From Commensalibacter oyaizuii (lineage in GTDB: Bacteria; Pseudomonadota; Alphaproteobacteria; Acetobacterales; Acetobacteraceae), in contig NZ_JASBAO010000001.1 of NCBI RefSeq assembly GCF_029953265.1, positions 558,001 through 622,000 of the forward strand: 64,000 nt of DNA, in the 5' to 3' direction. Both the position numbers and the translations under genes were made by a program. How positions within the stretch are numbered: position 1 is the stretch's first letter; each line of letters opens with the position of its first letter. A model generated the notes under the pieces. It had not been told where the DNA came from and made no database searches. It saw nothing but the letters and a program-made list of their open reading frames with translations. Below are positions 1 through 64,000 of the stretch, in pieces.

Positions 1-539
1 CAGGGGCCAGTTGTTTATCTGTTTTGACGGAAAGTGCATATTTTTACGGTAATAACGAAGATTTGAAAGTCGCCAAAGAGGCTTGTTCATTACCCGTCTT
101 ACGTAAGGATTTTATCCTTGAACCTTGGCAGGTTTATGAAAGCCGTGCCATTGATGCAGACTGTATTTTGATTATTATGGCGGCACTCAAGGATCAGGAG
201 GCAGCCGAATTGGTTGAATTGGCAACATGTCTTGAATTAGACGTATTGGTTGAAGTTCATAACGAGCAAGAACTAAATCGTGCGCTAGCCTTAGATGTTT
301 CTCTAATTGGTATTAATAATCGGAATTTACGTACTTTAAAAACTGATATTGCCGTAACGCAAGCACTGGCCCCATTGGTTCCCCCTGATCGAATTATTGT
401 ATCTGAAAGTGGTTTAAAGACGTTTGATGATATTCACAAAGTACAATCTATAGGTGCCAGTGCTGTTTTGGTGGGCGAAAGTCTATTATCACAACAAAAT
501 GCAGGGGCAGCAGTCAGAAATTTACTTGGATTAGAGTAA
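1..539 (+). CDS. trpC: Indole-3-glycerol phosphate synthase, 3' part (5' end outside window)
   Basis: Tryptophan synthesis: ring closure of CdRP to indole-3-glycerol phosphate in the cytosol. The reading frame is open from base 3, upstream of the first Met codon at 24, and already reads GASCLSVLTE, a conserved TrpC segment, so the gene starts before the window. Counting from the Met at 24, the (beta/alpha)8-barrel catalytic elements are present: LRKDF with the catalytic Lys (residue 28), LVEVH with the Glu (77), IGINNRNL with the Asn (98-99) and VSESG (127-130), then the phosphate-binding GASAVLVGESL near the C-terminus. Only the N-terminal part is missing. A 59-bp gap separates it from lipA, so the two may be transcribed separately. 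Confidence 0.95.
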   Translation, partial: GASCLSVLTESAYFYGNNEDLKVAKEACSLPVLRKDFILEPWQVYESRAIDADCILIIMAALKDQEAAELVELATCLELDVLVEVHNEQELNRALALDVSLIGINNRNLRTLKTDIAVTQALAPLVPPDRIIVSESGLKTFDDIHKVQSIGASAVLVGESLLSQQNAGAAVRNLLGLE

Positions 540-598
540 AATATATTTATATTAATTAGGTAAGCAGTTTAATTAGACGATTTACAAGGATGATATAA

Positions 599-1546
599 AT
601 GTCGATTAAAAGAATTGTTGTGCATCATGCCCCAACCAAATCGCATGATCATATTGTAAATGCGTTACCTAAACCTGATTGGATTAAAACCAGAATACGC
701 CAGTCCTCTGTTTTTGAACAAACCAGCAATCTGGTTAAAAATCATAAACTAAATACGGTTTGTACAGAAGCAGCATGCCCTAATATTGGTGAATGTTGGT
801 CGCAACGTCATGCAACCGTTATGATACTTGGCAGTATTTGCACCAGAGCATGTGCATTTTGCAATGTCGCAACGGGACGCCCAAACCCCATCGATCACGA
901 AGAGCCTGAACGCGTTGCCAAGATGGTTCAACAACTAAGCTTACGTCACGTCGTTATCACTTCTGTTGATAGGGATGATCTTCCTGATGGTGGGGCACAA
1001 CATTTTTCAAATGTTATTCATGCAATCAGAAAAGCTTTACCAACAGTAACAATTGAAATTCTGACCCCCGATTTTTTAAGAAAAGATGGGGCTTTACCAA
1101 TCATCAGTAAAGCAAAACCTGATGTATTCAATCACAATATGGAAACTGTCCCGCGTTTGTATCCGACCATTCGCCCTGGGGCACGATATTTCCAATCTAT
1201 GAAATTACTTTACGAAGCTAAATTATTGCAACCCGACGTATTTACAAAATCAGGATTAATGGTTGGACTTGGTGAAAATAAAGAAGAAGTCTTGCAAGTT
1301 ATGGACGACTTACGATGTGCTCAAGTTGATTTTTTAACCATAGGACAATATCTTCAACCAACGCCAAAACATGCTGCAGTTAAGGCATATATCCATCCAG
1401 ATATATTCGAAGAATATGCCCGTATCGCACGTGCCAAAGGCTTTTTACAAGTCAGTGCATCCCCAATGACCCGTTCCTCTTATCATGCTGATGCAGACTT
1501 TGAAATACTTAAAAATAAACGCCGCATTTTATCTGTAACAAATTAA
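599..1546 (+). CDS. lipA: Lipoyl synthase (radical SAM)
   Basis: Inserts two sulfurs into protein-bound octanoyl groups to make the lipoyl cofactor of 2-oxoacid dehydrogenases and the glycine cleavage system. The 315-residue protein has the family length. It carries the auxiliary cluster motif C-x4-C-x5-C (Cys55, 60, 66), the radical SAM cluster motif C-x3-C-x2-C (Cys81, 85, 88), and the conserved RSSYHA near the C-terminus (292-297), whose Ser ligates the auxiliary cluster in known LipA. An AAGGA-type ribosome site lies about 8 bp before the ATG. The next gene follows after 32 bp on the same strand, an order (lipA then a COQ10-like gene) common in alphaproteobacteria. No lipB is visible here. 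Confidence 0.97.
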
Positions 1547-1578
1547 TATGTACTCCCAAAATTTTCGGAGATTAACTT

Positions 1579-2025
1579 ATGCCTACCCATGCTGAAAAAC
1601 GCTTTATCGCCCATACGCCAGAGCAGATGTTTAATTTAGTTGCCGCGGTTGACCAGTATCCCGAATTCCTGCCTTGGTGTACGGGTGCTGATATTCGTTA
1701 CAAAGATAAAGAATTATTATTGGCGGACTTAAAAGTAGGGTTCGGACCGTTTAAGGAAGTTTTCGGTAGCCGTGTTGAGCTATTTAAACCCAGTAAAATC
1801 ATTGTGACCTATGATCGCGGGCCTTTAAAATATTTAAGCAATCAATGGCAGTTTTTACCTGATCCAAAAGGATGTGTTATTGATTTTTTTGTTGATTTCG
1901 AATTTAAATCTAAAATTATGCAAAAGGCGATGGGATTGGTATTTAACGAAGCTGTACAAAAAATGGTTTCAGCCTTTGTCAAGAGAGCTGACTTTTGCTA
2001 TTCAGCTGATCAAATTAAAGCATAA
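1579..2025 (+). CDS. COQ10/RatA-type START-domain protein
   Basis: A 148-residue cytosolic protein of the COQ10/RatA branch of the SRPBCC (START-like) fold. The N-terminal VAAVDQYPEFLPWC is the hallmark of the family, and the length fits a single domain. Eukaryotic COQ10 binds ubiquinone and supports respiration; E. coli RatA was described as a ribosome-association toxin. In alphaproteobacteria the gene usually follows lipA, as here, which fits a role near respiratory metabolism better than a toxin. The start has a CGGAG ribosome site. Family assignment is firm; exact function is inferred from homologues. Confidence 0.88.
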   Translation: MPTHAEKRFIAHTPEQMFNLVAAVDQYPEFLPWCTGADIRYKDKELLLADLKVGFGPFKEVFGSRVELFKPSKIIVTYDRGPLKYLSNQWQFLPDPKGCVIDFFVDFEFKSKIMQKAMGLVFNEAVQKMVSAFVKRADFCYSADQIKA

Positions 2026-2112
2026 ATGTTACAATTAAAAAAAAAATACAAAATATTTATATTATTGATGAATAAGATTTATCTCTTGTATTTTTTAATG
2101 TTATAATTACAT

Positions 2113-2141
2113 TTGAAACAACGATTTTATACTGATAAAAT
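2113..2141 (+). promoter_or_regulatory. Putative sigma-70-type promoter for the His-rich secreted protein
   Basis: TTGAAA (2113-2118) and TAAAAT (2136-2141) are separated by 17 bp, each one mismatch from consensus, 32 bp before the ATG at 2173. Another good -10 (TATAAT, 2102-2107) lies just upstream but lacks a clear -35. The surrounding 147-bp intergenic region is strongly AT-rich. Confidence 0.5.
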
Positions 2142-2172
2142 TGACTTTTATTTTAAATGAAAAGGATAGATT

Positions 2173-2676
2173 ATGAATTCAGCTTTCAAATTATCTCTTT
2201 TTGCTGCAGCACTTGCTTTTGCTGTTCCCAATGTTGTTATGGCTGCTCCTGCTACTACGCAACATTCAAATGCTCATAAATATTACAAAGGGCATCGTCA
2301 CAGCAAAAAAGTGTCACACAAGCATAATAGAAATGCACAAGGTGCATATCAATCTCAAGGTGATCAAACAACTGCTGACTTAAATGCTCGTAGTTTACAA
2401 GTTATTCAATCTGTCAATAATGGTCAGGGGGGATCAGTTCAACAAATCGTTCCAAATCCTGAAAACGCACTGCCACCCAGTGCACGCGTTCCTTTGACTG
2501 GAAACCAAACTACCTCTACGTTAAATCGTGATAGCTTACAAGACGTAAACAGATACGACAATACAATGAGACCAGTGCAACCTGTAGCACCAGGTACAGG
2601 TAATACGATGGTTCCACCACCTCCACCAGTTGCAGGTAGTGTAAATCCTAATAACATGCCTCCTGTTCAGTACTAA
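2173..2676 (+). CDS. Secreted His-rich / Pro-rich protein with an internal repeat, unknown function
   Basis: Not recognised. The 167-residue product starts with a clear Sec signal peptide (hydrophobic residues about 5-24, cleavage likely after VMA-A near 25). A basic, His-rich segment follows (residues 30-54, with HKYYKGHRHSKK), and the tail is Pro-rich (PVAPG, PPPPP). Two copies of a degenerate repeat are visible: residues 63-79 (GDQTTADLNARSLQ) and 110-126 (GNQTTSTLNRDSLQ). No transmembrane segment lies beyond the signal, so it is probably periplasmic or exported. The His cluster could bind metal, which is a guess. It sits alone with its own promoter and terminator. Confidence 0.75.
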   Translation: MNSAFKLSLFAAALAFAVPNVVMAAPATTQHSNAHKYYKGHRHSKKVSHKHNRNAQGAYQSQGDQTTADLNARSLQVIQSVNNGQGGSVQQIVPNPENALPPSARVPLTGNQTTSTLNRDSLQDVNRYDNTMRPVQPVAPGTGNTMVPPPPPVAGSVNPNNMPPVQY

Positions 2677-2709
2677 TTATTTTTTAATGAAATAATAATC
2701 TAAGCAAAG

Positions 2710-2743
2710 TCTCTTTAGTTTTATTAACTAAAGAGATTTTTTT
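2710..2743 (+). terminator. Rho-independent terminator
   Basis: A perfect 11-bp stem (2710-2720 with 2726-2736), 5-nt loop, then seven T residues (2737-2743). It follows the secreted-protein gene by about 33 bp and reaches the stop codon of the convergent cinA-type gene at 2742. Confidence 0.85.
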
Positions 2744-3248
2744 AATCCTGTGCTATATATTGCAATAATTTAACAGCTTCAATCACTGTCTGTAATCTTA
2801 CGGCCTCTCTGTTTCCTGAGAACATGAATTTTTTAGCAATGGCTGGCTTATTGTTTCGTTGAACCGCAATCCAAACACATCCCACTGGTTTATGATGACT
2901 GCCTCCTTCGGGCCCAGCAATTCCGGTTACTGCCACCCCAATATTCGCCATTAATGCATTGTTTAAAGCACCTTGCACCATTTCGCGTGCCACTTGCTCA
3001 CTCACAGCACCAAATTCATTTAAACTATATTCTGAAACACCTAAGACTTTTGCTTTCATATGATTAGAGTAGGTTACGAATCCTCCTTCAATATAGGCAG
3101 AAGAACCCGGTAAGTCCGTAAGATAACCACTGATCAATCCAGCGGTACAGCTTTCGGCAGTAACCAGCTTAAGTTTACGGTCATTACATAATTTTGAAAA
3201 TTCTAAACATAGGGATTGCAAAGTATTTTTAAGGATATCAATATTCAT
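2742..3248 (-). CDS. pncC: Nicotinamide-nucleotide amidase (CinA C-terminal domain protein)
   Basis: Pyridine nucleotide salvage: hydrolyses NMN to nicotinate mononucleotide and ammonia in the PncC/CinA family. Only the amidase domain is present (168 residues), without the N-terminal MoaB-like half of full CinA. Conserved stretches are TAESCTAGLI, GGFVTYSNHMK, AVTGIAGPEGG and PVGCVWIA. I chose the ATG at 3248, which has AAAGGA 8 bp upstream; a longer frame could begin at a TTG at 3284, but the extra 12 residues are not conserved-looking. It lies 50 bp downstream of slt on the same strand, so the two may be cotranscribed. Confidence 0.9.
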   Translation of the reverse strand: MNIDILKNTLQSLCLEFSKLCNDRKLKLVTAESCTAGLISGYLTDLPGSSAYIEGGFVTYSNHMKAKVLGVSEYSLNEFGAVSEQVAREMVQGALNNALMANIGVAVTGIAGPEGGSHHKPVGCVWIAVQRNNKPAIAKKFMFSGNREAVRLQTVIEAVKLLQYIAQD

Positions 3249-3298
3249 ACAGACTGTCCTTTTTAAACATTCTCTTTTATTCAATCCAATGACATTTG

Positions 3299-5281
3299 TT
3301 AATAAATATCTGTTTGATATATAACAGTGTTTTCAATAACACGTTGAACATAATTTCTGGTTTCAGAGTAAGGAATCTGTTCAATCCAATCAATTATTTC
3401 ATCTTGACTTGCAGCGTTGGCTGTGGGGTCATTATTAATAATCCACTGTTTAACACGATTGGGACCACCATTATAACCTGCCACGGCATAGGGTATGGTA
3501 TTATTAAATCGACCCATTAATTTTTCTAGATAGGCCGTACCTAATTTCATATTATTTTGTGGCACAACCAAATTACCAGGATTACCCATCTTGGCTGGTA
3601 ATCCAATTTGCACTGCAACTTCTCTAGCAGTGGAAGGTAGTAATTGCATTAATCCATAGGCTCTAGACGGGCTAACAATTAACGGATTAAAACTGCTCTC
3701 TTGACGCATAATGCCAAGAGCTAGTCCTTTAGGTAGATTTGAAGCAGGGGGTGTATAAGGGCGAGGCCAACCATTTTTTAACAAAATGATTCCTTTGCTG
3801 CCTGCATTTCTGGCAATGGCAACAGCATCATCTGGCAACCCCAATTCATTTGACACTTGGGCATTGATGGCCTGTGTTGTATTGTCGTTGTCATTTTTAT
3901 TTACTGCCAGTAAAAAAGGACGAGCATGATTGTAATCACTTTGTTGAACCAATATCTGGGCGGCTTGAACTAATTCTTTATCTTTAAACAACTTTATTTG
4001 AGAATTTGACCAAACAGGTTCTTGGACATTTGCCAAATATTGTTGAATAGCAGCTGATAATAGACTTGGATTTAAAATAACACTTTGCTTGTTTATTCCT
4101 TGCAATTCAGCAATAGCCAGTTGCCCATAAAAAGTCGTTGGTAATTGTGCAGCCTGTTCCCAAGCCTGCTGTGCATAGGAATGTTTATTCAAAGCCTGGT
4201 ACGCCCGTCCTAACCAATAGTACCCTCGACTTGTTGTTAATACAGAACTGGCATGGGTCAAAGTCTGAAAATGACCAATCGCTTCTGAAGGTTTGTTTAA
4301 TTTTCTTAAATTTATCCACCCTGCTAAAAAAGCAGAATCGTATTCGCATATATTTGTATTACAAGCGTTTGTCGCTGCCAAAGCATAAGCAGATTTGTTA
4401 TCTCCATTTGTTAAAAACGAACGAATTAAATGATCTCTTTCAACCCAAAAACGCTTTTGTGTTGAATTGCGTTCTATTTGGAAACCGGTCGTTTGCCATA
4501 ATTTAAACGCTTCATCATTGCGATTTTGTAATCGTAACCAACGCAATCTTGCATACACTAATCCAGGGTCTTTTAACTGCTTTTTATCCAAGCCTGATAA
4601 CTGATCTTCGGCAGAAGCAACATTCTTACGAAACGCTAATATTGCCAAAGCAAGTCGTTGTTCTGCAGCCGTTAGGTATTGAACTTGTCTAGACGCAGCA
4701 GATAATAAACCATAAGCCTCTAACCGATTAAATCGTTCCCACTGATCAGCATTTGTAAAAAATTCACTAAAACTTTTCAATAATTCTTGTTCATCAGCAG
4801 GTTTGCTGACAGTATTAATCCAAGCATTACGTGCCTTTTGCACCAAGTTGGAATCTTGTTTATCTTGCTGGGCGCAAAAAGATAATGCAGCTGCTGACGT
4901 TAAAGGTTGAGTTTGACAAATATTGGTAATAACTTTCTTATCCGTCTCTAAGATTAATGCATCTTGCATGCGTTTTAAAAAAACAGAGCGGTTGGGCCAA
5001 TCAGGATTTTCAGTTAAAAATTGTGCATAAATTGCAGCCGTTCCGCCACTGGGTCGTAAAAGCTGTAAATACAAATTCACTTTGTCTTGTACAGAAGCAT
5101 TTGCACTTAATCCAACATTATCAGAATCATTTTGATTGATTTCATCCCCTGATCCTGAGGAAACATCGGTATGTTGAATAACGGGTTGAGATCGTACAGG
5201 ATTACTTTGACTGCATCCAACTGTTGAAATTGCCAATGTTGTTAAAATCGTAGTAAAGCTGAAAAAAGATCTAGCATACAT
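3299..5281 (-). CDS. slt: Soluble lytic murein transglycosylase (Slt70-like)
   Basis: Cleaves peptidoglycan glycan strands to 1,6-anhydromuramyl products in the periplasm. The 660-residue protein has a signal sequence ending in STVGC (Cys23), possibly a non-canonical lipobox, and a long alpha-helical superhelical region typical of Slt70. The C-terminal SLT domain begins around residue 515: MRQESSFNP with the catalytic Glu528, AYGLMQLLPSTA, and AGYNGGPNRV. Length matches the Slt70 family. The upstream 329-bp region is shared with divergent purB. Confidence 0.93.
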   Translation of the reverse strand: MYARSFFSFTTILTTLAISTVGCSQSNPVRSQPVIQHTDVSSGSGDEINQNDSDNVGLSANASVQDKVNLYLQLLRPSGGTAAIYAQFLTENPDWPNRSVFLKRMQDALILETDKKVITNICQTQPLTSAAALSFCAQQDKQDSNLVQKARNAWINTVSKPADEQELLKSFSEFFTNADQWERFNRLEAYGLLSAASRQVQYLTAAEQRLALAILAFRKNVASAEDQLSGLDKKQLKDPGLVYARLRWLRLQNRNDEAFKLWQTTGFQIERNSTQKRFWVERDHLIRSFLTNGDNKSAYALAATNACNTNICEYDSAFLAGWINLRKLNKPSEAIGHFQTLTHASSVLTTSRGYYWLGRAYQALNKHSYAQQAWEQAAQLPTTFYGQLAIAELQGINKQSVILNPSLLSAAIQQYLANVQEPVWSNSQIKLFKDKELVQAAQILVQQSDYNHARPFLLAVNKNDNDNTTQAINAQVSNELGLPDDAVAIARNAGSKGIILLKNGWPRPYTPPASNLPKGLALGIMRQESSFNPLIVSPSRAYGLMQLLPSTAREVAVQIGLPAKMGNPGNLVVPQNNMKLGTAYLEKLMGRFNNTIPYAVAGYNGGPNRVKQWIINNDPTANAASQDEIIDWIEQIPYSETRNYVQRVIENTVIYQTDIY

Positions 5282-5610
5282 TTTTAAAATTAATCCTGAA
5301 AATAATCTTGGTAGGCTTGAAACTATAATATAACAGCCCTGTACCTATACTGATAATCAATTATTGTATTTTGAAATTTTAAATAGAATTAAAACCTTTT
5401 GCTTTTTTACGTATCACAACAAAATGAAGCGATTTTATGAAACCATTCCCTAAAATAATATTTGTAAATAGCTTATAACCATCTGGAAATGATTAAAATA
5501 CCTAACTTAATAAACTTACTTTGGTATTTTTATAATAAAGGCTAGACGAAAAAGTTAAAATCTATGATATAACCTTTTTTTAAGCTATCGAAAAGAAAGG
5601 AACGAGGGGG
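5282..5610. other. Divergent intergenic region between slt and purB
   Basis: 329 bp, strongly AT-rich, with no credible ORF or RNA gene. It must hold the promoters of slt (minus) and purB (plus). Upstream of purB, TAGACG (5543-5548) and GATATA (5566-5571) with 17-bp spacing are a weak candidate. The purB ribosome site lies in the purine-rich AAAGGAACGAGGGGG just before 5611. Confidence 0.5.
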
Positions 5611-6966
5611 ATGATACCACGTTATAGTCGCCCAGTAATGACTGCCATTTGGGCGCCAGAAAATCGTTATCGTATTTGGTTTGAAATTGAAGCTTTGGCT
5701 TGTGAAGCTATGGCCAAGTACGATTTTATTCCTAAAGAGGCAGCTAAAACCATTCGCGAGAATGGGGATAAAGCCATGGCTAAATTTGGTGCTTCCGATG
5801 TTGAAAAGATTGATGCTATCGAAGCCAAAGTCAGACATGATGTTATTGCTTTTTTAACCTGGCTTGCGGAAAACATCGGTGAAGATAGCCGTTTTGTACA
5901 TTTAGGAATGACATCTTCTGACGTGTTAGATACCTGCCTTGCTGTTCAATTAACTCAAGCTGCGGATATTTTATTAGAAGATATCGACAAAGTTTTAGCT
6001 GCGATTAAAAAACAAGCCTTTGAACACAAATATACCATGACTATTGGTCGCAGCCACGCCATTCATGCAGAGCCAGTGACCTTTGGATTAAAGCTTGCTG
6101 GGTATTATGCTGAATTTAACCGTAACAAGAATCGTTTATTACAAGCCCGCGCAGAGATTGCTACATGTGCCATTTCAGGTGCAGTTGGAACTTATGCTCA
6201 CATAGACCCAAGAATAGAAGCATATGTTGCTGAGAAATTAGGATTAAGTGCGGAGCCTGTTTCTACTCAGGTTATTCCCCGTGATCGCCATGCAGCTTTC
6301 TTTGCAACCTTGGGGGTGATCGCCAGCTCTATCGAACGACTAGCCATTGAAATTAGACATTTACAACGTTCTGAGGTCCGCGAAGCAGAAGAATATTTTC
6401 ACCCTGATCAAAAAGGGTCTTCGGCGATGCCTCACAAACGTAATCCTGTATTGACCGAAAATTTAACAGGTTTGGCCCGTATTGTTCGCTCCCACGTTGT
6501 GCCAGCCCTTGAAAATGTCGCCCTTTGGCATGAAAGAGATATTAGCCATTCTTCTGTTGAACGAATGATTTGCCCTGATGGTACTATTACCCTTGATTTT
6601 GCTTTGAACAGATTAGCCAGCGTTATGGAAAAACTGGTCGTATATCCTGACCGTATGCAGGCAAATTTGGAAAGTTTAGGTGGCGTGGTTCATTCTGGTG
6701 AAGTTTTATTGGCATTGGCCCGTGCAGGATTGTCCAGAGAGGCTGCTTATAGAATTGTACAACGTTCAGCAATGGAAACATGGACAAAATTAGGTAAACC
6801 AGAGGGAAAAAGCTTCAGAGAAAACTTGGAAAAAGATCCAGAAATTATGGGGCATATTGATGCATCTGTATTAGATAACGCCATGGATGGCAGCATGCAT
6901 GTCCGAAATCTGGATTATATTTATCAAAATGTTTTTGGTGAAGTCGGACCAAAATCTAACCCGTAA
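5611..6966 (+). CDS. purB: Adenylosuccinate lyase
   Basis: Acts twice in purine synthesis: SAICAR to AICAR plus fumarate, and adenylosuccinate to AMP plus fumarate. The 451-residue protein shows the fumarase/aspartase superfamily signature GSSAMPHKRNP (269-279) with the catalytic Ser loop, TSSD (101-104) and GRSHAIHAEP with a catalytic His (149). Length is typical of the shorter bacterial/archaeal-type PurB. It precedes the purC-purL cluster on the same strand but is separated by 130 bp containing a promoter-like sequence. Confidence 0.97.
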   Translation: MIPRYSRPVMTAIWAPENRYRIWFEIEALACEAMAKYDFIPKEAAKTIRENGDKAMAKFGASDVEKIDAIEAKVRHDVIAFLTWLAENIGEDSRFVHLGMTSSDVLDTCLAVQLTQAADILLEDIDKVLAAIKKQAFEHKYTMTIGRSHAIHAEPVTFGLKLAGYYAEFNRNKNRLLQARAEIATCAISGAVGTYAHIDPRIEAYVAEKLGLSAEPVSTQVIPRDRHAAFFATLGVIASSIERLAIEIRHLQRSEVREAEEYFHPDQKGSSAMPHKRNPVLTENLTGLARIVRSHVVPALENVALWHERDISHSSVERMICPDGTITLDFALNRLASVMEKLVVYPDRMQANLESLGGVVHSGEVLLALARAGLSREAAYRIVQRSAMETWTKLGKPEGKSFRENLEKDPEIMGHIDASVLDNAMDGSMHVRNLDYIYQNVFGEVGPKSNP

Positions 6967-7025
6967 TTTTCTGATGCAATAGCTTGTAAATCAGGCTATT
7001 TCTGTCAATATTATATAACAGGTTA

Positions 7026-7054
7026 TTAACCATTATTTATAATACATCTATAAT
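7026..7054 (+). promoter_or_regulatory. Putative promoter of the purC-purL operon
   Basis: TTAACC (7026-7031), a 17-bp spacer and a perfect TATAAT (7049-7054) lie 42 bp before the purC ATG. The -35 overlaps the small palindrome GGTTATTAACC (7021-7031). A second dyad, ATGGTT...AACCAT (7057-7062/7070-7075), lies downstream and could be an operator or leader hairpin. Regulation is not established from sequence. Confidence 0.45.
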
Positions 7055-7096
7055 TGATGGTTAATACTCAACCATTTACGACAATAAAGGACGTGT

Positions 7097-7864
7097 ATGA
7101 CCCGCCGTCGACAAATTTATGAAGGTAAGGCAAAGATCCTCTATGAGGGTCCCGAACCTGGAACTATTGTTCAATATTTTAAAGATGATGCAACCGCAGG
7201 AAATGGTGCTAAAAAAGGCACTATTACAGGCAAAGGTGTTTTAAATAATCGTATCAGCGAATATTTAATGACCCAAATTGGCGATATTGGTATTCCAACA
7301 CATTTTATTCGCCGTCTAAATATGCGTGAACAATTGGTCAAATCCGTTGAAATTATTCCATTAGAAGTTGTGGTACGCAATGTTGCCGCAGGCAGTATCG
7401 TTAAACGCCTAGGATTGCAAGAGGGGATGCGATTACCCCGTCCTTTGGTGGAATATTATTTAAAAAATGATGATTTAAATGATCCACTAGTATTGGAAGA
7501 TTACATTACAGCCTTTAATTGGGCAACTATTCAAGAAATGGACGAAATTGTTGGATACACGTTGCGTATTAACGATTTTCTCAGTGGATTATTATTAGGG
7601 GTAGGTATTAAACTGATCGACTTTAAACTGGAATTTGGCCGATATTGGAAAGACGACGAATCCCACATCGTGTTGGCTGATGAAATCTCTCCTGATAATT
7701 GTCGTTTTTGGGATATCGAAAGTGGCGAGAAGCTGGATAAAGATCGCTTCCGCCGGGATCTGGGCAAAGTGGAGGAAGCATACCAAGAGGTTGCACGCCG
7801 TTTAAAAATTATACCTGAAACTCATCTTGAAGTCGTAAAAGGCAAAGACGCGGAGAATATCTAA
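7097..7864 (+). CDS. purC: SAICAR synthetase (phosphoribosylaminoimidazole-succinocarboxamide synthase)
   Basis: ATP-dependent coupling of CAIR and aspartate in purine synthesis. The 255-residue length is normal. The N-terminal [11 protein letters not shown] carries the nucleotide-binding glycine-rich start; also seen are [12 protein letters not shown], the SAICAR synthetase signature region, and LIDFKLEFG plus [13 protein letters not shown] in the C-terminal half. AAAGGA precedes the ATG. Its stop codon directly abuts the purS ATG, so purC heads a tightly coupled operon. Confidence 0.97.
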
Positions 7865-8107
7865 ATGAAAGTTCGTTTAATCATTATGTTAAAGCAAGGG
7901 GTTTTAGATCCCCAAGGCAAAGCAATTAATCACGCTTTACATAATCTTTCTTTCCAAGAAGTCCAAGGGGTTCGTGTTGGTCGTGTTATTGACTTGGAAG
8001 TTCAAGAAACATCACCAGATCAAGCCAAAGCAAGAGCTGCCGAAATGGCAAAACAGTTACTAGCAAACGGCGTTATTGAAGATTTCGAAATTGAGGTAAT
8101 GGCATGA
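7865..8107 (+). CDS. purS: FGAM synthetase subunit PurS
   Basis: Small structural subunit of the three-part phosphoribosylformylglycinamidine synthetase, which bridges PurL and PurQ and supports ammonia transfer. The 80 residues match the family length; VRLIIMLKQGVLDPQGKAI and VRVGRVIDLEV are typical. Its presence fits a small PurL (736 residues) and a separate PurQ. It starts immediately after the purC stop and its last codon overlaps the next ATG in an ATGA arrangement (8104-8107). Confidence 0.95.
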   Translation: MKVRLIIMLKQGVLDPQGKAINHALHNLSFQEVQGVRVGRVIDLEVQETSPDQAKARAAEMAKQLLANGVIEDFEIEVMA

Positions 8108-8502
8108 ATAAAAAGATAATTTGTATGTTGTCTGGCTTTGCCGTTGCAGCGTTTTCTTTATCCCAGCACGCATCTGCACAAAGAATTACCCCATTACCAG
8201 CCAGTAACTTTTTGCAATTATGTAAAAATCCTAAATCATTAAAAACATGTGACGCTTATATCAGTGGGATTGCGGACTCTGTTGCATATTCCAAGATGTT
8301 CGCAAAAAATCAAGGTGACGCCAATGCACCCGCCGGATTTTGTATTGCACCCTCTGTCAAAGGTGCGGAAATGAGAGAGAAAGTTGTTACATGGATGTCA
8401 AATAATCCTGCTAAGCTTTCTCAAAATGCAGGTGGGGCTGTTTTTACAGCACTACATGATGCATATCCATGCCAACCTTCTGCAAAAGGTGAGAAAAAAT
8501 AA
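8104..8502 (+). CDS. Periplasmic Rap1a/Tai-family-like protein inside the pur operon
   Basis: 132 residues with a Sec signal peptide (hydrophobic 5-24, likely cleavage after ASA at 25). The mature part has four Cys (40, 49, 80, 123), enough for two disulfides, in the order seen in Rap1a/Tai proteins: LC...[12 protein letters not shown], then [13 protein letters not shown], then a helix ending ALHDAYPC. Members of that family include periplasmic immunity proteins against type VI amidase effectors, but many are encoded far from any such system. The gene overlaps purS by 4 bp and purQ by 1 bp (TAATG), so it is translated with purine enzymes although the product should leave the cytosol. No effector or secretion gene is nearby. 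Family call by motif pattern only; function unknown. Confidence 0.7.
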
Positions 8503-9203
8503 TGAAAATAGGTATCGTTGTTTTTCCAGGTACCAACCGCGAACGAGATATGGTTATCGCCTTTGAACGGGTAACTGGGGTAACACCGACAGTTATTTGG
8601 CACCGCGAAACGACATTGCCTCAATTAGATATGGTTGTCCTGCCTGGTGGGTTTAGTTATGGGGATTATTTACGATGTGGTGCAATGGCTGCCCATTCAC
8701 CCATTATGAATGAAATCAAACATTTTGCTCAAAAAGGTGGATATATCCTTGGGGTCTGTAATGGATTTCAAATTTTAACCGAGGCTGGATTATTACCAGG
8801 AGCCTTGTTGCCTAACGCCAGCTTAAGGTTTTTATCCAGAGATTGCCACTTGCGAATTGAAAGAAACGATACTGCTTTTACCTGTGGGTGGAAACAAGGC
8901 GATGTCTTTAAAACAGCAACCGCGCACGGGGATGGCAATTATTTTTGTGATGCCGAGAGCCTAAAACGTATTGAAAGCGAAGGGCAGGTTGTCTTTCGTT
9001 ACAGTTCCCCCCAAGGTGAAATTAACCCAGTAGATACCCAATCCAATCCCAACGGAAGCATTAATGCCATAGCGGGTATTATTAATGAAACCGGGCGTAT
9101 CTGCGGTATGATGCCCCATCCAGAAGATATGGTTGATCCCTTAATGGGTAGTGAGGATGGAAAACCTCTTTTCCAAGGAATAATGGAGACACTAACTCGA
9201 TGA
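8502..9203 (+). CDS. purQ: FGAM synthetase glutaminase subunit PurQ
   Basis: Class I glutamine amidotransferase that supplies ammonia to PurL. The 233-residue length is normal. The catalytic triad is visible: Cys86 in LGVCNGFQ, and His206 and Glu208 in MPHPED. The oxyanion-region motif [14 protein letters not shown] is intact. The start overlaps the previous stop by one base and the end overlaps purL by 4 bp, which indicates translational coupling and balanced subunit supply. Confidence 0.97.
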
Positions 9204-11410
9204 GTAAAGCAAAACAGCTTACGGTAAATGAGGAACTAGGGAAAGAATTTGGACTTTCCAAAGATGAATATTCCAAAGTTTTAACTATCATGGGACGTAC
9301 ACCAAGCCTTACAGAATTGGGTATATTCTCTGTTATGTGGTCTGAACATTGTTCTTATAAATCGTCACGCGCATGGTTGCGCAATCTGCCAACCACAGCA
9401 CCATGGGTTATTCATGGCCCAGGTGAAAATGCAGGCGTAGTTGATATTGGACAAGGTCTGGCTGCTATCTTTAAAATGGAAAGTCACAACCATCCTTCTT
9501 TTATTGAACCTTATCAAGGTGCAGCAACAGGGGTTGGGGGCATTTTACGCGACGTTTTTACAATGGGTGCGCGACCTGTTGCCAACTTAAATGCCCTTCG
9601 TTTTGGTAGTCCAAGTCATCCTGCCACCCGTCATATTGTAGACGGTGTTGTAAAAGGTATTGGTGGATACGGAAATTGCGTCGGTGTTCCGACTGTTGGC
9701 GGTGAAGTAAACTTTCACGAAAGTTACAATGGCAATCCCTTGGTTAATGCTATGACTGTGGGGATTGCAAGACAGGATCGTATTTTCTTGTCCGCAGCAG
9801 CAGGGGTCGGCAATCCTGTTATTTACGTTGGTTCAAAAACGGGTCGTGATGGTATTCACGGCGCAACGATGGCATCTGCAGAGTTTGATGAAGACGCGGC
9901 CTCCAAAAGACCAACAGTACAAGTTGGTGATCCATTTGTTGAAAAACTGTTAATCGAAGCGTGTTTAGAGCTGATGGCGACAGATGCCATTATTGCCATT
10001 CAGGATATGGGGGCGGCTGGTTTAACGTCCTCTGCCGTTGAAATGGCAGGCAAGGGTGGCGTTGGTATTGAGTTGAATCTGGACCACGTCCCACAACGTG
10101 AAACACAGATGACGGCTTATGAAATGATGTTGTCAGAAAGCCAAGAACGAATGTTAATGGTTTTACGTCCAGATCGTACTGAATTGGCCAAAGAAATCTT
10201 TAACAAATGGGAATTGGATTTCGCAATTATCGGTCACCTCACTGATACGGGTAATATCGTTATTAAACATAATGGAATTACTGAAGCAGATATTCCTTTA
10301 AAACCATTGGCAGATGAAGCCCCTTTGTACCATCGTCCCACTGCACCTTATCCCAAACCTCAACCTTTGGGACAGTTAGATATTGATATCAGCATTGAAC
10401 AATCTCTTATCAAGTTACTGGGATGTGCTGATCTTGCCTCTCGCTCTTGGATTTGGGATCAATATGACAGCACCATTGGTGGACAGACGATGTATCGCCC
10501 AGGTCAAGCTGATGCTGCATTGATTCGTGTTGATGGCACCCAACTTGGATTGGCTTTAACAACAGACTGTACCCCTCGTTATTGTGCTGCTGATGCATAT
10601 CAGGGGGGAGCTCAAGCGGTGGCTGAGGCATGGCGCAATATTACAGCAACAGGTGCAAAACCCCTAGCAGTTACGGACAATTTGAATTTTGGCAATCCCG
10701 AAAAACCAGAGGTTATGGGACAAATCGTTTCAGCCATTGATGGAATGAAGGATGCCTGTAATGCTCTGAATTTCCCCGTCGTCAGTGGTAACGTTTCTTT
10801 GTATAATGAAACCCGCAACGCCGAGGGCGAGAATGTTTCAGTATTACCAACACCTGCCATTGGCGGGTTAGGGGTTATAGACGATATTTCCAAAGCCGTT
10901 GGACATGCATTATTGCCTGATTTTGATTTGGTTGTTATTGGTACAACCAAAGGGGAATTGGGGCAAAGCCTTTGGTTAAGGGAGATATTAGGCAAGGAAA
11001 CTGGTCATCCCCCAGCTATTGATTTGCAAGCTGAACGTCACAATGGTGACTTTGTCCGTCAAGCAATTCGTGACGGTCTGGTTCAAGCATGTCATGATAT
11101 TTCTGATGGTGGATTATTAGTTGCCATCGCTGAAATGGCGATGTCTGGCAATGTAGGATGTACATTAGATGTCCCACAAAGTGGTATTCGTCCCGAAGCC
11201 TATTGGTTTGGTGAAGATCAAGCTCGATATGTTATAATGACCTCTGACAAAGATGCACTAATAAAAGCAGCCAAAACACACAAAATCCCAGCTAGAGAAA
11301 TTGGATGTACAGGAGGTGATGCACTTGTCATGCCTTCTGGTGCAACCATTACGATTGCTAGAATGAAGGCAGCTTCTAAAAGCTTCTTTGAAAATCTAAT
11401 GAAAGTATAA
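9200..11410 (+). CDS. purL: FGAM synthetase large subunit PurL (small type)
   Basis: ATP-dependent amidation of FGAR to FGAM. At 736 residues it is the small form without a fused glutaminase domain, consistent with separate purS and purQ. Characteristic segments include [56 protein letters not shown] and IQDMGAAGL, with a second AIR-synthase-like half ([24 protein letters not shown]). It is the last purine gene of the operon; bolA follows after only 2 bp. Confidence 0.97.
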
Positions 11411-11412
11411 TC

Positions 11413-11646
11413 ATGAACGTATCAGAAATTGAAAACCGACTAAAAGAGGCATTTCCAGATGCTGATATTGATGTTGGTGCGTTAAAAAACGATGGCAGAC
11501 ATTTTTATTGCAAAGTATCCGCAAAAGAATTTATTGGGCTAAGCAAAGTTCAACAACATCAACTTATATACAAAGCTCTTGGGGATTATCTTCAACAAGA
11601 TCTTCATGCGCTTGCCTTACAGACTTCTGCCCCTTCGACCCCCTAA
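11413..11646 (+). CDS. BolA family protein
   Basis: 77-residue BolA/IbaG-type protein. BolA proteins form [2Fe-2S]-bridged complexes with CGFS monothiol glutaredoxins and serve in iron-sulfur trafficking. The N-terminal helix IENRLKEAFPDADIDV, the H-Y-x-C region HFYCKVSAKEF and the SKVQQHQLIYKALGDYL helix fit. It lies 2 bp after purL and 24 bp before a CGFS glutaredoxin, its expected partner. Such pairing is common in alphaproteobacteria. Confidence 0.92.
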   Translation: MNVSEIENRLKEAFPDADIDVGALKNDGRHFYCKVSAKEFIGLSKVQQHQLIYKALGDYLQQDLHALALQTSAPSTP

Positions 11647-11670
11647 TTATAATAGTATAGGATTTAAAAA

Positions 11671-12000
11671 ATGAGTAACCCAGCTTTTGAAACTATAAAA
11701 CAAGAAATCAATTCCAATCCTGTTGTTTTATTCATGAAAGGCACTGCTGATTTCCCAAGTTGCGGATTTTCAGCTAAGGTTGTGCACATTCTCTCTGACC
11801 TTGGTGTTTCTTTTAAAGATGTAAATATTTTGGAAGATGATGGTTTGCGTCAGGGGTTAAAAGAATTTTCTAACTGGCCTACATTCCCCCAACTTTACGT
11901 TAAAGGTGAACTTGTTGGTGGTTGTGACATCGTTAGAGAGATGTTTGCCTCTGGTGAATTAGCAGAATTAATGAAAAAAAATAATATTGCTTGCAAATAA
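11671..12000 (+). CDS. grxD: CGFS monothiol glutaredoxin (Grx4 type)
   Basis: Iron-sulfur cluster carrier glutaredoxin. The 109-residue protein has the active-site motif CGFS within FPSCGFSAKVV, the KGTADFP segment before it, the cis-Pro region NWPTFPQLYVKGELVGG, and GGCDIVREM for glutathione binding. Length is typical. It follows bolA closely and both may be cotranscribed with the pur operon. The region downstream (12020-12060) holds an imperfect A/T-rich hairpin with a GGGAAAAA/TTTTTCCC core that could end the transcript. Confidence 0.95.
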   Translation: MSNPAFETIKQEINSNPVVLFMKGTADFPSCGFSAKVVHILSDLGVSFKDVNILEDDGLRQGLKEFSNWPTFPQLYVKGELVGGCDIVREMFASGELAELMKKNNIACK

Positions 12001-12141
12001 TTTGTAACTTTTAAACAACACAACGGGAAAAATTTAAATTTATTAATTTTTTTCCCTTGTATGATATGTTCAAGAGAACGTTTATACGATACCTTGGCTG
12101 AAATATTCAGTTGTAAGCAGTTATCGTTCAGAGAGAATAAA

Positions 12142-12492
12142 ATGGTTAGACATCTCAAAAAAACAGTTTGTGTCCTTTTTGGTGCCGTTGCACTTATTTC
12201 TTTAACACCTTCTTCTGGCAAAGCCCAACATATAGTTACAGAAAATGAAGCTGCCAAACTTACTTTTGAATCTTTAACTGCTAAACCAGTTGTTTATCAC
12301 AGAGTCAAACATGTTTCTTCAGCCCGTTCAAATGTTAGAACCGTGTCTTACAAAGCTTCTAAAAGAAAATCTTCTAAGCTGGTAAGAAATGTTTCATATA
12401 ATCATAAAGCAAAAAGTAAAGTCTCTGTCAAAAGTGCAGTTTACAACGTTTCAGCACATAAAAAATCAACCAAACGTCGCCATCGCAGCTAA
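12142..12492 (+). CDS. Small secreted Lys/Ser-rich basic protein, unknown function
   Basis: Not recognised. I chose the ATG at 12142 (116 residues) because GAGAG lies 6 bp upstream and the product then begins with a signal peptide (MVRHLKKT then a hydrophobic stretch to about residue 22, cleavage near GKA-Q). The same frame is open to an ATG at 12061, but those 27 residues would precede the signal. The mature part is strongly basic and low in complexity, with repeated V-S-Y-K/N units (VSYKASKRKSS, VSYNHKAKSK) and a KRRHRS end. It may bind a polyanion such as the cell wall or lipopolysaccharide; that is only inference. It is convergent with yraN, 2 bp apart. Confidence 0.6.
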   Translation: MVRHLKKTVCVLFGAVALISLTPSSGKAQHIVTENEAAKLTFESLTAKPVVYHRVKHVSSARSNVRTVSYKASKRKSSKLVRNVSYNHKAKSKVSVKSAVYNVSAHKKSTKRRHRS

Positions 12493-12494
12493 TT

Positions 12495-12866
12495 TTAAAG
12501 CGTAGTTATATTTTTGATATGTTCGATTTGTTCTAGTTCATCAATTGCAATAAGATCAAATCGAATATTATTGAAATTACTTTCCATAAAAAAATCTAAA
12601 TAGTAAGATGCAGCATTTGCAAGCCTTCTTTGCTGTTTGGCGCTTAGTGCCAACAGTGCGTCTTTCATACTTTTTCTTGATTTAACTTCGATAAATAATA
12701 ACCAGTCGTTTTTACGAGCAATTAAATCAATTTCCCCTAATGGGCAACGAAAACGGCGTTGTAAAATTTGCCAGTTTTTTTTGATTAAATAAATTTCAGC
12801 AATTTCTTCTGCTAATTTTCCCCTGATATAGGCAACATGCCCTGTTTTTTTATTATTTTTTATCAT
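12495..12866 (-). CDS. YraN / UPF0102 family protein
   Basis: 123-residue protein of the UPF0102 family, a restriction-endonuclease-like fold related to Holliday junction resolvases; the cellular role is not settled. Family core motifs are present: GKLAEEIAEIYL at the N-terminus, then LQRRFRCPLGEIDLIARK and LLFIEVKSRKS, where E, D and E-x-K form the nuclease-like catalytic set. The start ATG at 12866 is followed by an Asn/Lys-rich segment before the fold. It is convergent with the preceding basic protein. Confidence 0.9.
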   Translation of the reverse strand: MIKNNKKTGHVAYIRGKLAEEIAEIYLIKKNWQILQRRFRCPLGEIDLIARKNDWLLFIEVKSRKSMKDALLALSAKQQRRLANAASYYLDFFMESNFNNIRFDLIAIDELEQIEHIKNITTL

Positions 12867-12960
12867 GTAAATATTCTATGATTTATTAGATATTGTTTCT
12901 ATTCTATTAAATATATCATAATTGTAACTAAATTTATATTCCATATAGAAAGTTTTCCTC

Positions 12961-14397
12961 ATGAGTGCGTTCTATACGTATCTTTTCTTAACAGATTTCG
13001 AACAAGACTGGTTTTTAGCAGTTTTACGTTTTGTATTATTAATCGTTGTTACAATTCATGTTCTTCGTCATGTTAGAGATACGAGATCAGCCATTGGGTG
13101 GATTGGCTTTACCTGGATTATGCCTATAACAGGCTTTATCCTCTATACAATGTTTGGAGTAAACCGTGTTGTTAGACGTGCCCAAAAACTAGTTAGCACA
13201 CAACCTTGGCATAACCATTCAATCGATAATATGACCAAATACTATATTAAAGGTCATTTTTATCCGCTAGCAAAAGTTGTAGAAGGGTTCACCCAAAGAC
13301 CATTATTAATTGGCAACAAAGTCGATACTTTTTATAATGGGGATCAAGCATATCCCGCAATGCTGGCTGCTATAAATTCTGCTCAAGTTTGCGTTTTTCT
13401 CTCAACATATATTTTAAAAAGTGATGAAACAGGCAGGGAATTTGCCGATGCGTTGATAGCAGCGCAACAAAGAGGGGCAACCGTAAGGGTATTAGTTGAT
13501 GGAATAGGAAGTGGATATTTTTATTGTCCCATAGCAAAATATTTAAAAAAAAACGGCGTGTTAATTGATCGATTTATGCATTCCTTTTGGCCTTGGAAAA
13601 TGCCCTTTATTAATCTTCGCACCCATAAAAAAATACTGATTGTTGACGGTAAGGTGGGATTTATTGGCGGGTTAAATATAGCTAATGAAAATAAGCTCTC
13701 TACGAATCCCAAACATCCTGTTTCAGATACACATTTTCAGATAAAAGGGGCAATTGTTCACGAATTAACTGAAGCTTTCTTACAAGACTGGTTTTTCATC
13801 ACAACTGAAGATTTAAATAAGAAAAAATTTTTTCCTAAAACAACCGTTGAAGGCAACATGATCTGTCGTATTATCACAGCAGGTCCTGATTCAGATATGG
13901 AAAAAATCAAATATACGATGATGCAAGCGATCAGTTTGGCTAGAAACTCGATCAGAATCATGACCCCTTACTTTTTACCTGACGATCGTTTTTTATCATT
14001 ATTATGTTTGGCTGCTGTAAGGGGGGTAAACGTTGAAATTATTATTCCTCAGAAAAGTAACCAACGTTTGGTTGATTGGGCCAGAAACATTAATAATATT
14101 CTACCTTTACAATATGGGTGCAACATATGGTTGGCAAAACCGCCATTTAATCATTCGAAATTGATGGTCATTGACCGTATGTGGTCGTTTGTAGGAAGTT
14201 CAAATGTTGATATGCGTAGTTTACGATTAAATTTCGAAGTTAATATGGAAATTTATCATAAAGAATTTGCTGAAGATTTGGATGACTTTATATGTACACA
14301 TCGTCATACATTACTAACTTTGGATGACCTTCATCATCGATCAGTGTTTAAAAAATTCAGAGATTCAACAACACGCCTATTACTACCTTACTTATAA
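12961..14397 (+). CDS. cls: Cardiolipin synthase (phospholipase D family)
   Basis: Membrane enzyme that condenses two phosphatidylglycerols (or a related pair) to cardiolipin. The 478-residue protein has two N-terminal membrane segments (about 18-37 and 44-66) and the two HKD motifs of the PLD superfamily: His222-Lys224-Asp229 followed by GGLNIANEN, and His398-Lys400-Asp405 followed by GSSNVDMRS. Order and length match ClsA-type enzymes. The 3' end overlaps the convergent EEP gene by 6 bp. Confidence 0.94.
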   Translation: MSAFYTYLFLTDFEQDWFLAVLRFVLLIVVTIHVLRHVRDTRSAIGWIGFTWIMPITGFILYTMFGVNRVVRRAQKLVSTQPWHNHSIDNMTKYYIKGHFYPLAKVVEGFTQRPLLIGNKVDTFYNGDQAYPAMLAAINSAQVCVFLSTYILKSDETGREFADALIAAQQRGATVRVLVDGIGSGYFYCPIAKYLKKNGVLIDRFMHSFWPWKMPFINLRTHKKILIVDGKVGFIGGLNIANENKLSTNPKHPVSDTHFQIKGAIVHELTEAFLQDWFFITTEDLNKKKFFPKTTVEGNMICRIITAGPDSDMEKIKYTMMQAISLARNSIRIMTPYFLPDDRFLSLLCLAAVRGVNVEIIIPQKSNQRLVDWARNINNILPLQYGCNIWLAKPPFNHSKLMVIDRMWSFVGSSNVDMRSLRLNFEVNMEIYHKEFAEDLDDFICTHRHTLLTLDDLHHRSVFKKFRDSTTRLLLPYL

Positions 14398-15087
14398 ATC
14401 ATGAGGACGCAAGGTTACCATAATAGGACAATGATCAGAAGATGAGCGAGAAAGAACTTGTTTATCAATACATTCCATTCCACGAACCAGGCATCGATCC
14501 AATCGAATGGGAAATAAATTAATCATTTTATGAGTTGGTTCCCGTGGTCCAACATCTTCAAAACCTGATAATAAAACGGGACCAACCAAATTATAATCCC
14601 CCAAAACAGCAGCATGATCAGGCAAAAAATCTGAAATTACTTGTAATTGACGGCGATTTAAAATCTGACCATGCGACAAATGGACATTAGCAATCCAAAA
14701 TTTTCCATAATCTATTAATTGGGCCACCCGTCGAATTAACGCCCCTTTTGGCAAAACACAAGTTGAGGGTGGAGCATTAAAAGGATAGGGGCTCCAACAC
14801 GCAACCCCATGAATACGGCCTGGTAAAGGAAAACGACTATAGTATCCACCAAGTAATTGGGGGATGATGTTCATCTCCTCTGTTGCCTCTTGCATTAATA
14901 ACAGATCAGGTTGATGTGTATTTACCAAATAGGCAACATCGTAAGGTGTTGCACCTACTTTTCTTAATAAATTCCAACTGATTACTTTGAAATGATTAAA
15001 GTCAGGTTGATTTGGATTTAAAAGATCAGAATTGGACTGGGACAAAACTATAAACCTGTTTAAAAGAACAAGAAAATATAAGAACAT
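14392..15087 (-). CDS. Endonuclease/exonuclease/phosphatase (EEP) family protein
   Basis: 231-residue metal-dependent phosphoesterase fold. Active-site motifs are in order: Asn39 in SWNLL, Glu67 in LMQEAT, His137 in NVHLSHG, Asp164/Asn166 in GDYNL, Asp197 in RLDR, and Asp218-His219 in SSDHCPI. Substrate is unknown; EEP proteins beside cardiolipin synthases in proteobacteria have been proposed to act in lipid metabolism, but here the genes are convergent, so context is weak. The hydrophobic N-terminus (MFLYFLVLLNRFIVL) could be a membrane anchor, or the true start may lie downstream. Confidence 0.85.
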   Translation of the reverse strand: MFLYFLVLLNRFIVLSQSNSDLLNPNQPDFNHFKVISWNLLRKVGATPYDVAYLVNTHQPDLLLMQEATEEMNIIPQLLGGYYSRFPLPGRIHGVACWSPYPFNAPPSTCVLPKGALIRRVAQLIDYGKFWIANVHLSHGQILNRRQLQVISDFLPDHAAVLGDYNLVGPVLLSGFEDVGPREPTHKMINLFPIRLDRCLVRGMECIDKQVLSRSSSDHCPIMVTLRPHDL

Positions 15088-15170
15088 TAAATATGTATTC
15101 TGTTTACTATCAATTGTCTAATAAATAGTATAGATTAACAATTAGCTATTCCTTACAGCAAGGTTTAATT

Positions 15171-16205
15171 TTATTTTGATACCTCATTGGCAGTGGAAAA
15201 TTCCATTGTCAAACTATATCCTAACCCTAATAAAACGGGACCAAGGAAAATGCCTAACCCTCCAAAAGCCAATACCCCACCCAAGATCCCTAAGACACTC
15301 AACAAGTACGGCAACTTATTTCCTGATGAAACAAACATAGGCCTGATAATATGCTCGACACCAGAAATAAAAACTATCCCATATAATAATAATAAAATAC
15401 CAGATAAAATATGATGATTTACGATTAACCAAATCACCGCGGGAATCCATACTACAGGGGCACCAATAGGGAATAAAGATAAAAACGCAGCAATCCCACC
15501 TAACAAAACTGGCTCGGGTATGGAAAATAACGCTAGACCACATCCCGTTAATATTCCTTGTAGCAAAGCAGTTCCTATTATTCCATAAACTGTTCCCAAA
15601 ATTGTTTTATTCGTCATCTCGACCAATTTCTTTGAAGATGGACCTGCAACTTTATAAACAACTGCCAGTAAAACCTCTCCTAAATAATCACCACTTAACC
15701 AAAAGAAAAACGATATAAATAAAGCAAAAACGAATTGTAAAAATCCACCAACAGTTTGCAAGAACATGGACAAAGAAGCTCGGGTTATATCGTATAGATA
15801 TGGTCTTAAACTATCACCGATACTAAGCAGATGTTCAGCCCCTTGTTCCCAAGTTTTAATTAAATATTTGTTAATAACAGGGACATGTTGAACCCAATTA
15901 GGTGGAGATACAAAATTAATAGATGCTGTCGCAGATGAAATCATTTTCAGAACTTTAGGGGCATCATCAATAATGGCAGAAGTTAAAATAATGATTGGCA
16001 TGACCACGCATAATGAACAAAAAATAGTCATTAGCAACGAGGCAAAAACTTTTCCCACGTATTTGCGTAAAAAAACATACATTGGCCATGTGGCAAAACT
16101 GATAATACCAGCCCATAAAATAGAAGAAAAAAGAGGGCGTAAAATTAACCAACAACCATACGTAATTGCTGCAAGCAAAATATATAAGATGATGCGTCTA
16201 TCCAT
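15171..16205 (-). CDS. AI-2E family transporter (putative permease)
   Basis: 344-residue polytopic inner-membrane protein of the AI-2E/PerM family. About eight hydrophobic segments are visible, starting with two at the N-terminus (YILLAAITYGCWLIL; ILWAGIISFATWPMY), and a C-terminal block rich in Gly/Leu/Ile with LGGIAAFLSLFPIGAPVVW, a hallmark of the family. Members export diverse substrates (autoinducer-2, ions); nothing here identifies one. Conserved length. It is divergent from metC across 153 bp. Confidence 0.88.
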   Translation of the reverse strand: MDRRIILYILLAAITYGCWLILRPLFSSILWAGIISFATWPMYVFLRKYVGKVFASLLMTIFCSLCVVMPIIILTSAIIDDAPKVLKMISSATASINFVSPPNWVQHVPVINKYLIKTWEQGAEHLLSIGDSLRPYLYDITRASLSMFLQTVGGFLQFVFALFISFFFWLSGDYLGEVLLAVVYKVAGPSSKKLVEMTNKTILGTVYGIIGTALLQGILTGCGLALFSIPEPVLLGGIAAFLSLFPIGAPVVWIPAVIWLIVNHHILSGILLLLYGIVFISGVEHIIRPMFVSSGNKLPYLLSVLGILGGVLAFGGLGIFLGPVLLGLGYSLTMEFSTANEVSK

Positions 16206-16358
16206 TTTCTTTCTCCTAGATCATTATAGATATATTGATTTAGTGAGAGAAAAAAGGTGCTTGTTTAATTTTTTTATTATTTATATCAAAACTATAAAGA
16301 CTGGTGAAATCAGATATACTGACCGCAATATTATTTAAAAACGATAAGGATATATCAC

Positions 16359-17582
16359 ATGGCAACATCATCTGCCCAAGAACATGCAGTTTCCCGTGGA
16401 TGGAAAGCATTATCAACCTTGTTGGTTACTGCCGCCCGTCATGCAAAACCGTTGCCACTTGATGGAAGCTTTGTCAATAATCCTCTACATCGTGGTTCTA
16501 CGGTTGTATATCCTTCTATGTCAGCCATGCGTGATGCTGGACAATATACTTATGATCACGTAACATTATATGGTGCTATGGGATCACCAAACCAACATGA
16601 TTTAGAACAAGTCATGGCATTAATTGAAGGGGGAATGCACAGTCATGTTGTTTCCTCAGGATTATCAGCATGTACTATTCCTTTGTTAGCCTATCTTTCA
16701 GCTGGGGATCATTGTCTAATTATTGATAGTATTTACGGTCCCACTCGACGTTTTGCTGAAACTGTTATGAAACGCTTTGGGGTAGAGGTTTCCTATTATC
16801 CTGCCGATATTTCAACCGAACAGGTTAGAAATTATTTAAAATCTAATACAAAAGTAATTTTTACAGAGAGTCCTGGCAGCCATACATTCGAAATTCAAGA
16901 TATTGGTGCTTTGGCAGAGTTGGCACATGAATACAAGGCAAAATTAATTTTAGACAATACATGGGGAATTGGAATTTTCAAACCTTTTGATCATGGTGTT
17001 GATGTATCTGTCCAAGCATTGACAAAATACGCCAATGGCCATTCAGACCTTGTCTTAGGGGCAATTACTGTCAATAATGAAACTGATTGGAAAATTCTAA
17101 GAAATACAATCATTGCATTGGGTGAGGTTCCAGGACCAGATGCTTGTTGGCTGACATTAAGAGGGTTAAGAACCCTTAGCGCACGTCTAGAACAACAATC
17201 GATATCTGGTTTAAAGATCGCACAATGGTTTGCACAACAGCCCCAAACAGAACGTGTATTACATCCCGCATTACCCAGCTGTTATGGACATGATTTGTGG
17301 AAGCGAGATTTTTTTGGGGCTAGCAGTATTTTTGGTGTTGTGTTTAAAAATTATGTTACTCCTGAACAAGTTGTTAATATGATTGAAAATCTGTCCTTAT
17401 TCTCTATTGGTGCATCATGGGGAGGATATGAGAGTTTAGTTCTACCTACTGATAGCGAAATAAGGCGCAGTTTCCCCAATAAGATTTTAACTGGGCCAGC
17501 GTGTCGTTTTCATATTGGTCTTGAAAATAGTGAAGACTTGATTAAGGACTTGGAACAAGCATTTTCAATATGTTTTGTTTAA
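16359..17582 (+). CDS. metC: Cystathionine beta-lyase
   Basis: PLP enzyme of the Cys/Met metabolism family that splits cystathionine to homocysteine, pyruvate and ammonia. The 407 residues carry the Schiff-base Lys223 in QALTKYANGHSD, the cofactor-binding Asp199 in LDNTW, and the phosphate-binding VSSGLSA (98-104). The KYxNGHSD pattern and the YxGASWGGYES-like end (SIGASWGGYESL) favour beta-lyase over gamma-synthase. The start follows AAGGATATATCAC. I looked for a SAM riboswitch in the upstream 153 bp and did not find one. Confidence 0.92.
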   Translation: MATSSAQEHAVSRGWKALSTLLVTAARHAKPLPLDGSFVNNPLHRGSTVVYPSMSAMRDAGQYTYDHVTLYGAMGSPNQHDLEQVMALIEGGMHSHVVSSGLSACTIPLLAYLSAGDHCLIIDSIYGPTRRFAETVMKRFGVEVSYYPADISTEQVRNYLKSNTKVIFTESPGSHTFEIQDIGALAELAHEYKAKLILDNTWGIGIFKPFDHGVDVSVQALTKYANGHSDLVLGAITVNNETDWKILRNTIIALGEVPGPDACWLTLRGLRTLSARLEQQSISGLKIAQWFAQQPQTERVLHPALPSCYGHDLWKRDFFGASSIFGVVFKNYVTPEQVVNMIENLSLFSIGASWGGYESLVLPTDSEIRRSFPNKILTGPACRFHIGLENSEDLIKDLEQAFSICFV

Positions 17583-17591
17583 AATAAATTA

Positions 17592-19067
17592 TTAGCGTTG
17601 TCGAAAATTTAAAGCTTCGGCAATGCTTATGATATCAATATCTTCTTTATGTCCTAAATCAGCAATCGTTCTGGCCACACGTAATAATCGGGTCATGCCT
17701 CGTGCAGATAGTCGTAATTGAGTCGATGCTTTTTCAACCATGTCTGCAACTTCGGTGGATAAAGTGATATGGTGGCTGCTAATCTCATTATTTAACATAT
17801 TTTGTCTGGTTAACTGACGTTCACGTGCTAATTGAACCCGTTCCGCCACACTCTCGCTGCTTTCGCCAGTTGCCATAGAAACCATCTCTTTGGGACTGAT
17901 TTGTTCAATTGTTGTAATTAAATCAATTCGATCTAACAAAGGGCCAGAAATCTTGCGTGTGTATTCTTCTTTACACTTTGGAACACGATGACATTCACGT
18001 TCTGTATCCCCCATATACCCACAACGACACGGATTCATCGCCGCAATAAATTGAAAACGGGCAGGGTAGGTCACGTGCGAGGTGGCCCTAGCAATCGAAA
18101 TATCCCCTGTTTCAAGAGGTTGCCTTAATGCTTCTAACGCATGTCTGGAAAATTCTGGTAACTCATCTAAAAATAATACGCCTTGATGCGCCAAACTAAT
18201 TTCACCAGGTTTGACCTTAGCCCCACCACCTGTTAACGCAACCTGACTAGCAGAATGATGCGGACTGCGAAAAGGGGGTCTTATAACAGGGGCAGAATTT
18301 AACAATAAACCTGCCGAACTATAAATACGGGTAACTTCTAAAGATTGCTGAGACGTCAAATTAGGTAACAAACTGGGTAGGCGCGCCGCCAACATGGATT
18401 TACCAGCCCCAGGCGGTCCAATCATTAACATTGAATGTCCCCCCGCCGCAGCGATCTCTAACGCACGTTTTGCAGATTCCATCCCTTTGATTTCATTCAA
18501 GTCAGGTTCTGATTGCAGGGTAGGTAGTGGTGTAAATTGAGGTTGAGATAAAATCTGTCTACCTAAAAAATGCTGCATCAGTGATAATAGATCTGGTGGC
18601 GCCAGAATACTGATGTCCCCACCCAATAATGCTTCCCCACCTTGGGCTTGTGGGCAAATTAAACCTTTGTCTTCGCTTGCTGCACCAATTGATGCCGATA
18701 TAACATTATTAACGGGACTTAGTTGTCCGTCCAACGATAACTCACCAACAGCTGCATAATGCAGCAGTTCTTCTTGGGGGATAATATCCATGGCACATAA
18801 AATTCCCAATGCAATTGGTAAATCGTAATGTGTGCCTTCTTTTACAATATCGGCTGGGGCCAAATTAATTAAGATGCGTTTTGGTGGCATTGCAATGCCC
18901 ATGGAAATTAATGCTGCCCTGACTCGTTCGCGAGATTCTGTTACAGCTTTATCTGCCAGCCCAACCATGATAAATGCTGGCAAACCACGTGTAATCTGGA
19001 CTTGGACTTCTACACATACAGGATCAATACCAGAAAATGAAAAGGTTGATACTCTGGTAATTGTCAT
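17592..19067 (-). CDS. comM: ComM / YifB family AAA+ ATPase (Mg-chelatase-like)
   Basis: Hexameric helicase that in Vibrio extends branch migration during natural transformation; widely conserved, including in non-competent species. The 491 residues comprise an N-terminal Lon-protease-like domain (about 1-170), the AAA+ core with Walker A GPPGAGKS (217-224) and Walker B FLDE (299-302), and a Cys-rich insert (Cys347, 349, 359, 365 in PCRCGY...CHRVPKC) that probably binds zinc. The C-terminal helical domain ends LNFRQR. Convergent with metC. Confidence 0.94.
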   Translation of the reverse strand: MTITRVSTFSFSGIDPVCVEVQVQITRGLPAFIMVGLADKAVTESRERVRAALISMGIAMPPKRILINLAPADIVKEGTHYDLPIALGILCAMDIIPQEELLHYAAVGELSLDGQLSPVNNVISASIGAASEDKGLICPQAQGGEALLGGDISILAPPDLLSLMQHFLGRQILSQPQFTPLPTLQSEPDLNEIKGMESAKRALEIAAAGGHSMLMIGPPGAGKSMLAARLPSLLPNLTSQQSLEVTRIYSSAGLLLNSAPVIRPPFRSPHHSASQVALTGGGAKVKPGEISLAHQGVLFLDELPEFSRHALEALRQPLETGDISIARATSHVTYPARFQFIAAMNPCRCGYMGDTERECHRVPKCKEEYTRKISGPLLDRIDLITTIEQISPKEMVSMATGESSESVAERVQLARERQLTRQNMLNNEISSHHITLSTEVADMVEKASTQLRLSARGMTRLLRVARTIADLGHKEDIDIISIAEALNFRQR

Positions 19068-19221
19068 TTTAAATAATCCTGCTTTACACTATATAATTTG
19101 GTATAAAATAATGTTTTTATTTCAAAATAAATAGCATAATCCATATTCAGATTTCAGCAAGACCGAAGTATTAGTTATTTATAGCGAGTATTCAATAAAA
19201 TATTTTTGTAAGCTGGTTGTA

Positions 19222-19254
19222 AGAACTGTGGATGAAACGTCTTTCCACAGTTCT
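19222..19254 (-). terminator. Hairpin downstream of serA, possible terminator
   Basis: A perfect 11-bp inverted repeat (AGAACTGTGGA, 19222-19232, with 19244-19254) and an 11-nt loop lie 13 bp after the serA stop. No long U-tract follows on either strand, so it may be a processing or transcript-stabilising stem rather than a classic intrinsic terminator. Confidence 0.5.
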
Positions 19255-19266
19255 CTGGACTTAAGA

Positions 19267-20520
19267 TTATTTATCTGTAGGGCGGTATAGGATACGTGCA
19301 CGGATAGTGCCGTCTAATGCACGTAAAGAACGCAAAATTTCAATATCATGATTGCCTTCAGTGGTTGCTTCGATCACAACATATCCAACTTCACCGTCAG
19401 TTTGTAGATATTGTGCAGATATATTGGCATTTGCCTGTGTAAATATATTGTTAATTTTCTGCATAATTCCTGGCACATTTTCATGTACGTGCATATAGCG
19501 TGTGCCTCTGAGACGAATAGGTAATTGTACCTCAGGAAAGTTAACAGAACTTAAAGTTGAACCGATATCAGAATATTCTACAAATTTATTACTAACTTCA
19601 CGCCCAATACGCTCTTGGGCCTCAATCGTTGATCCACCAATATGAGGGGATAAAATAACATTATCTAAACCTCGTAGGGGGGAGATAAATTCTTCCCCTT
19701 TTACTTTGGGTTCTTTGGGAAAAACATCAATGGCAGCACCCAATAAGTGCTTGCTTTTCAGTGCTGCTGCTAGGGCATCAATGTCCACGACCTGGCCCCG
19801 TGCATTATTAATTAAAAAAGACCCTGGCTTCATCATGGCAATTTCTTTTTCACCAATTAAATTTACCGTACTGTCTAAATGAGGGACGTGTAAACTGACA
19901 ATATCACTTTGCTGTAGCAATTCAGCCAAAGATCCAACAGGTTTTGCGTTGCCATGGGATAATTTATCAACCACGTCATAGTAGATGACCTGTAATCCAA
20001 AAGCTTCCGCCAAGATAGACAGCTGTGATCCAATCGAACCATATCCAACAATACCCAGTGTTTTACCTCTTACTTCCCAGCTATTATCGCTGCTTTTATC
20101 CCATAACCCTTTATGGCATTCTTCTGAACGGGTGAAAATACGACGCAATAACATTACAATCTCACCCATCACCAATTCAGCAACAGAACGTGTATTACTG
20201 AACGGTGCATTAAATACTGGAATACCACGATTTCTGGCTGCTTCTAGATCTACCTGATTGGTGCCAATACAAAAACATCCAATGGCTATTAACTTATCTG
20301 CAGCATCCAATACTTCTTCAGTAATATGCGTGCGTGAACGAATTCCAACCAGATGAACCCCTTTGATTGCTTCTTTTAAAGCATCCCCTTCCAAAGCGGT
20401 TTTTAAATGGGTAATGTTTGTGTATCCGTGTTGTTTTAATAAATCAACAGCACTTTGGTGAACCCCCTCCAACAACAAGATACGAATTTTGTCCTTGGGT
20501 AAAGATAGATTAGAAGCCAT
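19267..20520 (-). CDS. serA: D-3-phosphoglycerate dehydrogenase
   Basis: First step of serine synthesis, oxidising 3-phosphoglycerate with NAD. The 417 residues include the N-terminal substrate domain with FCIGTNQVDL, the nucleotide-binding motif GYGSIG (159-164), catalytic Arg241 (NNARGQ), Glu270 and His293 (SPHIGGST), and a C-terminal ACT domain (about 343-414) for serine feedback. Length matches the E. coli-type enzyme. It is the third gene of a minus-strand run with cytochrome c and hisN; the gap to hisN is 23 bp. Confidence 0.96.
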   Translation of the reverse strand: MASNLSLPKDKIRILLLEGVHQSAVDLLKQHGYTNITHLKTALEGDALKEAIKGVHLVGIRSRTHITEEVLDAADKLIAIGCFCIGTNQVDLEAARNRGIPVFNAPFSNTRSVAELVMGEIVMLLRRIFTRSEECHKGLWDKSSDNSWEVRGKTLGIVGYGSIGSQLSILAEAFGLQVIYYDVVDKLSHGNAKPVGSLAELLQQSDIVSLHVPHLDSTVNLIGEKEIAMMKPGSFLINNARGQVVDIDALAAALKSKHLLGAAIDVFPKEPKVKGEEFISPLRGLDNVILSPHIGGSTIEAQERIGREVSNKFVEYSDIGSTLSSVNFPEVQLPIRLRGTRYMHVHENVPGIMQKINNIFTQANANISAQYLQTDGEVGYVVIEATTEGNHDIEILRSLRALDGTIRARILYRPTDK

Positions 20521-20543
20521 TATATTTTCCTTAACTAAAATAT

Positions 20544-21341
20544 TTAAATATCATCATTTAATAACTCAATGACCTGTTGTTTTAAGCTGATGTCACCAAG
20601 AGCCAAAACAGTTTCATTGCTACTTAAATTCAATGGATTGCCTTGCCAGTCGGTAATACTGCCACCTGCACCCTCTATAATAGGAACCAAAGCTGCCCAA
20701 TCCCATATTTGGTTGCCATGTTCAATTATTAAATCAATTTGACCCAATGCCAACAGACCATAGGCATAACAGTCGCCCCCCCAAGTCATTCTTTTAACTT
20801 TATCACATACCCGCACCCATTTTGGATTGGGGGCTTCATTTAAGATTTCTGGCGCGGTACAAGACGCCTCAGCAAAACGTAATTCTGGACATGCTCTGGT
20901 TCCAATTTTCCCACCCAATTCCGAAATGAATTGAGAGGGTTGCCCTTCGACACCTATCCAACGTTCTTTGGTCATTGGTTGATCAATGATTCCTAAAACG
21001 GGCCTGCCTTCATATAACAACGCAATCAACACCCCAAACAAGGGACGCCCTGTGATAAAAGCTCGTGTTCCATCAATTGGATCAATCACCCATTGGTATT
21101 TTGACTGTGTTTTATTGCTACTGCCATATTCTTCCCCAATAATTCCAAAATCAGGTGTTTCACGTTGTAAGATTTTTCGAATTACTTGTTCAGATTCACG
21201 ATCAGCCTGAGTAACAGGCGAATCATCTGATTTTATGTCAGTCGTTATAGATTGACGAAAATAAGGACGAATGACCTTACCTGCTTCTTGAACCGCTTCT
21301 TGGGCAATTTGTAAGAAAGAATCTAATTGAAGTTTAGTCAT
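20544..21341 (-). CDS. hisN: Histidinol-phosphatase, inositol monophosphatase family
   Basis: 265-residue Mg2+-dependent phosphatase. Metal-site motifs: GEEYG (Glu70/71), DPIDGT (Asp87, Asp90, Thr92) and WDWAA (Asp214). The extended WVIDPIDGTRAFITGRP is characteristic of HisN histidinol-phosphatases rather than SuhB. It would complete histidine synthesis from histidinol phosphate. It starts 5 bp after the cytochrome c stop and ends 23 bp before serA. Relaxed specificity toward phosphoserine is conceivable from the serA neighbour but is only a guess. Confidence 0.87.
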   Translation of the reverse strand: MTKLQLDSFLQIAQEAVQEAGKVIRPYFRQSITTDIKSDDSPVTQADRESEQVIRKILQRETPDFGIIGEEYGSSNKTQSKYQWVIDPIDGTRAFITGRPLFGVLIALLYEGRPVLGIIDQPMTKERWIGVEGQPSQFISELGGKIGTRACPELRFAEASCTAPEILNEAPNPKWVRVCDKVKRMTWGGDCYAYGLLALGQIDLIIEHGNQIWDWAALVPIIEGAGGSITDWQGNPLNLSSNETVLALGDISLKQQVIELLNDDI

Positions 21342-21346
21342 AATAT

Positions 21347-22255
21347 TTAATGATTTTCCTGTGGGGAAAGAGAACGTAAATACAATATAATCTCTTTTCT
21401 GACTGCGAGGGATGCTATGCCATTGTAAATCATTTTATTTCCTGGCGCCCATTTCTCTGGATTTTCTAACCATTGATCTAAACTACTTTCTGTCCAATCA
21501 CCTTGCTTTGCTTTTAGGGCCTTAGAATAAGTATAATTCCCTTTGGACGCAATTGGTTTATCAACTATATCGTACAAATTAGGCCCCAGACCGTGTGTCC
21601 CATTTGGTTTAACACTATGACATACAGCACAAAAATGTTCGAAATTTTGTTTTCCTGTCACAATATTTTTTTCAGAGATTTGAGTCGTTTTTGATTTCTC
21701 CGACAAATTTGTAACACGTTGAATATCAGGGGATTTCGCTGGGTCATATTGAATAGATAATATTTCCTTGTCTTGATGATTTGATGAAAGCGTTTTTAAA
21801 TAAGCAATTAAATCGATACGATCCTGTTTTGACGGCATTCCAGGATAGGCCATATTTGTATCCGAGGCAAAAGCAGATGGACGAATTAACCATTGATTTA
21901 AATTTTGAATGTCCCATTGTTCTTTACGATGTTTTTTTAAACTTTGGGAATAATTAAATCCTTGAACCGATGCAATGTGACGGTCCATAATATCATATAA
22001 ATAGGGACCGATTTTATGGGAATCATCTTTATTAAAACTATGACATAGACCGCATTGATTAGCCGCTATTTGCTTACCTTTGGAAATATTTGCACTTGCA
22101 AGATTAATTTTCTTGTCATCATTATCTAAAAATAACGCTGATTTTATAGGTGTTGTATCTTTGATCAATAAATATCCTATACCCCATGCGCTGGCAAAAA
22201 CACTGGCAGAAAATACACAAGCAGCGAGTAATCGATTCCAATCAAAACTGTCCAT
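21347..22255 (-). CDS. Membrane-anchored di-heme cytochrome c
   Basis: 302-residue protein with one N-terminal membrane anchor (about 8-31) and two class I cytochrome c domains. Each has a CxxCH site (Cys68-Cys71-His72; Cys209-Cys212-His213) and a likely axial Met (135 in TNMAYPGM; 275 in NKMIYNGI). The domains are parallel in sequence (GPYLYDIMDR versus GPNLYDIVDK), pointing to an internal duplication of a CycM-like unit. It should carry electrons in the periplasm, perhaps to a terminal oxidase; partners are not encoded here. It heads the operon with hisN and serA. Confidence 0.9.
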   Translation of the reverse strand: MDSFDWNRLLAACVFSASVFASAWGIGYLLIKDTTPIKSALFLDNDDKKINLASANISKGKQIAANQCGLCHSFNKDDSHKIGPYLYDIMDRHIASVQGFNYSQSLKKHRKEQWDIQNLNQWLIRPSAFASDTNMAYPGMPSKQDRIDLIAYLKTLSSNHQDKEILSIQYDPAKSPDIQRVTNLSEKSKTTQISEKNIVTGKQNFEHFCAVCHSVKPNGTHGLGPNLYDIVDKPIASKGNYTYSKALKAKQGDWTESSLDQWLENPEKWAPGNKMIYNGIASLAVRKEIILYLRSLSPQENH

Positions 22256-22382
22256 TTTGAATAATTTTCTTCATAAATTAAAATGATCTATACAATCCGC
22301 ACTTGTTTATAGAATAAAGGCACGTTATCAGCTATACAAGATAAAGATAACAACAGACTTAATTTTTTGAGACCTTGATCTG

Positions 22383-23138
22383 ATGAATGCGTTAATTATT
22401 ATTCCAGCTCGTCTTGCCTCTGTTCGTCTGCCAAATAAACCCTTGGCTGATATCAATGGAAAAGCCATGATTGTAAGGGTCATGGAACAAGCACAAAAGG
22501 CCAATATCGGTCGAGTAATTGTGGCTTCTGGTGATCCTGAAATATCAGCAGTTATTCGTAGCGTTGGGGGGGAGGCTATAGATACCAATCCCAAATTGCC
22601 TTCTGGATCAGATCGTGTTTATGATGCCTTATGCCAACTTGATAACCACGAAGAATACGAAACCATCATTAATTTACAAGGGGATTTGCCTTTGATCAGT
22701 CCCCAAGATATTCTTCAATCTTTGTTACCTTTAAACAATCCCACCGTTGACATCGCAACTTTGATTGCCCCTATACAATCAGAGCAAGAAAAAAATGCTT
22801 CTTCTGTTGTTAAGGTCGCTTGTAGTTTTTATAAAGATTCTACTACACTTGCCAAAGCGCTTTATTTTTCTCGATCACCCATTCCGTGGGGGGAAGGAAT
22901 ATTATGGCATCACGTGGGCATTTATGCTTATCGCAAAACAGCATTGAAACAATTTATTACCTTACCTGCATCACCATTGGAACAGCGTGAAAAATTAGAA
23001 CAGTTACGAGCCTTAGAAGCAGGTATGACAATTGGGTGCGCAACAATTTCGCATGCACCTTTGGGGGTTGATACCCCACAGGACCTTGATAATGTAAGAA
23101 CAATAATAAAAGAGAATATTAAAAATGACATCTGCTAA
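22383..23138 (+). CDS. kdsB: 3-deoxy-manno-octulosonate cytidylyltransferase
   Basis: Activates Kdo to CMP-Kdo for the lipid A inner core. The 251-residue length is typical. The N-terminal IIIPARLASVRLPNKPL is the family signature for CTP binding, followed by SGSDRVYDAL, NLQGDLPLI and HHVGIYAYRK, and GVDTPQDL at the end. The last 14 bp overlap pheA in another frame, so the two are cotranscribed and probably translationally coupled. It implies Kdo-containing lipopolysaccharide. Confidence 0.95.
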   Translation: MNALIIIPARLASVRLPNKPLADINGKAMIVRVMEQAQKANIGRVIVASGDPEISAVIRSVGGEAIDTNPKLPSGSDRVYDALCQLDNHEEYETIINLQGDLPLISPQDILQSLLPLNNPTVDIATLIAPIQSEQEKNASSVVKVACSFYKDSTTLAKALYFSRSPIPWGEGILWHHVGIYAYRKTALKQFITLPASPLEQREKLEQLRALEAGMTIGCATISHAPLGVDTPQDLDNVRTIIKENIKNDIC

Positions 23139-23967
23139 AATCATTGCTTTTCAAGGAAGACCTGGTGCCTATTCGGATTTGGCCTGTCGTTTAGCACGCC
23201 CTGGCTGGATAACTTTACCTTGTGAAGACTTTTATACAGCAATTAAAGCAGTACAAATGGGACGTGCCAATCAAGCCATGTTACCCTGCGAAAATAATTT
23301 AGTAGGGCGCGTTCCTGATATTCATACGCTGCTTCCCTCTTCAGGGTTGTTTATTGTCGGGGAACATTTTCAACGTGTTGAACATTGTTTATTAGGCATT
23401 AAAGGTACACAAATCTCTGATATTAAACGAATTCACACCCATCCCGTAGCAATGGGGCAAGTTGCAGGATTAATTCAATCTTTACAGGTTGAGCCTATTG
23501 TTGAATTTGATACGGCTGGCTCGGCTGAAATTATTGCTAAACTTAACAGCAAAGAAGACGCAGCCATAGCATCCTCCTTAGCAGCAGACCTAAACGGATT
23601 AGACGTTTTACGTCATAATGTCGAAGATGAATCTTATAACACCACACGATTTTATATCGTTGCCAAAGATCGCGAGATCCCCCCCACCAACGAAAATCAT
23701 ATCGTAACAACATTGTTATTTAAAACGAAAAATATTCCAGCCGCTCTTTATAAAGCTTTGGGAGGCTTTGCAACCAATAATATCAACATGACCCGCCTTG
23801 AAAGTTGTATGGCTGATGGCAATTTTATTGCTACGAAGTTTTTGGTTGATGTCGATGGACATATAGATCAACCTGCTTTAAAGCGTGCAATTAATGAATT
23901 ACAATTTTACTCGGAAGAGTGTATTATCTTAGGTGTATATCCTGCATCAAAATATCGTCAATCTTGA
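23125..23967 (+). CDS. pheA: Prephenate dehydratase
   Basis: Converts prephenate to phenylpyruvate in phenylalanine synthesis. The 280-residue monofunctional form has no chorismate mutase domain. It begins AFQGRPGAYSDLACR and contains LPCENNLVGRV, the catalytic TRF in NTTRFYIVA (about 172-180), and a C-terminal regulatory ACT domain (LLFKTKNIPAALYKALGGF...LESCMADGNF). The ACT ESR-type motif reads LESC, a tolerable variant. The start overlaps kdsB by 14 bp; dapA follows after 44 bp. Confidence 0.95.
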   Translation: MTSAKIIAFQGRPGAYSDLACRLARPGWITLPCEDFYTAIKAVQMGRANQAMLPCENNLVGRVPDIHTLLPSSGLFIVGEHFQRVEHCLLGIKGTQISDIKRIHTHPVAMGQVAGLIQSLQVEPIVEFDTAGSAEIIAKLNSKEDAAIASSLAADLNGLDVLRHNVEDESYNTTRFYIVAKDREIPPTNENHIVTTLLFKTKNIPAALYKALGGFATNNINMTRLESCMADGNFIATKFLVDVDGHIDQPALKRAINELQFYSEECIILGVYPASKYRQS

Positions 23968-24011
23968 TAAGATGACTGTATTTTACATAATAATAACCAA
24001 GGATCATTTAC

Positions 24012-24902
24012 ATGACGAATATTTGGCTTGAAGGCTCAATAACCGCCCTAGTTACCCCAATGAACGAAGATGGTTCATTAGATATTAAAACGTTCGAAAA
24101 ATTCGTAGATTGGCAAATTCAAGAAGGGACTTCTGCCTTGGTTCCAGTAGGGACCACAGGTGAAAGCCCTACATTATCCCATGAAGAGCATAAAAAAATT
24201 GTTGAAGTAGCGGTTAAAGTTTCAAATGGCAGAGTTCCCGTACTTGCTGGGGCAGGGTCTAATTGCACTGCCGAAGCTGTTGAAATGGCCTTGTTTGCCA
24301 AAAAAATTGGTGCAGATGCAGCATTGGTCGTTACCCCATATTACAATAAACCCACCCAAGAAGGACTATTCCAACACTATACAACAATTGCCAATGCCAG
24401 CAAATTTCCTATTTATATCTATAATATTCCTGGTCGCTCGGTCATTGATATGTCTGTTGAAACAATGGCACGATTGGCACAAAACCCGTATATTGTTGGG
24501 GTTAAAGATGCGACTGCAAATTTATTGCGTCCTATTCAGACCCGACGTGCTGTAAAAAAACAATTCAATCAGCTTTCTGGTGAAGATGGAACAGCCGTTC
24601 CATTTTTGGCTGCAGGTGGGGATGGGTGTATTAGCGTAACCGCGAATATTGCCCCTAAATTATGTGCTGAATTACAACGTGCATGGAAAGATGGTCATAT
24701 TGCTAACGCTATCGCCATGCAAGATCGTTTATCTATTTTACATGATGCAATGTTTTGTGAAAGCAATCCCGGGCCAGTTAAATTTGCTGCTTCTGTCTTA
24801 GGGTTGATGAACGAAACCTGCCGTTTACCTTTGGTTCCTATTGCACAATCTTCACGAAAACAAGTTAAAGAAGCATTAGAATTTGTTGGATTACTGAGTT
24901 AG
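24012..24902 (+). CDS. dapA: 4-hydroxy-tetrahydrodipicolinate synthase
   Basis: First committed step of lysine and diaminopimelate synthesis, condensing pyruvate with aspartate semialdehyde. The 296-residue TIM barrel shows GTTGES with Thr48-Thr49, Tyr111 in PYYNKP, Tyr137 in IYNIPGR, and the Schiff-base Lys165 in VGVKDATAN. The ribosome site AAGGATCATTTAC precedes the ATG. smpB starts 4 bp downstream. Confidence 0.96.
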   Translation: MTNIWLEGSITALVTPMNEDGSLDIKTFEKFVDWQIQEGTSALVPVGTTGESPTLSHEEHKKIVEVAVKVSNGRVPVLAGAGSNCTAEAVEMALFAKKIGADAALVVTPYYNKPTQEGLFQHYTTIANASKFPIYIYNIPGRSVIDMSVETMARLAQNPYIVGVKDATANLLRPIQTRRAVKKQFNQLSGEDGTAVPFLAAGGDGCISVTANIAPKLCAELQRAWKDGHIANAIAMQDRLSILHDAMFCESNPGPVKFAASVLGLMNETCRLPLVPIAQSSRKQVKEALEFVGLLS

Positions 24903-24906
24903 AAGC

Positions 24907-25386
24907 ATGGCTGAGAAGAAAAAAAGCACGTTAATCTCATTTGGAAATGTTGCTAAAAATCGCAAAGCAACCTTCAATTATTCTATTGTTGAGAAAATTG
25001 AGGCTGGTATCATGTTAAAAGGTCCAGAGGTTAAAAGTTTGCGTAATGGTCGTGCCACAATTAATGAAGCATATGCTGGTGAACGAGATGGAGAAATATG
25101 GCTTTTCAATAGCTATATTCCTGAATATCAAGGTGGGGTATTTTCTAAATTCGATCCCAGAGCCCCTCGCAAATTATTGCTGCATCAAAAACAAATTAAT
25201 AAACTTCTTGGTGCCATTACCCGAGAGGGGATGACCTTAGTTCCTTTGGATATATTCTTCAACGCCAGAGGCATTGCCAAGGTCAGCCTTGGTCTTGGTC
25301 AAGGTAAAAAGAAGGCAGATAAACGTCAGGCTATTGCAGATCGAGATTGGAAACGTGACAAAGCCAGATTACTTAGAAATAAATAA
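24907..25386 (+). CDS. smpB: SsrA-binding protein
   Basis: Binds tmRNA and delivers it to stalled ribosomes for trans-translation. The 159-residue protein has the OB-fold core: NRKATFNYSIVEKIEAGIMLKGPEVKSLR is typical (only part quoted as motif GPEVKSLR), with WLFNSYIPEYQ and LLLHQKQI, and a basic C-terminal tail (KKKADKRQAIADRDWKRDKARL). The gene follows dapA closely, a frequent alphaproteobacterial order. No tmRNA gene was found in the 204 bp downstream. Confidence 0.96.
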   Translation: MAEKKKSTLISFGNVAKNRKATFNYSIVEKIEAGIMLKGPEVKSLRNGRATINEAYAGERDGEIWLFNSYIPEYQGGVFSKFDPRAPRKLLLHQKQINKLLGAITREGMTLVPLDIFFNARGIAKVSLGLGQGKKKADKRQAIADRDWKRDKARLLRNK

Positions 25387-25590
25387 TAACTTATGTAAGA
25401 TTTTTTTGACAAAGCTAAAATAAATCTTCATCATAATTGCTGGCAAAATATTAAAAGGATCAAGGGGGAAAGGTTTTTTAAATTGTTTTAATATTGTTAC
25501 GTATTTAATAATTTATATCAAACCCTTGATAATTTCTATTATTTAATAAATTTAGATATGACATAATTTTTAACAAGGTTCTTTTTTTGT

Positions 25591-26817
25591 ATGGCAGATT
25601 CGGTACTAATTATTAATGCAGGTTCGTCAAGTTTGAAATTCTCTCTTTATCATGAAGATGGAAATGGCGAATTTATTCAATATGCCAAGGGATTACTTGA
25701 AGGAATAGGAACCAAACCGCATTTGATCGTATCGGATCAGAATAATACAACTCTTGTTGATAAAATTTGGACAGATCCTAAATTATCTCAGCCCAGTGCT
25801 AGAGATATTTTATTTGATGAAACGCTGGAATGGATTTTTAATCACATTGGGGATGATGAAATTATCGCTGTGGGGCATCGTGTCGTACACGGAGGGGCAA
25901 AATATTCCAGACCAGTATTCATTAATGAGGCAATATATCAATATCTTGAAAATCTGACCCCATTCGTACCTTTACATCAACCCGGCAGTTTATCGCCAAT
26001 GCGTGTAATGATGCGTAAGAAACCCAATATTCCTCAAATTGCATGTTTCGATACAGCATTTCATGCAACCATGCCAGACAAAGCGAAACGTTTTGCTTTG
26101 CCCAGAAAATATTATGATGAGGGTATAAGACGTTATGGATTTCATGGGTTATCCTATCAATATATAGTTCACTATCTTAATCAAACCCAATCCCCCCTTG
26201 CCAAAGGTAAGACAATTGTTGCCCATTTAGGCAATGGTGCCAGTGTCGCAGCAATTAAAGAGGGTCAATGTATCGACACTTCTATGAGTTTTACCCCTTT
26301 GGATGGTTTGGTTATGGGAACCAGGACTGGGCATATTGATGCAGCTATTATTTTATATATGTTGCAAGAAGAAAAATTATCACCTGAAGAGGTTGAATCC
26401 TTGATTTGGAAAAAATCTGGATTATTAGGGGTTTCAGAAGTATCCAGCGACATGCGCGATATTTTACAAGAAGTTATCAATCAAGGACCCAAAGCCGAAT
26501 ATGCAAAGCAAGCCTTTGATTTATTCGTTTATAAATTAATTGGTGAAATTGGTCGATTAAGCGCGTCGCTTGAAGGATTAGATGGATTAATATTTACTGC
26601 TGGAATTGGTGCCCATGCACCGAATATGAGAAATGCGGTATGTAAGTCCTTAAAATGGTTAGGCGTGGAAATTGATGAAAATGCCAATAAAGCCCACCAA
26701 GAGGTTATTAGTACCCCAAACAGCAAAGTGCTGGTACAAATTATTCCAACAAACGAGGAATCTATAATACTAAAAGATATACTAGACATGATCAAAAAAG
26801 AAAAAGTACAGGCCTGA
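25591..26817 (+). CDS. ackA: Acetate kinase
   Basis: Interconverts acetate plus ATP and acetyl phosphate plus ADP. The 408-residue ASKHA-fold protein has INAGSSSLKF (Asn9), VGHRVVHGG, FDTAFHATMP, YGFHGLSYQY, HLGNGASVAAI, the GTRTGHIDAA loop, FTAGIGAHAPNMR, and TNEE near the C-terminus. No phosphotransacetylase gene is adjacent; a partner elsewhere could be Pta or a phosphoketolase that makes acetyl phosphate. The 204 bp upstream are AT-rich with no further gene. Confidence 0.96.
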   Translation: MADSVLIINAGSSSLKFSLYHEDGNGEFIQYAKGLLEGIGTKPHLIVSDQNNTTLVDKIWTDPKLSQPSARDILFDETLEWIFNHIGDDEIIAVGHRVVHGGAKYSRPVFINEAIYQYLENLTPFVPLHQPGSLSPMRVMMRKKPNIPQIACFDTAFHATMPDKAKRFALPRKYYDEGIRRYGFHGLSYQYIVHYLNQTQSPLAKGKTIVAHLGNGASVAAIKEGQCIDTSMSFTPLDGLVMGTRTGHIDAAIILYMLQEEKLSPEEVESLIWKKSGLLGVSEVSSDMRDILQEVINQGPKAEYAKQAFDLFVYKLIGEIGRLSASLEGLDGLIFTAGIGAHAPNMRNAVCKSLKWLGVEIDENANKAHQEVISTPNSKVLVQIIPTNEESIILKDILDMIKKEKVQA

Positions 26818-26827
26818 TCATAAGCGA

Positions 26828-26868
26828 ATTAGTCATTTAAAACCTTCGACACGGTATAAATGACTAAT
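26828..26868. repeat. 12-bp perfect inverted repeat downstream of ackA
   Basis: Arms ATTAGTCATTTA (26828-26839) and its complement (26857-26868) with a 17-nt loop, starting 10 bp after the ackA stop. No U-tract follows, so it is a stable stem-loop or a protein site rather than a textbook terminator. It lies between the convergent ends of ackA and a small secreted-protein gene. Confidence 0.6.
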
Positions 26869-26930
26869 ACATCCTTTACTAGTGTCATATATTGAGTTGG
26901 TAAACCAGTCTACAACTGCTGTTTATTTCC

Positions 26931-27299
26931 TTAGTTCAATAATTCTTTACAACTCTTACGAATAGAGGAGGCTACTCTGTGGCTGCATATTTTTTGTACG
27001 TCGACCTCGCACAGCTGTATAGAATTTGCATAAAGAGATCTCAATATTGAAACGTTAATCTCTTGTCTTGTATTATTATTACTTTTATCATTAGCAACTT
27101 TAGTTTTGAATTCTTTTAGATTTTTCAAAGATTCAATACAAGATGGACTGATCTGACTTGATTGTGTCTTTAGAATTTGAAACATTGTTTGTAATCGTTC
27201 TGTAGAAAACTGCACTGCAGATTCATCGTTTGATTGTGCAAAAGCAATATCGGACATACCCAGCACCAACAATATTCCCAAAGAAATAGCTTTTATCAT
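26931..27299 (-). CDS. Small secreted four-cysteine protein, unknown function
   Basis: Not recognised. The 122 residues start with a signal peptide (hydrophobic 4-20, cleavage likely after AFA at 21). The mature part is helical-looking and polar with four Cys (54, 97, 105, 117), which could form two disulfides in the periplasm. The start ATG is preceded by AGGAAAACAGGA. No membrane segment follows the signal. Neighbours (ackA convergent, an intergenic region upstream) give no functional hint. Confidence 0.65.
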   Translation of the reverse strand: MIKAISLGILLVLGMSDIAFAQSNDESAVQFSTERLQTMFQILKTQSSQISPSCIESLKNLKEFKTKVANDKSNNNTRQEINVSILRSLYANSIQLCEVDVQKICSHRVASSIRKSCKELLN

Positions 27300-27622
27300 T
27301 CCTGTTTTCCTAGATATCCAATCCGAATTTCTTTATTTTAAAATCAGAATGTTTTTGTTATCCCTATTTTCAAAGGCTCAAAAATCCTTTGTTTTCTGCC
27401 GTGTTATACCACAATGATCGATTTTATGCAGTCTTTTCTTTTATTATCCTGTATTCATACACAGGGTCTTCCTCAGATTTATCCCCGAAAATGTGGATAA
27501 CTTTTAAAAACTAGTAATTAATGCTTCAATGATTGATAATTTTTAATTTTTTCATGATGATGAATGTAAAATATATGATATTTTACTGATTCATAATAAG
27601 TAAGTTTATAATGGAGAAAACA
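27300..27622. other. Intergenic region with clustered DnaA-box-like sites next to an AT-rich tract
   Basis: 323 bp without a credible gene. It contains a perfect DnaA box on the minus strand (TGTGGATAA, 27492-27500) and three plus-strand TTATCC-core sites: TTATCCCTA (27358-27366), TTATCCTGT (27444-27452) and TTATCCCCG (27479-27487, 7/9 to TTATCCACA). Directly to the right, 27501-27610 is almost entirely A/T and includes CATGATGATGAATG, resembling DnaA-trio units. The layout resembles a replication origin, but dnaA itself lies 32 kb away and I cannot compute skew. It also holds promoters of the two flanking small genes. Confidence 0.35.
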
Positions 27623-27883
27623 ATGTCTACGCATAAAAATATGAAAAAAAAGCTGTCATTTTGTATAAAATCTTCTTTGTTGGGCAGCTTATTTTTACTT
27701 GCTGCATGTTCTGGTACTGCATCAACCCCTGTTCCACCAGGAACTGAATCCCCAGCGGGCTATGGTTCGTCTTGTAAGGCAGGGATGTATTCTTGTAAAA
27801 CACCTTATCCAGTACCTCTTGGATCTCCTTGCAGTTGTCCTGGTGTCGGTGCTGCTTCTTATGGTAATGTCCACGCTTCATAA
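27623..27883 (+). CDS. Small cysteine-rich lipoprotein, unknown function
   Basis: 86 residues from the ATG at 27623, chosen because GGAG lies 8 bp upstream; an in-frame ATG at 27611 would overlap that site. A type II signal ends in the lipobox LAAC (Cys29), so the protein should be lipid-anchored. The mature part is Pro/Gly/Cys-rich with Cys51, 58, 70 and 72 in GSSCKAGMYSCKTPYP and PLGSPCSCPG. The CxC pair and spacing suggest disulfides or metal binding; no known function. It lies 19 bp before rarA and could be its leader gene. Confidence 0.7.
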   Translation: MSTHKNMKKKLSFCIKSSLLGSLFLLAACSGTASTPVPPGTESPAGYGSSCKAGMYSCKTPYPVPLGSPCSCPGVGAASYGNVHAS

Positions 27884-27902
27884 TTATATTTTAATATAAC
27901 GA

Positions 27903-29279
27903 ATGTCATCATCCCCCTTTAAATCAGAAGTATCTTTCTCTGAAACAGATTTATTTGCTTCAGATCTAACCCATAGCGATGCTTCTAAACCAATGATGTC
28001 TTCTTCAAAAAAGCAGGCACCATTGGCAGATCAGTTGCGTCCAAAAACATTAGAGGATGTTATTGGACAAGACCATCTGCTTGGGGATGATGGTATCTTA
28101 AAAAATATGCTTGATCATCAAGCCTTGTCCAGCTTAATCTTGTGGGGACCGCCTGGTACTGGAAAAACAACGATTGCCCGCATCTTGGCACATTATGCCC
28201 AATTGCACTTTGTCCAGATTTCTGCTATTTTCTCTGGGGTTAATGACCTAAAAAAAGCTTTTGACGAAGCAAAAAAATATCATCAACATCTTGGCAAAAG
28301 TACTTTATTATTTGTTGATGAAATTCATCGTTTTAATCGTGCTCAACAAGATGGATTTTTACCAGTGGTTGAAGATGGCACTATTATTTTAATTGGTGCA
28401 ACCACTGAAAATCCTTCATTTACTTTAAATAGTGCCCTACTTTCCCGCTGCCAAGTACTCGTTTTGCGCAGACTAGAAGATACCGCATTAAGTCAACTTT
28501 TATATAGAGCAGAGCAACAGTTAGGAAAAAAATTACCTCTGTCTGATAAAGCACGCCAAGATTTAATCTCAATGGCAGATGGGGATGGTCGATATTTATT
28601 GAATATGATCGAACAAATTACTTTACATGCAAAAAGCAACCTTTTAGAAAGTAAGGACTTAGCTAAAATCTTAAGCCGTCGGGCTTCTCTTTATGATCGA
28701 AATCGAGACGAACACTATAATCTAATTTCTGCACTTCATAAATCTTTACGTGGATCTGACCCAGACGCAGCTTTATACTGGTTTGCAAGAATGTTAGAAG
28801 GAGGCGAAGATCCCCGTTACATTGCTCGCAGATTAACTCGATTTGCCGCAGAAGATATAGGATTAGCATCCCCAAATGCATTAACTTTGGCTGTTGCAGG
28901 GTGGGAAACCTTTGAACGTTTGGGATCACCAGAAGGGGAGGTCGCACTGGCAGAGGTCGTTGTGTATTTGGCAACAGCTCCGAAATCTAATGCTGTGTAT
29001 AAGGCGTATAATAAAGTAAGAGAGGTTGCCAAAAAAACAGGCAGCTTTATGCCGCCTGCTCATATTTTAAATGCACCAACATCAATGATGAAAGATTTGG
29101 GCTATGGCCAAGGATATGAATATGATCACGATACTGAGGAAGGATTTTCAGGGCAAAATTACTTTCCCGATCAGATGCGACGTGAACAATTTTATTTTCC
29201 AACCCAACGTGGGATGGAAGAAACAATTCACCAGCGTATAGCCCATTGGAATAAAATAAGAAAAAAGCGTTCTGTATGA
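27903..29279 (+). CDS. rarA: Replication-associated recombination protein A (AAA+ ATPase)
   Basis: RarA/MgsA acts at stalled replication forks. The 458-residue protein has an unusual 40-residue Ser-rich N-terminal extension before LADQLRPKTLEDVIGQ, then Walker A GPPGTGKT (82-89), Walker B FVDE (137-140) with IHRFNRAQQD, the sensor region GATTENPSF, and the tetramerisation part ending near YYFPTQRGME-type sequence (FYFPTQRGME). The start ATG at 27903 has no strong ribosome site, so a later start near the conserved region is possible. The 3' end overlaps rluC by ATGA. Confidence 0.93.
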   Translation: MSSSPFKSEVSFSETDLFASDLTHSDASKPMMSSSKKQAPLADQLRPKTLEDVIGQDHLLGDDGILKNMLDHQALSSLILWGPPGTGKTTIARILAHYAQLHFVQISAIFSGVNDLKKAFDEAKKYHQHLGKSTLLFVDEIHRFNRAQQDGFLPVVEDGTIILIGATTENPSFTLNSALLSRCQVLVLRRLEDTALSQLLYRAEQQLGKKLPLSDKARQDLISMADGDGRYLLNMIEQITLHAKSNLLESKDLAKILSRRASLYDRNRDEHYNLISALHKSLRGSDPDAALYWFARMLEGGEDPRYIARRLTRFAAEDIGLASPNALTLAVAGWETFERLGSPEGEVALAEVVVYLATAPKSNAVYKAYNKVREVAKKTGSFMPPAHILNAPTSMMKDLGYGQGYEYDHDTEEGFSGQNYFPDQMRREQFYFPTQRGMEETIHQRIAHWNKIRKKRSV

Positions 29280-30253
29280 AAATTTTAAATATTACTGTTC
29301 AAAAAGAAGATGGCGATGTCAGAGTGGATCGTTGGGTTAAACGTCAAAACCCAAATATTACCCAAGGAATAGTACAAAAACTATGCCGTACAGGACAAAT
29401 TCGTGTTAATGGTAAACGTGTTCAGACCTCTACTCATCTTACTTCAGGCGATAATGTAAGATTACCAATGGTTGAGATTGATCAACAACTGGCCAAACAA
29501 CCCAAATCTATTGACCCCAAACTTGCCAAAGAAATCAAAGATTGGATAATTTATCAAGATAATGATTTATTTGTATTGAATAAACCTTCTGGAATTGCAG
29601 TGCAGGGGGGTAGTAATGTTACCAAACATATTGACGGGTTATTAGAAGCTCTGCAAGGTGAAAGTAAATACCGACCTTCTTTGGTGCATCGTTTGGATAA
29701 AGACACGTCTGGCTTATTGTTAATAGCACGTCATCCTGCCTCTGCAGCCAAATTGGCCGCAGCCTTTCGCAGCAGAGATATGAAAAAAATATATTGGGCT
29801 ATTACAACGCGTCGGCCATCACCATTAAGTGGTCGTATTGATTTACCCTTATTAAAAGTGGAATATCAAAATGGTTCCCATATTGAGCCAGCTGATGCAA
29901 AAAATAAAGAAGCCCAACGCGCTGTTACAGAATATGAAGTCAAAGATTTTGCAGCACGGAAGCTAGCCCTTGTCGAGTTGTATCCATTAACGGGGCGTAT
30001 GCATCAATTACGCGTTCATTGTGCTGCTATGAAAGCGCCTATTTTAGGAGATAAAAAATATAATGAAGAAATGCCCTTTATGGAAGGATTTTCACAGAAA
30101 TTGCATCTTCATGCGCGTCAACTGGATATGCCTCATCCTGCTGGTGGCAGATTGATTATTGAAGCCAGTTTACCAACACATATGAAAGAAACGTTCGAGC
30201 AATTAGGATTTGTCATTCCTAGTGAAAAAAAGGCTATTCGGACTAAAAAATGA
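29276..30253 (+). CDS. rluC: RluA-family pseudouridine synthase (RluC type)
   Basis: Converts specific 23S rRNA uridines to pseudouridine. The 325 residues comprise an N-terminal S4 RNA-binding domain (about 15-65, with GQIRVNGKRV) and the RluA catalytic domain with HRLDKDTSGLLL containing catalytic Asp141, plus PLTGRMHQLRVHCAA. The exact target positions (RluC versus RluD) are not decidable by eye; the S4 layout fits RluC. Coupled by 4-bp overlaps to rarA upstream and the AsmA gene downstream. Confidence 0.9.
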   Translation: MKILNITVQKEDGDVRVDRWVKRQNPNITQGIVQKLCRTGQIRVNGKRVQTSTHLTSGDNVRLPMVEIDQQLAKQPKSIDPKLAKEIKDWIIYQDNDLFVLNKPSGIAVQGGSNVTKHIDGLLEALQGESKYRPSLVHRLDKDTSGLLLIARHPASAAKLAAAFRSRDMKKIYWAITTRRPSPLSGRIDLPLLKVEYQNGSHIEPADAKNKEAQRAVTEYEVKDFAARKLALVELYPLTGRMHQLRVHCAAMKAPILGDKKYNEEMPFMEGFSQKLHLHARQLDMPHPAGGRLIIEASLPTHMKETFEQLGFVIPSEKKAIRTKK

Positions 30254-32400
30254 ACAAAAAGAAAATTTTTTTAACAATTTGTGGCGCTGTTATTGGCTTA
30301 GCAGGGGTGGGGGTTGTTGCTATTCAGCACTTTGCTGACCGTAATATTATATTAACCCAACTTTATGATACGCTTGAAAAACAAACTGGCAGGAAAATTA
30401 CTTTACAACATTTTAATATTCATTTCTTACCATGGCCGGAAATTAAAGCGTCGAATATAAAATTATCAAATATACCAAACAGTGCTAATCCAGACATGAT
30501 TGTGGCAGATAGTTTAACTGCCAAGGTCGATCTATGGTCTTTGTGGCGTCAAAAAGTTCATTTTAAATCGTTAGTTTTATCCAACGTTAATATTCATCTA
30601 GAACGAAATCAAAATGGTGAAAAAAATTGGGATTTTACTAATACCGTACAGGTTGATTCATCTGCAAAACATACTTCCACCCAATCAATTGCTCATAAAA
30701 AATGGAAATTAAGATTTAACTTAATCCAATTCAATAACGTACAATGTTGGTTCGATGACCAACAAAATCACAAGAATGCTTATCTGCATTTTAATCAAAT
30801 TGAGTTAAATCAATTAGAAACAAACAAAGTTCGTTTGGAACTTGACGGTTCGCATCATCAGGCGGATTTCAAAATTTCAGGCCGTATTAATCATTTTAAT
30901 GAGTTATTAGATAATAAAGGATCATTACCATCACCAATAAAATTCCAAATTAGTTTTGCAGAATATATTCACAATCAAAAAATAGGTGTATTGCGTATTA
31001 GTGGTAGTATCCAAGATCTAATAAAGGCAAGGGGATATGATCTAGCCGTTATTGGAACTATTCTAAATCTTAACGATCTAAATAAACTTTTCCCACATGC
31101 AAATTTACCCTCTATTGAGAATATAACCTTAAATGCTGCCGTTACGGATATTGCTAACAAGACAGATCCAAAAGCTAATCCACAAATTAAAACATTACAG
31201 GTCCATACGGGTAATTTGCAACTTCCATCGATTTCTGGTGTTCGTATTACCAGTACCCATCTTATTGCCAATAGTTTGAATGAAACCGTAAACAGTCAAA
31301 TAACTGGTCAATATCATGATAAGATGTTTCGTTGGTCAGGAAATTTAGGAAGTTTGGATAATTTACAAAATATATTAAAAGGTTCTGTTCAACAATCCAT
31401 TCCTATTACGGGTAAAGTCTCTTCTGATACTTATAATGCGCAACTAGATGGGACCATTGGTGATTATAATCCATCCTTAGATGTAAAAGTAAATTTATTA
31501 AATTATAACCAGTATTTTAAGGATATAGGTGACTTTAAAGCACAAGACATTCGTTATGCAGGACGAATGATAATACTTTTTAAATATCAAATAAAATCAC
31601 TGCTAAATTTATCTAAGCTAGTATTACCTGCGATTGAGACTGACGGGAAATTAACTAGCAGCCTTCTACAAATCAATCAGTATAAATTTGAAGATTTTTC
31701 AACAGACATTCGTTGGAAACAACGAGAATTATTTTTAAATCAATTTATTTTACATAATCAAAAAGCATCCTTGAAAGGATCGTTAGTCTATTCTTTAAAG
31801 TCAGTTATCCCTGTATTAACTATTAATATCAATAACTCTAAAGTCCCGATGAAATGGGTAGAAAACCAACTTGATCTATCTAACCTTTATTCTGGTCCCA
31901 TTGAATTGGTGGGAAGGTTATCTACACAAGGATTATCAATATCTCAGTGGGTAAAGAATATTAAAGGCCACATCGGATTGTCCGGTGTTGATGGCAAACT
32001 AGAACTAGCAGGGCTAAAACACTATATTGGCAAGGCTGCGCAGACATTACCTTTAAACAACAGTCTAACAGCACAATGCTTGGCCATTCATGCAATGATT
32101 GATGAAGGTCAATTACATTTTGATACATTAACTTTGCAAACAAAACAATTTGCATTAAATGGTAATGGTACTTTTAATATTCCAAACCAACTGCTGAATA
32201 TACATCTTATCCCTGACGTTACCCTAGGGGCAATTAATGCTTCTGCACCTTTGCGGATTACTGGGACGTTATCAGATCCGCGCACATCATTTGATATGAA
32301 TAAAAACAAGGTGTTTACATTAAACATAAATCCATTAAACAAAGCAAAACCGCCGACAAATTACTGTAATCAAGCTTTGATCAAAGCAAGAACACCTTAA
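30250..32400 (+). CDS. AsmA family protein
   Basis: 716-residue envelope protein with a single N-terminal membrane helix (about 6-26) and a long beta-rich periplasmic part. The N-terminal ITLQHFNIHFLPWPEIKASNIKLSN region (key words FLPWPEI, ASNIKLSN) is typical of AsmA/YhjG, as is the C-terminal block around FNIPNQLLNIHL and SAPLRITGTLSDPRTSFD. AsmA-like proteins are implicated in phospholipid transport between membranes. ATGA overlap with rluC; 25 bp to atp12. Confidence 0.87.
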   Translation: MNKKKIFLTICGAVIGLAGVGVVAIQHFADRNIILTQLYDTLEKQTGRKITLQHFNIHFLPWPEIKASNIKLSNIPNSANPDMIVADSLTAKVDLWSLWRQKVHFKSLVLSNVNIHLERNQNGEKNWDFTNTVQVDSSAKHTSTQSIAHKKWKLRFNLIQFNNVQCWFDDQQNHKNAYLHFNQIELNQLETNKVRLELDGSHHQADFKISGRINHFNELLDNKGSLPSPIKFQISFAEYIHNQKIGVLRISGSIQDLIKARGYDLAVIGTILNLNDLNKLFPHANLPSIENITLNAAVTDIANKTDPKANPQIKTLQVHTGNLQLPSISGVRITSTHLIANSLNETVNSQITGQYHDKMFRWSGNLGSLDNLQNILKGSVQQSIPITGKVSSDTYNAQLDGTIGDYNPSLDVKVNLLNYNQYFKDIGDFKAQDIRYAGRMIILFKYQIKSLLNLSKLVLPAIETDGKLTSSLLQINQYKFEDFSTDIRWKQRELFLNQFILHNQKASLKGSLVYSLKSVIPVLTININNSKVPMKWVENQLDLSNLYSGPIELVGRLSTQGLSISQWVKNIKGHIGLSGVDGKLELAGLKHYIGKAAQTLPLNNSLTAQCLAIHAMIDEGQLHFDTLTLQTKQFALNGNGTFNIPNQLLNIHLIPDVTLGAINASAPLRITGTLSDPRTSFDMNKNKVFTLNINPLNKAKPPTNYCNQALIKARTP

Positions 32401-32425
32401 AAAAACATATAACTGGACAATACTT

Positions 32426-33154
32426 ATGAGCGAAGCCATAAAATTACGTCGTTTTTGGGATCATGTTCATCTTCAAGAGCATGAAAATGGATTTCAAATA
32501 TTGTTGGACACACGTCCTGTTAAACTTCCACAAAAAACAGTTTTACATATTAAAAACAAAGTATTAGCACAAAAAATAGTCAAAGAATGGGAACAAGCTG
32601 GAAGCAAAAAAGGGGATGTGTTTTCCTTTGAACAACTTCCTTTGACACGTATGGTTGGAACAATGATCGAGAAAATCATTCCAAACAGAAATATGTATGT
32701 TGATGTCTTAATTCCTTATTTGAACGGGGACTTACTCTGTTATCACGCAGATACACCCAAACAATTGGTTAACAAACAACAAGAATATTGGCTGCCACTT
32801 GTTCACTGGTTTCAAGAACGTTTTTCAGTGCAGTTGATAACCAAAACAGGCATTATGCCCATTACTCAATCACCAATTACAGTTCAAACTGTGCAAAACT
32901 ATCTTTCCAATTTGACAGATGGAGAGTTAACAGCATTTGCTGTTTTGGTTCCTTTGTTAGGAAGCATTATCTTGACCTGCGCTATGAAAGAAAATCAGAT
33001 TAATGCAAAATATGCTTTTGAGTTAGCTTATCTTGACGAAACTGTTCAAGCTGAAATTTGGGGTTACGATTCTCAACAACAAGGTCGACTTGATAAAATT
33101 TGCAAAGATATCGAAGAGGCCTCGGAATTCCTAGAGTTAATAAGTAATTCTTAA
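32426..33154 (+). CDS. ATP12 family F1-ATPase assembly chaperone
   Basis: 242-residue protein homologous to mitochondrial Atp12, which binds the F1 alpha subunit during ATP synthase assembly. Typical segments are LLDTRPVKLPQKTVL near residue 25, KEWEQAG, FEQLPLTRMVGTMIEK, DLLCYHAD with the conserved Cys/Tyr, and AYLDETVQAEIWGYD near the C-terminus. In bacteria the family is largely alphaproteobacterial, supporting the taxonomic placement. It ends the rarA-rluC-asmA run. Confidence 0.92.
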   Translation: MSEAIKLRRFWDHVHLQEHENGFQILLDTRPVKLPQKTVLHIKNKVLAQKIVKEWEQAGSKKGDVFSFEQLPLTRMVGTMIEKIIPNRNMYVDVLIPYLNGDLLCYHADTPKQLVNKQQEYWLPLVHWFQERFSVQLITKTGIMPITQSPITVQTVQNYLSNLTDGELTAFAVLVPLLGSIILTCAMKENQINAKYAFELAYLDETVQAEIWGYDSQQQGRLDKICKDIEEASEFLELISNS

Positions 33155-33242
33155 GATTATATTTTTTTATTTTTGTATCGTAATAATAATTGGTGTATAT
33201 CTATTACTGGTAGTATTTTTCAATTATAAAGAAGTAAAATAA

Positions 33243-34016
33243 ATGCATAATTCTATTACACATTATGAAGATGCGCTCAAAGAAGCCAACAAAAATATGA
33301 GACATCATATATTATTTCGTCATATACGTACAATTGACGATTTAAGATACTTTATGCAGTATCATGTCTTTGCGGTTTGGGATTTTATGAGTCTTGCCAA
33401 AAGGCTTCAGATGGATTTCACTTGTGTTTCTTTGCCTTGGACACCAAAATCCAATCATAAAGCCTGTCGAGCAATGAATGAAATCATTTTGGGCGAGGAA
33501 ACGGATGTCGATGTAGATGGTTCACACATTTCTCATTTTGAAATGTATTTAAACGCCATGAACGATATAAAAAGTAACACGACCCCTGTGTTATCAATGG
33601 TCAAGGGCTTTGAAAATACACCTAAAGCACCATTCAAAGACATTGTTAACAAACAAAATATTCCTAGTTATGTAAAAGATTTTGTTAATCATTCCTTAGG
33701 TACAGCAATTAACGGGGAACAGGCTGAGGTATTAGGCTCCTTTTTTTATGGACGTGAGGATGCCATCCCAGAAATGTTCAGCAGTTTGCTGAAGGAATGG
33801 GGATTAGAAGAGAATGAATATCCTAAGTTCGTATATTACCTGAAACGTCATATAGAACTTGATGGTGATTCCCATGGTCCTGCCGTCAACAGTATTATTT
33901 CCAACATCAAAAGCGATACAGAAACATACACTAAATTACTTCAAAGTGCGCTTGATGCTGTAAATCATCGTATTCGTCTGTGGGACGGTATTTATAAAGA
34001 TTTAACATCCCACTGA
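33243..34016 (+). CDS. DUF3050 protein, heme-oxygenase-like fold
   Basis: 257-residue helical protein matching the DUF3050 pattern: FMQYHVFAVWDFMSLAKRLQ (shortened motif HVFAVWDFM, His41, Asp47), MNEIILGEETD (Glu80, Glu85/86), SHISHFEMYL (His95, His98, Glu100), FFYGREDAIPEMF, and HIELDGDSHGP near the C-terminus. Such acidic/His clusters resemble the metal ligands of heme-oxygenase-like di-iron oxidases. The biochemical activity of DUF3050 is not established as far as I know. Transcribed alone, 88 bp after atp12. Confidence 0.83.
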   Translation: MHNSITHYEDALKEANKNMRHHILFRHIRTIDDLRYFMQYHVFAVWDFMSLAKRLQMDFTCVSLPWTPKSNHKACRAMNEIILGEETDVDVDGSHISHFEMYLNAMNDIKSNTTPVLSMVKGFENTPKAPFKDIVNKQNIPSYVKDFVNHSLGTAINGEQAEVLGSFFYGREDAIPEMFSSLLKEWGLEENEYPKFVYYLKRHIELDGDSHGPAVNSIISNIKSDTETYTKLLQSALDAVNHRIRLWDGIYKDLTSH

Positions 34017-34069
34017 CTATCGATAATATAAATTTTTATAATATTCTTTAAAAAATTATCTTCTTTGGG

Positions 34070-34111
34070 GTATATGGCATAAACACTGTAATTATTGTCG
34101 CTGCCATATAC
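34070..34111. repeat. 10-bp perfect inverted repeat between convergent genes
   Basis: GTATATGGCA (34070-34079) and TGCCATATAC (34102-34111) with a 22-nt spacer. On the plus-strand RNA three more G-U pairs extend the stem outward. It lies between the DUF3050 gene and the convergent end of ispDF, so it may end or protect one transcript; no U-tract follows. Confidence 0.5.
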
Positions 34112-34151
34112 TTTAGTTACGTATATCATTACAAAAATCACCAAAACTGGA

Positions 34152-35354
34152 TCATTCCGGTAATAAAATACTTGTAACAGCCTGACAGGCAATCCCTTCC
34201 TCACGTCCAGTAAACCCTAACTTTTCTGTCGTTGTTGCTTTGACTGAAACACGATTAAAACTTATTTGTAATAATTCCGCAATTTTTTCGCGCATTTGTT
34301 CGATATGTGGACGCATTTTAGGACGTTCACAAATAAGCGTTAAATCGATATTAATAATTTTACCACCGCGTTGTCTGACCCGTTCCCCTGCATGAACCAG
34401 AAACTGCTTACTATCTGCATTCTTCCACTGTGTATCCGAGGGTGGGAAATGCGCCCCAATATCTCCTTCAGCCAAGGCACCGTAAATTGCATCACATAAT
34501 GCGTGTAAGCCCACGTCCGCATCAGAATGACCTGCCAGTCCAAATTCATGAGGCACTTCTATACCACATAAAAACAAGGGACGACCTTTTTCAAAGGCAT
34601 GCACGTCAAAACCTGATCCAATTCTGGGCAACATTACATTTGTCATTAATCGCTCCAAACGTTTTAAATCATCTTGATAAGTTAATTTGATGTTATTTTC
34701 GTCCCCCAAGACCAATGCAACATCTAAACCTGCCTGTTCAAACAAAGATGCGTCATCAGTTGCACCGCGGATGGTTGGATTACGATGTGCTTCTAAAAAG
34801 GGCTGAAATCTAAATCCTTGCGGTGTTTGTGCTCTATATAACCCATCACGAGAAACAGTCTCTTCAATAAGCTGTTGTTTGTTACGTTTCAACGTTTCAG
34901 AGACAGGAATGGCAGGAATGGCAGCAGGATATTCTTGTAACGCTTCTACGACACGATGAATAATCTCAGCAGAGATGTTAGGACGCGCACCATCATGTAC
35001 TAAAATAATATCAGGTTTTAATTCTTGTGGTAGGCTGGCCAGTGCCTCTAGACCTGCACGGACACTATCTTGTCGTTCTGCACCGCCTGTAACAGGGGGC
35101 AAAATACGTTGGCTATCCAAAGGGGACAAAATTGCGTGTAGCAATTCAGGATCGCCCACAGGTTGAATATAGTGGACATGTGGTAAAAACGCTTTTGCTG
35201 CATGATAAATTACAGGATGTCCCAACAAATGAACATATTGTTTGGGAACAGTACCTTGTTTATTAAAACGTCTGCCCATACCAGCAGCAAGAAGAATAAC
35301 GGCTATACGCATCATAGCTGGGGAATGCGACTTATTATACATTTCGTCAAGCAT
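34152..35354 (-). CDS. ispDF: Bifunctional IspD/IspF (MEP pathway)
   Basis: Fuses 2-C-methyl-D-erythritol 4-phosphate cytidylyltransferase and MECDP synthase for isoprenoid synthesis. Isp[11 protein letters not shown] (21-30) with the CTP site, LVHDGARP (118-125), RAQTPQGF. IspF from about 242: SGFDVHAF with metal ligands Asp250 and His252, [13 protein letters not shown] with His276, and [18 protein letters not shown]. The fusion is frequent in alphaproteobacteria. The start is uncertain: ATG at 35354 lacks a ribosome site, and ATGs at 35342, 35315 and 35312 are possible; [11 protein letters not shown] suggests one of the last two. Confidence 0.94.
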
Positions 35355-35433
35355 TTTTATTTAAATATTGCAGATTGAATAATAAAATCATTGTGATAAG
35401 TTTACCTCTTTACATCTTAACCGAGTAACAGCC

Positions 35434-36462
35434 GTGACTAATTTATCAGAAACTATCCCTACTTTAAAGCCAATCATTTTGGATAAAAACAAGATTATTG
35501 ATATTCCGATCATATTGGCACCAATGGCAGGTGTTACTGACTTTCCTTTCAGAAAGTTAGTCAAACAATTTGGTGCAGGATTGGTAGTTTCTGAAATGAT
35601 TGCGTCATGGGCAATGATTCGTGAAAATAAAACTACATTACAAATGGCTGAGCCCATCACTGACGGTTTAAATTCTACTCAGCTAGCAGGATCAGATCCC
35701 CAGGCCATGGCTGAGGCCGCACGTATTGCTGTTGATCATGGTGCGAATATTATCGATATTAATTTTGGCTGTCCTGTTAAAAAAGTGGCGGTGGGTCAAC
35801 AAGCAGGATCTGCTTTGATGCAAGATGAGCAAAAAGCTGCGATTATTTTAGAAGCTGTTGTAAAAGCTGTCGATGTTCCAGTAACTTTAAAAATGCGTAT
35901 GGGATGGGATCAAAATTCACTTAATGCCCCACAACTTGCAAAAATTGCCCAAGAATGCGGTGTAAAAATGGTGACGATACATGGTCGTACACGTCAACAA
36001 TTATACAGGGGAACGGCAGATTGGGCATTTATTCGTCAGGTTAAAGATGCCATTTCTATACCTGTGATTGTCAATGGAGATATTATTGATATTGAAACAG
36101 CAACCCAAGCTTTAAATCTATCGGGTGCTGATGGATTGATGGTTGGTCGTGGATGTTATGGAAAACCTTGGTTTATTGCCCAATTAGGTCACTTTTTTCA
36201 ACATAAATCTATATTACCAGACCCAACTTTACCACAAATCAAAGAAACCATTTTGGCCCATTACGACATGATGCTGTCTTATTATGGTGAACGATCAGGC
36301 GTTCGCCTAGCACGAAAACATATTTCTTGGTATTCATCAGGACTGCATGGATCTGCTGTGTTTCGAGCCTCTATTAACCAAATGGATCGTTCAGCAGATG
36401 TTATTAAAGCAATAAATGAATTCTATGATCTTAATATTCAAAATAGTATGCTAACACATTGA
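35434..36462 (+). CDS. dusB: tRNA-dihydrouridine synthase (NifR3/DusB)
   Basis: FMN enzyme that reduces uridines in the tRNA D loop. The 342-residue protein begins with a GTG at 35434. It shows [14 protein letters not shown], the catalytic Cys113 in [31 protein letters not shown] and [10 protein letters not shown]. It heads the ntr operon, the classical nifR3-ntrB-ntrC order; ntrB follows after 16 bp. An additional role in nitrogen control was never shown for the family. Confidence 0.95.
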
Positions 36463-36478
36463 TTTCATATTTAAGATC

Positions 36479-37567
36479 ATGACGAACACTAAACTATACC
36501 CTCCCTTGGATGGTTATGATATTGTTGAATCTCTGCCAACGCCGTTAATAGTCGTAGATGCTCAATTAAATATTATCTACATCAACGGTGCGGCAGAAGA
36601 TTTTTTAGTTATTTCAAAAAAAAATGTTCAACATTGTGATCTAAAAGCTTTTTTTTCAAGCAATCATTCAGTTTACGACCTTATTAAAAAGGTAAAGGTA
36701 AAAAAAAGAGCTATTGTTGAATATGAAGTTGAAATTTTAACTTATACGCAAATTAGCAAAGAAATTACGCTATATATTGCTCCATTTATAAAAAATGAAC
36801 AATTAATATGTTTGACAATACACGATTATACACTTGCCAAAACAATCGGGGAAAAAGCAAGTTTCCATAAAATATCACGTAGTGTGGCCAATATGGCTGC
36901 TTTATTAGCTCATGAAATCAAAAACCCTTTATCAGGGATAAAAGGGGCTGCGCAATTACTGCAAACGACACTTAATACACAAGATCAAGAATTAACAACC
37001 TTAATTTGCGATGAGGTAGAACGGATAAAAAAGCTTGTTGATCGCACTGCTGTTTTTAACAATCAACATCTACACTTTAGCCTTGTAAATATTTATTCCA
37101 TATTAGCACATGTCAAAAAAATTGCTGAAAATGGCTTTGCTGCTGATATTCCAATTAAAACAATTTACGATCCTTCCTTACCTTTAATTCGTGCTGATAA
37201 AGATCTGTTGATTCAAGTTTTTATTAACTTAATTAAAAACGCAGCTGAATCGATTAAAAATGCTAAAATTCAAGGGGAAATAACATTAATAATAGGGTAT
37301 CAGCCAAATCTCGTTATGAATATTTCTGAAAATAAGAAGCGTGTCACCCTACCTTTGGTTATCATTATTCGTGACAATGGTCCTGGAATACCCGATCATA
37401 TAAAACCTCGTTTATTTGAGCCTTTCGTCAGTAGTCGTCCCAACGGGACTGGATTAGGGCTAGCCTTATGCGGTAAAATCATCAATGATCATGGTGGTAT
37501 TATTGATATTCATAGCCAAAAAGATCAAACTGATGTAAAAATATTTCTACCCCTTACTGATTGTTAA
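36479..37567 (+). CDS. ntrB: Nitrogen regulation sensor kinase NtrB
   Basis: Cytosolic histidine kinase/phosphatase that normally takes its signal from PII and phosphorylates NtrC. The 362 residues comprise an N-terminal PAS domain (about 14-120), the HisKA motif LLAHEIKNPLSGIKGAAQLL with His145, the N box INLIKNAAES, and G boxes DNGPGIPDHI and NGTGLGLAL. All catalytic motifs look intact. It lies 21 bp before ntrC. Its partner here is an unusual NtrC. Confidence 0.94.
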   Translation: MTNTKLYPPLDGYDIVESLPTPLIVVDAQLNIIYINGAAEDFLVISKKNVQHCDLKAFFSSNHSVYDLIKKVKVKKRAIVEYEVEILTYTQISKEITLYIAPFIKNEQLICLTIHDYTLAKTIGEKASFHKISRSVANMAALLAHEIKNPLSGIKGAAQLLQTTLNTQDQELTTLICDEVERIKKLVDRTAVFNNQHLHFSLVNIYSILAHVKKIAENGFAADIPIKTIYDPSLPLIRADKDLLIQVFINLIKNAAESIKNAKIQGEITLIIGYQPNLVMNISENKKRVTLPLVIIIRDNGPGIPDHIKPRLFEPFVSSRPNGTGLGLALCGKIINDHGGIIDIHSQKDQTDVKIFLPLTDC

Positions 37568-37588
37568 TCACTGGATTTAATTATAAAA

Positions 37589-38986
37589 ATGGTAAATAAA
37601 ACCCCGACAATTCTTGTCGCTGATGATGATCGTTCTATTCGTACTGTTCTAAAACAAGCATTGATACGTGCAAAATATAACGTTCAACTGACAGATACAG
37701 CTACAGAATTATGGGAGTGGGTATGCGCAGGGAAAGGGGATGTTGTTATTACGGATATTTCTATGCCAGATATGAATGGGTTTGAAGTTATTCCTAAAAT
37801 CAAAAAATTAAATCCTGAATTGCCCATTATCGTCATCAGTGCATTGTCAACTTTATCAACTGCCGTTCAAGCTGAAAAAGAAAACGTTTTCGAATATTTG
37901 CCTAAACCTTTTGATCTCGAAAAATTAATCACGACAATTAAGCATGCATTGAATATACCCAAAGATCATCTGGCCCAACATTCGTTGGCAGAAGAAAAAT
38001 TACCCCTTGTTGGTAAGTCATCTGTAATGCAAAATATTTATCGTATGATAGCAAGATTAAGCAATCTTAACCTTAGTATTATTATTTCAGGTGAAAATGG
38101 AACTGGTAAAGACGTTGTCGCTAAGGCATTACACGATTATGGCAACAAAAGAAATGAACCATTTTTAACTGTAAATATTGCTGCTCTTACTTCTGAAGAA
38201 ATTGAACATCTTCTTTTTGGCACTTCTAGTTTAACGAAAGATAACAATGGATATTTGCATCACACTTCCAATGGAACTTTGTTTTTAAATGAAATTGACG
38301 AAATGCCATTGCCCATACAAACACGTTTATTTCACGCACTAGAGCATCAAAATTCTAATAATGATCAGTTTTTAGGACTACGGATTATTTGTGCAACTAC
38401 TAAAAATTTAATAGAGTTAGTGCAAAATGGAAAATTTAGGGAAGATCTATATTATCGTTTAAATGTTGTTCCTATTCATCTACCTTCACTAAAAGAGAGA
38501 ATAGAAGATATTCCTTTGTTAGTACAATATTTTCAAAAAGAAAATGCCAGTACGACAGTGTTTTCAGATACAGCTTTTGATCAATTAAAGCAGTATCATT
38601 GGCCAGGAAATATTCGAGAGTTACAAAATTTAGTTACGAGGCTATCGGCATTATATCCTAATCAAACAGTACAAGACGATTTAGTTGCCAGAAATATACA
38701 AAATTTATCTCATACAAGTAAGAAAAATATAAAATCACAAGAAGACATCCCTTTGTCAGTAGAGATCAAAAGCCATATCCAACGCTATTTTATAGAAAAT
38801 AGAGGACTGCCTATTAACAAGTTGTATGCTTACATGATTGCTGAAGTTGAAAAACCTCTTATTGAACTTACTCTTGCTGAGACAGAAGGCAATCAAATTA
38901 AAGCTGCAACGATCCTTGGAATTAATAGAAATACATTGCGAAAAAAAATAAAAGACCTCAATATTACGTATAAAAAAGATAGTTGA
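37589..38986 (+). CDS. ntrC: NtrC-type response regulator with degenerate AAA+ domain
   Basis: 465 residues: receiver domain with phospho-acceptor Asp56 (VVITDISMPDMNG) and Lys106 (LPKPF), AAA+ domain, and a Fis-type HTH (about 425-460, GNQIKAATILGINRNTLRKK). Walker A reads GENGTGKD (168-175). Two features normally essential for sigma-54 activation are altered. The GAFTGA loop after LFG (209-211) is missing and the loop is shorter, and Walker B reads LFLNEIDEM, with Asn234 where Asp is expected. The second pre-sensor loop (RVGG region) is also shortened. Arginine finger region REDLYYRLN (284-291) is kept. Likely a phosphorylation-controlled DNA-binding regulator that does not work with sigma-54, as known for Rhodobacter capsulatus NtrC. 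Confidence 0.9.
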   Translation: MVNKTPTILVADDDRSIRTVLKQALIRAKYNVQLTDTATELWEWVCAGKGDVVITDISMPDMNGFEVIPKIKKLNPELPIIVISALSTLSTAVQAEKENVFEYLPKPFDLEKLITTIKHALNIPKDHLAQHSLAEEKLPLVGKSSVMQNIYRMIARLSNLNLSIIISGENGTGKDVVAKALHDYGNKRNEPFLTVNIAALTSEEIEHLLFGTSSLTKDNNGYLHHTSNGTLFLNEIDEMPLPIQTRLFHALEHQNSNNDQFLGLRIICATTKNLIELVQNGKFREDLYYRLNVVPIHLPSLKERIEDIPLLVQYFQKENASTTVFSDTAFDQLKQYHWPGNIRELQNLVTRLSALYPNQTVQDDLVARNIQNLSHTSKKNIKSQEDIPLSVEIKSHIQRYFIENRGLPINKLYAYMIAEVEKPLIELTLAETEGNQIKAATILGINRNTLRKKIKDLNITYKKDS

Positions 38987-38998
38987 AGGCTTATTGCG

Positions 38999-41230
38999 TT
39001 GAAAAAAACAAATAAACGTAAACTTATAAATTTTATTGAAAAACTCTCTGGTAGAAAAGCAACCTTAACACTAGTAGCTTTGGCGTTACTATTTGGGGTT
39101 GCTACCTTTATCATCTTATCAGGTGGTATTGTTACCTCACATAAACATTATATTCAGCTTGTTATTTCACTGTTGAATTTGTTCGTTCTACTTTTATTAG
39201 TTGCAACATTGTTTATTCGCATTATGCGTCTGTTTTCAGAACGCAGACGGGGAATGGCAGGGTCAAAACTTCATGTAAAGCTTGTAATGTTATTTGGAAT
39301 TATTTCAACAATTCCAACAATTTTAGTGGGGATTTTCGCCACCATATTATTTCATTACGGCATACAAATATGGTTCAATAACCGGGTGAGCACTGCGTTA
39401 AATGAGGCCTTACAAGCCTCTAGGGGTTACTTACAAGAACATAATGCCAATATACGTACTGAAGCTTTCTCCTTGGCAAATTATATTCAAGGAATGCAAA
39501 ACAATCTAGCTCAAGCAGGGCAAGATCTTTTCGATGATCCCAATGTATTAGATCAAATTCTCGACTCTCAAGCAACATTACGAGGATTAAACGCAGCAAT
39601 AATTTATAATACATCTACGCAACAAGTAGTTGCTTCGGGTGGATTATTAAATAGTTTATCTTATATTAAACAACTGCCACATAACATCACAACAACAATG
39701 ATGACCCATAATGATGTTGCTATTCTTGATTCATCAGATGAACAAACCGTTAGAGCGGCCATTTCATTAAGTGACACGCCGCCATTAATATTATTAATTA
39801 TCAGACCCGTAGATCCCTCAATTCTAAATCATATGTATAAAACCGAGAAGGTCGTTAACCAATATAATCAACTCAGTAATAATCGATCCAAAATACAAAT
39901 TATGTTTGTTATTATTTTTGGATTAATTGCATTATTGGTTTTGGCCGCTGCTGTTTTATTAGGATTATATTTAGCTACGCAAATTGCTCGCCCTGTTGGA
40001 TTGTTAACCCTTGCAGCACGAAAGGTAAGTCAGGGAAATTTAAAGGTCAGTGTTCCAGAATTACGTAAGGACGATGAAATAGCCGATCTATCACGTGCAT
40101 TTAATCAGATGACCAATCAATTGGCTGCTCAACGTACCGAACTTATCGAGGCTAATCGACAAATCGATGAGAGAAGACGTTTTACCGAAGCTGTTCTTGC
40201 AGGGGTCTCCAGTGGTGTTATTGGGCTTGATCGACAGACTGTTATAGAATTACCGAATCGTTCTGCTAGTCAACTTCTAGAAATTGATCTTATTCAATAT
40301 ATTGGACATAAAATTACGGATATTGTTCCTGAATTCACATCTTTATTACAAAAAAATGTGGATATGCCTAAACAAATCCATCAAGAAGAAATTCATATAA
40401 AAACCAAAAGCAGTAGCCGAGTATTTTTAGCTCAAATAGGTCCTGAAATAAGAGGTGCTGAAATTGAAGGATTTGTTATTACTTTCGATGATATTACCGA
40501 ATTACAATCCGCACAAAGAAAAGCTGCATGGGCTGATATCGCCAGAAGAATTGCTCATGAAATTAAAAACCCGTTAACCCCCATTCAATTGGCTGCTGAA
40601 CGTTTAAAGCGACGTTTTTTAAAAGAAATCCAAACCGATAGCCAAATATTCAGTCAATGTGTCGATACTATTGTCCGTCATGTTGGGGATATTGGCCGAA
40701 TGGTTGATGAATTTTCATCCTTTGCGCGTATGCCTCAACCCGTCATGAAGTCTAGCGATCTATCAAGAATTATCCGAGAGACACTTATCTTACAACAAAA
40801 CGCACATCCAGAAATTATGTTCCATGTCAATTTACCCAATCATGGCCCCGAAATTGAATGTGATCAAAGATTAATTAGCCAAGCATTAACAAACTTGTTC
40901 CAAAACGCGGCAGATGCTATTGCTATGATTGCCAAAGAAGGTAATAATCAAACAGATATAAAAGGGAATATATGGATAAGTTTGGAACAAATAGAAAATA
41001 ATATATGCATTTCTGTAACAGATGATGGTATTGGTTTACCAAAAGAGGATAGATTACGTTTAACGGAACCCTATGTCACTCATAAACCAAAAGGCACAGG
41101 ATTAGGACTTGCGATTGTAAAAAAAATTATGGAAGATCATTCAGGATCGTTACAATTAAAAGACCGTGCCGAGGGAAGAGGTACTACATCGATTTTGACT
41201 TTTCAAATACGAGGAAAACATGGCGCATGA
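38999..41230 (+). CDS. ntrY: Sensor histidine kinase NtrY
   Basis: Membrane sensor of the NtrYX pair linked to nitrogen, redox and envelope responses in alphaproteobacteria. The 743 residues start at a TTG (38999) with GAAGG 9 bp upstream. Three N-terminal membrane segments (about 20-45, 53-76, 95-120), an extracytoplasmic region, a further segment near 300-325, HAMP (PVGLLTLAARKVSQGNL), PAS, the HisKA motif IAHEIKNPLTPIQLAAERL with His520, and G boxes DDGIGLP and KGTGLGLAIV. It overlaps ntrX by 11 bp. Confidence 0.94.
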   Translation: MKKTNKRKLINFIEKLSGRKATLTLVALALLFGVATFIILSGGIVTSHKHYIQLVISLLNLFVLLLLVATLFIRIMRLFSERRRGMAGSKLHVKLVMLFGIISTIPTILVGIFATILFHYGIQIWFNNRVSTALNEALQASRGYLQEHNANIRTEAFSLANYIQGMQNNLAQAGQDLFDDPNVLDQILDSQATLRGLNAAIIYNTSTQQVVASGGLLNSLSYIKQLPHNITTTMMTHNDVAILDSSDEQTVRAAISLSDTPPLILLIIRPVDPSILNHMYKTEKVVNQYNQLSNNRSKIQIMFVIIFGLIALLVLAAAVLLGLYLATQIARPVGLLTLAARKVSQGNLKVSVPELRKDDEIADLSRAFNQMTNQLAAQRTELIEANRQIDERRRFTEAVLAGVSSGVIGLDRQTVIELPNRSASQLLEIDLIQYIGHKITDIVPEFTSLLQKNVDMPKQIHQEEIHIKTKSSSRVFLAQIGPEIRGAEIEGFVITFDDITELQSAQRKAAWADIARRIAHEIKNPLTPIQLAAERLKRRFLKEIQTDSQIFSQCVDTIVRHVGDIGRMVDEFSSFARMPQPVMKSSDLSRIIRETLILQQNAHPEIMFHVNLPNHGPEIECDQRLISQALTNLFQNAADAIAMIAKEGNNQTDIKGNIWISLEQIENNICISVTDDGIGLPKEDRLRLTEPYVTHKPKGTGLGLAIVKKIMEDHSGSLQLKDRAEGRGTTSILTFQIRGKHGA

Positions 41231-42632
41231 AATTCTAATCGTTGATGACGAACCTGATATTAGGCTTCTCATCGAAGGGATTTTACAAGATGAAGGATAT
41301 TCAACCCGTTTAGCAGGGGATGCTGATTCTGCGATTAACGCGTTTCACGCCAGAAGACCATCTTTAGTTATTTTAGATATCTGGCTACAGGGGTCTAGAT
41401 TAGATGGTTTAGAAATCTTGAAGTTTATTCAAAGTGAAAAACCAGCTGTGCCAACTATTATGATTTCTGGACATGGAACAATTGAAACTGCTGTTGCAGC
41501 ATTGCAACATGGGGCATATGATTTTATTGAAAAACCCTTTAAATCTGATCATTTGCTTGTGGTTGTAAAACGTGCTCTAGAAGCTGCCAAACTTACCCAA
41601 GAAAATGCTGAATTGCGATTGCGTAGTGGACTAGAGGTTCAACTTGACGGTCAAAGTCCAGCCATTAATACTGTTAAAAGTCAAATAGATCGTGTTGCGC
41701 CTACGGGATCTCGTGTGCTTATCTCTGGTCCACCGGGAACTGGTAAAGAAATTGCAGCAAGATCTATTCATAATTTATCAAAGCGAGCTGACGGACCTTT
41801 CTTGGTTTTGAATTGCGCAATTCTTTCCCCAAATCGTTTCGAAGAAGAATTATTTGGTATTGAAGGTTCTGCAGATGGCAGTCAAAATCGAAGAACAGGG
41901 GTCCTAGAACGTGCTCACGGTGGGACATTGGTCTTAGATGAAGTGGCCGATATGCCTCTTGAAACCCAAGGTAAGATCGTTCGTGCCCTACAAGATCAAA
42001 CCTTTCAACGTGTTGGTGGTTCAACAAGGGTCAAAGTCGATGTAAGAGTGATTGCAACCACTAATCGTGATTTAAATGCTGAAATTGCCGCTGGTCATTT
42101 CAGAGAGGATCTGTATTATCGTTTGGCGGTTGTTCCTCTAAAAATACCCAGCTTAAAAGAGCGTCGTGAAGATATTCCAGAATTAGCTAAATTATTTTTA
42201 AAACGCTGTTCTGAGATGACAGGCTTACCATTAATTGATTTATCAGCTGATGCATTAACGACCTTACAAACCTATGATTGGCCAGGCAATGTGCGTGAGT
42301 TACGTAATTTAATGGAACGGCTAATGATTATGATGCCGGCAAATGTTAATGATGCTATTCGCACAGATATGTTGCCTAATAATATTGGTCAAAATGCGCC
42401 TAGTTTATTGAAAGTTGACAGCCAAACTGATATTATCAGCCTGCCATTAAGAGAGGCCAGGGATCTTTTTGAAACCCAATATTTACAAGCCCAATTAATG
42501 CGCTTTGGTGGTAATATCAGTAGAACAGCAGGTTTTGTTGGAATGGAACGCAGTGCATTGCACAGGAAATTAAAACAACTAGGGGTGACATCTTCAGAAG
42601 AAAAAAATAATAATAATACAAATTCTCAATAA
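41220..42632 (+). CDS. ntrX: Response regulator NtrX
   Basis: 470 residues: receiver with Asp53 (VILDIWLQGSRLDG, the NtrX-typical W-L-Q-G-S), AAA+ domain with Walker A GPPGTGKE (170-177) and intact Walker B VLDE (238-241), RVGG second loop, and Fis-type HTH at the C-terminus (GGNISRTAGFVGMERSALHRK). The GAFTGA loop is absent between LFG (211-213) and GGTLVLDE; as far as I know that is usual for alphaproteobacterial NtrX. Phosphorylated by NtrY. Translationally coupled to ntrY; hfq follows after 30 bp. Confidence 0.94.
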   Translation: MAHEILIVDDEPDIRLLIEGILQDEGYSTRLAGDADSAINAFHARRPSLVILDIWLQGSRLDGLEILKFIQSEKPAVPTIMISGHGTIETAVAALQHGAYDFIEKPFKSDHLLVVVKRALEAAKLTQENAELRLRSGLEVQLDGQSPAINTVKSQIDRVAPTGSRVLISGPPGTGKEIAARSIHNLSKRADGPFLVLNCAILSPNRFEEELFGIEGSADGSQNRRTGVLERAHGGTLVLDEVADMPLETQGKIVRALQDQTFQRVGGSTRVKVDVRVIATTNRDLNAEIAAGHFREDLYYRLAVVPLKIPSLKERREDIPELAKLFLKRCSEMTGLPLIDLSADALTTLQTYDWPGNVRELRNLMERLMIMMPANVNDAIRTDMLPNNIGQNAPSLLKVDSQTDIISLPLREARDLFETQYLQAQLMRFGGNISRTAGFVGMERSALHRKLKQLGVTSSEEKNNNNTNSQ

Positions 42633-42662
42633 ATTCACATTGATTTCATAAAGGTTCTAATT

Positions 42663-42908
42663 GTGTCAAAAGATACATATCAAAATATCCAAGATGTCTT
42701 CTTAAATCAGCTTAGAAAATCAAAAGCATCGGTTACTGTTTTTTTAGTTAACGGCGTAAAATTACAAGGGATTGTCTCTGGTTTTGACAATTTCTCTATA
42801 TTACTGAGAAGAGACAATCATTCCCAGCTTGTTTATAAACATGCGGTTAGTACGATCATGCCTTCAACGCCTGTGCAACTGCCTTTTAATACCCCAGAAG
42901 ATAAATAA
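42663..42908 (+). CDS. hfq: RNA chaperone Hfq
   Basis: Hexameric Sm-like protein that pairs small RNAs with mRNAs. The 81 residues begin at a GTG (42663). The Sm1 motif ([21 protein letters not shown] region, key [10 protein letters not shown]) and Sm2 motif ([10 protein letters not shown]) are intact, with the distal-face NQLRKSK at the N-terminus. The short C-tail is typical of alphaproteobacteria. Located between ntrX and hflX as in most relatives. Confidence 0.96.
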
Positions 42909-42925
42909 AAAGAAAGAGTTTATTG

Positions 42926-44218
42926 ATGATCGATCTTGATTCGGCACAACCAAAAACACGCGCCGCAGTCATTGTCCCATGGGACACTCTTAATCGACAA
43001 TCCAATAATCGTAATTCTCAATCAAGATTAGAGGAAGCTATTGGTCTTGCTTCCTCTATTCGATTAGAGATTCTACATCAAGAAATCATTAATATACGCT
43101 CTTATCGTTCTGCTACATTAATTGGTCAAGGCCACATCGAAACGCTCAAAAATAGCATCCAAGAACTAGAAATTGATATTACTATTTTTGACACACGTCT
43201 TAGTCCTATCCAACAGCGTAACCTTGAAAAGGCTTTAGGTTGTAAAGTCATTGATCGGACAGCATTAATCTTAGATATTTTTGGAGAACGAGCACAAACC
43301 AGAGAAGGGACGTTGCAGGTTGAATTAGCACATTTGCAATATCAGCGCAGCCGTTTGGTTAGATCTTGGACCCATCTTGAACGTCAAAGGGGCGGATTTG
43401 GATTTATGGGCGGACCTGGGGAAACCCAGATCGAGGCAGATCGCCGCTTGATTGATGAACGTATTATTCGATTAAAAAAGGATTTGGAACAAGTACGCAG
43501 AACGCGTGGTCTGCATCGCAAAGCAAGACGCAGAGTTCCTTTCCCAATTATCGCACTTATCGGTTATACCAACGCTGGAAAATCGACCCTATTTAATAAT
43601 CTAACAGGTGCAGACGTGCACGCACAAGATCAACTATTTGCAACACTTGATCCAACCATGCGTAAACTAAAATTACCTTCAGGTAAGACGGTTATCTTAT
43701 CAGACACTGTTGGATTTATTAGTGATCTACCCACTGAACTTATCGCAGCCTTCAGGGCTACTTTAGAAGAAACCGCAGAAGCAGATATTATTTTACACGT
43801 ACGAGATATCTCTCACCCAGAAACAACAGAACAGCGCCAAGATGTTTTTTCAGTTTTAGATACGATGGTTAAGGATGGTATTTTAAACATAGACTGGAAA
43901 AAGCATACTATCGAAGTATTAAATAAAATTGATTTAGTTGGTAATATTACCTTAACGCATCAAGGCGAAGACTTGGTTGGAGTTTCGGCATTAACAGGAA
44001 AGAATCTGCCTGTGCTTGTTCAAATGATTGATGATCGTTTAACAAAAATGATGGAGGAAGTAACCTATACCATACCAGTCAGTGACGGAGCAGCTTTATC
44101 ATGGTTGTATGATCACGGTGAAATCATTGATCGGCGTGATGACGAAGAAAATTTAAACCTTGTCGTTCGTCTTTCCCCAGAGAATAGGGCCCGTTTTGAA
44201 CAAGCCCATTCTTATTAA
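42926..44218 (+). CDS. hflX: Ribosome-associated GTPase HflX
   Basis: GTPase that binds the 50S subunit and splits stalled ribosomes. 430 residues from the ATG at 42926 (a TTG three bases earlier is in frame). N-terminal HflX domain with TLIGQGHIETLK and QRNLEKALGCKVIDRTALILDIF-type sequence, the GGPGETQIEADRR glycine-rich linker, then the G domain: G1 GYTNAGKST, G3 DTVGF, G4 NKID. 17 bp after hfq, forming the usual hfq-hflX pair. Confidence 0.95.
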   Translation: MIDLDSAQPKTRAAVIVPWDTLNRQSNNRNSQSRLEEAIGLASSIRLEILHQEIINIRSYRSATLIGQGHIETLKNSIQELEIDITIFDTRLSPIQQRNLEKALGCKVIDRTALILDIFGERAQTREGTLQVELAHLQYQRSRLVRSWTHLERQRGGFGFMGGPGETQIEADRRLIDERIIRLKKDLEQVRRTRGLHRKARRRVPFPIIALIGYTNAGKSTLFNNLTGADVHAQDQLFATLDPTMRKLKLPSGKTVILSDTVGFISDLPTELIAAFRATLEETAEADIILHVRDISHPETTEQRQDVFSVLDTMVKDGILNIDWKKHTIEVLNKIDLVGNITLTHQGEDLVGVSALTGKNLPVLVQMIDDRLTKMMEEVTYTIPVSDGAALSWLYDHGEIIDRRDDEENLNLVVRLSPENRARFEQAHSY

Positions 44219-44228
44219 AGAGGTTACA

Positions 44229-45395
44229 TTATAACTTCTTTTCAAATATTCTGTGTATTTTGCAGGGTTCAGGGGTAATGCGTTCAATTAGATTGCGCAT
44301 TGCTGTATTTGTTTCTAAAATCCAGCCCAATTCAATCATTTTATAAGGCAAAACTTCACCTCGTTTAAATAATTCAGCAATGACCAAAGAAGGCATCAAA
44401 GCGCCCAATGCTGTATCGCGAATTGCGTGGCTTATCCCCAATAAAATAACTCTGGCAGAATTAAATTTGTGAAAAACACTACGATATCCCAATTTTGCCC
44501 AACCCAATGGTGAGGGGGTCGGTCCAATATCACCAATTAAATCGTAAACATTGGGAATAACCAATGCGACCGCAACAGGCATTTTGTTTTGTTCAACTAA
44601 AACATAGTCTTCTGGTCGTAGCATTTGTTTCAAATCACGAATTAAAAACGACATCTCTGTAGGCGTTAAGGGAACGAAACCCCATGACCCTTGCCATGCA
44701 TCATTATAAAGCTGACGCAAAATCTCACCATCTCTGGTAATCTCTTTCATATTTAATTGTCGTGTGGTGATATTTCCCAAACGGCCCGTTCCCATTTGCA
44801 TTCCTGATGGAATTTTGTGAGCATCACGCGCTTCTTGCCCCATTTGCATTTGATAAGACACAACATCCATTGCTTTGCTTAACCCTGCAGTCTCAATATG
44901 ACCAGCTAAATATTCAGGATGCCAAGGAATAGCAATCATAGCAGGGGCGTCAAATCCCCTAACCATTGTACCGATCTCAGAATTTGCATTTAAAGTGTAC
45001 GGCCCACGTATTTTTTCCATCCCTTGCTTTTGAACCCAATAACTTGCTGCTTTAATTAATTCTGCAACGACAATCGGATCGTCAATAGCATCCAATGCCC
45101 CAAACAATCCAATTGGTTCTTTCCAAACACGCAAGGCATTCGGGTCAACTTGGGCTGAAATACGTCCCACAGGCTGATTATTCTTATAGGCAATAAAATA
45201 TTGTGCTATCCCATATCTAAAAAATGCAGATTTTCTAGGGTGTAGCATGCTACTTTCCTGAAAGTCTAAAGGGGGAGTATAATTAGCATAATGACTATAA
45301 AGCAATCTTGGCAACCGAATAAATAGTGATAATTGTTTAGCGTTACGAACAGGAAGGACTTTTAAATCATTCGGCGAAGAAGTATTCATAATCAT
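44229..45395 (-). CDS. GNAT-like acyltransferase family protein, function unassigned
   Basis: About 388 residues. The sequence is reminiscent of a two-lobe GNAT (N-acyltransferase) fold: an N-terminal part with YFIAYKNNQPVGRISAQVD and GLFGALDAIDDP, and a C-terminal part with YVLVEQNKMPVAVALVIPN and GALMPSLVIAELFKRGEVLPYKMIELGWILETN. No signal peptide or membrane segment. Homologues in alphaproteobacteria carry vague names; some N-acyltransferases of this general kind act in lipid synthesis. Start is unclear: ATGs at 45395 and 45389, or a TTG at 45416, none with a good ribosome site. Divergent from an SDR gene. Confidence 0.6.
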   Translation of the reverse strand: MIMNTSSPNDLKVLPVRNAKQLSLFIRLPRLLYSHYANYTPPLDFQESSMLHPRKSAFFRYGIAQYFIAYKNNQPVGRISAQVDPNALRVWKEPIGLFGALDAIDDPIVVAELIKAASYWVQKQGMEKIRGPYTLNANSEIGTMVRGFDAPAMIAIPWHPEYLAGHIETAGLSKAMDVVSYQMQMGQEARDAHKIPSGMQMGTGRLGNITTRQLNMKEITRDGEILRQLYNDAWQGSWGFVPLTPTEMSFLIRDLKQMLRPEDYVLVEQNKMPVAVALVIPNVYDLIGDIGPTPSPLGWAKLGYRSVFHKFNSARVILLGISHAIRDTALGALMPSLVIAELFKRGEVLPYKMIELGWILETNTAMRNLIERITPEPCKIHRIFEKKL

Positions 45396-45503
45396 AGGAG
45401 AACCATTTAAGATCAATTAAAATTAATATTTTAATTTTTTTGAGATTTAATATAGAAACAGTATAAAATTGAGCATTGCAATATTATATAGAGGGTTTTT
45501 ATC

Positions 45504-46331
45504 TTGATAGATATAACTTTATCAAAAAAAAAAATAAAAAAATTGAATAAAAAAGAATCTTTTTCAGCACATTCAATTCTAATTACAGGTGCGTCCAGTG
45601 GTATAGGTCAATCCTTGGCTCGGTTTTATGCGCAACCAGGAAGAACACTTTTTTTATGGGGCCGGTCAACTGACAAACTGGAAAAAACAGCCCAATTATG
45701 TCGGGACAAAGGCGCAGACGTTCATATCTATGTTATAAATCTATCAATTCCTTCTGATGCAATAAAATTACTCAATAAAATACTGACTGAACACACAATT
45801 GACATGGCAATACTAGCCGCAGGATCAGGCGACATCAAACGCGAAGCCGAATTGTTAGAAGACCCTGAAAATTTACTACAACTGACCCAGTTAAATTATA
45901 CGACCCCAAGCTTAATGGCCAATATTATTGCCCATCAAATGATTACGAGGCACATTCAAGGTAAGATCGTCTTAATAGGCTCTGTTGCTGGATTTCACTC
46001 GTTACCATTTGCAACGGGATACAGCAGTTCAAAAGCAGGAATCGCCCGTTTTGCCGATTCCTTAAGACTAGCTGTCAAAAAATGCGGAGTTAGTGTTACA
46101 TTGATCTCTCCTGGCTTTATCGATACCCCGATGAGTCAACGCTTGGATTGCGATAAACCATTTTTGATGGGCTTAAACGAAGCCACTTTAAAAATCACAG
46201 ACGCAATTGATAATAATAAAAGAGAGCTTATTTTACCAAGCATATTTAACATATTAAAATGGATAGATCGCTTGGCACCTGCAAGTATCAAGGACTTTAT
46301 CTTATCAAATATTAAAGTGAAACAGGATTAA
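45504..46331 (+). CDS. Short-chain dehydrogenase/reductase
   Basis: 275-residue classical SDR. Cofactor motif TGASSGIG (28-35), LAAGSG in place of NNAG (104-109), catalytic Ser160, Tyr173 and Lys177 in GYSSSKAG, and ISPGFIDTPM. A Lys-rich N-terminal tail (SKKKIKKLNKK) precedes the fold. The start is TTG at 45504 with GAGGG 8 bp upstream. Substrate unknown; reductases of this shape act on fatty-acyl, keto-sphinganine or polyketide substrates. It is divergent from the GNAT-like gene over about 100 bp. Confidence 0.85.
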   Translation: MIDITLSKKKIKKLNKKESFSAHSILITGASSGIGQSLARFYAQPGRTLFLWGRSTDKLEKTAQLCRDKGADVHIYVINLSIPSDAIKLLNKILTEHTIDMAILAAGSGDIKREAELLEDPENLLQLTQLNYTTPSLMANIIAHQMITRHIQGKIVLIGSVAGFHSLPFATGYSSSKAGIARFADSLRLAVKKCGVSVTLISPGFIDTPMSQRLDCDKPFLMGLNEATLKITDAIDNNKRELILPSIFNILKWIDRLAPASIKDFILSNIKVKQD

Positions 46332-46354
46332 AACAGTAAAGTAACGATGACTTG

Positions 46355-46429
46355 TGGAGGTCCGGGAGGGAATTGAACCCCCGTAAACGGATTTGCAATC
46401 CGCTGCATGAGCCACTCTGCCACCGGACC
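46355..46429 (-). tRNA. tRNA-Cys (GCA)
   Basis: Folds as a full cloverleaf on the minus strand. The acceptor stem GGTCCGG pairs with CCGGACC, U is the discriminator (usual for tRNA-Cys), and CCA is encoded (46355-46357). The anticodon loop GGATT-GCA-AATCC places anticodon GCA at 46394-46396, and the T arm has GGTTCAATTCC. 75 nt including CCA. Confidence 0.97.
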
Positions 46430-46453
46430 AAGTTTATACGCTTGATATCTGCT

Positions 46454-46482
46454 TATATCTTCTACTATTGAAAAAAGGTCAA
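46454..46482 (-). promoter_or_regulatory. Putative promoter of tRNA-Cys
   Basis: Minus-strand TTGACC (46477-46482), a 17-bp spacer and GATATA (46454-46459) lie 24 bp upstream of the tRNA 5' end. The -35 is one mismatch from consensus; the -10 is weaker. Confidence 0.45.
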
Positions 46483-46568
46483 GAAAAAAATGTATTAAAA
46501 CTTTACTTTTCATCTTTGGCGATTTCATGCTATTTAAACACAAACTATGTTAAAGATCTTAGGGAACA

Positions 46569-47216
46569 ATGAATCACTCTCACTTTGATTTTGCTCAGGC
46601 ACGACAGAATATGGTTGAAAATCAACTTCGTCCTGCTGATGTAAATAATACCCAACTCATTGAAATCATGCGTGCGTTACCTCGTGAGGAATGCGTTGAT
46701 GACTCTCAACGCGAAATTGCATATGCTGATATTAATATTCCTCTGACCCAAGAACGTTTTCTAAGTGAGCCTCGAGTAGTTGCCCGATTGGTTCAGCTTG
46801 CAGAAATCATTCCTGATCAAAAAATATTAATTATAGGGGCTAGTACTGGGTATTTGGCTGCAATTGCTTTCTTGTTGAAAGCAAAAACATTCGCAGTTGA
46901 GCAAAACGAGCAACTTTCAACAAAAGGGAAAGCTTTTTGCCAGAAATATGCATGTAATGTTCACTGGCATATGGGCAAGCTGTCTGATGGTTTTCCGGAA
47001 CAAGATTCTTTTAATACAATAATTATCGATGGTGCTATAACCGATATTCCTCGATCATTAATTGATCAATTGGCTATGAATGGACAGATAGTGACTGTCT
47101 TAAAACAAGAGGGACAAGCCAGTTATGCCACCATTATCAAAAAAACAACCAATGGATTGACAACGCGCCGATGCTTTTACGCAAGTTTACCCCTTTTACC
47201 CGAGTTAAAAAATTAA
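46569..47216 (+). CDS. PCMT-like methyltransferase-fold protein upstream of tolC
   Basis: 215 residues related to protein-L-isoaspartate O-methyltransferase (PCMT). The N-terminus ARQNMVENQLRPADV and the segment ERFLSEPRVVARLVQLAEI match the alphaproteobacterial PCMT-like group found before tolC. The SAM-binding motif I reads ILIIGASTGYLAAI, lacking the usual acidic residue and the E/D-x-G-x-G-x-G pattern, and the substrate loop of true PCMT is not evident. It may therefore not be a repair methyltransferase. 73 bp before tolC. Confidence 0.75.
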   Translation: MNHSHFDFAQARQNMVENQLRPADVNNTQLIEIMRALPREECVDDSQREIAYADINIPLTQERFLSEPRVVARLVQLAEIIPDQKILIIGASTGYLAAIAFLLKAKTFAVEQNEQLSTKGKAFCQKYACNVHWHMGKLSDGFPEQDSFNTIIIDGAITDIPRSLIDQLAMNGQIVTVLKQEGQASYATIIKKTTNGLTTRRCFYASLPLLPELKN

Positions 47217-47289
47217 TAAAACCATTTTCTTTTGTTTATTACTTTGATAGTAGATATCGCATTAGAGATTTTGATAGAAGGTCGTTGTC

Positions 47290-48756
47290 ATGTTAAATTG
47301 TCGGTACTTAGGGATTAGTTTGCTTACTTTTTTAGTAAGTTCAACAGCTTGGGCACAAAATTATGATGGCTCAGGATCACCAAATTTTGTACCACATACC
47401 TTAGAAGAAGCACTGGCTACAGCCTATCTTACGAACCCTGAGCTTCAACAAGAACGGGCAACGTTAAGAGCAACTGACGAAAACGTTTCAACAGCCCATG
47501 CTGGTTGGCGACCAACTATCCAAACCAACCTTGCTGGTTCCATCGGTAATATGACCAATACATCTGTTGGACAAGCACAGACTATAGATCCAAATACAGG
47601 ACGCGTTGTTAGAGGTGACTATGTTCAAAAAGCAAGAGGTCAATTGGGATATAATGCTGGGGTAACTTTATCGCAGCCAATTTATCAAGGCGGAAAAACA
47701 ACAGCACAAACGCACCAAGCTATAAACCAAGTAATGGCCGAACGGGCAAAATTACTATCAACAGAACAACAAATTTTCCAAAAAGTTGTGCAGGCGTATG
47801 TTGGTGTTATCCAAGGACAACAACTATTACAAATTAATATTAATAACGAAAAAGTTCTAAGCGAGCAGGTTAAAGCAACACATCAACGCTTTAAACTGGG
47901 CGAAATCACTCGTACTGACACAGCCCAAGCAGAAGGTGCTCTGGCTTCTGCAAGAGCACAACGTCAAACTGCTGAAGGTGCATTAAGAGAAGCACAAGCA
48001 AACTATGCCCAAGTTGTTGGCATTGCACCTCCACCCAATTTAACCCCACCCCAACCTTTAGTTTTACCTGTAAAAACAGAACAAGAAGCCATAGCAATTG
48101 CGACATCAAATAATCCAGATGTTATTACTGCACTCTTTACAGAAGCAGCTCAAAAAGCAGCTGTCAATGTTGCGATCTCTGCCCTTATGCCCAAAGTAAA
48201 TGCACAACTCACTTATCAAAGAACAGCCAATCAAGGGACAGGAAATTACGAAACCGATAATAAAATGGGTACGTTACAAATGACTCTTCCTATTTATCAA
48301 AGTGGTTCTGAATACTCTGCTGTACGACAAGCCCGCCAACAAGCACAAGCAGCGCATAAACAAGTGGATGCACAACGTCGTGCTGCAATGCAACTGGCAT
48401 CCAGTAACTGGCAAAAATTACAGGCTGCAAAAGCTTCTATCGCAAGTAATCGATCTTCTATCGCTGCGAATATTGTTGCTTTGGCTGGCGTGGAAAAACA
48501 AGTGGTGGTTGGAACCAGTACAACATTGGAAATGTTGCAACAACAACAAAGTTTACTTAACTCTCAAACTGCTTTAATCCAAAATCTGAGTACGATGGTT
48601 ACTGCATCTTATGATGTAGCGGCCGCTATGGGGCGTCTTACGGCACAAGACTTGAAATTAAACGTACCACATTATGATTATACCGCCTATTATAACGCCG
48701 TTAAAAACAGATGGTGGGGCATTAACGACTATGCACAAGACCAACCTGGACGTTAG
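47290..48756 (+). CDS. tolC: TolC family outer membrane protein
   Basis: Outer-membrane channel for type I secretion and RND efflux. 488 residues with a signal peptide (cleavage near AWA-Q, residue 22), then the duplicated helix-strand-helix architecture: TLEEALATAYLTNPELQQERA, GVTLSQPIYQGGKTTAQ and, in the second half, ATSNNPDVITALFTEAAQKA and LQMTLPIYQSGSEYSAV. Length and repeats fit TolC rather than a CusC-type lipoprotein. No efflux pump genes are adjacent. valS follows after 46 bp. Confidence 0.93.
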   Translation: MLNCRYLGISLLTFLVSSTAWAQNYDGSGSPNFVPHTLEEALATAYLTNPELQQERATLRATDENVSTAHAGWRPTIQTNLAGSIGNMTNTSVGQAQTIDPNTGRVVRGDYVQKARGQLGYNAGVTLSQPIYQGGKTTAQTHQAINQVMAERAKLLSTEQQIFQKVVQAYVGVIQGQQLLQININNEKVLSEQVKATHQRFKLGEITRTDTAQAEGALASARAQRQTAEGALREAQANYAQVVGIAPPPNLTPPQPLVLPVKTEQEAIAIATSNNPDVITALFTEAAQKAAVNVAISALMPKVNAQLTYQRTANQGTGNYETDNKMGTLQMTLPIYQSGSEYSAVRQARQQAQAAHKQVDAQRRAAMQLASSNWQKLQAAKASIASNRSSIAANIVALAGVEKQVVVGTSTTLEMLQQQQSLLNSQTALIQNLSTMVTASYDVAAAMGRLTAQDLKLNVPHYDYTAYYNAVKNRWWGINDYAQDQPGR

Positions 48757-48802
48757 TATTCTTTTCATTACATATCCTTTTAATATTTAAAATATTGTAC
48801 CT

Positions 48803-51484
48803 ATGTCAGACAAAAAATTTACGCCTTCTGCTGTTGAAAATGATCTATATCAGATTTGGGAGGAGGCAGGTTTTTTCTCTGCACATCCTGAAGATAACAA
48901 CAAAAAACCATTTGCTATTATGATCCCCCCACCAAATGTAACAGGTACATTACATATTGGGCATGCCTTAACCATGACATTGCAAGACACCTTAATTCGT
49001 TGGCGTCGAATGCAAGGATATGACACCTTATGGCAGCCAGGAACAGATCATGCTGGGATTTCAGCCCAATTAGTTGTTGATCGTAAATTAAATGAACAAG
49101 GAATTGATCGTAAAACAATTGGACGCAAAAAATTTATAGACCATGTTTGGCAATGGAAAGCCGAATCAGGTGGAGAAATTACAAAGCAACTCCGACGTCT
49201 GGGGGCTTCACTAGATTGGCAGCGTGAACGCTTTACAATGGATGAAGGATTATCAGAAGCTGTCAAAAAAGTTTTCGTTACCCTTTATCGAGAAGGGTTG
49301 ATTTATCAAGATAAGCGATTAGTAAATTGGGATCCCAATTTCCGTTCAGCAGTTTCTGATTTAGAAGTTGAAAACAAGGAAGTTAATGGAAGCCTTTGGT
49401 ATATACGATATCCCATTGAAAACAGCACTGATGAATTTATTACCATTGCCACCACCCGCCCTGAAACAATGTTGGGTGATGTCGCTGTTGCCGTCCATCC
49501 AGAGAATGAACGATATAAAAACCTTATTGGTAAAATGATCGTTTTGCCCCTAACTGGTCGCATAATCCCCATCATTGCAGATGAGTATTCTGACCCTGAA
49601 AAAGGAACAGGTGCAGTAAAAATTACACCGGCTCATGACTTTAATGACTTTGAAGTTGGTAAAAGACACAATTTAAAACTAATTACGATCTTAGATGAAA
49701 GTGCTGCTATTGATCTAAGCGAGCTTGAGGTTGGTGAGCAATCTGAGTTTGTTAAATCTTTAGCAGGGCTTCCTCGTGATAAAGCAAGGAAAAAAATTCT
49801 TGCTGAACTCGAAAAACTTGGCCTATTAGAGAAAATTGAACCGCACAAAAATCAAGTTCCCCATGCCGAACGAGGCGGGGCGATTATTGAGCCAAGGCTG
49901 ACCACCCAATGGTACTGCGATGCAAAGACACTTGCAAAACCAGCAATTGAAGCCGTGCAAACAGGGAAGATTAAATTTGTTCCTAAACAATGGGAAAATA
50001 CATTTTTCTCATGGATGAGGGATCTGCAACCTTGGTGTATCAGCCGACAATTATGGTGGGGGCATCAAATACCTGCATGGTATGGACCAGATAATACTGT
50101 ATTTGTTGCCTACGATGAAAAGGAAGCAAAAGAACAAGCTTTTAACCATTACGGTAAAGAAGAAATATTACGTCGCGATGAAGATGTTTTAGATACTTGG
50201 TTTTCTTCTGCTTTATGGCCATTTTCAACTCAAGGTTGGCCAAATCAAACCGCAGAGTTGAACCGTTATTATCCAGGAAACGTTTTAATTACTGGATTTG
50301 ATATCATTTTCTTCTGGGTGGCCAGAATGATGATGATGGGAATGCACTTTATGAAAGACGTTCCTTTTGAGACAGTTTATTTGCATGGATTGGTTCGTGA
50401 CGAAAAAGGGCAGAAAATGTCCAAAACTAAGGGAAATGGAATTGATCCCTTAGAAGTCATTGAAGAATTCGGCGCAGATGCAATGCGCTTTACAGTATGC
50501 GCTTTGACCGGACCAGGTCGGGATATCAAGCTTGGCAAAAGACGTATTGAGGAATACCGTTCTTTTATAACCAAATTATGGAATGCGGCACGTTTTTGCG
50601 AGATGAATGAAGTCCATTACGATGCTAAATTCTCTATTAACGATGTTAAACTTGCTTTAAATCGATGGATTCTGGGCGAGTTATCAAAAGCAATCGAAAA
50701 TGCTACTGCTGCTTTAGAATCTTTTCGTTATGATGAGTATGCATCTGTTTGCTATCACTTCACTTGGGACAAATTTTGTGATTGGTTCCTTGAATTTGCA
50801 AAATCAGCTTTTCAAAATGCTGATCGCACAGTTGTTCACGAAACCCGTGCTGTGGCGGGAATTGTATTAAAAACCTTATTACAAATTCTTCACCCAGTTA
50901 TTCCCTTTGTTACAGAAACCCTATGGGCAGAATTTAAATTTGGACGTAAGGGGTCATTAATGGTTTCTGAATGGCCAAAGGCTGCATCTTTTACGTCCGT
51001 AATTACAGATGATTCGACTGCTGAAATAAATTGGGCAATTAAATTTATTTCAGAAATAAGAACACTGCGCGCAGAAATGAATGTACCACCAGCTAAGTTC
51101 ATTCCAGCGCTTTTAAAAGATGCAAATCAACAGACCGTTCATTATGCAACCGTATGGGCTGATGCCATCAGACGTATGGCAAGAATCGATACTATTAAAC
51201 CTCTTATTGATTCTATTCCACAAGGATCTGCCCAAGCTATTATTAATGAGGCGACCGTTATCTTACCTTTGGGCGACATCATTGATATAGAAGAAGAGAA
51301 AAAACGATTAACTAAGGAATTAGCAAAAACTTCTGATGAGATTGAGAAATTAAATACCAAATTATCAAATGAAAACTTCTTGGCAAAAGCACGCCCTGAC
51401 GTTATTCAAGAAAGTCGTGGTCGGTTGGCTGAATTAACCAACGACCAACATCGCATTCAAAACGCCTTAAAACATTTTGAATAA
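48803..51484 (+). CDS. valS: Valyl-tRNA synthetase
   Basis: Class I aminoacyl-tRNA synthetase. 893 residues: PPPNVTGTLHIGHALT with the HIGH motif (51-54), an editing domain (TTRPETMLGDVAVAVHP), KMSKTKGN (538-545; Thr in place of the usual Ser of KMSKS), anticodon-binding helices, and a C-terminal coiled coil (IDIEEEKKRLTKEL) that contacts the tRNA. Length is normal. A strong hairpin lies just after the stop. Confidence 0.97.
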   Translation: MSDKKFTPSAVENDLYQIWEEAGFFSAHPEDNNKKPFAIMIPPPNVTGTLHIGHALTMTLQDTLIRWRRMQGYDTLWQPGTDHAGISAQLVVDRKLNEQGIDRKTIGRKKFIDHVWQWKAESGGEITKQLRRLGASLDWQRERFTMDEGLSEAVKKVFVTLYREGLIYQDKRLVNWDPNFRSAVSDLEVENKEVNGSLWYIRYPIENSTDEFITIATTRPETMLGDVAVAVHPENERYKNLIGKMIVLPLTGRIIPIIADEYSDPEKGTGAVKITPAHDFNDFEVGKRHNLKLITILDESAAIDLSELEVGEQSEFVKSLAGLPRDKARKKILAELEKLGLLEKIEPHKNQVPHAERGGAIIEPRLTTQWYCDAKTLAKPAIEAVQTGKIKFVPKQWENTFFSWMRDLQPWCISRQLWWGHQIPAWYGPDNTVFVAYDEKEAKEQAFNHYGKEEILRRDEDVLDTWFSSALWPFSTQGWPNQTAELNRYYPGNVLITGFDIIFFWVARMMMMGMHFMKDVPFETVYLHGLVRDEKGQKMSKTKGNGIDPLEVIEEFGADAMRFTVCALTGPGRDIKLGKRRIEEYRSFITKLWNAARFCEMNEVHYDAKFSINDVKLALNRWILGELSKAIENATAALESFRYDEYASVCYHFTWDKFCDWFLEFAKSAFQNADRTVVHETRAVAGIVLKTLLQILHPVIPFVTETLWAEFKFGRKGSLMVSEWPKAASFTSVITDDSTAEINWAIKFISEIRTLRAEMNVPPAKFIPALLKDANQQTVHYATVWADAIRRMARIDTIKPLIDSIPQGSAQAIINEATVILPLGDIIDIEEEKKRLTKELAKTSDEIEKLNTKLSNENFLAKARPDVIQESRGRLAELTNDQHRIQNALKHFE

Positions 51485-51493
51485 TAATTCAAA

Positions 51494-51522
51494 AAATGCT
51501 GTAGAGTAATTCTACAGCATTT
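51494..51522 (+). terminator. Hairpin terminator after valS
   Basis: Perfect 12-bp stem (AAATGCTGTAGA, 51494-51505, with 51511-51522) and a 5-nt loop, 10 bp after the valS stop. The distal arm ends ATTT and is followed by mixed sequence, so the U-tract is weak; still the most likely end of the valS transcript. Confidence 0.65.
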
Positions 51523-51615
51523 AACGATTTCTCTCTTATATTTTCCTGAAAACTTTAGTATTTTAACTGATATGCAGACGGTATCTTATCACTTTAACCG
51601 TTTTTAGGAAAAAAA

Positions 51616-52173
51616 ATGAAACAACAAACAAATTCAACCTCTATAGAGACCATCGTTTTTGGTGGTGGGTGTTTCTGGTGCGTTGAGGCAATGTTAAAGA
51701 ATTTTCAACACATTCACGCAATTCAACCAGGTTACGCAGGCGGTCATACGTTAAATCCGACTTATAAGGAAGTATATACCGATACAACAGGGCATGCAGA
51801 AGTTGTTAAGGTAACATTCGATAACTCTGGAATTTCACTGGAGGATCTGCTGCGTTTATTTTTTCTGATCCACGACCCAACCACTTTAAATGCTCAAGGT
51901 CATGATAAGGGAACGCGCTATCGTTCAATTATTTTACCAGCAACAAAACAACAAGAAGAGTCGGCAGTTTTTATTAAAAATGAAATAACCAAATCCAAAA
52001 TTTGGGAGAACCCCATCGTAACAGAGATAAAATTGCTGGATCATTTTTACCCTGCTGAAAAGGAACATGAAAACTATTTTGAATTGCACCCCGAAGTTGC
52101 TTATTGCCAAGCAGTTATTGCCCCCAAGGTGCTAAAAGTTAGAAAAGAATTCTCTGATTATTTAAAAAAATAA
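51616..52173 (+). CDS. msrA: Peptide methionine-S-sulfoxide reductase
   Basis: Repairs oxidised methionine (S-epimer). 185 residues with the catalytic motif GGGCFWCVEAM (Cys19), GYAGGHTLNPTYKEVYTDTTGHAEVV (key GYAGG and GHAEVV), the DPTTLNAQGHDKGTRYRS region that holds the substrate, and a Cys in AYCQAVIAPK near the C-terminus that could resolve the sulfenate. Ribosome site AGGAAAAAAA. Convergent with the ABC ATPase 2 bp away. Confidence 0.95.
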   Translation: MKQQTNSTSIETIVFGGGCFWCVEAMLKNFQHIHAIQPGYAGGHTLNPTYKEVYTDTTGHAEVVKVTFDNSGISLEDLLRLFFLIHDPTTLNAQGHDKGTRYRSIILPATKQQEESAVFIKNEITKSKIWENPIVTEIKLLDHFYPAEKEHENYFELHPEVAYCQAVIAPKVLKVRKEFSDYLKK

Positions 52174-52175
52174 TT

Positions 52176-53498
52176 TTATTCCCGAACCGTTTTGTCATCT
52201 TCGTCCAAGAAGAATTGATCGGACTCTTCATCAAAGTCGAATATCTCGGCATAACGTGCCCAACCAATGATGGTTGACAACGTGTGTCGAGCATATTCAG
52301 GAGACATTGTATCTTTCAACTCGTCTCTGAATCGCTCGGCACTGGCCTTATGATTTCCCCGTTCATCTAATACATTACGAATGGAACGAATAAGAGCTAT
52401 GTTCTTTACAATTGTTTTTCTAAATATGTCTTTACGGTCATCAATTTCAGAATTTACCAGCTGTTTTCCTAGTTCAGTCAGGGTGATATCCCCTTCAGCA
52501 ACATCAGCAAATTCCAAAATTTGCAGTGTTTCCCCAATAGGCAGCAAATCATCCAGTTCCATCTGTAAGCTTTGCGCTAGTTTGGGCAAATCTGCACGAC
52601 CCAAATAAGGTTCAGCTTGCAAAGCCTCAAGCATCCCAATCATTAAGTTCATTGACATACGGGGCAGGGCTTGAAAGCCTTTTTGATCGTTTGCTTGGGC
52701 ATTCAACGTGTTTAAATTTGTAGTCGGATCACGATGTGTCATCAATGTATAAACATGGTCAACGAATTGACGAAACGCTGCATTTTCCCTGTTACGAGGG
52801 TGGGGGAATTTAACTTCCAATTCATGAACAACCCGACCTGGATTTGAAGAGAAGATTAATATGCGATCACACATTAAAACAGCTTCTTCAATATTATGGG
52901 TAACCATTAACATTGATTTAACAGGAAGTTTTTGTTCCATCCATAAGTCAATCAAATCCGTTCTAAGATTTTCGGCAGTCAATACATCCAACGCCGAGAA
53001 GGCTTCATCCATTAACAATAAATCAGGATGCACCACTAGGGCTCGGGCCAGACCAACCCGTTGACGCATACCTCCAGATAATTCCTTTGGGTATGCTTTT
53101 TCATATCCCCCAAGACCGATCAAATCAATTGCATCCTCGGCCAATTGTTCACGTTCTTTACGGGCAACACCTTTGGCCTCTAATCCTAACTGCACATTGT
53201 CTTGCACGGTCAACCAAGGAAATAAAGCAAAAGATTGAAAAACCATCGCAATCCCCTCAGCAGGGCCTGACAATAATTTATCCTTCCATTTCACCTCTCC
53301 TTGGGTGGGGGTAAGTAATCCTGCCATAATACGCAATAATGTTGACTTACCAGAACCAGAACGTCCCAACAATCCAACAATCTCGCCTGTTTTAATGGTG
53401 ATATTGACATCATCCAAAACAACCAATTGGGAATTATTGTCTTTTGGATAGGCCTGTTGACAATTTTTAATTTGAACTAGAATTTCTTGATTATTCAT
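52176..53498 (-). CDS. NitT/TauT-type ABC transporter ATP-binding protein with AAA-associated C-terminal domain
   Basis: 440 residues. The ATPase core has Walker A GRSGSGKS (45-52), Q-loop VFQSF, signature LSGGM (140-144) and Walker B LLMDE (161-165). The extra C-terminal part (about 280-425, MSMNLMIGMLEALQAEP, LPIGETLQILEFADV) matches the AAA-associated domain of anion-type ABC ATPases and may sense substrate or regulate activity. It follows its permease by 12 bp. No substrate-binding protein is encoded beside it, so the substrate is open (nitrate, sulfonate and bicarbonate are transported by relatives). Confidence 0.9.
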   Translation of the reverse strand: MNNQEILVQIKNCQQAYPKDNNSQLVVLDDVNITIKTGEIVGLLGRSGSGKSTLLRIMAGLLTPTQGEVKWKDKLLSGPAEGIAMVFQSFALFPWLTVQDNVQLGLEAKGVARKEREQLAEDAIDLIGLGGYEKAYPKELSGGMRQRVGLARALVVHPDLLLMDEAFSALDVLTAENLRTDLIDLWMEQKLPVKSMLMVTHNIEEAVLMCDRILIFSSNPGRVVHELEVKFPHPRNRENAAFRQFVDHVYTLMTHRDPTTNLNTLNAQANDQKGFQALPRMSMNLMIGMLEALQAEPYLGRADLPKLAQSLQMELDDLLPIGETLQILEFADVAEGDITLTELGKQLVNSEIDDRKDIFRKTIVKNIALIRSIRNVLDERGNHKASAERFRDELKDTMSPEYARHTLSTIIGWARYAEIFDFDEESDQFFLDEDDKTVRE

Positions 53499-53510
53499 AA
53501 AAACATTCCC

Positions 53511-55241
53511 TTACGACAAGGACAAACGGCGTTGAGCATAGTCATACAAAGGATGCCAAACAACACGATTAAACAAAATAACAAATGTCGACATGACAAT
53601 CATTCCCAAACCAACTTTAAAGCCATTGCCATCATTAGTTGCCTGAGCAATATACGCCCCTAAACCTTCGGCCTCTAGCGTTGTTGATCCCCAACTGACC
53701 AATTCAGCAGCAATAGAAGCATTCCAAGCTCCACCAAAAGCAGTTAAAGCCCCCGTAACGTAATAAGGGAAAACTGCAGGGATCATGACTTTAAACCACC
53801 ACAACCAACCTTTAACTTTAAAATTAATGGCGACTTCTCTTAAATCACCAGGAAAAGTAGAGGCTCCCCCCACAACGTTAAAGAGAATATACCATTGAGT
53901 TCCCAAAATAATTAGTGGTGTCAACCAGATATTCGTACTTAGATGGAAATGAACAATACCCATTACGACGAAGGGGAATAACAGATTGGCCGGGAAGCTA
54001 GCCATGAATTGTGCAACAATTTGAGTAATTTTCGCATATTTCGGACGAAGTCCTAACCAAATCCCCACAGGCAACCAGATAACCGTTGCAACCCCAACCA
54101 TTACAACAACCCGTAATAATGTGATTAATCCCAATTTAAAGGCATAAATCACTTCTGATATCGAAAGCTCTGTATATACCGTAATATATATGTAATAGGC
54201 TGCACCAGCACCAATAGCGATGCACAACAACGCGTATAGTATGGTGGTTAATTGTGATCCACCACTACGGCTGAACAATGACTTACTTGATGGTTTTTTA
54301 CCTATGGGTAGTATTGCGATTTGATGACATATATCCGCAATACGATCTGTCCCCCAACGAATAAAACTGGTATTATACATCAGTCTTAATAACCAAGGGG
54401 TGGTGTCTTTTTCGGCAGCAACATTTTCAAAACGAAATTTCTCTGACCATGCAACCAAAGGCCTAAAAAGCAATTGATCATAGGCCAGAATTACCAAAAA
54501 CATCGCTGCTACTGCATAAAATATTGCATGAATATCTTTGTGATCAATCGCCGCACCAACATACGATCCAATACCTGGCAATATAATATTCGTATCCCCA
54601 ATAGTAATGGTTTCGGAATATACAATCATAAACCATCCACCAGACATGGACATCATTGTATTCCAAATTAACCCTGGTATTGCAATGGGAACCTCAACTT
54701 TCCAAAAACGTTGCCAACTGGTTAGCCCGAAACATTTTGCAGCCTCATCCAAATCACTTGGCAGCGTTTTTAGTGCCTGATACATACTGAATGTCATATT
54801 CCAGACTTGGCTAGTAAAAATAGCAAAAACTGCCGCTAATTCAGGTCCCAAGACACGACCAGGAAATAATGCCAAGAAAAAAGTAACGGTAAAAGTTAAA
54901 AACCCTAATACAGGAACGGATTGTAAAACATCCAAAATCGGAATAATGATTCTTGCTGCTCTTTTGCTTTTCGCTGCCATTGTCGCAAAAATAAACGTAA
55001 AAACAACAGAAGCAATCAATGCCAAGAACATACGCAACATTGTGCGCAATGAATATTCTGGTAAATAGGATAAATCAAGATGAATTGCCTGAGCTTGAGG
55101 CATATTCATGGGTTGTAAGATTTGCCGCGTTACAGATGCCACATAAACGCCTAATGCCATTACACAAAGAATTGTGATCACATCAAAAACGTTTGGTTTT
55201 CCACGCGCTGTAACGCTGGCGGGGATATTATCTCTTGCCAT
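53511..55241 (-). CDS. Duplicated ABC transporter permease (anion type)
   Basis: 576 residues made of two fused permease domains, each with about six membrane helices. The EAA-type coupling loops are DEAAKCFGLTSWQRFWKVEVP in the first half and REVAINFKVKGWLWWFKVMIP in the second (key EAA/REVA and P residues). This corresponds to the duplicated anion-transport permease type. It is transcribed first, with the ATPase 12 bp downstream. The two genes could form a complete membrane unit without needing separate permease subunits. Confidence 0.9.
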   Translation of the reverse strand: MARDNIPASVTARGKPNVFDVITILCVMALGVYVASVTRQILQPMNMPQAQAIHLDLSYLPEYSLRTMLRMFLALIASVVFTFIFATMAAKSKRAARIIIPILDVLQSVPVLGFLTFTVTFFLALFPGRVLGPELAAVFAIFTSQVWNMTFSMYQALKTLPSDLDEAAKCFGLTSWQRFWKVEVPIAIPGLIWNTMMSMSGGWFMIVYSETITIGDTNIILPGIGSYVGAAIDHKDIHAIFYAVAAMFLVILAYDQLLFRPLVAWSEKFRFENVAAEKDTTPWLLRLMYNTSFIRWGTDRIADICHQIAILPIGKKPSSKSLFSRSGGSQLTTILYALLCIAIGAGAAYYIYITVYTELSISEVIYAFKLGLITLLRVVVMVGVATVIWLPVGIWLGLRPKYAKITQIVAQFMASFPANLLFPFVVMGIVHFHLSTNIWLTPLIILGTQWYILFNVVGGASTFPGDLREVAINFKVKGWLWWFKVMIPAVFPYYVTGALTAFGGAWNASIAAELVSWGSTTLEAEGLGAYIAQATNDGNGFKVGLGMIVMSTFVILFNRVVWHPLYDYAQRRLSLS

Positions 55242-55332
55242 TGAACCCGCCTATGTCCTTATAGTTGAAATTTAAAGAAACGAAAAATGTATCTAAAACA
55301 AAAAGATTGGTAAGGTCTTTTATTTAGAACGA

Positions 55333-55803
55333 TTACCTTAGGATACTAGTCCCAGTACTACCAAATCCGCCAGACGATCGTTCTGTATCTTCTAAAATAT
55401 CGCTTTCCTGCCACACACCTCGAACCACAGGGGCAAGCACAGCTTGCGCAATGCGCATGCCGCGTTCAATAACAAAAGCTTCTTTGTCTGTATTTAAAAT
55501 AATAACTTTAATTTCCCCGCGGTAATCCTCATCAATCGTCCCTGGGGAGTTGGGAAGGATTATTCCGTGCTTTAATGCCAATCCAGAGCGAGGGCGAATT
55601 TGTAATTCATAGCCTGCTGGCAAAGCAATTTGTAAACCTGTTGGAATCAAAATTCTTTGTTGAGGTAACAAAGTAAGCGATTCGGTTACAGCGGCTAATA
55701 AATCCATACCTGCCGCACCAGCAGTCGCATAAGCGGGCAGAGGCAAATCTTTGGCATGTGCCAAACGTTTCACCAAAATAGTCGGGAAGGGTGTTAATGT
55801 CAT
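55333..55803 (-). CDS. dut: dUTP diphosphatase
   Basis: Hydrolyses dUTP to dUMP, keeping uracil out of DNA. The 156-residue trimeric dUTPase has all five motifs: [30 protein letters not shown] with the catalytic Asp91, RGMRIAQAV, and SSGGFGSTG at the flexible C-terminus. It lies 19 bp after coaBC on the same strand, the common dfp-dut arrangement. Confidence 0.96.
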
Positions 55804-55822
55804 AACATTACCCTTTCATGGT

Positions 55823-57025
55823 TTAGACGTTGAAAAACTGGATGATTTTTTGGGTTAACAAACGACCAATATCCTTTTTACTGGCCCTTTTCAAGTGTTG
55901 CTTACCAGAGGATGATAAAATTGTCACCTCATTTTCGACTCCTCCCATAATTTTTGTATTGGGATTAACATCATTGACAACAATCCAGTCGCAATTTTTA
56001 CGTTTTCTTTTGACTTGTGCATTGTCCAGTAAATCATTTGTTTCAGCAGCAAATCCGACAACCAGTTGGGGGCGGATAGGGGCATCTTGAGAGATCCAAG
56101 CCAAAATATCTGGATTTGTCACCATTTCAAAAGTGGGAGGAGGGGCATTTTCGCCCTTTTTTATTTTCACATTTGAAAAATCTTTGACCCGCCAATCTGA
56201 TACTGCAGCCGTCATAACAGCAATATCAACTGGCAAATGTGCAGCACAAGCATCCAACATTTCCTGTGCAGTTGTAACAGATACCACTTTTATATTCGTG
56301 GGCGCATCTAATGCAACGGGACCTGAAATCAATGTTACCTCTGCACCTGCATCGCGCAAACACTCAGCGATTGCATATCCCTGACGGCCAGAAGAATAAT
56401 TTCCTATAAACCTAACAGGATCAATAGGTTCATAAGTTGGCCCCGCAGTTACTAGTGCTTTTTTGCCTATCAGTGCCTGAGAAGATAGAAAATAATCTTG
56501 AATAGCCTGTATCATCACGTCTGGGGCAACCAAGCGACCATAACCAAATTCGCCACATGCCATATCACCACAATCAGGACCAATAAAATGATAACCACGA
56601 TTACAAAGACGCTGATAATTTTCCTGAGTAGCAACGTTTTCCCACATGGCAACATTCATTGCTGGGGCGATAAATACAGGACATGTTGACGGTGTTGCCA
56701 GCAACAAGGCAGAGGCTAGGTCATCAGCACAACCCGTCGACATTTTTGCCATTAAATCAGCACTGGCAGGATAAATAACCACCATATCGGCCTGACGGGA
56801 CAGCCATATATGTTCAATTTCATTTGTTTGGGTTAAGGAAAATAGATCTTGATAGACTTCTTGTCCGCTTAAAGTTTGTACAGAAAGAGGTGTTATAAAT
56901 TCCGCACCACCTTGGGTCAAAATGCACTTCACCTCCATTCCCTGGCCACGTAATAATCGAATAAGCTCAAGCGCTTTATAAGCTGCTATACCACCACTAA
57001 TAATCAATAAAATTCTTTTTTTCAT
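55823..57025 (-). CDS. coaBC: Bifunctional CoaBC (phosphopantothenoylcysteine synthetase/decarboxylase)
   Basis: Two consecutive steps of coenzyme A synthesis. 400 residues from the ATG at 57025; a TTG nine bases upstream is in frame. CoaC half: ISGGIAAYKALELIR, FIAPAMNVAMWEN and the substrate-clamp MACGEFGYGRL with its Cys. CoaB half: VTAGPTYEPIDPVRFIGN, SSGRQGYAIAE, and the KIKKGENAPP segment with the conserved Lys. Length and order are typical. Confidence 0.96.
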   Translation of the reverse strand: MKKRILLIISGGIAAYKALELIRLLRGQGMEVKCILTQGGAEFITPLSVQTLSGQEVYQDLFSLTQTNEIEHIWLSRQADMVVIYPASADLMAKMSTGCADDLASALLLATPSTCPVFIAPAMNVAMWENVATQENYQRLCNRGYHFIGPDCGDMACGEFGYGRLVAPDVMIQAIQDYFLSSQALIGKKALVTAGPTYEPIDPVRFIGNYSSGRQGYAIAECLRDAGAEVTLISGPVALDAPTNIKVVSVTTAQEMLDACAAHLPVDIAVMTAAVSDWRVKDFSNVKIKKGENAPPPTFEMVTNPDILAWISQDAPIRPQLVVGFAAETNDLLDNAQVKRKRKNCDWIVVNDVNPNTKIMGGVENEVTILSSSGKQHLKRASKKDIGRLLTQKIIQFFNV

Positions 57026-57100
57026 CGTAACCAATCTCTATAAAACTTTATAAAAAGTAAGAAATCTATGCTTTTATCATAGCTGTAAATCGGGGTATTC

Positions 57101-57455
57101 TTAAGTGACAATAACCATACCTTGCGTAATTACAGTCCAATCAAGAGCAATATCATCTGTAATAGGAACGATAATCAGTGGAATAGTCAGATCGTCCTCT
57201 TTAACAAAACAACTAATAAAATCTAGTAGATCATTTTTATAAGATTAAACAACACTCCCAGTATAAAATAATCTTTTCCTTTATATCTGGGATAATGATT
57301 CACGACGTAATAGCGATGATATATTAATATCTCAGATAAATTATCAACATTAACTGTTTTTAAAGTTTTGTATTTTTTGAAGACTCAAAATAAATCATAA
57401 AGATATTTGCGGTTTCACCTTTATCAAATATCTTTATTTTCTTATATGGGCAAGA
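57101..57455 (-). pseudogene. Frameshifted gene remnant, family unknown
   Basis: The 475 bp between coaBC and ubiE hold no intact gene, but the minus strand contains three consecutive open segments in different frames that read as one decayed protein. They are (N to C): IKIFDKGETANIFMIYFESS (about 57366-57455), then NVDNLSEILIYHRYYVVN and RYKGKDYFILGVLFNL, then NDLLDFISCFVKEDDLTIPL ending WTVITQGMVIVT with a TAA at 57101-57103. The frame changes fall near A-runs around 57372 and 57235. No start codon with a ribosome site is evident. I do not recognise the family. Confidence 0.45.
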
Positions 57456-57500
57456 TTATAGTCCACATACCAAACCATGATTCCTTGAAATATAATTTTT

Positions 57501-58274
57501 TTAAATACGCCACCCAGAATGAATGGCCGCAATACCACCTGAAAGATTTTGATACGTTACCCGTTCCAAACCAGCATTTTCCATCATAGATTTCAAGGTT
57601 TCTTGATCTGGAAATGTTCGGATACTCTCAGCTAAATATTGATAGCTTTCGCTGTCCTTTGCAATAATTTGACCTATACGAGGTAACGCTTGAAAGGACC
57701 AAGCATCATATAAAGGTCGCAGCATCGGAATAATAAGTTTTGAGAACTCTAGACACAAAAACCGTCCCCCTGGCTTTAAAACGCGCCGCGCCTCAGCCAA
57801 AACATTTTCCTTGTGCGTGCAGTTACGCAACCCAAAAGAAATCGTAACCCGATCAACAGAGCGATCAGGCAAACAAATATTTTCTCCATCAACACAAAAT
57901 AAACGAATATTGTCAACATATCCCCTGTTTAATGCACGACCTTGGCCAACACTTAACATACTGTAATTAATATCTGTTAGGTATGCTGTGCCACCACCAC
58001 GTTTTAACCAGCCAAAACTAATATCCCCTGTTCCACCAGCCAAATCCAACAAGGTTAAATTAGGACGCGGTGCCAGTTCCTGAATAAAAATCTGTTTCCA
58101 TACACGATGAATACCCAGCGACATCAAATCGTTCATGATATCATATTTGGGTGCAACACTGTCGAATACAGCCTTGACCATCGAAGGTTTTTCTTTTTGA
58201 TCAACCTTGCGAAACCCGAAATCTGTGACTTGATCTTCTGCTTCAAAAGAAGAATGATTACTATTATTATTCAT
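57501..58274 (-). CDS. ubiE: Demethylmenaquinone/2-methoxy-6-polyprenyl-benzoquinol methyltransferase
   Basis: C-methylation step of ubiquinone (and menaquinone) synthesis. 257 residues with the UbiE signature: VFDSVAPKYDIMNDLMSLGIHRVWK near residue 40 (key VAPKYDIMNDLMS), SAM motif LDLAGGTGDI, VTISFGLRNCTHKE, and RVLKPGGRFLCLEFSK. The C-terminus YQNLSGGIAAIHSGWRI is intact. Divergent from mutM with 23 bp between start codons. Confidence 0.96.
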   Translation of the reverse strand: MNNNSNHSSFEAEDQVTDFGFRKVDQKEKPSMVKAVFDSVAPKYDIMNDLMSLGIHRVWKQIFIQELAPRPNLTLLDLAGGTGDISFGWLKRGGGTAYLTDINYSMLSVGQGRALNRGYVDNIRLFCVDGENICLPDRSVDRVTISFGLRNCTHKENVLAEARRVLKPGGRFLCLEFSKLIIPMLRPLYDAWSFQALPRIGQIIAKDSESYQYLAESIRTFPDQETLKSMMENAGLERVTYQNLSGGIAAIHSGWRI

Positions 58275-58297
58275 AATTAATTAACTTAGAAAACCCT

Positions 58298-59146
58298 ATG
58301 CCAGAATTACCAGAAGTTGAAACAATCAAACGTGGATTAGAACAAAGCCTTATCAACCAAACCATTGTTTCTGTGAAATGCCATCGTGATCATTTACGCA
58401 TCCCCATTCCAAAAAATTTGGATTCTGTTTTGATGAATGCGCAGATAATTAATTTCACCAGACGAGGTAAATATATCTTAATCCACCTAAATAACCAACA
58501 GACTATTTTAATTCATTTGGGGATGTCAGGGAAAATGATTGTCCGTCCCCATAATTCATCTTATATCTTACAAAAACATGAACATTTAACTGTTCTTACC
58601 AAAGAGGGGCAATGCTTAAGTTATATAGATCCCAGACGTTTTGGTATGATCGATATATTTCCAAGTAATCAGACCCATAGATTATTAGTTCGTATGGGAC
58701 CAGAACCGATTATACCAAAAACAAAATATTCCCAGTTTTCTTCTTATTTATACAATCAACTGCAAAAGAAAAAGCAATCCATTAAAAGCAGCCTATTAGA
58801 TCAACATCTTATTGCTGGTTTGGGAAATATATATGTATGTGAGGCATTGTTTTTGGCCGAAATTTCACCCTTGCGCCCCTCAAATTCTATAACCTTGGAA
58901 GAAACATTCCATATCGTTAAAGCCATTCAAACGATATTGACCAAAGCCATTAAAGCAGGGGGGTCCAGTATGCGTGATTATGTACATTCCGATGGTAAGC
59001 GGGGGTATTTCCAAATGCAATGGAATGTTTATGGAAAAGAAAAGGAAAATTGCTCAAAATGTTTGACAAAAGGAAAAAAAACATTAATAAAACGAACAAC
59101 ACAAGCTGGTCGTTCAAGTTTTTATTGCGATACATGCCAACGATAA
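58298..59146 (+). CDS. mutM: Formamidopyrimidine-DNA glycosylase
   Basis: Removes 8-oxoguanine and Fapy lesions. 282 residues with the essential N-terminal Pro2-Glu3 (MPELPEVETI), Lys58 in RRGKYILI, the H2TH region SSLLDQHLIAGLGNIYVCEALF (key GLGNIY), and a C-terminal zinc finger Cys252, 255, 277, 280. The finger loop is 21 residues, longer than the 16 in E. coli but usual in alphaproteobacteria. rpsT follows after 109 bp. Confidence 0.95.
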   Translation: MPELPEVETIKRGLEQSLINQTIVSVKCHRDHLRIPIPKNLDSVLMNAQIINFTRRGKYILIHLNNQQTILIHLGMSGKMIVRPHNSSYILQKHEHLTVLTKEGQCLSYIDPRRFGMIDIFPSNQTHRLLVRMGPEPIIPKTKYSQFSSYLYNQLQKKKQSIKSSLLDQHLIAGLGNIYVCEALFLAEISPLRPSNSITLEETFHIVKAIQTILTKAIKAGGSSMRDYVHSDGKRGYFQMQWNVYGKEKENCSKCLTKGKKTLIKRTTQAGRSSFYCDTCQR

Positions 59147-59159
59147 AAAGTTTTTTATC

Positions 59160-59188
59160 TTGACGAAGATCGAATAAAAGGTTAAAAA
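59160..59188 (+). promoter_or_regulatory. Putative promoter of rpsT
   Basis: TTGACG (59160-59165), 17-bp spacer, TAAAAA (59183-59188). Downstream in the leader lies the dyad TATATCA-TCG-TGATATA (59204-59220), a possible operator or mRNA hairpin 35 bp before the start codon. Confidence 0.4.
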
Positions 59189-59255
59189 CCAAGCTTTAAA
59201 TAATATATCATCGTGATATAAGTTTGTTTTTATAAAAGAAGTACACAGGAAATCC

Positions 59256-59525
59256 ATGGCGAATATCGCATCTGCGCGTAAGCGTATACGTCAAACTTTG
59301 AAACGCACTGAACGAAACAAAGCTCGTAAGTCAAGGGTGCGTACATTTGTTAAAAAAGTTGAAGAAGCACTTTTAGCTGGCAATAAAGAAGACGCATTAG
59401 TTGCGCTTCGCAATGCTCAACCAGAACTACAAAGAGCTTGTGGTAAGGGGATCATGCACAAAAATACAGCTGCACGCAAAATCTCCCGTTTATCCAGCAA
59501 AATTAAAAAATTAGCTTCTGCTTAA
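59256..59525 (+). CDS. rpsT: 30S ribosomal protein S20
   Basis: 89-residue basic helical protein binding the 5' domain of 16S rRNA. Typical sequence: [17 protein letters not shown] at the start, [14 protein letters not shown], and [20 protein letters not shown] at the end. CAGGA lies just upstream of the ATG. Two hairpins follow the gene. Position between mutM and dnaA is usual in this group. Confidence 0.97.
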
Positions 59526-59551
59526 TTTTTTGAACTAACACTTAAATTATC

Positions 59552-59579
59552 TTAGCAAAAGGTTTATATCTTTTGCTAA
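59552..59579 (+). terminator. AT-rich hairpin after rpsT
   Basis: Perfect 10-bp stem TTAGCAAAAG (59552-59561) with 59570-59579 and an 8-nt loop, 27 bp after the rpsT stop. A partial T-rich stretch follows. Acts perhaps together with the stronger terminator 30 bp further on. Confidence 0.45.
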
Positions 59580-59608
59580 ACTTGTCTATTTTAAATAGAG
59601 AAAAGAAG

Positions 59609-59641
59609 CCGGCGAATGTTACCATTCATCGGATTTTTTTT
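59609..59641 (+). terminator. Rho-independent terminator between rpsT and dnaA
   Basis: CCGGCGAATG (59609-59618), loop TTAC, CATTCATCGG (59623-59632; one G-U pair and one mismatch), then A and eight T residues (59634-59641). A classic intrinsic terminator that separates rpsT from dnaA transcription. Confidence 0.75.
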
Positions 59642-59646
59642 GTACA

Positions 59647-59703
59647 ACCCCTTCACAAAACATTAAAGATTTTTTTGGTACTTTATAAAAAGGTTGAAGG
59701 GGT
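59647..59703. repeat. 9-bp inverted repeat framing the dnaA promoter region
   Basis: ACCCCTTCA (59647-59655) and TGAAGGGGT (59695-59703) are perfect complements 39 bp apart, within the 118 bp between the terminator and the dnaA ATG. The spacer is AT-rich and would contain the promoter. Could be paired binding sites for a regulator, or chance. Confidence 0.4.
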
Positions 59704-59759
59704 GTATTCTATCAAATCCATACTTGTTTCCAACTTTGTAACAAAAGCTCTCTGAACCC

Positions 59760-61259
59760 ATGTCTGAATTTACTGAAGAATCAAAAGAGTTTCATCTATC
59801 CCTACAAGATGCAGATTCAACAACATTAAAATCTATTCTAGAAATTCACTGGGACCGCATTTGTAATCGTCTGAAAGCCGAGGTAGGTGAGGTTGAATAC
59901 CGCACTTGGTTACAACAAATAACCCTTGGTGGAATTGAAGAGGACGAATTAACACTGTATCTGCCAACACGTTTTTTGCGTGACTGGGTGAGGTCGCAAT
60001 ATAACAGCAAATTAAATCAATTATGGAACACCGAGCTGCCTCAAATTCGTCGGGTTGAGCTTGCTTTAACGCCCACTTCTGATACTCCTGCGAACACCTC
60101 ACCTGTACAAGAGGAAATACCTAGCCAAGCATCAAAAACTAACGATTTCAATCCTATAAAAAAAACACAAAAACAAGCACCCCCAACTGTGATTGAAGAG
60201 CCAGAAATAAAAGAAGCAGATGAAGGTAAAATTCCTTTGCAAACCCAACTGGACCCTCGATTTACATTTGACAATTTTATTGTTGGGAAACCCAATGAAT
60301 TTGCCTATGCCTGTTCCAGGCGGGTGGCCGAACGCCCTTCCAGCCCTGGATTTAATCCGTTGTTTCTTTATGGTGGGGTAGGGCTTGGAAAGACACACTT
60401 AATGCACGCCATCGGCTTTGAACTAGCCAAAGCTGGAAATATTTCTGTTTCCTATATGTCTGCAGAAAAATTCATGTATCGTTTTATTGCTTCTATTCGC
60501 TCTCAATCTACCATTGAGTTCAAGGAAGAGTTAAGGTCTGTTGATGTATTAATGATTGATGATTTGCAGTTTTTAATTGGCAAAGACAATACACAAGAAG
60601 AATTTTTCCACACATTCAATGCTTTGATTGATGCAGGTCGACAGATTATTGTTTCAGCTGATAAATCCCCCTCTGACCTTTCAGGATTGGAAGACCGTCT
60701 ACGAACTCGTTTGGGATGTGGAATGGTGGCGGATATTCACGCTACCACATATGAATTGCGTATATCAATTTTGGAAGCAAAAGCAGCCTCGGCAAAAGTT
60801 GTTATTTCGCCTAAAGTTATGGAATTTTTAGCCCATAAAATCACAACCAACGTTCGAGAATTAGAAGGAGCTTTAAATCGATTGATTGCTCATGCTAATT
60901 TATTTGGTCGTCCCATTACCCTAGAGGCAACCCAAGAAGTTTTACATGATATTTTAAAATCCCACGAACGTCGGGTAACGATCGAAGAAATTCAACGAAA
61001 AGTATCAGAACATTGCAATATTCGTCAAACGGATATGACCTCTGCACGTCGAGCACGCGCTGTGGCTAGACCTCGTCAAATTGCAATGTATTTAGCAAAA
61101 CAACTTACTAGCCGTTCCTTACCCGAAATTGGTAGAAAATTCGGAAACAGAGATCATACAACCGTCATGCACGCCATCAGCCGTGTTTCAGAGTTAATGG
61201 AAAAAGACAGTTCTTTTGCAGAAGATGTCGAATTATTGCGCAAAATGTTAGAAAATTAG
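59760..61259 (+). CDS. dnaA: Chromosomal replication initiator protein DnaA
   Basis: Binds DnaA boxes and opens the origin. 499 residues: domain I (about 28-100, WLQQITLGGIEEDELTL), a charged linker (100-160), AAA+ domain starting at DPRFTFDNFIVGKPNEFAYA with Walker A GGVGLGKT (205-212) and Walker B LMIDDLQF, and the C-terminal HTH with the box-binding signature NRDHTTVMHA (463-472). No cluster of DnaA boxes is seen in its own upstream or downstream intergenic regions. dnaN follows after 95 bp. Confidence 0.97.
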   Translation: MSEFTEESKEFHLSLQDADSTTLKSILEIHWDRICNRLKAEVGEVEYRTWLQQITLGGIEEDELTLYLPTRFLRDWVRSQYNSKLNQLWNTELPQIRRVELALTPTSDTPANTSPVQEEIPSQASKTNDFNPIKKTQKQAPPTVIEEPEIKEADEGKIPLQTQLDPRFTFDNFIVGKPNEFAYACSRRVAERPSSPGFNPLFLYGGVGLGKTHLMHAIGFELAKAGNISVSYMSAEKFMYRFIASIRSQSTIEFKEELRSVDVLMIDDLQFLIGKDNTQEEFFHTFNALIDAGRQIIVSADKSPSDLSGLEDRLRTRLGCGMVADIHATTYELRISILEAKAASAKVVISPKVMEFLAHKITTNVRELEGALNRLIAHANLFGRPITLEATQEVLHDILKSHERRVTIEEIQRKVSEHCNIRQTDMTSARRARAVARPRQIAMYLAKQLTSRSLPEIGRKFGNRDHTTVMHAISRVSELMEKDSSFAEDVELLRKMLEN

Positions 61260-61354
61260 TTAGTTTTTTATAGAAATTAATGACAAATTCTGATATTTAA
61301 TGAAGATTCATAGCATAATTTTACATGTATATTTTACAGAATAGGTCATAGTTA

Positions 61355-62482
61355 ATGAAGCTGAAGGTTGATCGTACTATTTTACTTAAAGCCCTGGCAC
61401 ATATTCAAAGTGTTGCAGAGAAGCGAAACACTATTCCCATCCTTGCCAATGTTTTAATTGAAGTACAAGATGGTTTGATGACATTGACAGCAACAGATAT
61501 GGAAATTGCTATCATCGAGACCATACCAGCTGAATCCTTAGAAAACGGCTCTGTAACTGCACCTGCTTCTGTTTTATATGAGATTGTTCGAAAGTTACCT
61601 GATACAGCCCTCGTCGAGTTGAGCCATAATAATGATGACATGCCATTATCGTTACGAGCAGGCAAATATGCAACCAGCCTCAATGTTTTAAGTGTAAATG
61701 ATTTTCCATCTATGACCTCTGGTGATTTTCCTCACCATTTTAATATTCCAACGGAAACCTTAAAAAAGCTGATAGAACAAACACGCTTTGCTATTTCAAC
61801 AGAGGAAACACGTTATTACCTAAATGGAATTTACCTTCATATTATGGATAATAGCGACGGGGAAAAGAAACTTTGTGCTGTTGCAACAGATGGTCATCGT
61901 TTGGCCAGAGTAGAAAGTACAATGCCAGAAGGGGCAGAAAACATTCCAGGGATCATTATTCCCCGCAAAACGGTCTATGAAGTATATAAATTATTAGAAG
62001 AGGCCAATGACACTATTCAAATCTTGGTGTCTGATACGCGCATTCAAATTAAGTTTGGTGATATTACGCTTACATCAAAATTAATTGATGGAACTTTCCC
62101 AGAATATGAACGGGTTATACCCAAAAACAACACCAAAGTTCTACGTGTTGGCAAACAAGATTTCGCCATGGCCGTGGCTCGTGTCGCTGCAATCAGTATG
62201 GAAAGATCTCGTCCTGTAAAATTATCTTTGGACACTAATTCTTTAATCCTTTCTGCCAGCAGCGTTGATCAAGGAAATGCCAAAGAGGAATTAGATGAAA
62301 CCCAAGTACAGTATGACTCTGATCCCTTGGAAATTGGCTTTCAGGCTCGCTATTTAAATGACATAACGGATCAAATTGATAACCAGGTTGAGTTTGTTTT
62401 GTCAGATAACTCAGCCCCAACCATTGTGCGCGATGTCGATGATCCGTCAGCGTTATATGTTCTGATGCCTATGCGCGTGTAG
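61355..62482 (+). CDS. dnaN: DNA polymerase III beta subunit (sliding clamp)
   Basis: Ring-shaped processivity clamp. 375 residues in three similar domains; MKLKVDRTILLKALAHIQSVAEKRNTIPILANVLIEV is typical at the start (key VAEKRNTIPILANVL), with ATDMEIAI, TDGHRLA in the central domain, and the C-terminal hydrophobic-pocket end YVLMPMRV. Standard dnaA-dnaN-recF order; recF is 32 bp downstream. Confidence 0.97.
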   Translation: MKLKVDRTILLKALAHIQSVAEKRNTIPILANVLIEVQDGLMTLTATDMEIAIIETIPAESLENGSVTAPASVLYEIVRKLPDTALVELSHNNDDMPLSLRAGKYATSLNVLSVNDFPSMTSGDFPHHFNIPTETLKKLIEQTRFAISTEETRYYLNGIYLHIMDNSDGEKKLCAVATDGHRLARVESTMPEGAENIPGIIIPRKTVYEVYKLLEEANDTIQILVSDTRIQIKFGDITLTSKLIDGTFPEYERVIPKNNTKVLRVGKQDFAMAVARVAAISMERSRPVKLSLDTNSLILSASSVDQGNAKEELDETQVQYDSDPLEIGFQARYLNDITDQIDNQVEFVLSDNSAPTIVRDVDDPSALYVLMPMRV

Positions 62483-62514
62483 ATGCTTAGTTTTAACGTT
62501 CGACAATAATAGGG

Positions 62515-63621
62515 ATGACGTCATTACTCCGTCTTACCTTAACCAATTTTCGCAATTACGATCGATTTGTGTGGTCACCAACCGCTCAGAAAGTGGTTAT
62601 TTGCGGACCAAACGGTAGTGGTAAAACCAATTTACTAGAATCCTTGTCCTTACTTGTACCAGGGCGAGGACTACGTAAAAGCCGTATCGAAGATATTGCT
62701 AAAATTGGTCAACAACAAAAAGGATGGGGTATTATCGGGGAATTTGACCATCCTGTTATGGATACTATGGAAATCGCCACGGGCTGCCCCCCATATTCTT
62801 TAAAACGCCAATTTCGGTTAAATAATACAATCTTGCGCAGTCAGCAAGAGCTATCACAATATTTGTCTGCCATATGGTTGACCCCACAGATGGATCGATT
62901 ATTTTTAGAAGGGGCAGCAGGGCGCAGACGCTTTTTAGATCGGTTGATTATTAGTATTGAAACCTACCATACCAAAGAAATATTTGCTTATGAAAAATCT
63001 GTAAGTCAACGTAATAAATTACTTAGCAGCGCGACTTTTGATACAAACTGGTTAAATGCTATCGAAGAATCAATGGCACGACATGCCGTGGCTATAACAG
63101 CCACACGAATAAATTTCATTCGTCAATTAAATAAACTAACTGTCATTGACGATGCTTTTCCAGAAGCTCATTTAAAATTAGTATGTCCGATTGCTGATAG
63201 GTTGCACCATGATCCAGCCATCGTTGTAGAGGATTACCTGCGTCAACAATGGAAAAAGGATCGATTAGTTGACGCTGAAAATCAATCCACACAATTGGGT
63301 ATTCATCGAACCGACGTGATGTTTATCGAAAGAAAAACCAACATGCCTGCATATTTATCTAGTACAGGTCAACAAAAAGCCTTATTAATTGGGATTATCC
63401 TAAAATTAACCGAATTAATAAAAAAACAAAATGTTACCTTACCGCTGTTATTATTAGATGAACCATTGGTTCATTTAGACGAAAATCATCGCCATATATT
63501 GCTTTCCACTTTATTAAATTTAGATGGTTTTATTGTTTTGACTGGCACAGACAAAACTATTTTTAGCCCATGTTTAGGAAAAGCAGAATTTTTACAAATA
63601 AATCAAGGAAAAATCATGTGA
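62515..63621 (+). CDS. recF: DNA replication and repair protein RecF
   Basis: SMC-like ATPase that helps load RecA at gaps. 368 residues with Walker A GPNGSGKT (31-38) after TLTNFRNYD, SVSQRNKLL, the ABC-type signature region LSSTGQQKALLIGI, and Walker B LLLLDEPLVHLDE. The start ATG at 62515 is preceded by AGGG. Length is typical. gyrB follows after 107 bp. Confidence 0.95.
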   Translation: MTSLLRLTLTNFRNYDRFVWSPTAQKVVICGPNGSGKTNLLESLSLLVPGRGLRKSRIEDIAKIGQQQKGWGIIGEFDHPVMDTMEIATGCPPYSLKRQFRLNNTILRSQQELSQYLSAIWLTPQMDRLFLEGAAGRRRFLDRLIISIETYHTKEIFAYEKSVSQRNKLLSSATFDTNWLNAIEESMARHAVAITATRINFIRQLNKLTVIDDAFPEAHLKLVCPIADRLHHDPAIVVEDYLRQQWKKDRLVDAENQSTQLGIHRTDVMFIERKTNMPAYLSSTGQQKALLIGIILKLTELIKKQNVTLPLLLLDEPLVHLDENHRHILLSTLLNLDGFIVLTGTDKTIFSPCLGKAEFLQINQGKIM

Positions 63622-63728
63622 ATATTTCCTTTTTCATCGAAAATCTGCTATGATTTTCTCCAGTTTTTCTTAATTTATCTATAAATTTTACAGATACCTA
63701 ACTACTCATTTTCGGAGCCCTATCAAAT

Positions 63729-64000
63729 ATGGTCACCTCGCACGATTCTTCACTACATTCATCCCCTAATTCTAACGAAAATGACCACGATGAATATGGT
63801 GCTTCTTCTATTTCTGTTTTAAAAGGGTTAGAAGCCGTTAGAAAAAGACCTGGCATGTATATTGGTGATACGGATGATGGCTCTGGCTTGCACCATATGA
63901 TATTTGAAATTATTGATAATGCCGTTGACGAAGCACAAGCTGGATATGCCAATCAATGTTTTATAACCTTAAACAACGATGGCAGTGTTACCGTTCGGGA
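63729..64000 (+). CDS. gyrB: DNA gyrase subunit B, 5' part (continues beyond window)
   Basis: ATPase subunit of gyrase. The first 90 codons are present and the frame is open at the window end. After a polar, non-conserved N-terminal extension of about 25 residues (Ser/Asn/Asp-rich), the GHKL ATPase domain begins: [19 protein letters not shown], then [15 protein letters not shown] with the catalytic Glu60 and Mg-binding Asn64. The start is the ATG at 63729, preceded by CGGAG. Completes the dnaA-dnaN-recF-gyrB cluster. Confidence 0.96.

Follow-up and report, generated by a model that had tools for sequence, protein, structure and literature searches.

A GAFTGA-less NtrC with Asn in its Walker B motif in Commensalibacter oyaizuii, whose genome shows no match to RpoN

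The GAFTGA motif is the sigma-54 contact loop of bacterial enhancer-binding proteins (bEBPs), and NtrC proteins that lack it are already known from Rhodobacter capsulatus and Caulobacter. Caulobacter crescentus NtrC, an alphaproteobacterial orthologue with the loop deleted and NtrYX in its locus, acts as both activator and repressor at sigma-70 promoters and needs both Walker motifs, A and B, if the cells are to grow on ammonium, where its D235A variant fails (PMC10274813); hydrolysis can therefore matter even in a protein with no GAFTGA loop. R. capsulatus NtrC, as it is cited in the same paper, also lacks GAFTGA and activates sigma-70 RNA polymerase, reportedly through ATP binding and not hydrolysis; more of its loop is deleted than in Caulobacter, and that account reports no natural Walker B change (PMC10274813). 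The need for hydrolysis is thus disputed between the two, at least as the R. capsulatus work is cited there, and Vibrio cholerae VpsR, a GAFTGA-less bEBP fold at sigma-70 promoters, does not need ATP (PMC10274813), although it differs in being a c-di-GMP binder (title of PDB entry 7v2b) and not an NtrC orthologue. The bEBP paralogues TyrR, DhaR and HupR have likewise lost sigma-54 contact and use sigma-70 (PMC3162934), but they belong to other families and serve other signals.

We analyzed a 64,000-nucleotide stretch of the Commensalibacter oyaizuii genome, called the window here, whose coordinates are used throughout; all features given with coordinates lie on its forward strand. The genome (2.41 Mb in 7 contigs, listed as 100% complete) comes from a genus with genome sizes of 1.9-2.6 Mb, and the window has 38% G+C. 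Commensalibacter is an insect-gut symbiont (PMC10149009), and the window bacterium probably is one as well. From open reading frames and synteny, supplemented by Pfam, profile models and motifs, we identified an operon that begins with dusB (35434..36462) and continues with ntrB (36479..37567), ntrC (37589..38986), ntrY (38999..41230) and ntrX (41220..42632), an order kept in 21 of the 21 family genomes examined. NtrB is the cognate histidine kinase, with its H box and ATP-binding boxes intact. NtrX, which served as an internal control, has no GAFTGA, as in the other family NtrXs examined, and its GTGKE, DE and FREDLYYR motifs are intact.

The ntrC product is a response regulator of 465 residues with the architecture of an NtrC orthologue, namely receiver, AAA+ and Fis-type HTH domains, and it adjoins ntrB within an ntrBC-ntrYX locus. 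By Pfam, the receiver spans residues 8-117 (37610..37939) and retains the phospho-acceptor D56 (37754-37756) and K106; Sigma54_activat (140-297) and the AAA lid (302-379) make up the AAA+ region (38006..38713); and HTH_8 (417-456; 38837..38956) is the conserved DNA-binding domain. TIGR01818, the ntrC model, was the best model and matched over the full length, yet its score of 458.2 bits lay below the 558.6-bit cut-off; the shortfall fits an altered AAA+ domain, and the case for orthology therefore rests on synteny and on this being the best match instead of on the cut-off. NtrC and NtrX were the sole strong bEBP matches in the window genome.

Alignment located the changes within the AAA+ domain. 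Walker A (38090..38113) reads GENGTGKD in place of the usual GESGTGKE, with K174 kept and D175 where PspF has E43. The L1 region TSSLTKDNNGYLHHTSN (38222..38272), which lies between LFG (209-211) and GTLFLNE, has no GAFTGA, and compared with G214, a congener that has rpoN, it is 5 residues shorter. In Walker B, codon AAT (38288-38290) encodes Asn234, followed by an unchanged E235, and the pre-sensor-1 loop (QNSNNDQFLG, 38348..38377) is about 5 residues shorter than usual and lacks RVGG. The RxDxxxR arginine motif is intact as REDLYYR (38438..38458), and D56, K106, K174, N196, R284/D286/R290 and R343 are all retained. A sequence-only reading of this DNA had already described the missing GAFTGA and RVGG, the loop shorter by about five residues, the Asn codon in Walker B, and the retained receiver, Walker A, arginine-finger region and HTH; each of these held on alignment and residue checks, including the Walker A Lys.

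Lacking the contact loop, the protein does not have the features of a sigma-54-dependent bEBP. Its ATPase site is complete in Walker A and RxDxxxR and departs from the full set only in Walker B, where NE replaces DE. It groups instead with the GAFTGA-less NtrCs of R. capsulatus and Caulobacter, as an L1-deleted orthologue with phospho-acceptor D56 and Walker A K174. The comparison with Caulobacter goes only so far, since that organism keeps the sigma-54-dependent activators FlbD and TacA and its NtrC needs the Walker B Asp (PMC10274813), whereas in the window genome rpoN is gone and the Asp has become Asn.

Neither the RpoN DNA-binding domain (PF04552) nor the full-length model (TIGR02395) found a match in the window genome, while the DNA-binding domain was matched in 324 of 397 family genomes. 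Within the genus, rpoN is present in only 1 of 9 genomes, that of G214, where it sits between lptB and hpf. We compared this locus in the rpoN-less congeners in which both flanking genes were seen. In G173, G122 and G320, hpf follows about 150 bases after lptB with rpoN absent there; in G246 and G040 the two genes are further apart, still without rpoN. What follows lptB in the window genome is a convergent sensor/regulator pair, again without rpoN. The earlier suggestion that the NtrC changes came perhaps after loss of rpoN is thus borne out, by two RpoN models and by a gene missing from the lptB-hpf locus.

In a tree of NtrX, NtrY and DusB, the eight rpoN-less species form the sister group of G214 (SH-aLRT 100), and G214 is the only one of the nine whose NtrC carries GAFTGA. 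Its glnB-glnA gap contains a -24/-12 box, TGGCACAGATTTTGCA, that matches the consensus at 11 of 12 positions with GG and GC intact, 53 bp upstream of the glnA start. The best -24/-12 match in the glnB-glnA gaps of the other eight species reaches only 8/12. From the genome-wide density in G214 (29 sites with no more than 1 mismatch), about 0.001 such sites would be expected in the gap by chance. Given the sister relationship, a single split in the tree separates G214, with sigma factor, contact loop and target promoter, from the eight species that have none of the three. Counted over whole genomes at the same threshold, -24/-12-like sites number 28 in the window genome vs 29 in G214 and fail to tell these genomes apart, and the three perfect matches of G214 all lie inside reading frames, so that only the site before glnA is informative. 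The sequence-only reading had allowed that relatives with both GAFTGA and D234 might expose a local sequence error. Relatives do carry D234, but GAFTGA is absent from the seven other rpoN-less congeners, which makes the loop loss a feature of the clade and not a local error; as far as the compared sequences go, D234N is species-specific.

We also looked at the glnB leader of the window genome (L213), where an inverted repeat, AAGTAAAA-GCAA-TTTTACTT, lies between a putative promoter and the glnB start and might be an operator or an RNA hairpin. Similar leader repeats (GCAAA...TTTGC) occur in G246, G276 and G040. The repeat was dropped as a candidate NtrC operator because no further copy turned up in the window, and no NtrC target site was identified. 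A sigma-70-like block before glnB, TAGACA-18-TTTAAT, looks alike by eye in nine congeners; the promoter scan did not call it, and it carries no weight here.

The AAA+ domain has evolved differently from the rest of the protein. Between the window and the congener G299, NtrC identity was 0.80 in the receiver, 0.61 in the AAA+ domain and 0.91 in the HTH, as against 0.94, 0.90 and 1.00 for the same domains of NtrX. In the GAFTGA-bearing pair G214-G363 the NtrC AAA+ domain (0.65) was no less conserved than the receiver (0.61), and the domain imbalance is thus a property of the rpoN-less clade. We calculated dN/dS within the genus by the Nei-Gojobori method, with dS often near saturation and the values accordingly rough: 0.10-0.36 for the NtrC AAA+ domain, 0.04-0.08 for its receiver and 0-0.07 for its HTH, compared with 0-0.045 for the NtrX AAA+ domain. 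The NtrC AAA+ domain is relaxed, yet it is not neutral, with dN/dS well under 1. An AlphaFold model of the window NtrC keeps the AAA+ fold (mean pLDDT 85.5), its closest solved structures being NtrX, NtrC1 and NtrC4; because pTM is low (0.57), the domain arrangement in the model is not reliably predicted.

Catalytic residues have changed differently in different species: D234N in the window species, R290C in G246 and in G173/G122, and R290F together with E235D in G320. Walker A K174 and the phospho-acceptor D56 are kept in 9 of 9 species. These losses bear on whether Asn234 could be a sequencing or assembly error in a protein that has truly lost its loop. The change is a single-base difference in one assembly, and it is unique to the window species among 86 NtrCs, the other 85 (the 61 others in the family table and 24 diverse NtrC relatives) all having Asp. 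Nevertheless, an error at this position seems very improbable: further departures lie nearby in the AAA+ domain (NEIDEMP, GENGTGKD, ATTKN), the window-G299 pair has an AAA+ dN/dS of 0.22 compared with 0.10-0.13 in other pairs of the window's subclade, and congeners have lost other catalytic residues.

The same series could mean that the NtrBC pair has had no important role since rpoN was lost and is on its way out, decaying as in more reduced relatives. In G320, the NtrC changes are accompanied by an NtrB (L227) whose ATP-binding boxes are unrecognizable (DNGVADLSDD, ENSIVVKSTIYK) and whose H box has lost the following NP (HEIKNLLSG), apparently a later stage of decay as judged from these motifs; G173/G122 combine R290C with altered NtrB boxes, and many small-genome family members have matches to the window NtrC of NtrX strength only. 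Against this, the ntrC frame is open in 9 of 9 species of the genus, the kinase motifs of the window NtrB are kept, and the dN/dS values point to constraint in receiver and HTH and even in the AAA+ domain. We therefore consider decay of the window pair unlikely. The earlier statement that the gene is not simply decaying stands for receiver and HTH, with their low dN/dS, and needs qualifying for the AAA+ domain, which is clearly relaxed.

What the Walker B change would do to the ATPase can be gauged from PspF. Its D107A variant, at the position of Asn234, has a Vmax of 0.23 vs 39.5 per min, a loss of about 99%, and a Km of 300 vs 250 uM, its affinity for ATP being kept; variants of R168, at the position of Arg290, show a loss of activity as well as of apparent nucleotide affinity (PMC3419264). 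The window protein and its congeners carry natural changes at these positions, but those in PspF are engineered, in a sigma-54-dependent activator. By this analogy the window NtrC should bind ATP and hydrolyze it poorly, although the PspF variant has Ala and the window protein Asn, and the earlier reading of a regulator with no remodelling ATPase is plausible. A Caulobacter-like NtrC would instead work at sigma-70 promoters while still hydrolyzing ATP, Asn234 being tolerated because E235 and both arginines remain. The Walker A and Walker B requirement in Caulobacter speaks for it, as does the retention of K174, E235, R284, R290 and N196 in the window protein. With D107A at less than 1% of wild-type Vmax, and with R290 lost in congeners when PspF cannot work as an ATPase without the corresponding R168 (PMC3419264), we regard this Caulobacter-like alternative as quite unlikely.

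The reading we favor, and hold to be reasonably probable, is that the protein, once a sigma-54 activator, has been retained to regulate housekeeping promoters under the control of phosphorylation, with an AAA+ domain that binds ATP and hydrolyzes it poorly. With the contact loop gone and a key ATPase residue changed, NtrC is probably an ordinary phosphorylation-controlled DNA-binding switch. NtrB would still phosphorylate D56, and phosphorylation would cause NtrC to form dimers or oligomers and to bind DNA with its Fis-type HTH. Its AAA+ domain would bind ATP and act as an oligomerization scaffold with little or no hydrolysis, and NtrC, whether through direct contact or through steric effects, would activate or repress promoters of the sigma-70 type. 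The nitrogen regulon would probably be small, because the genus is left with a single P-II gene, glnB, adjoining glnA; among other genera, G363 has three and G272 two. More tentative, at somewhat under even chances, is the extension to the genus as a whole, in which NtrC would have been re-used as an ATP-binding, hydrolysis-dead, phosphorylation-controlled regulator, with sister species arriving there in parallel through different losses (Asp234, Arg290, Glu235).

We also tallied 58 NtrCs from well-assembled genomes of the wider family. In rpoN-bearing genomes, 19 had GAFTGA, 3 a changed fourth residue and 3 no loop; in rpoN-less genomes the corresponding numbers were 11, 4 and 18. No statistical case could be made for linking rpoN loss with loop loss across the family, since independent events were too few and there were real exceptions both ways. 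Loop loss and rpoN loss are therefore coupled in the window's genus, not strictly in the family. In genus g31 the loop was absent from 12 of 12 sampled NtrCs, all with Walker B intact, and three of these genomes (L077, L078 and L088, that is G374, G295 and G386) have kept rpoN; on this pattern, the break between NtrC and sigma-54 may have preceded the loss of rpoN. Genus g60 has members with GAFTGA intact in genomes where rpoN was not found (L067, L069, L070, L072, L073, L075, L081-L084), while in its rpoN-bearing members the motif reads GAFSGA or GAFAGA; this is the opposite of what would be expected. In genus g73 (L056, L062, L064, L066), rpoN-less genomes encode NtrCs with GAFAGA or GAFPGA, and such changes at the GAFTGA Thr would be expected to abolish sigma-54 contact. 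The complete genome G013 (L091, genus g14) is rpoN-less and has a loopless NtrC with Thr for Arg290.

Our search of the open-licence literature found no paper on NtrC after rpoN loss in these bacteria. What is new here is that the sigma factor itself is missing, that an ancestral-like control exists within the genus, and that catalytic residues have been lost in parallel. Loopless NtrCs of this kind should not be annotated as sigma-54-dependent. The genus offers a natural experiment on the fate of an enhancer-binding ATPase once its sole partner, sigma-54, vanishes: G214 represents the presumed ancestral state, with rpoN, GAFTGA and a -24/-12 box at glnA, and its congeners represent several stages without them. 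Having both within one genus allows the point on which R. capsulatus and Caulobacter disagree, whether ATP must be hydrolyzed or only bound by AAA+ regulators at sigma-70 promoters, to be tested with natural proteins. If the more tentative genus-wide reading is true, the parallel losses would form a natural series with a sigma-54 activator at one end and a plain two-component regulator at the other.
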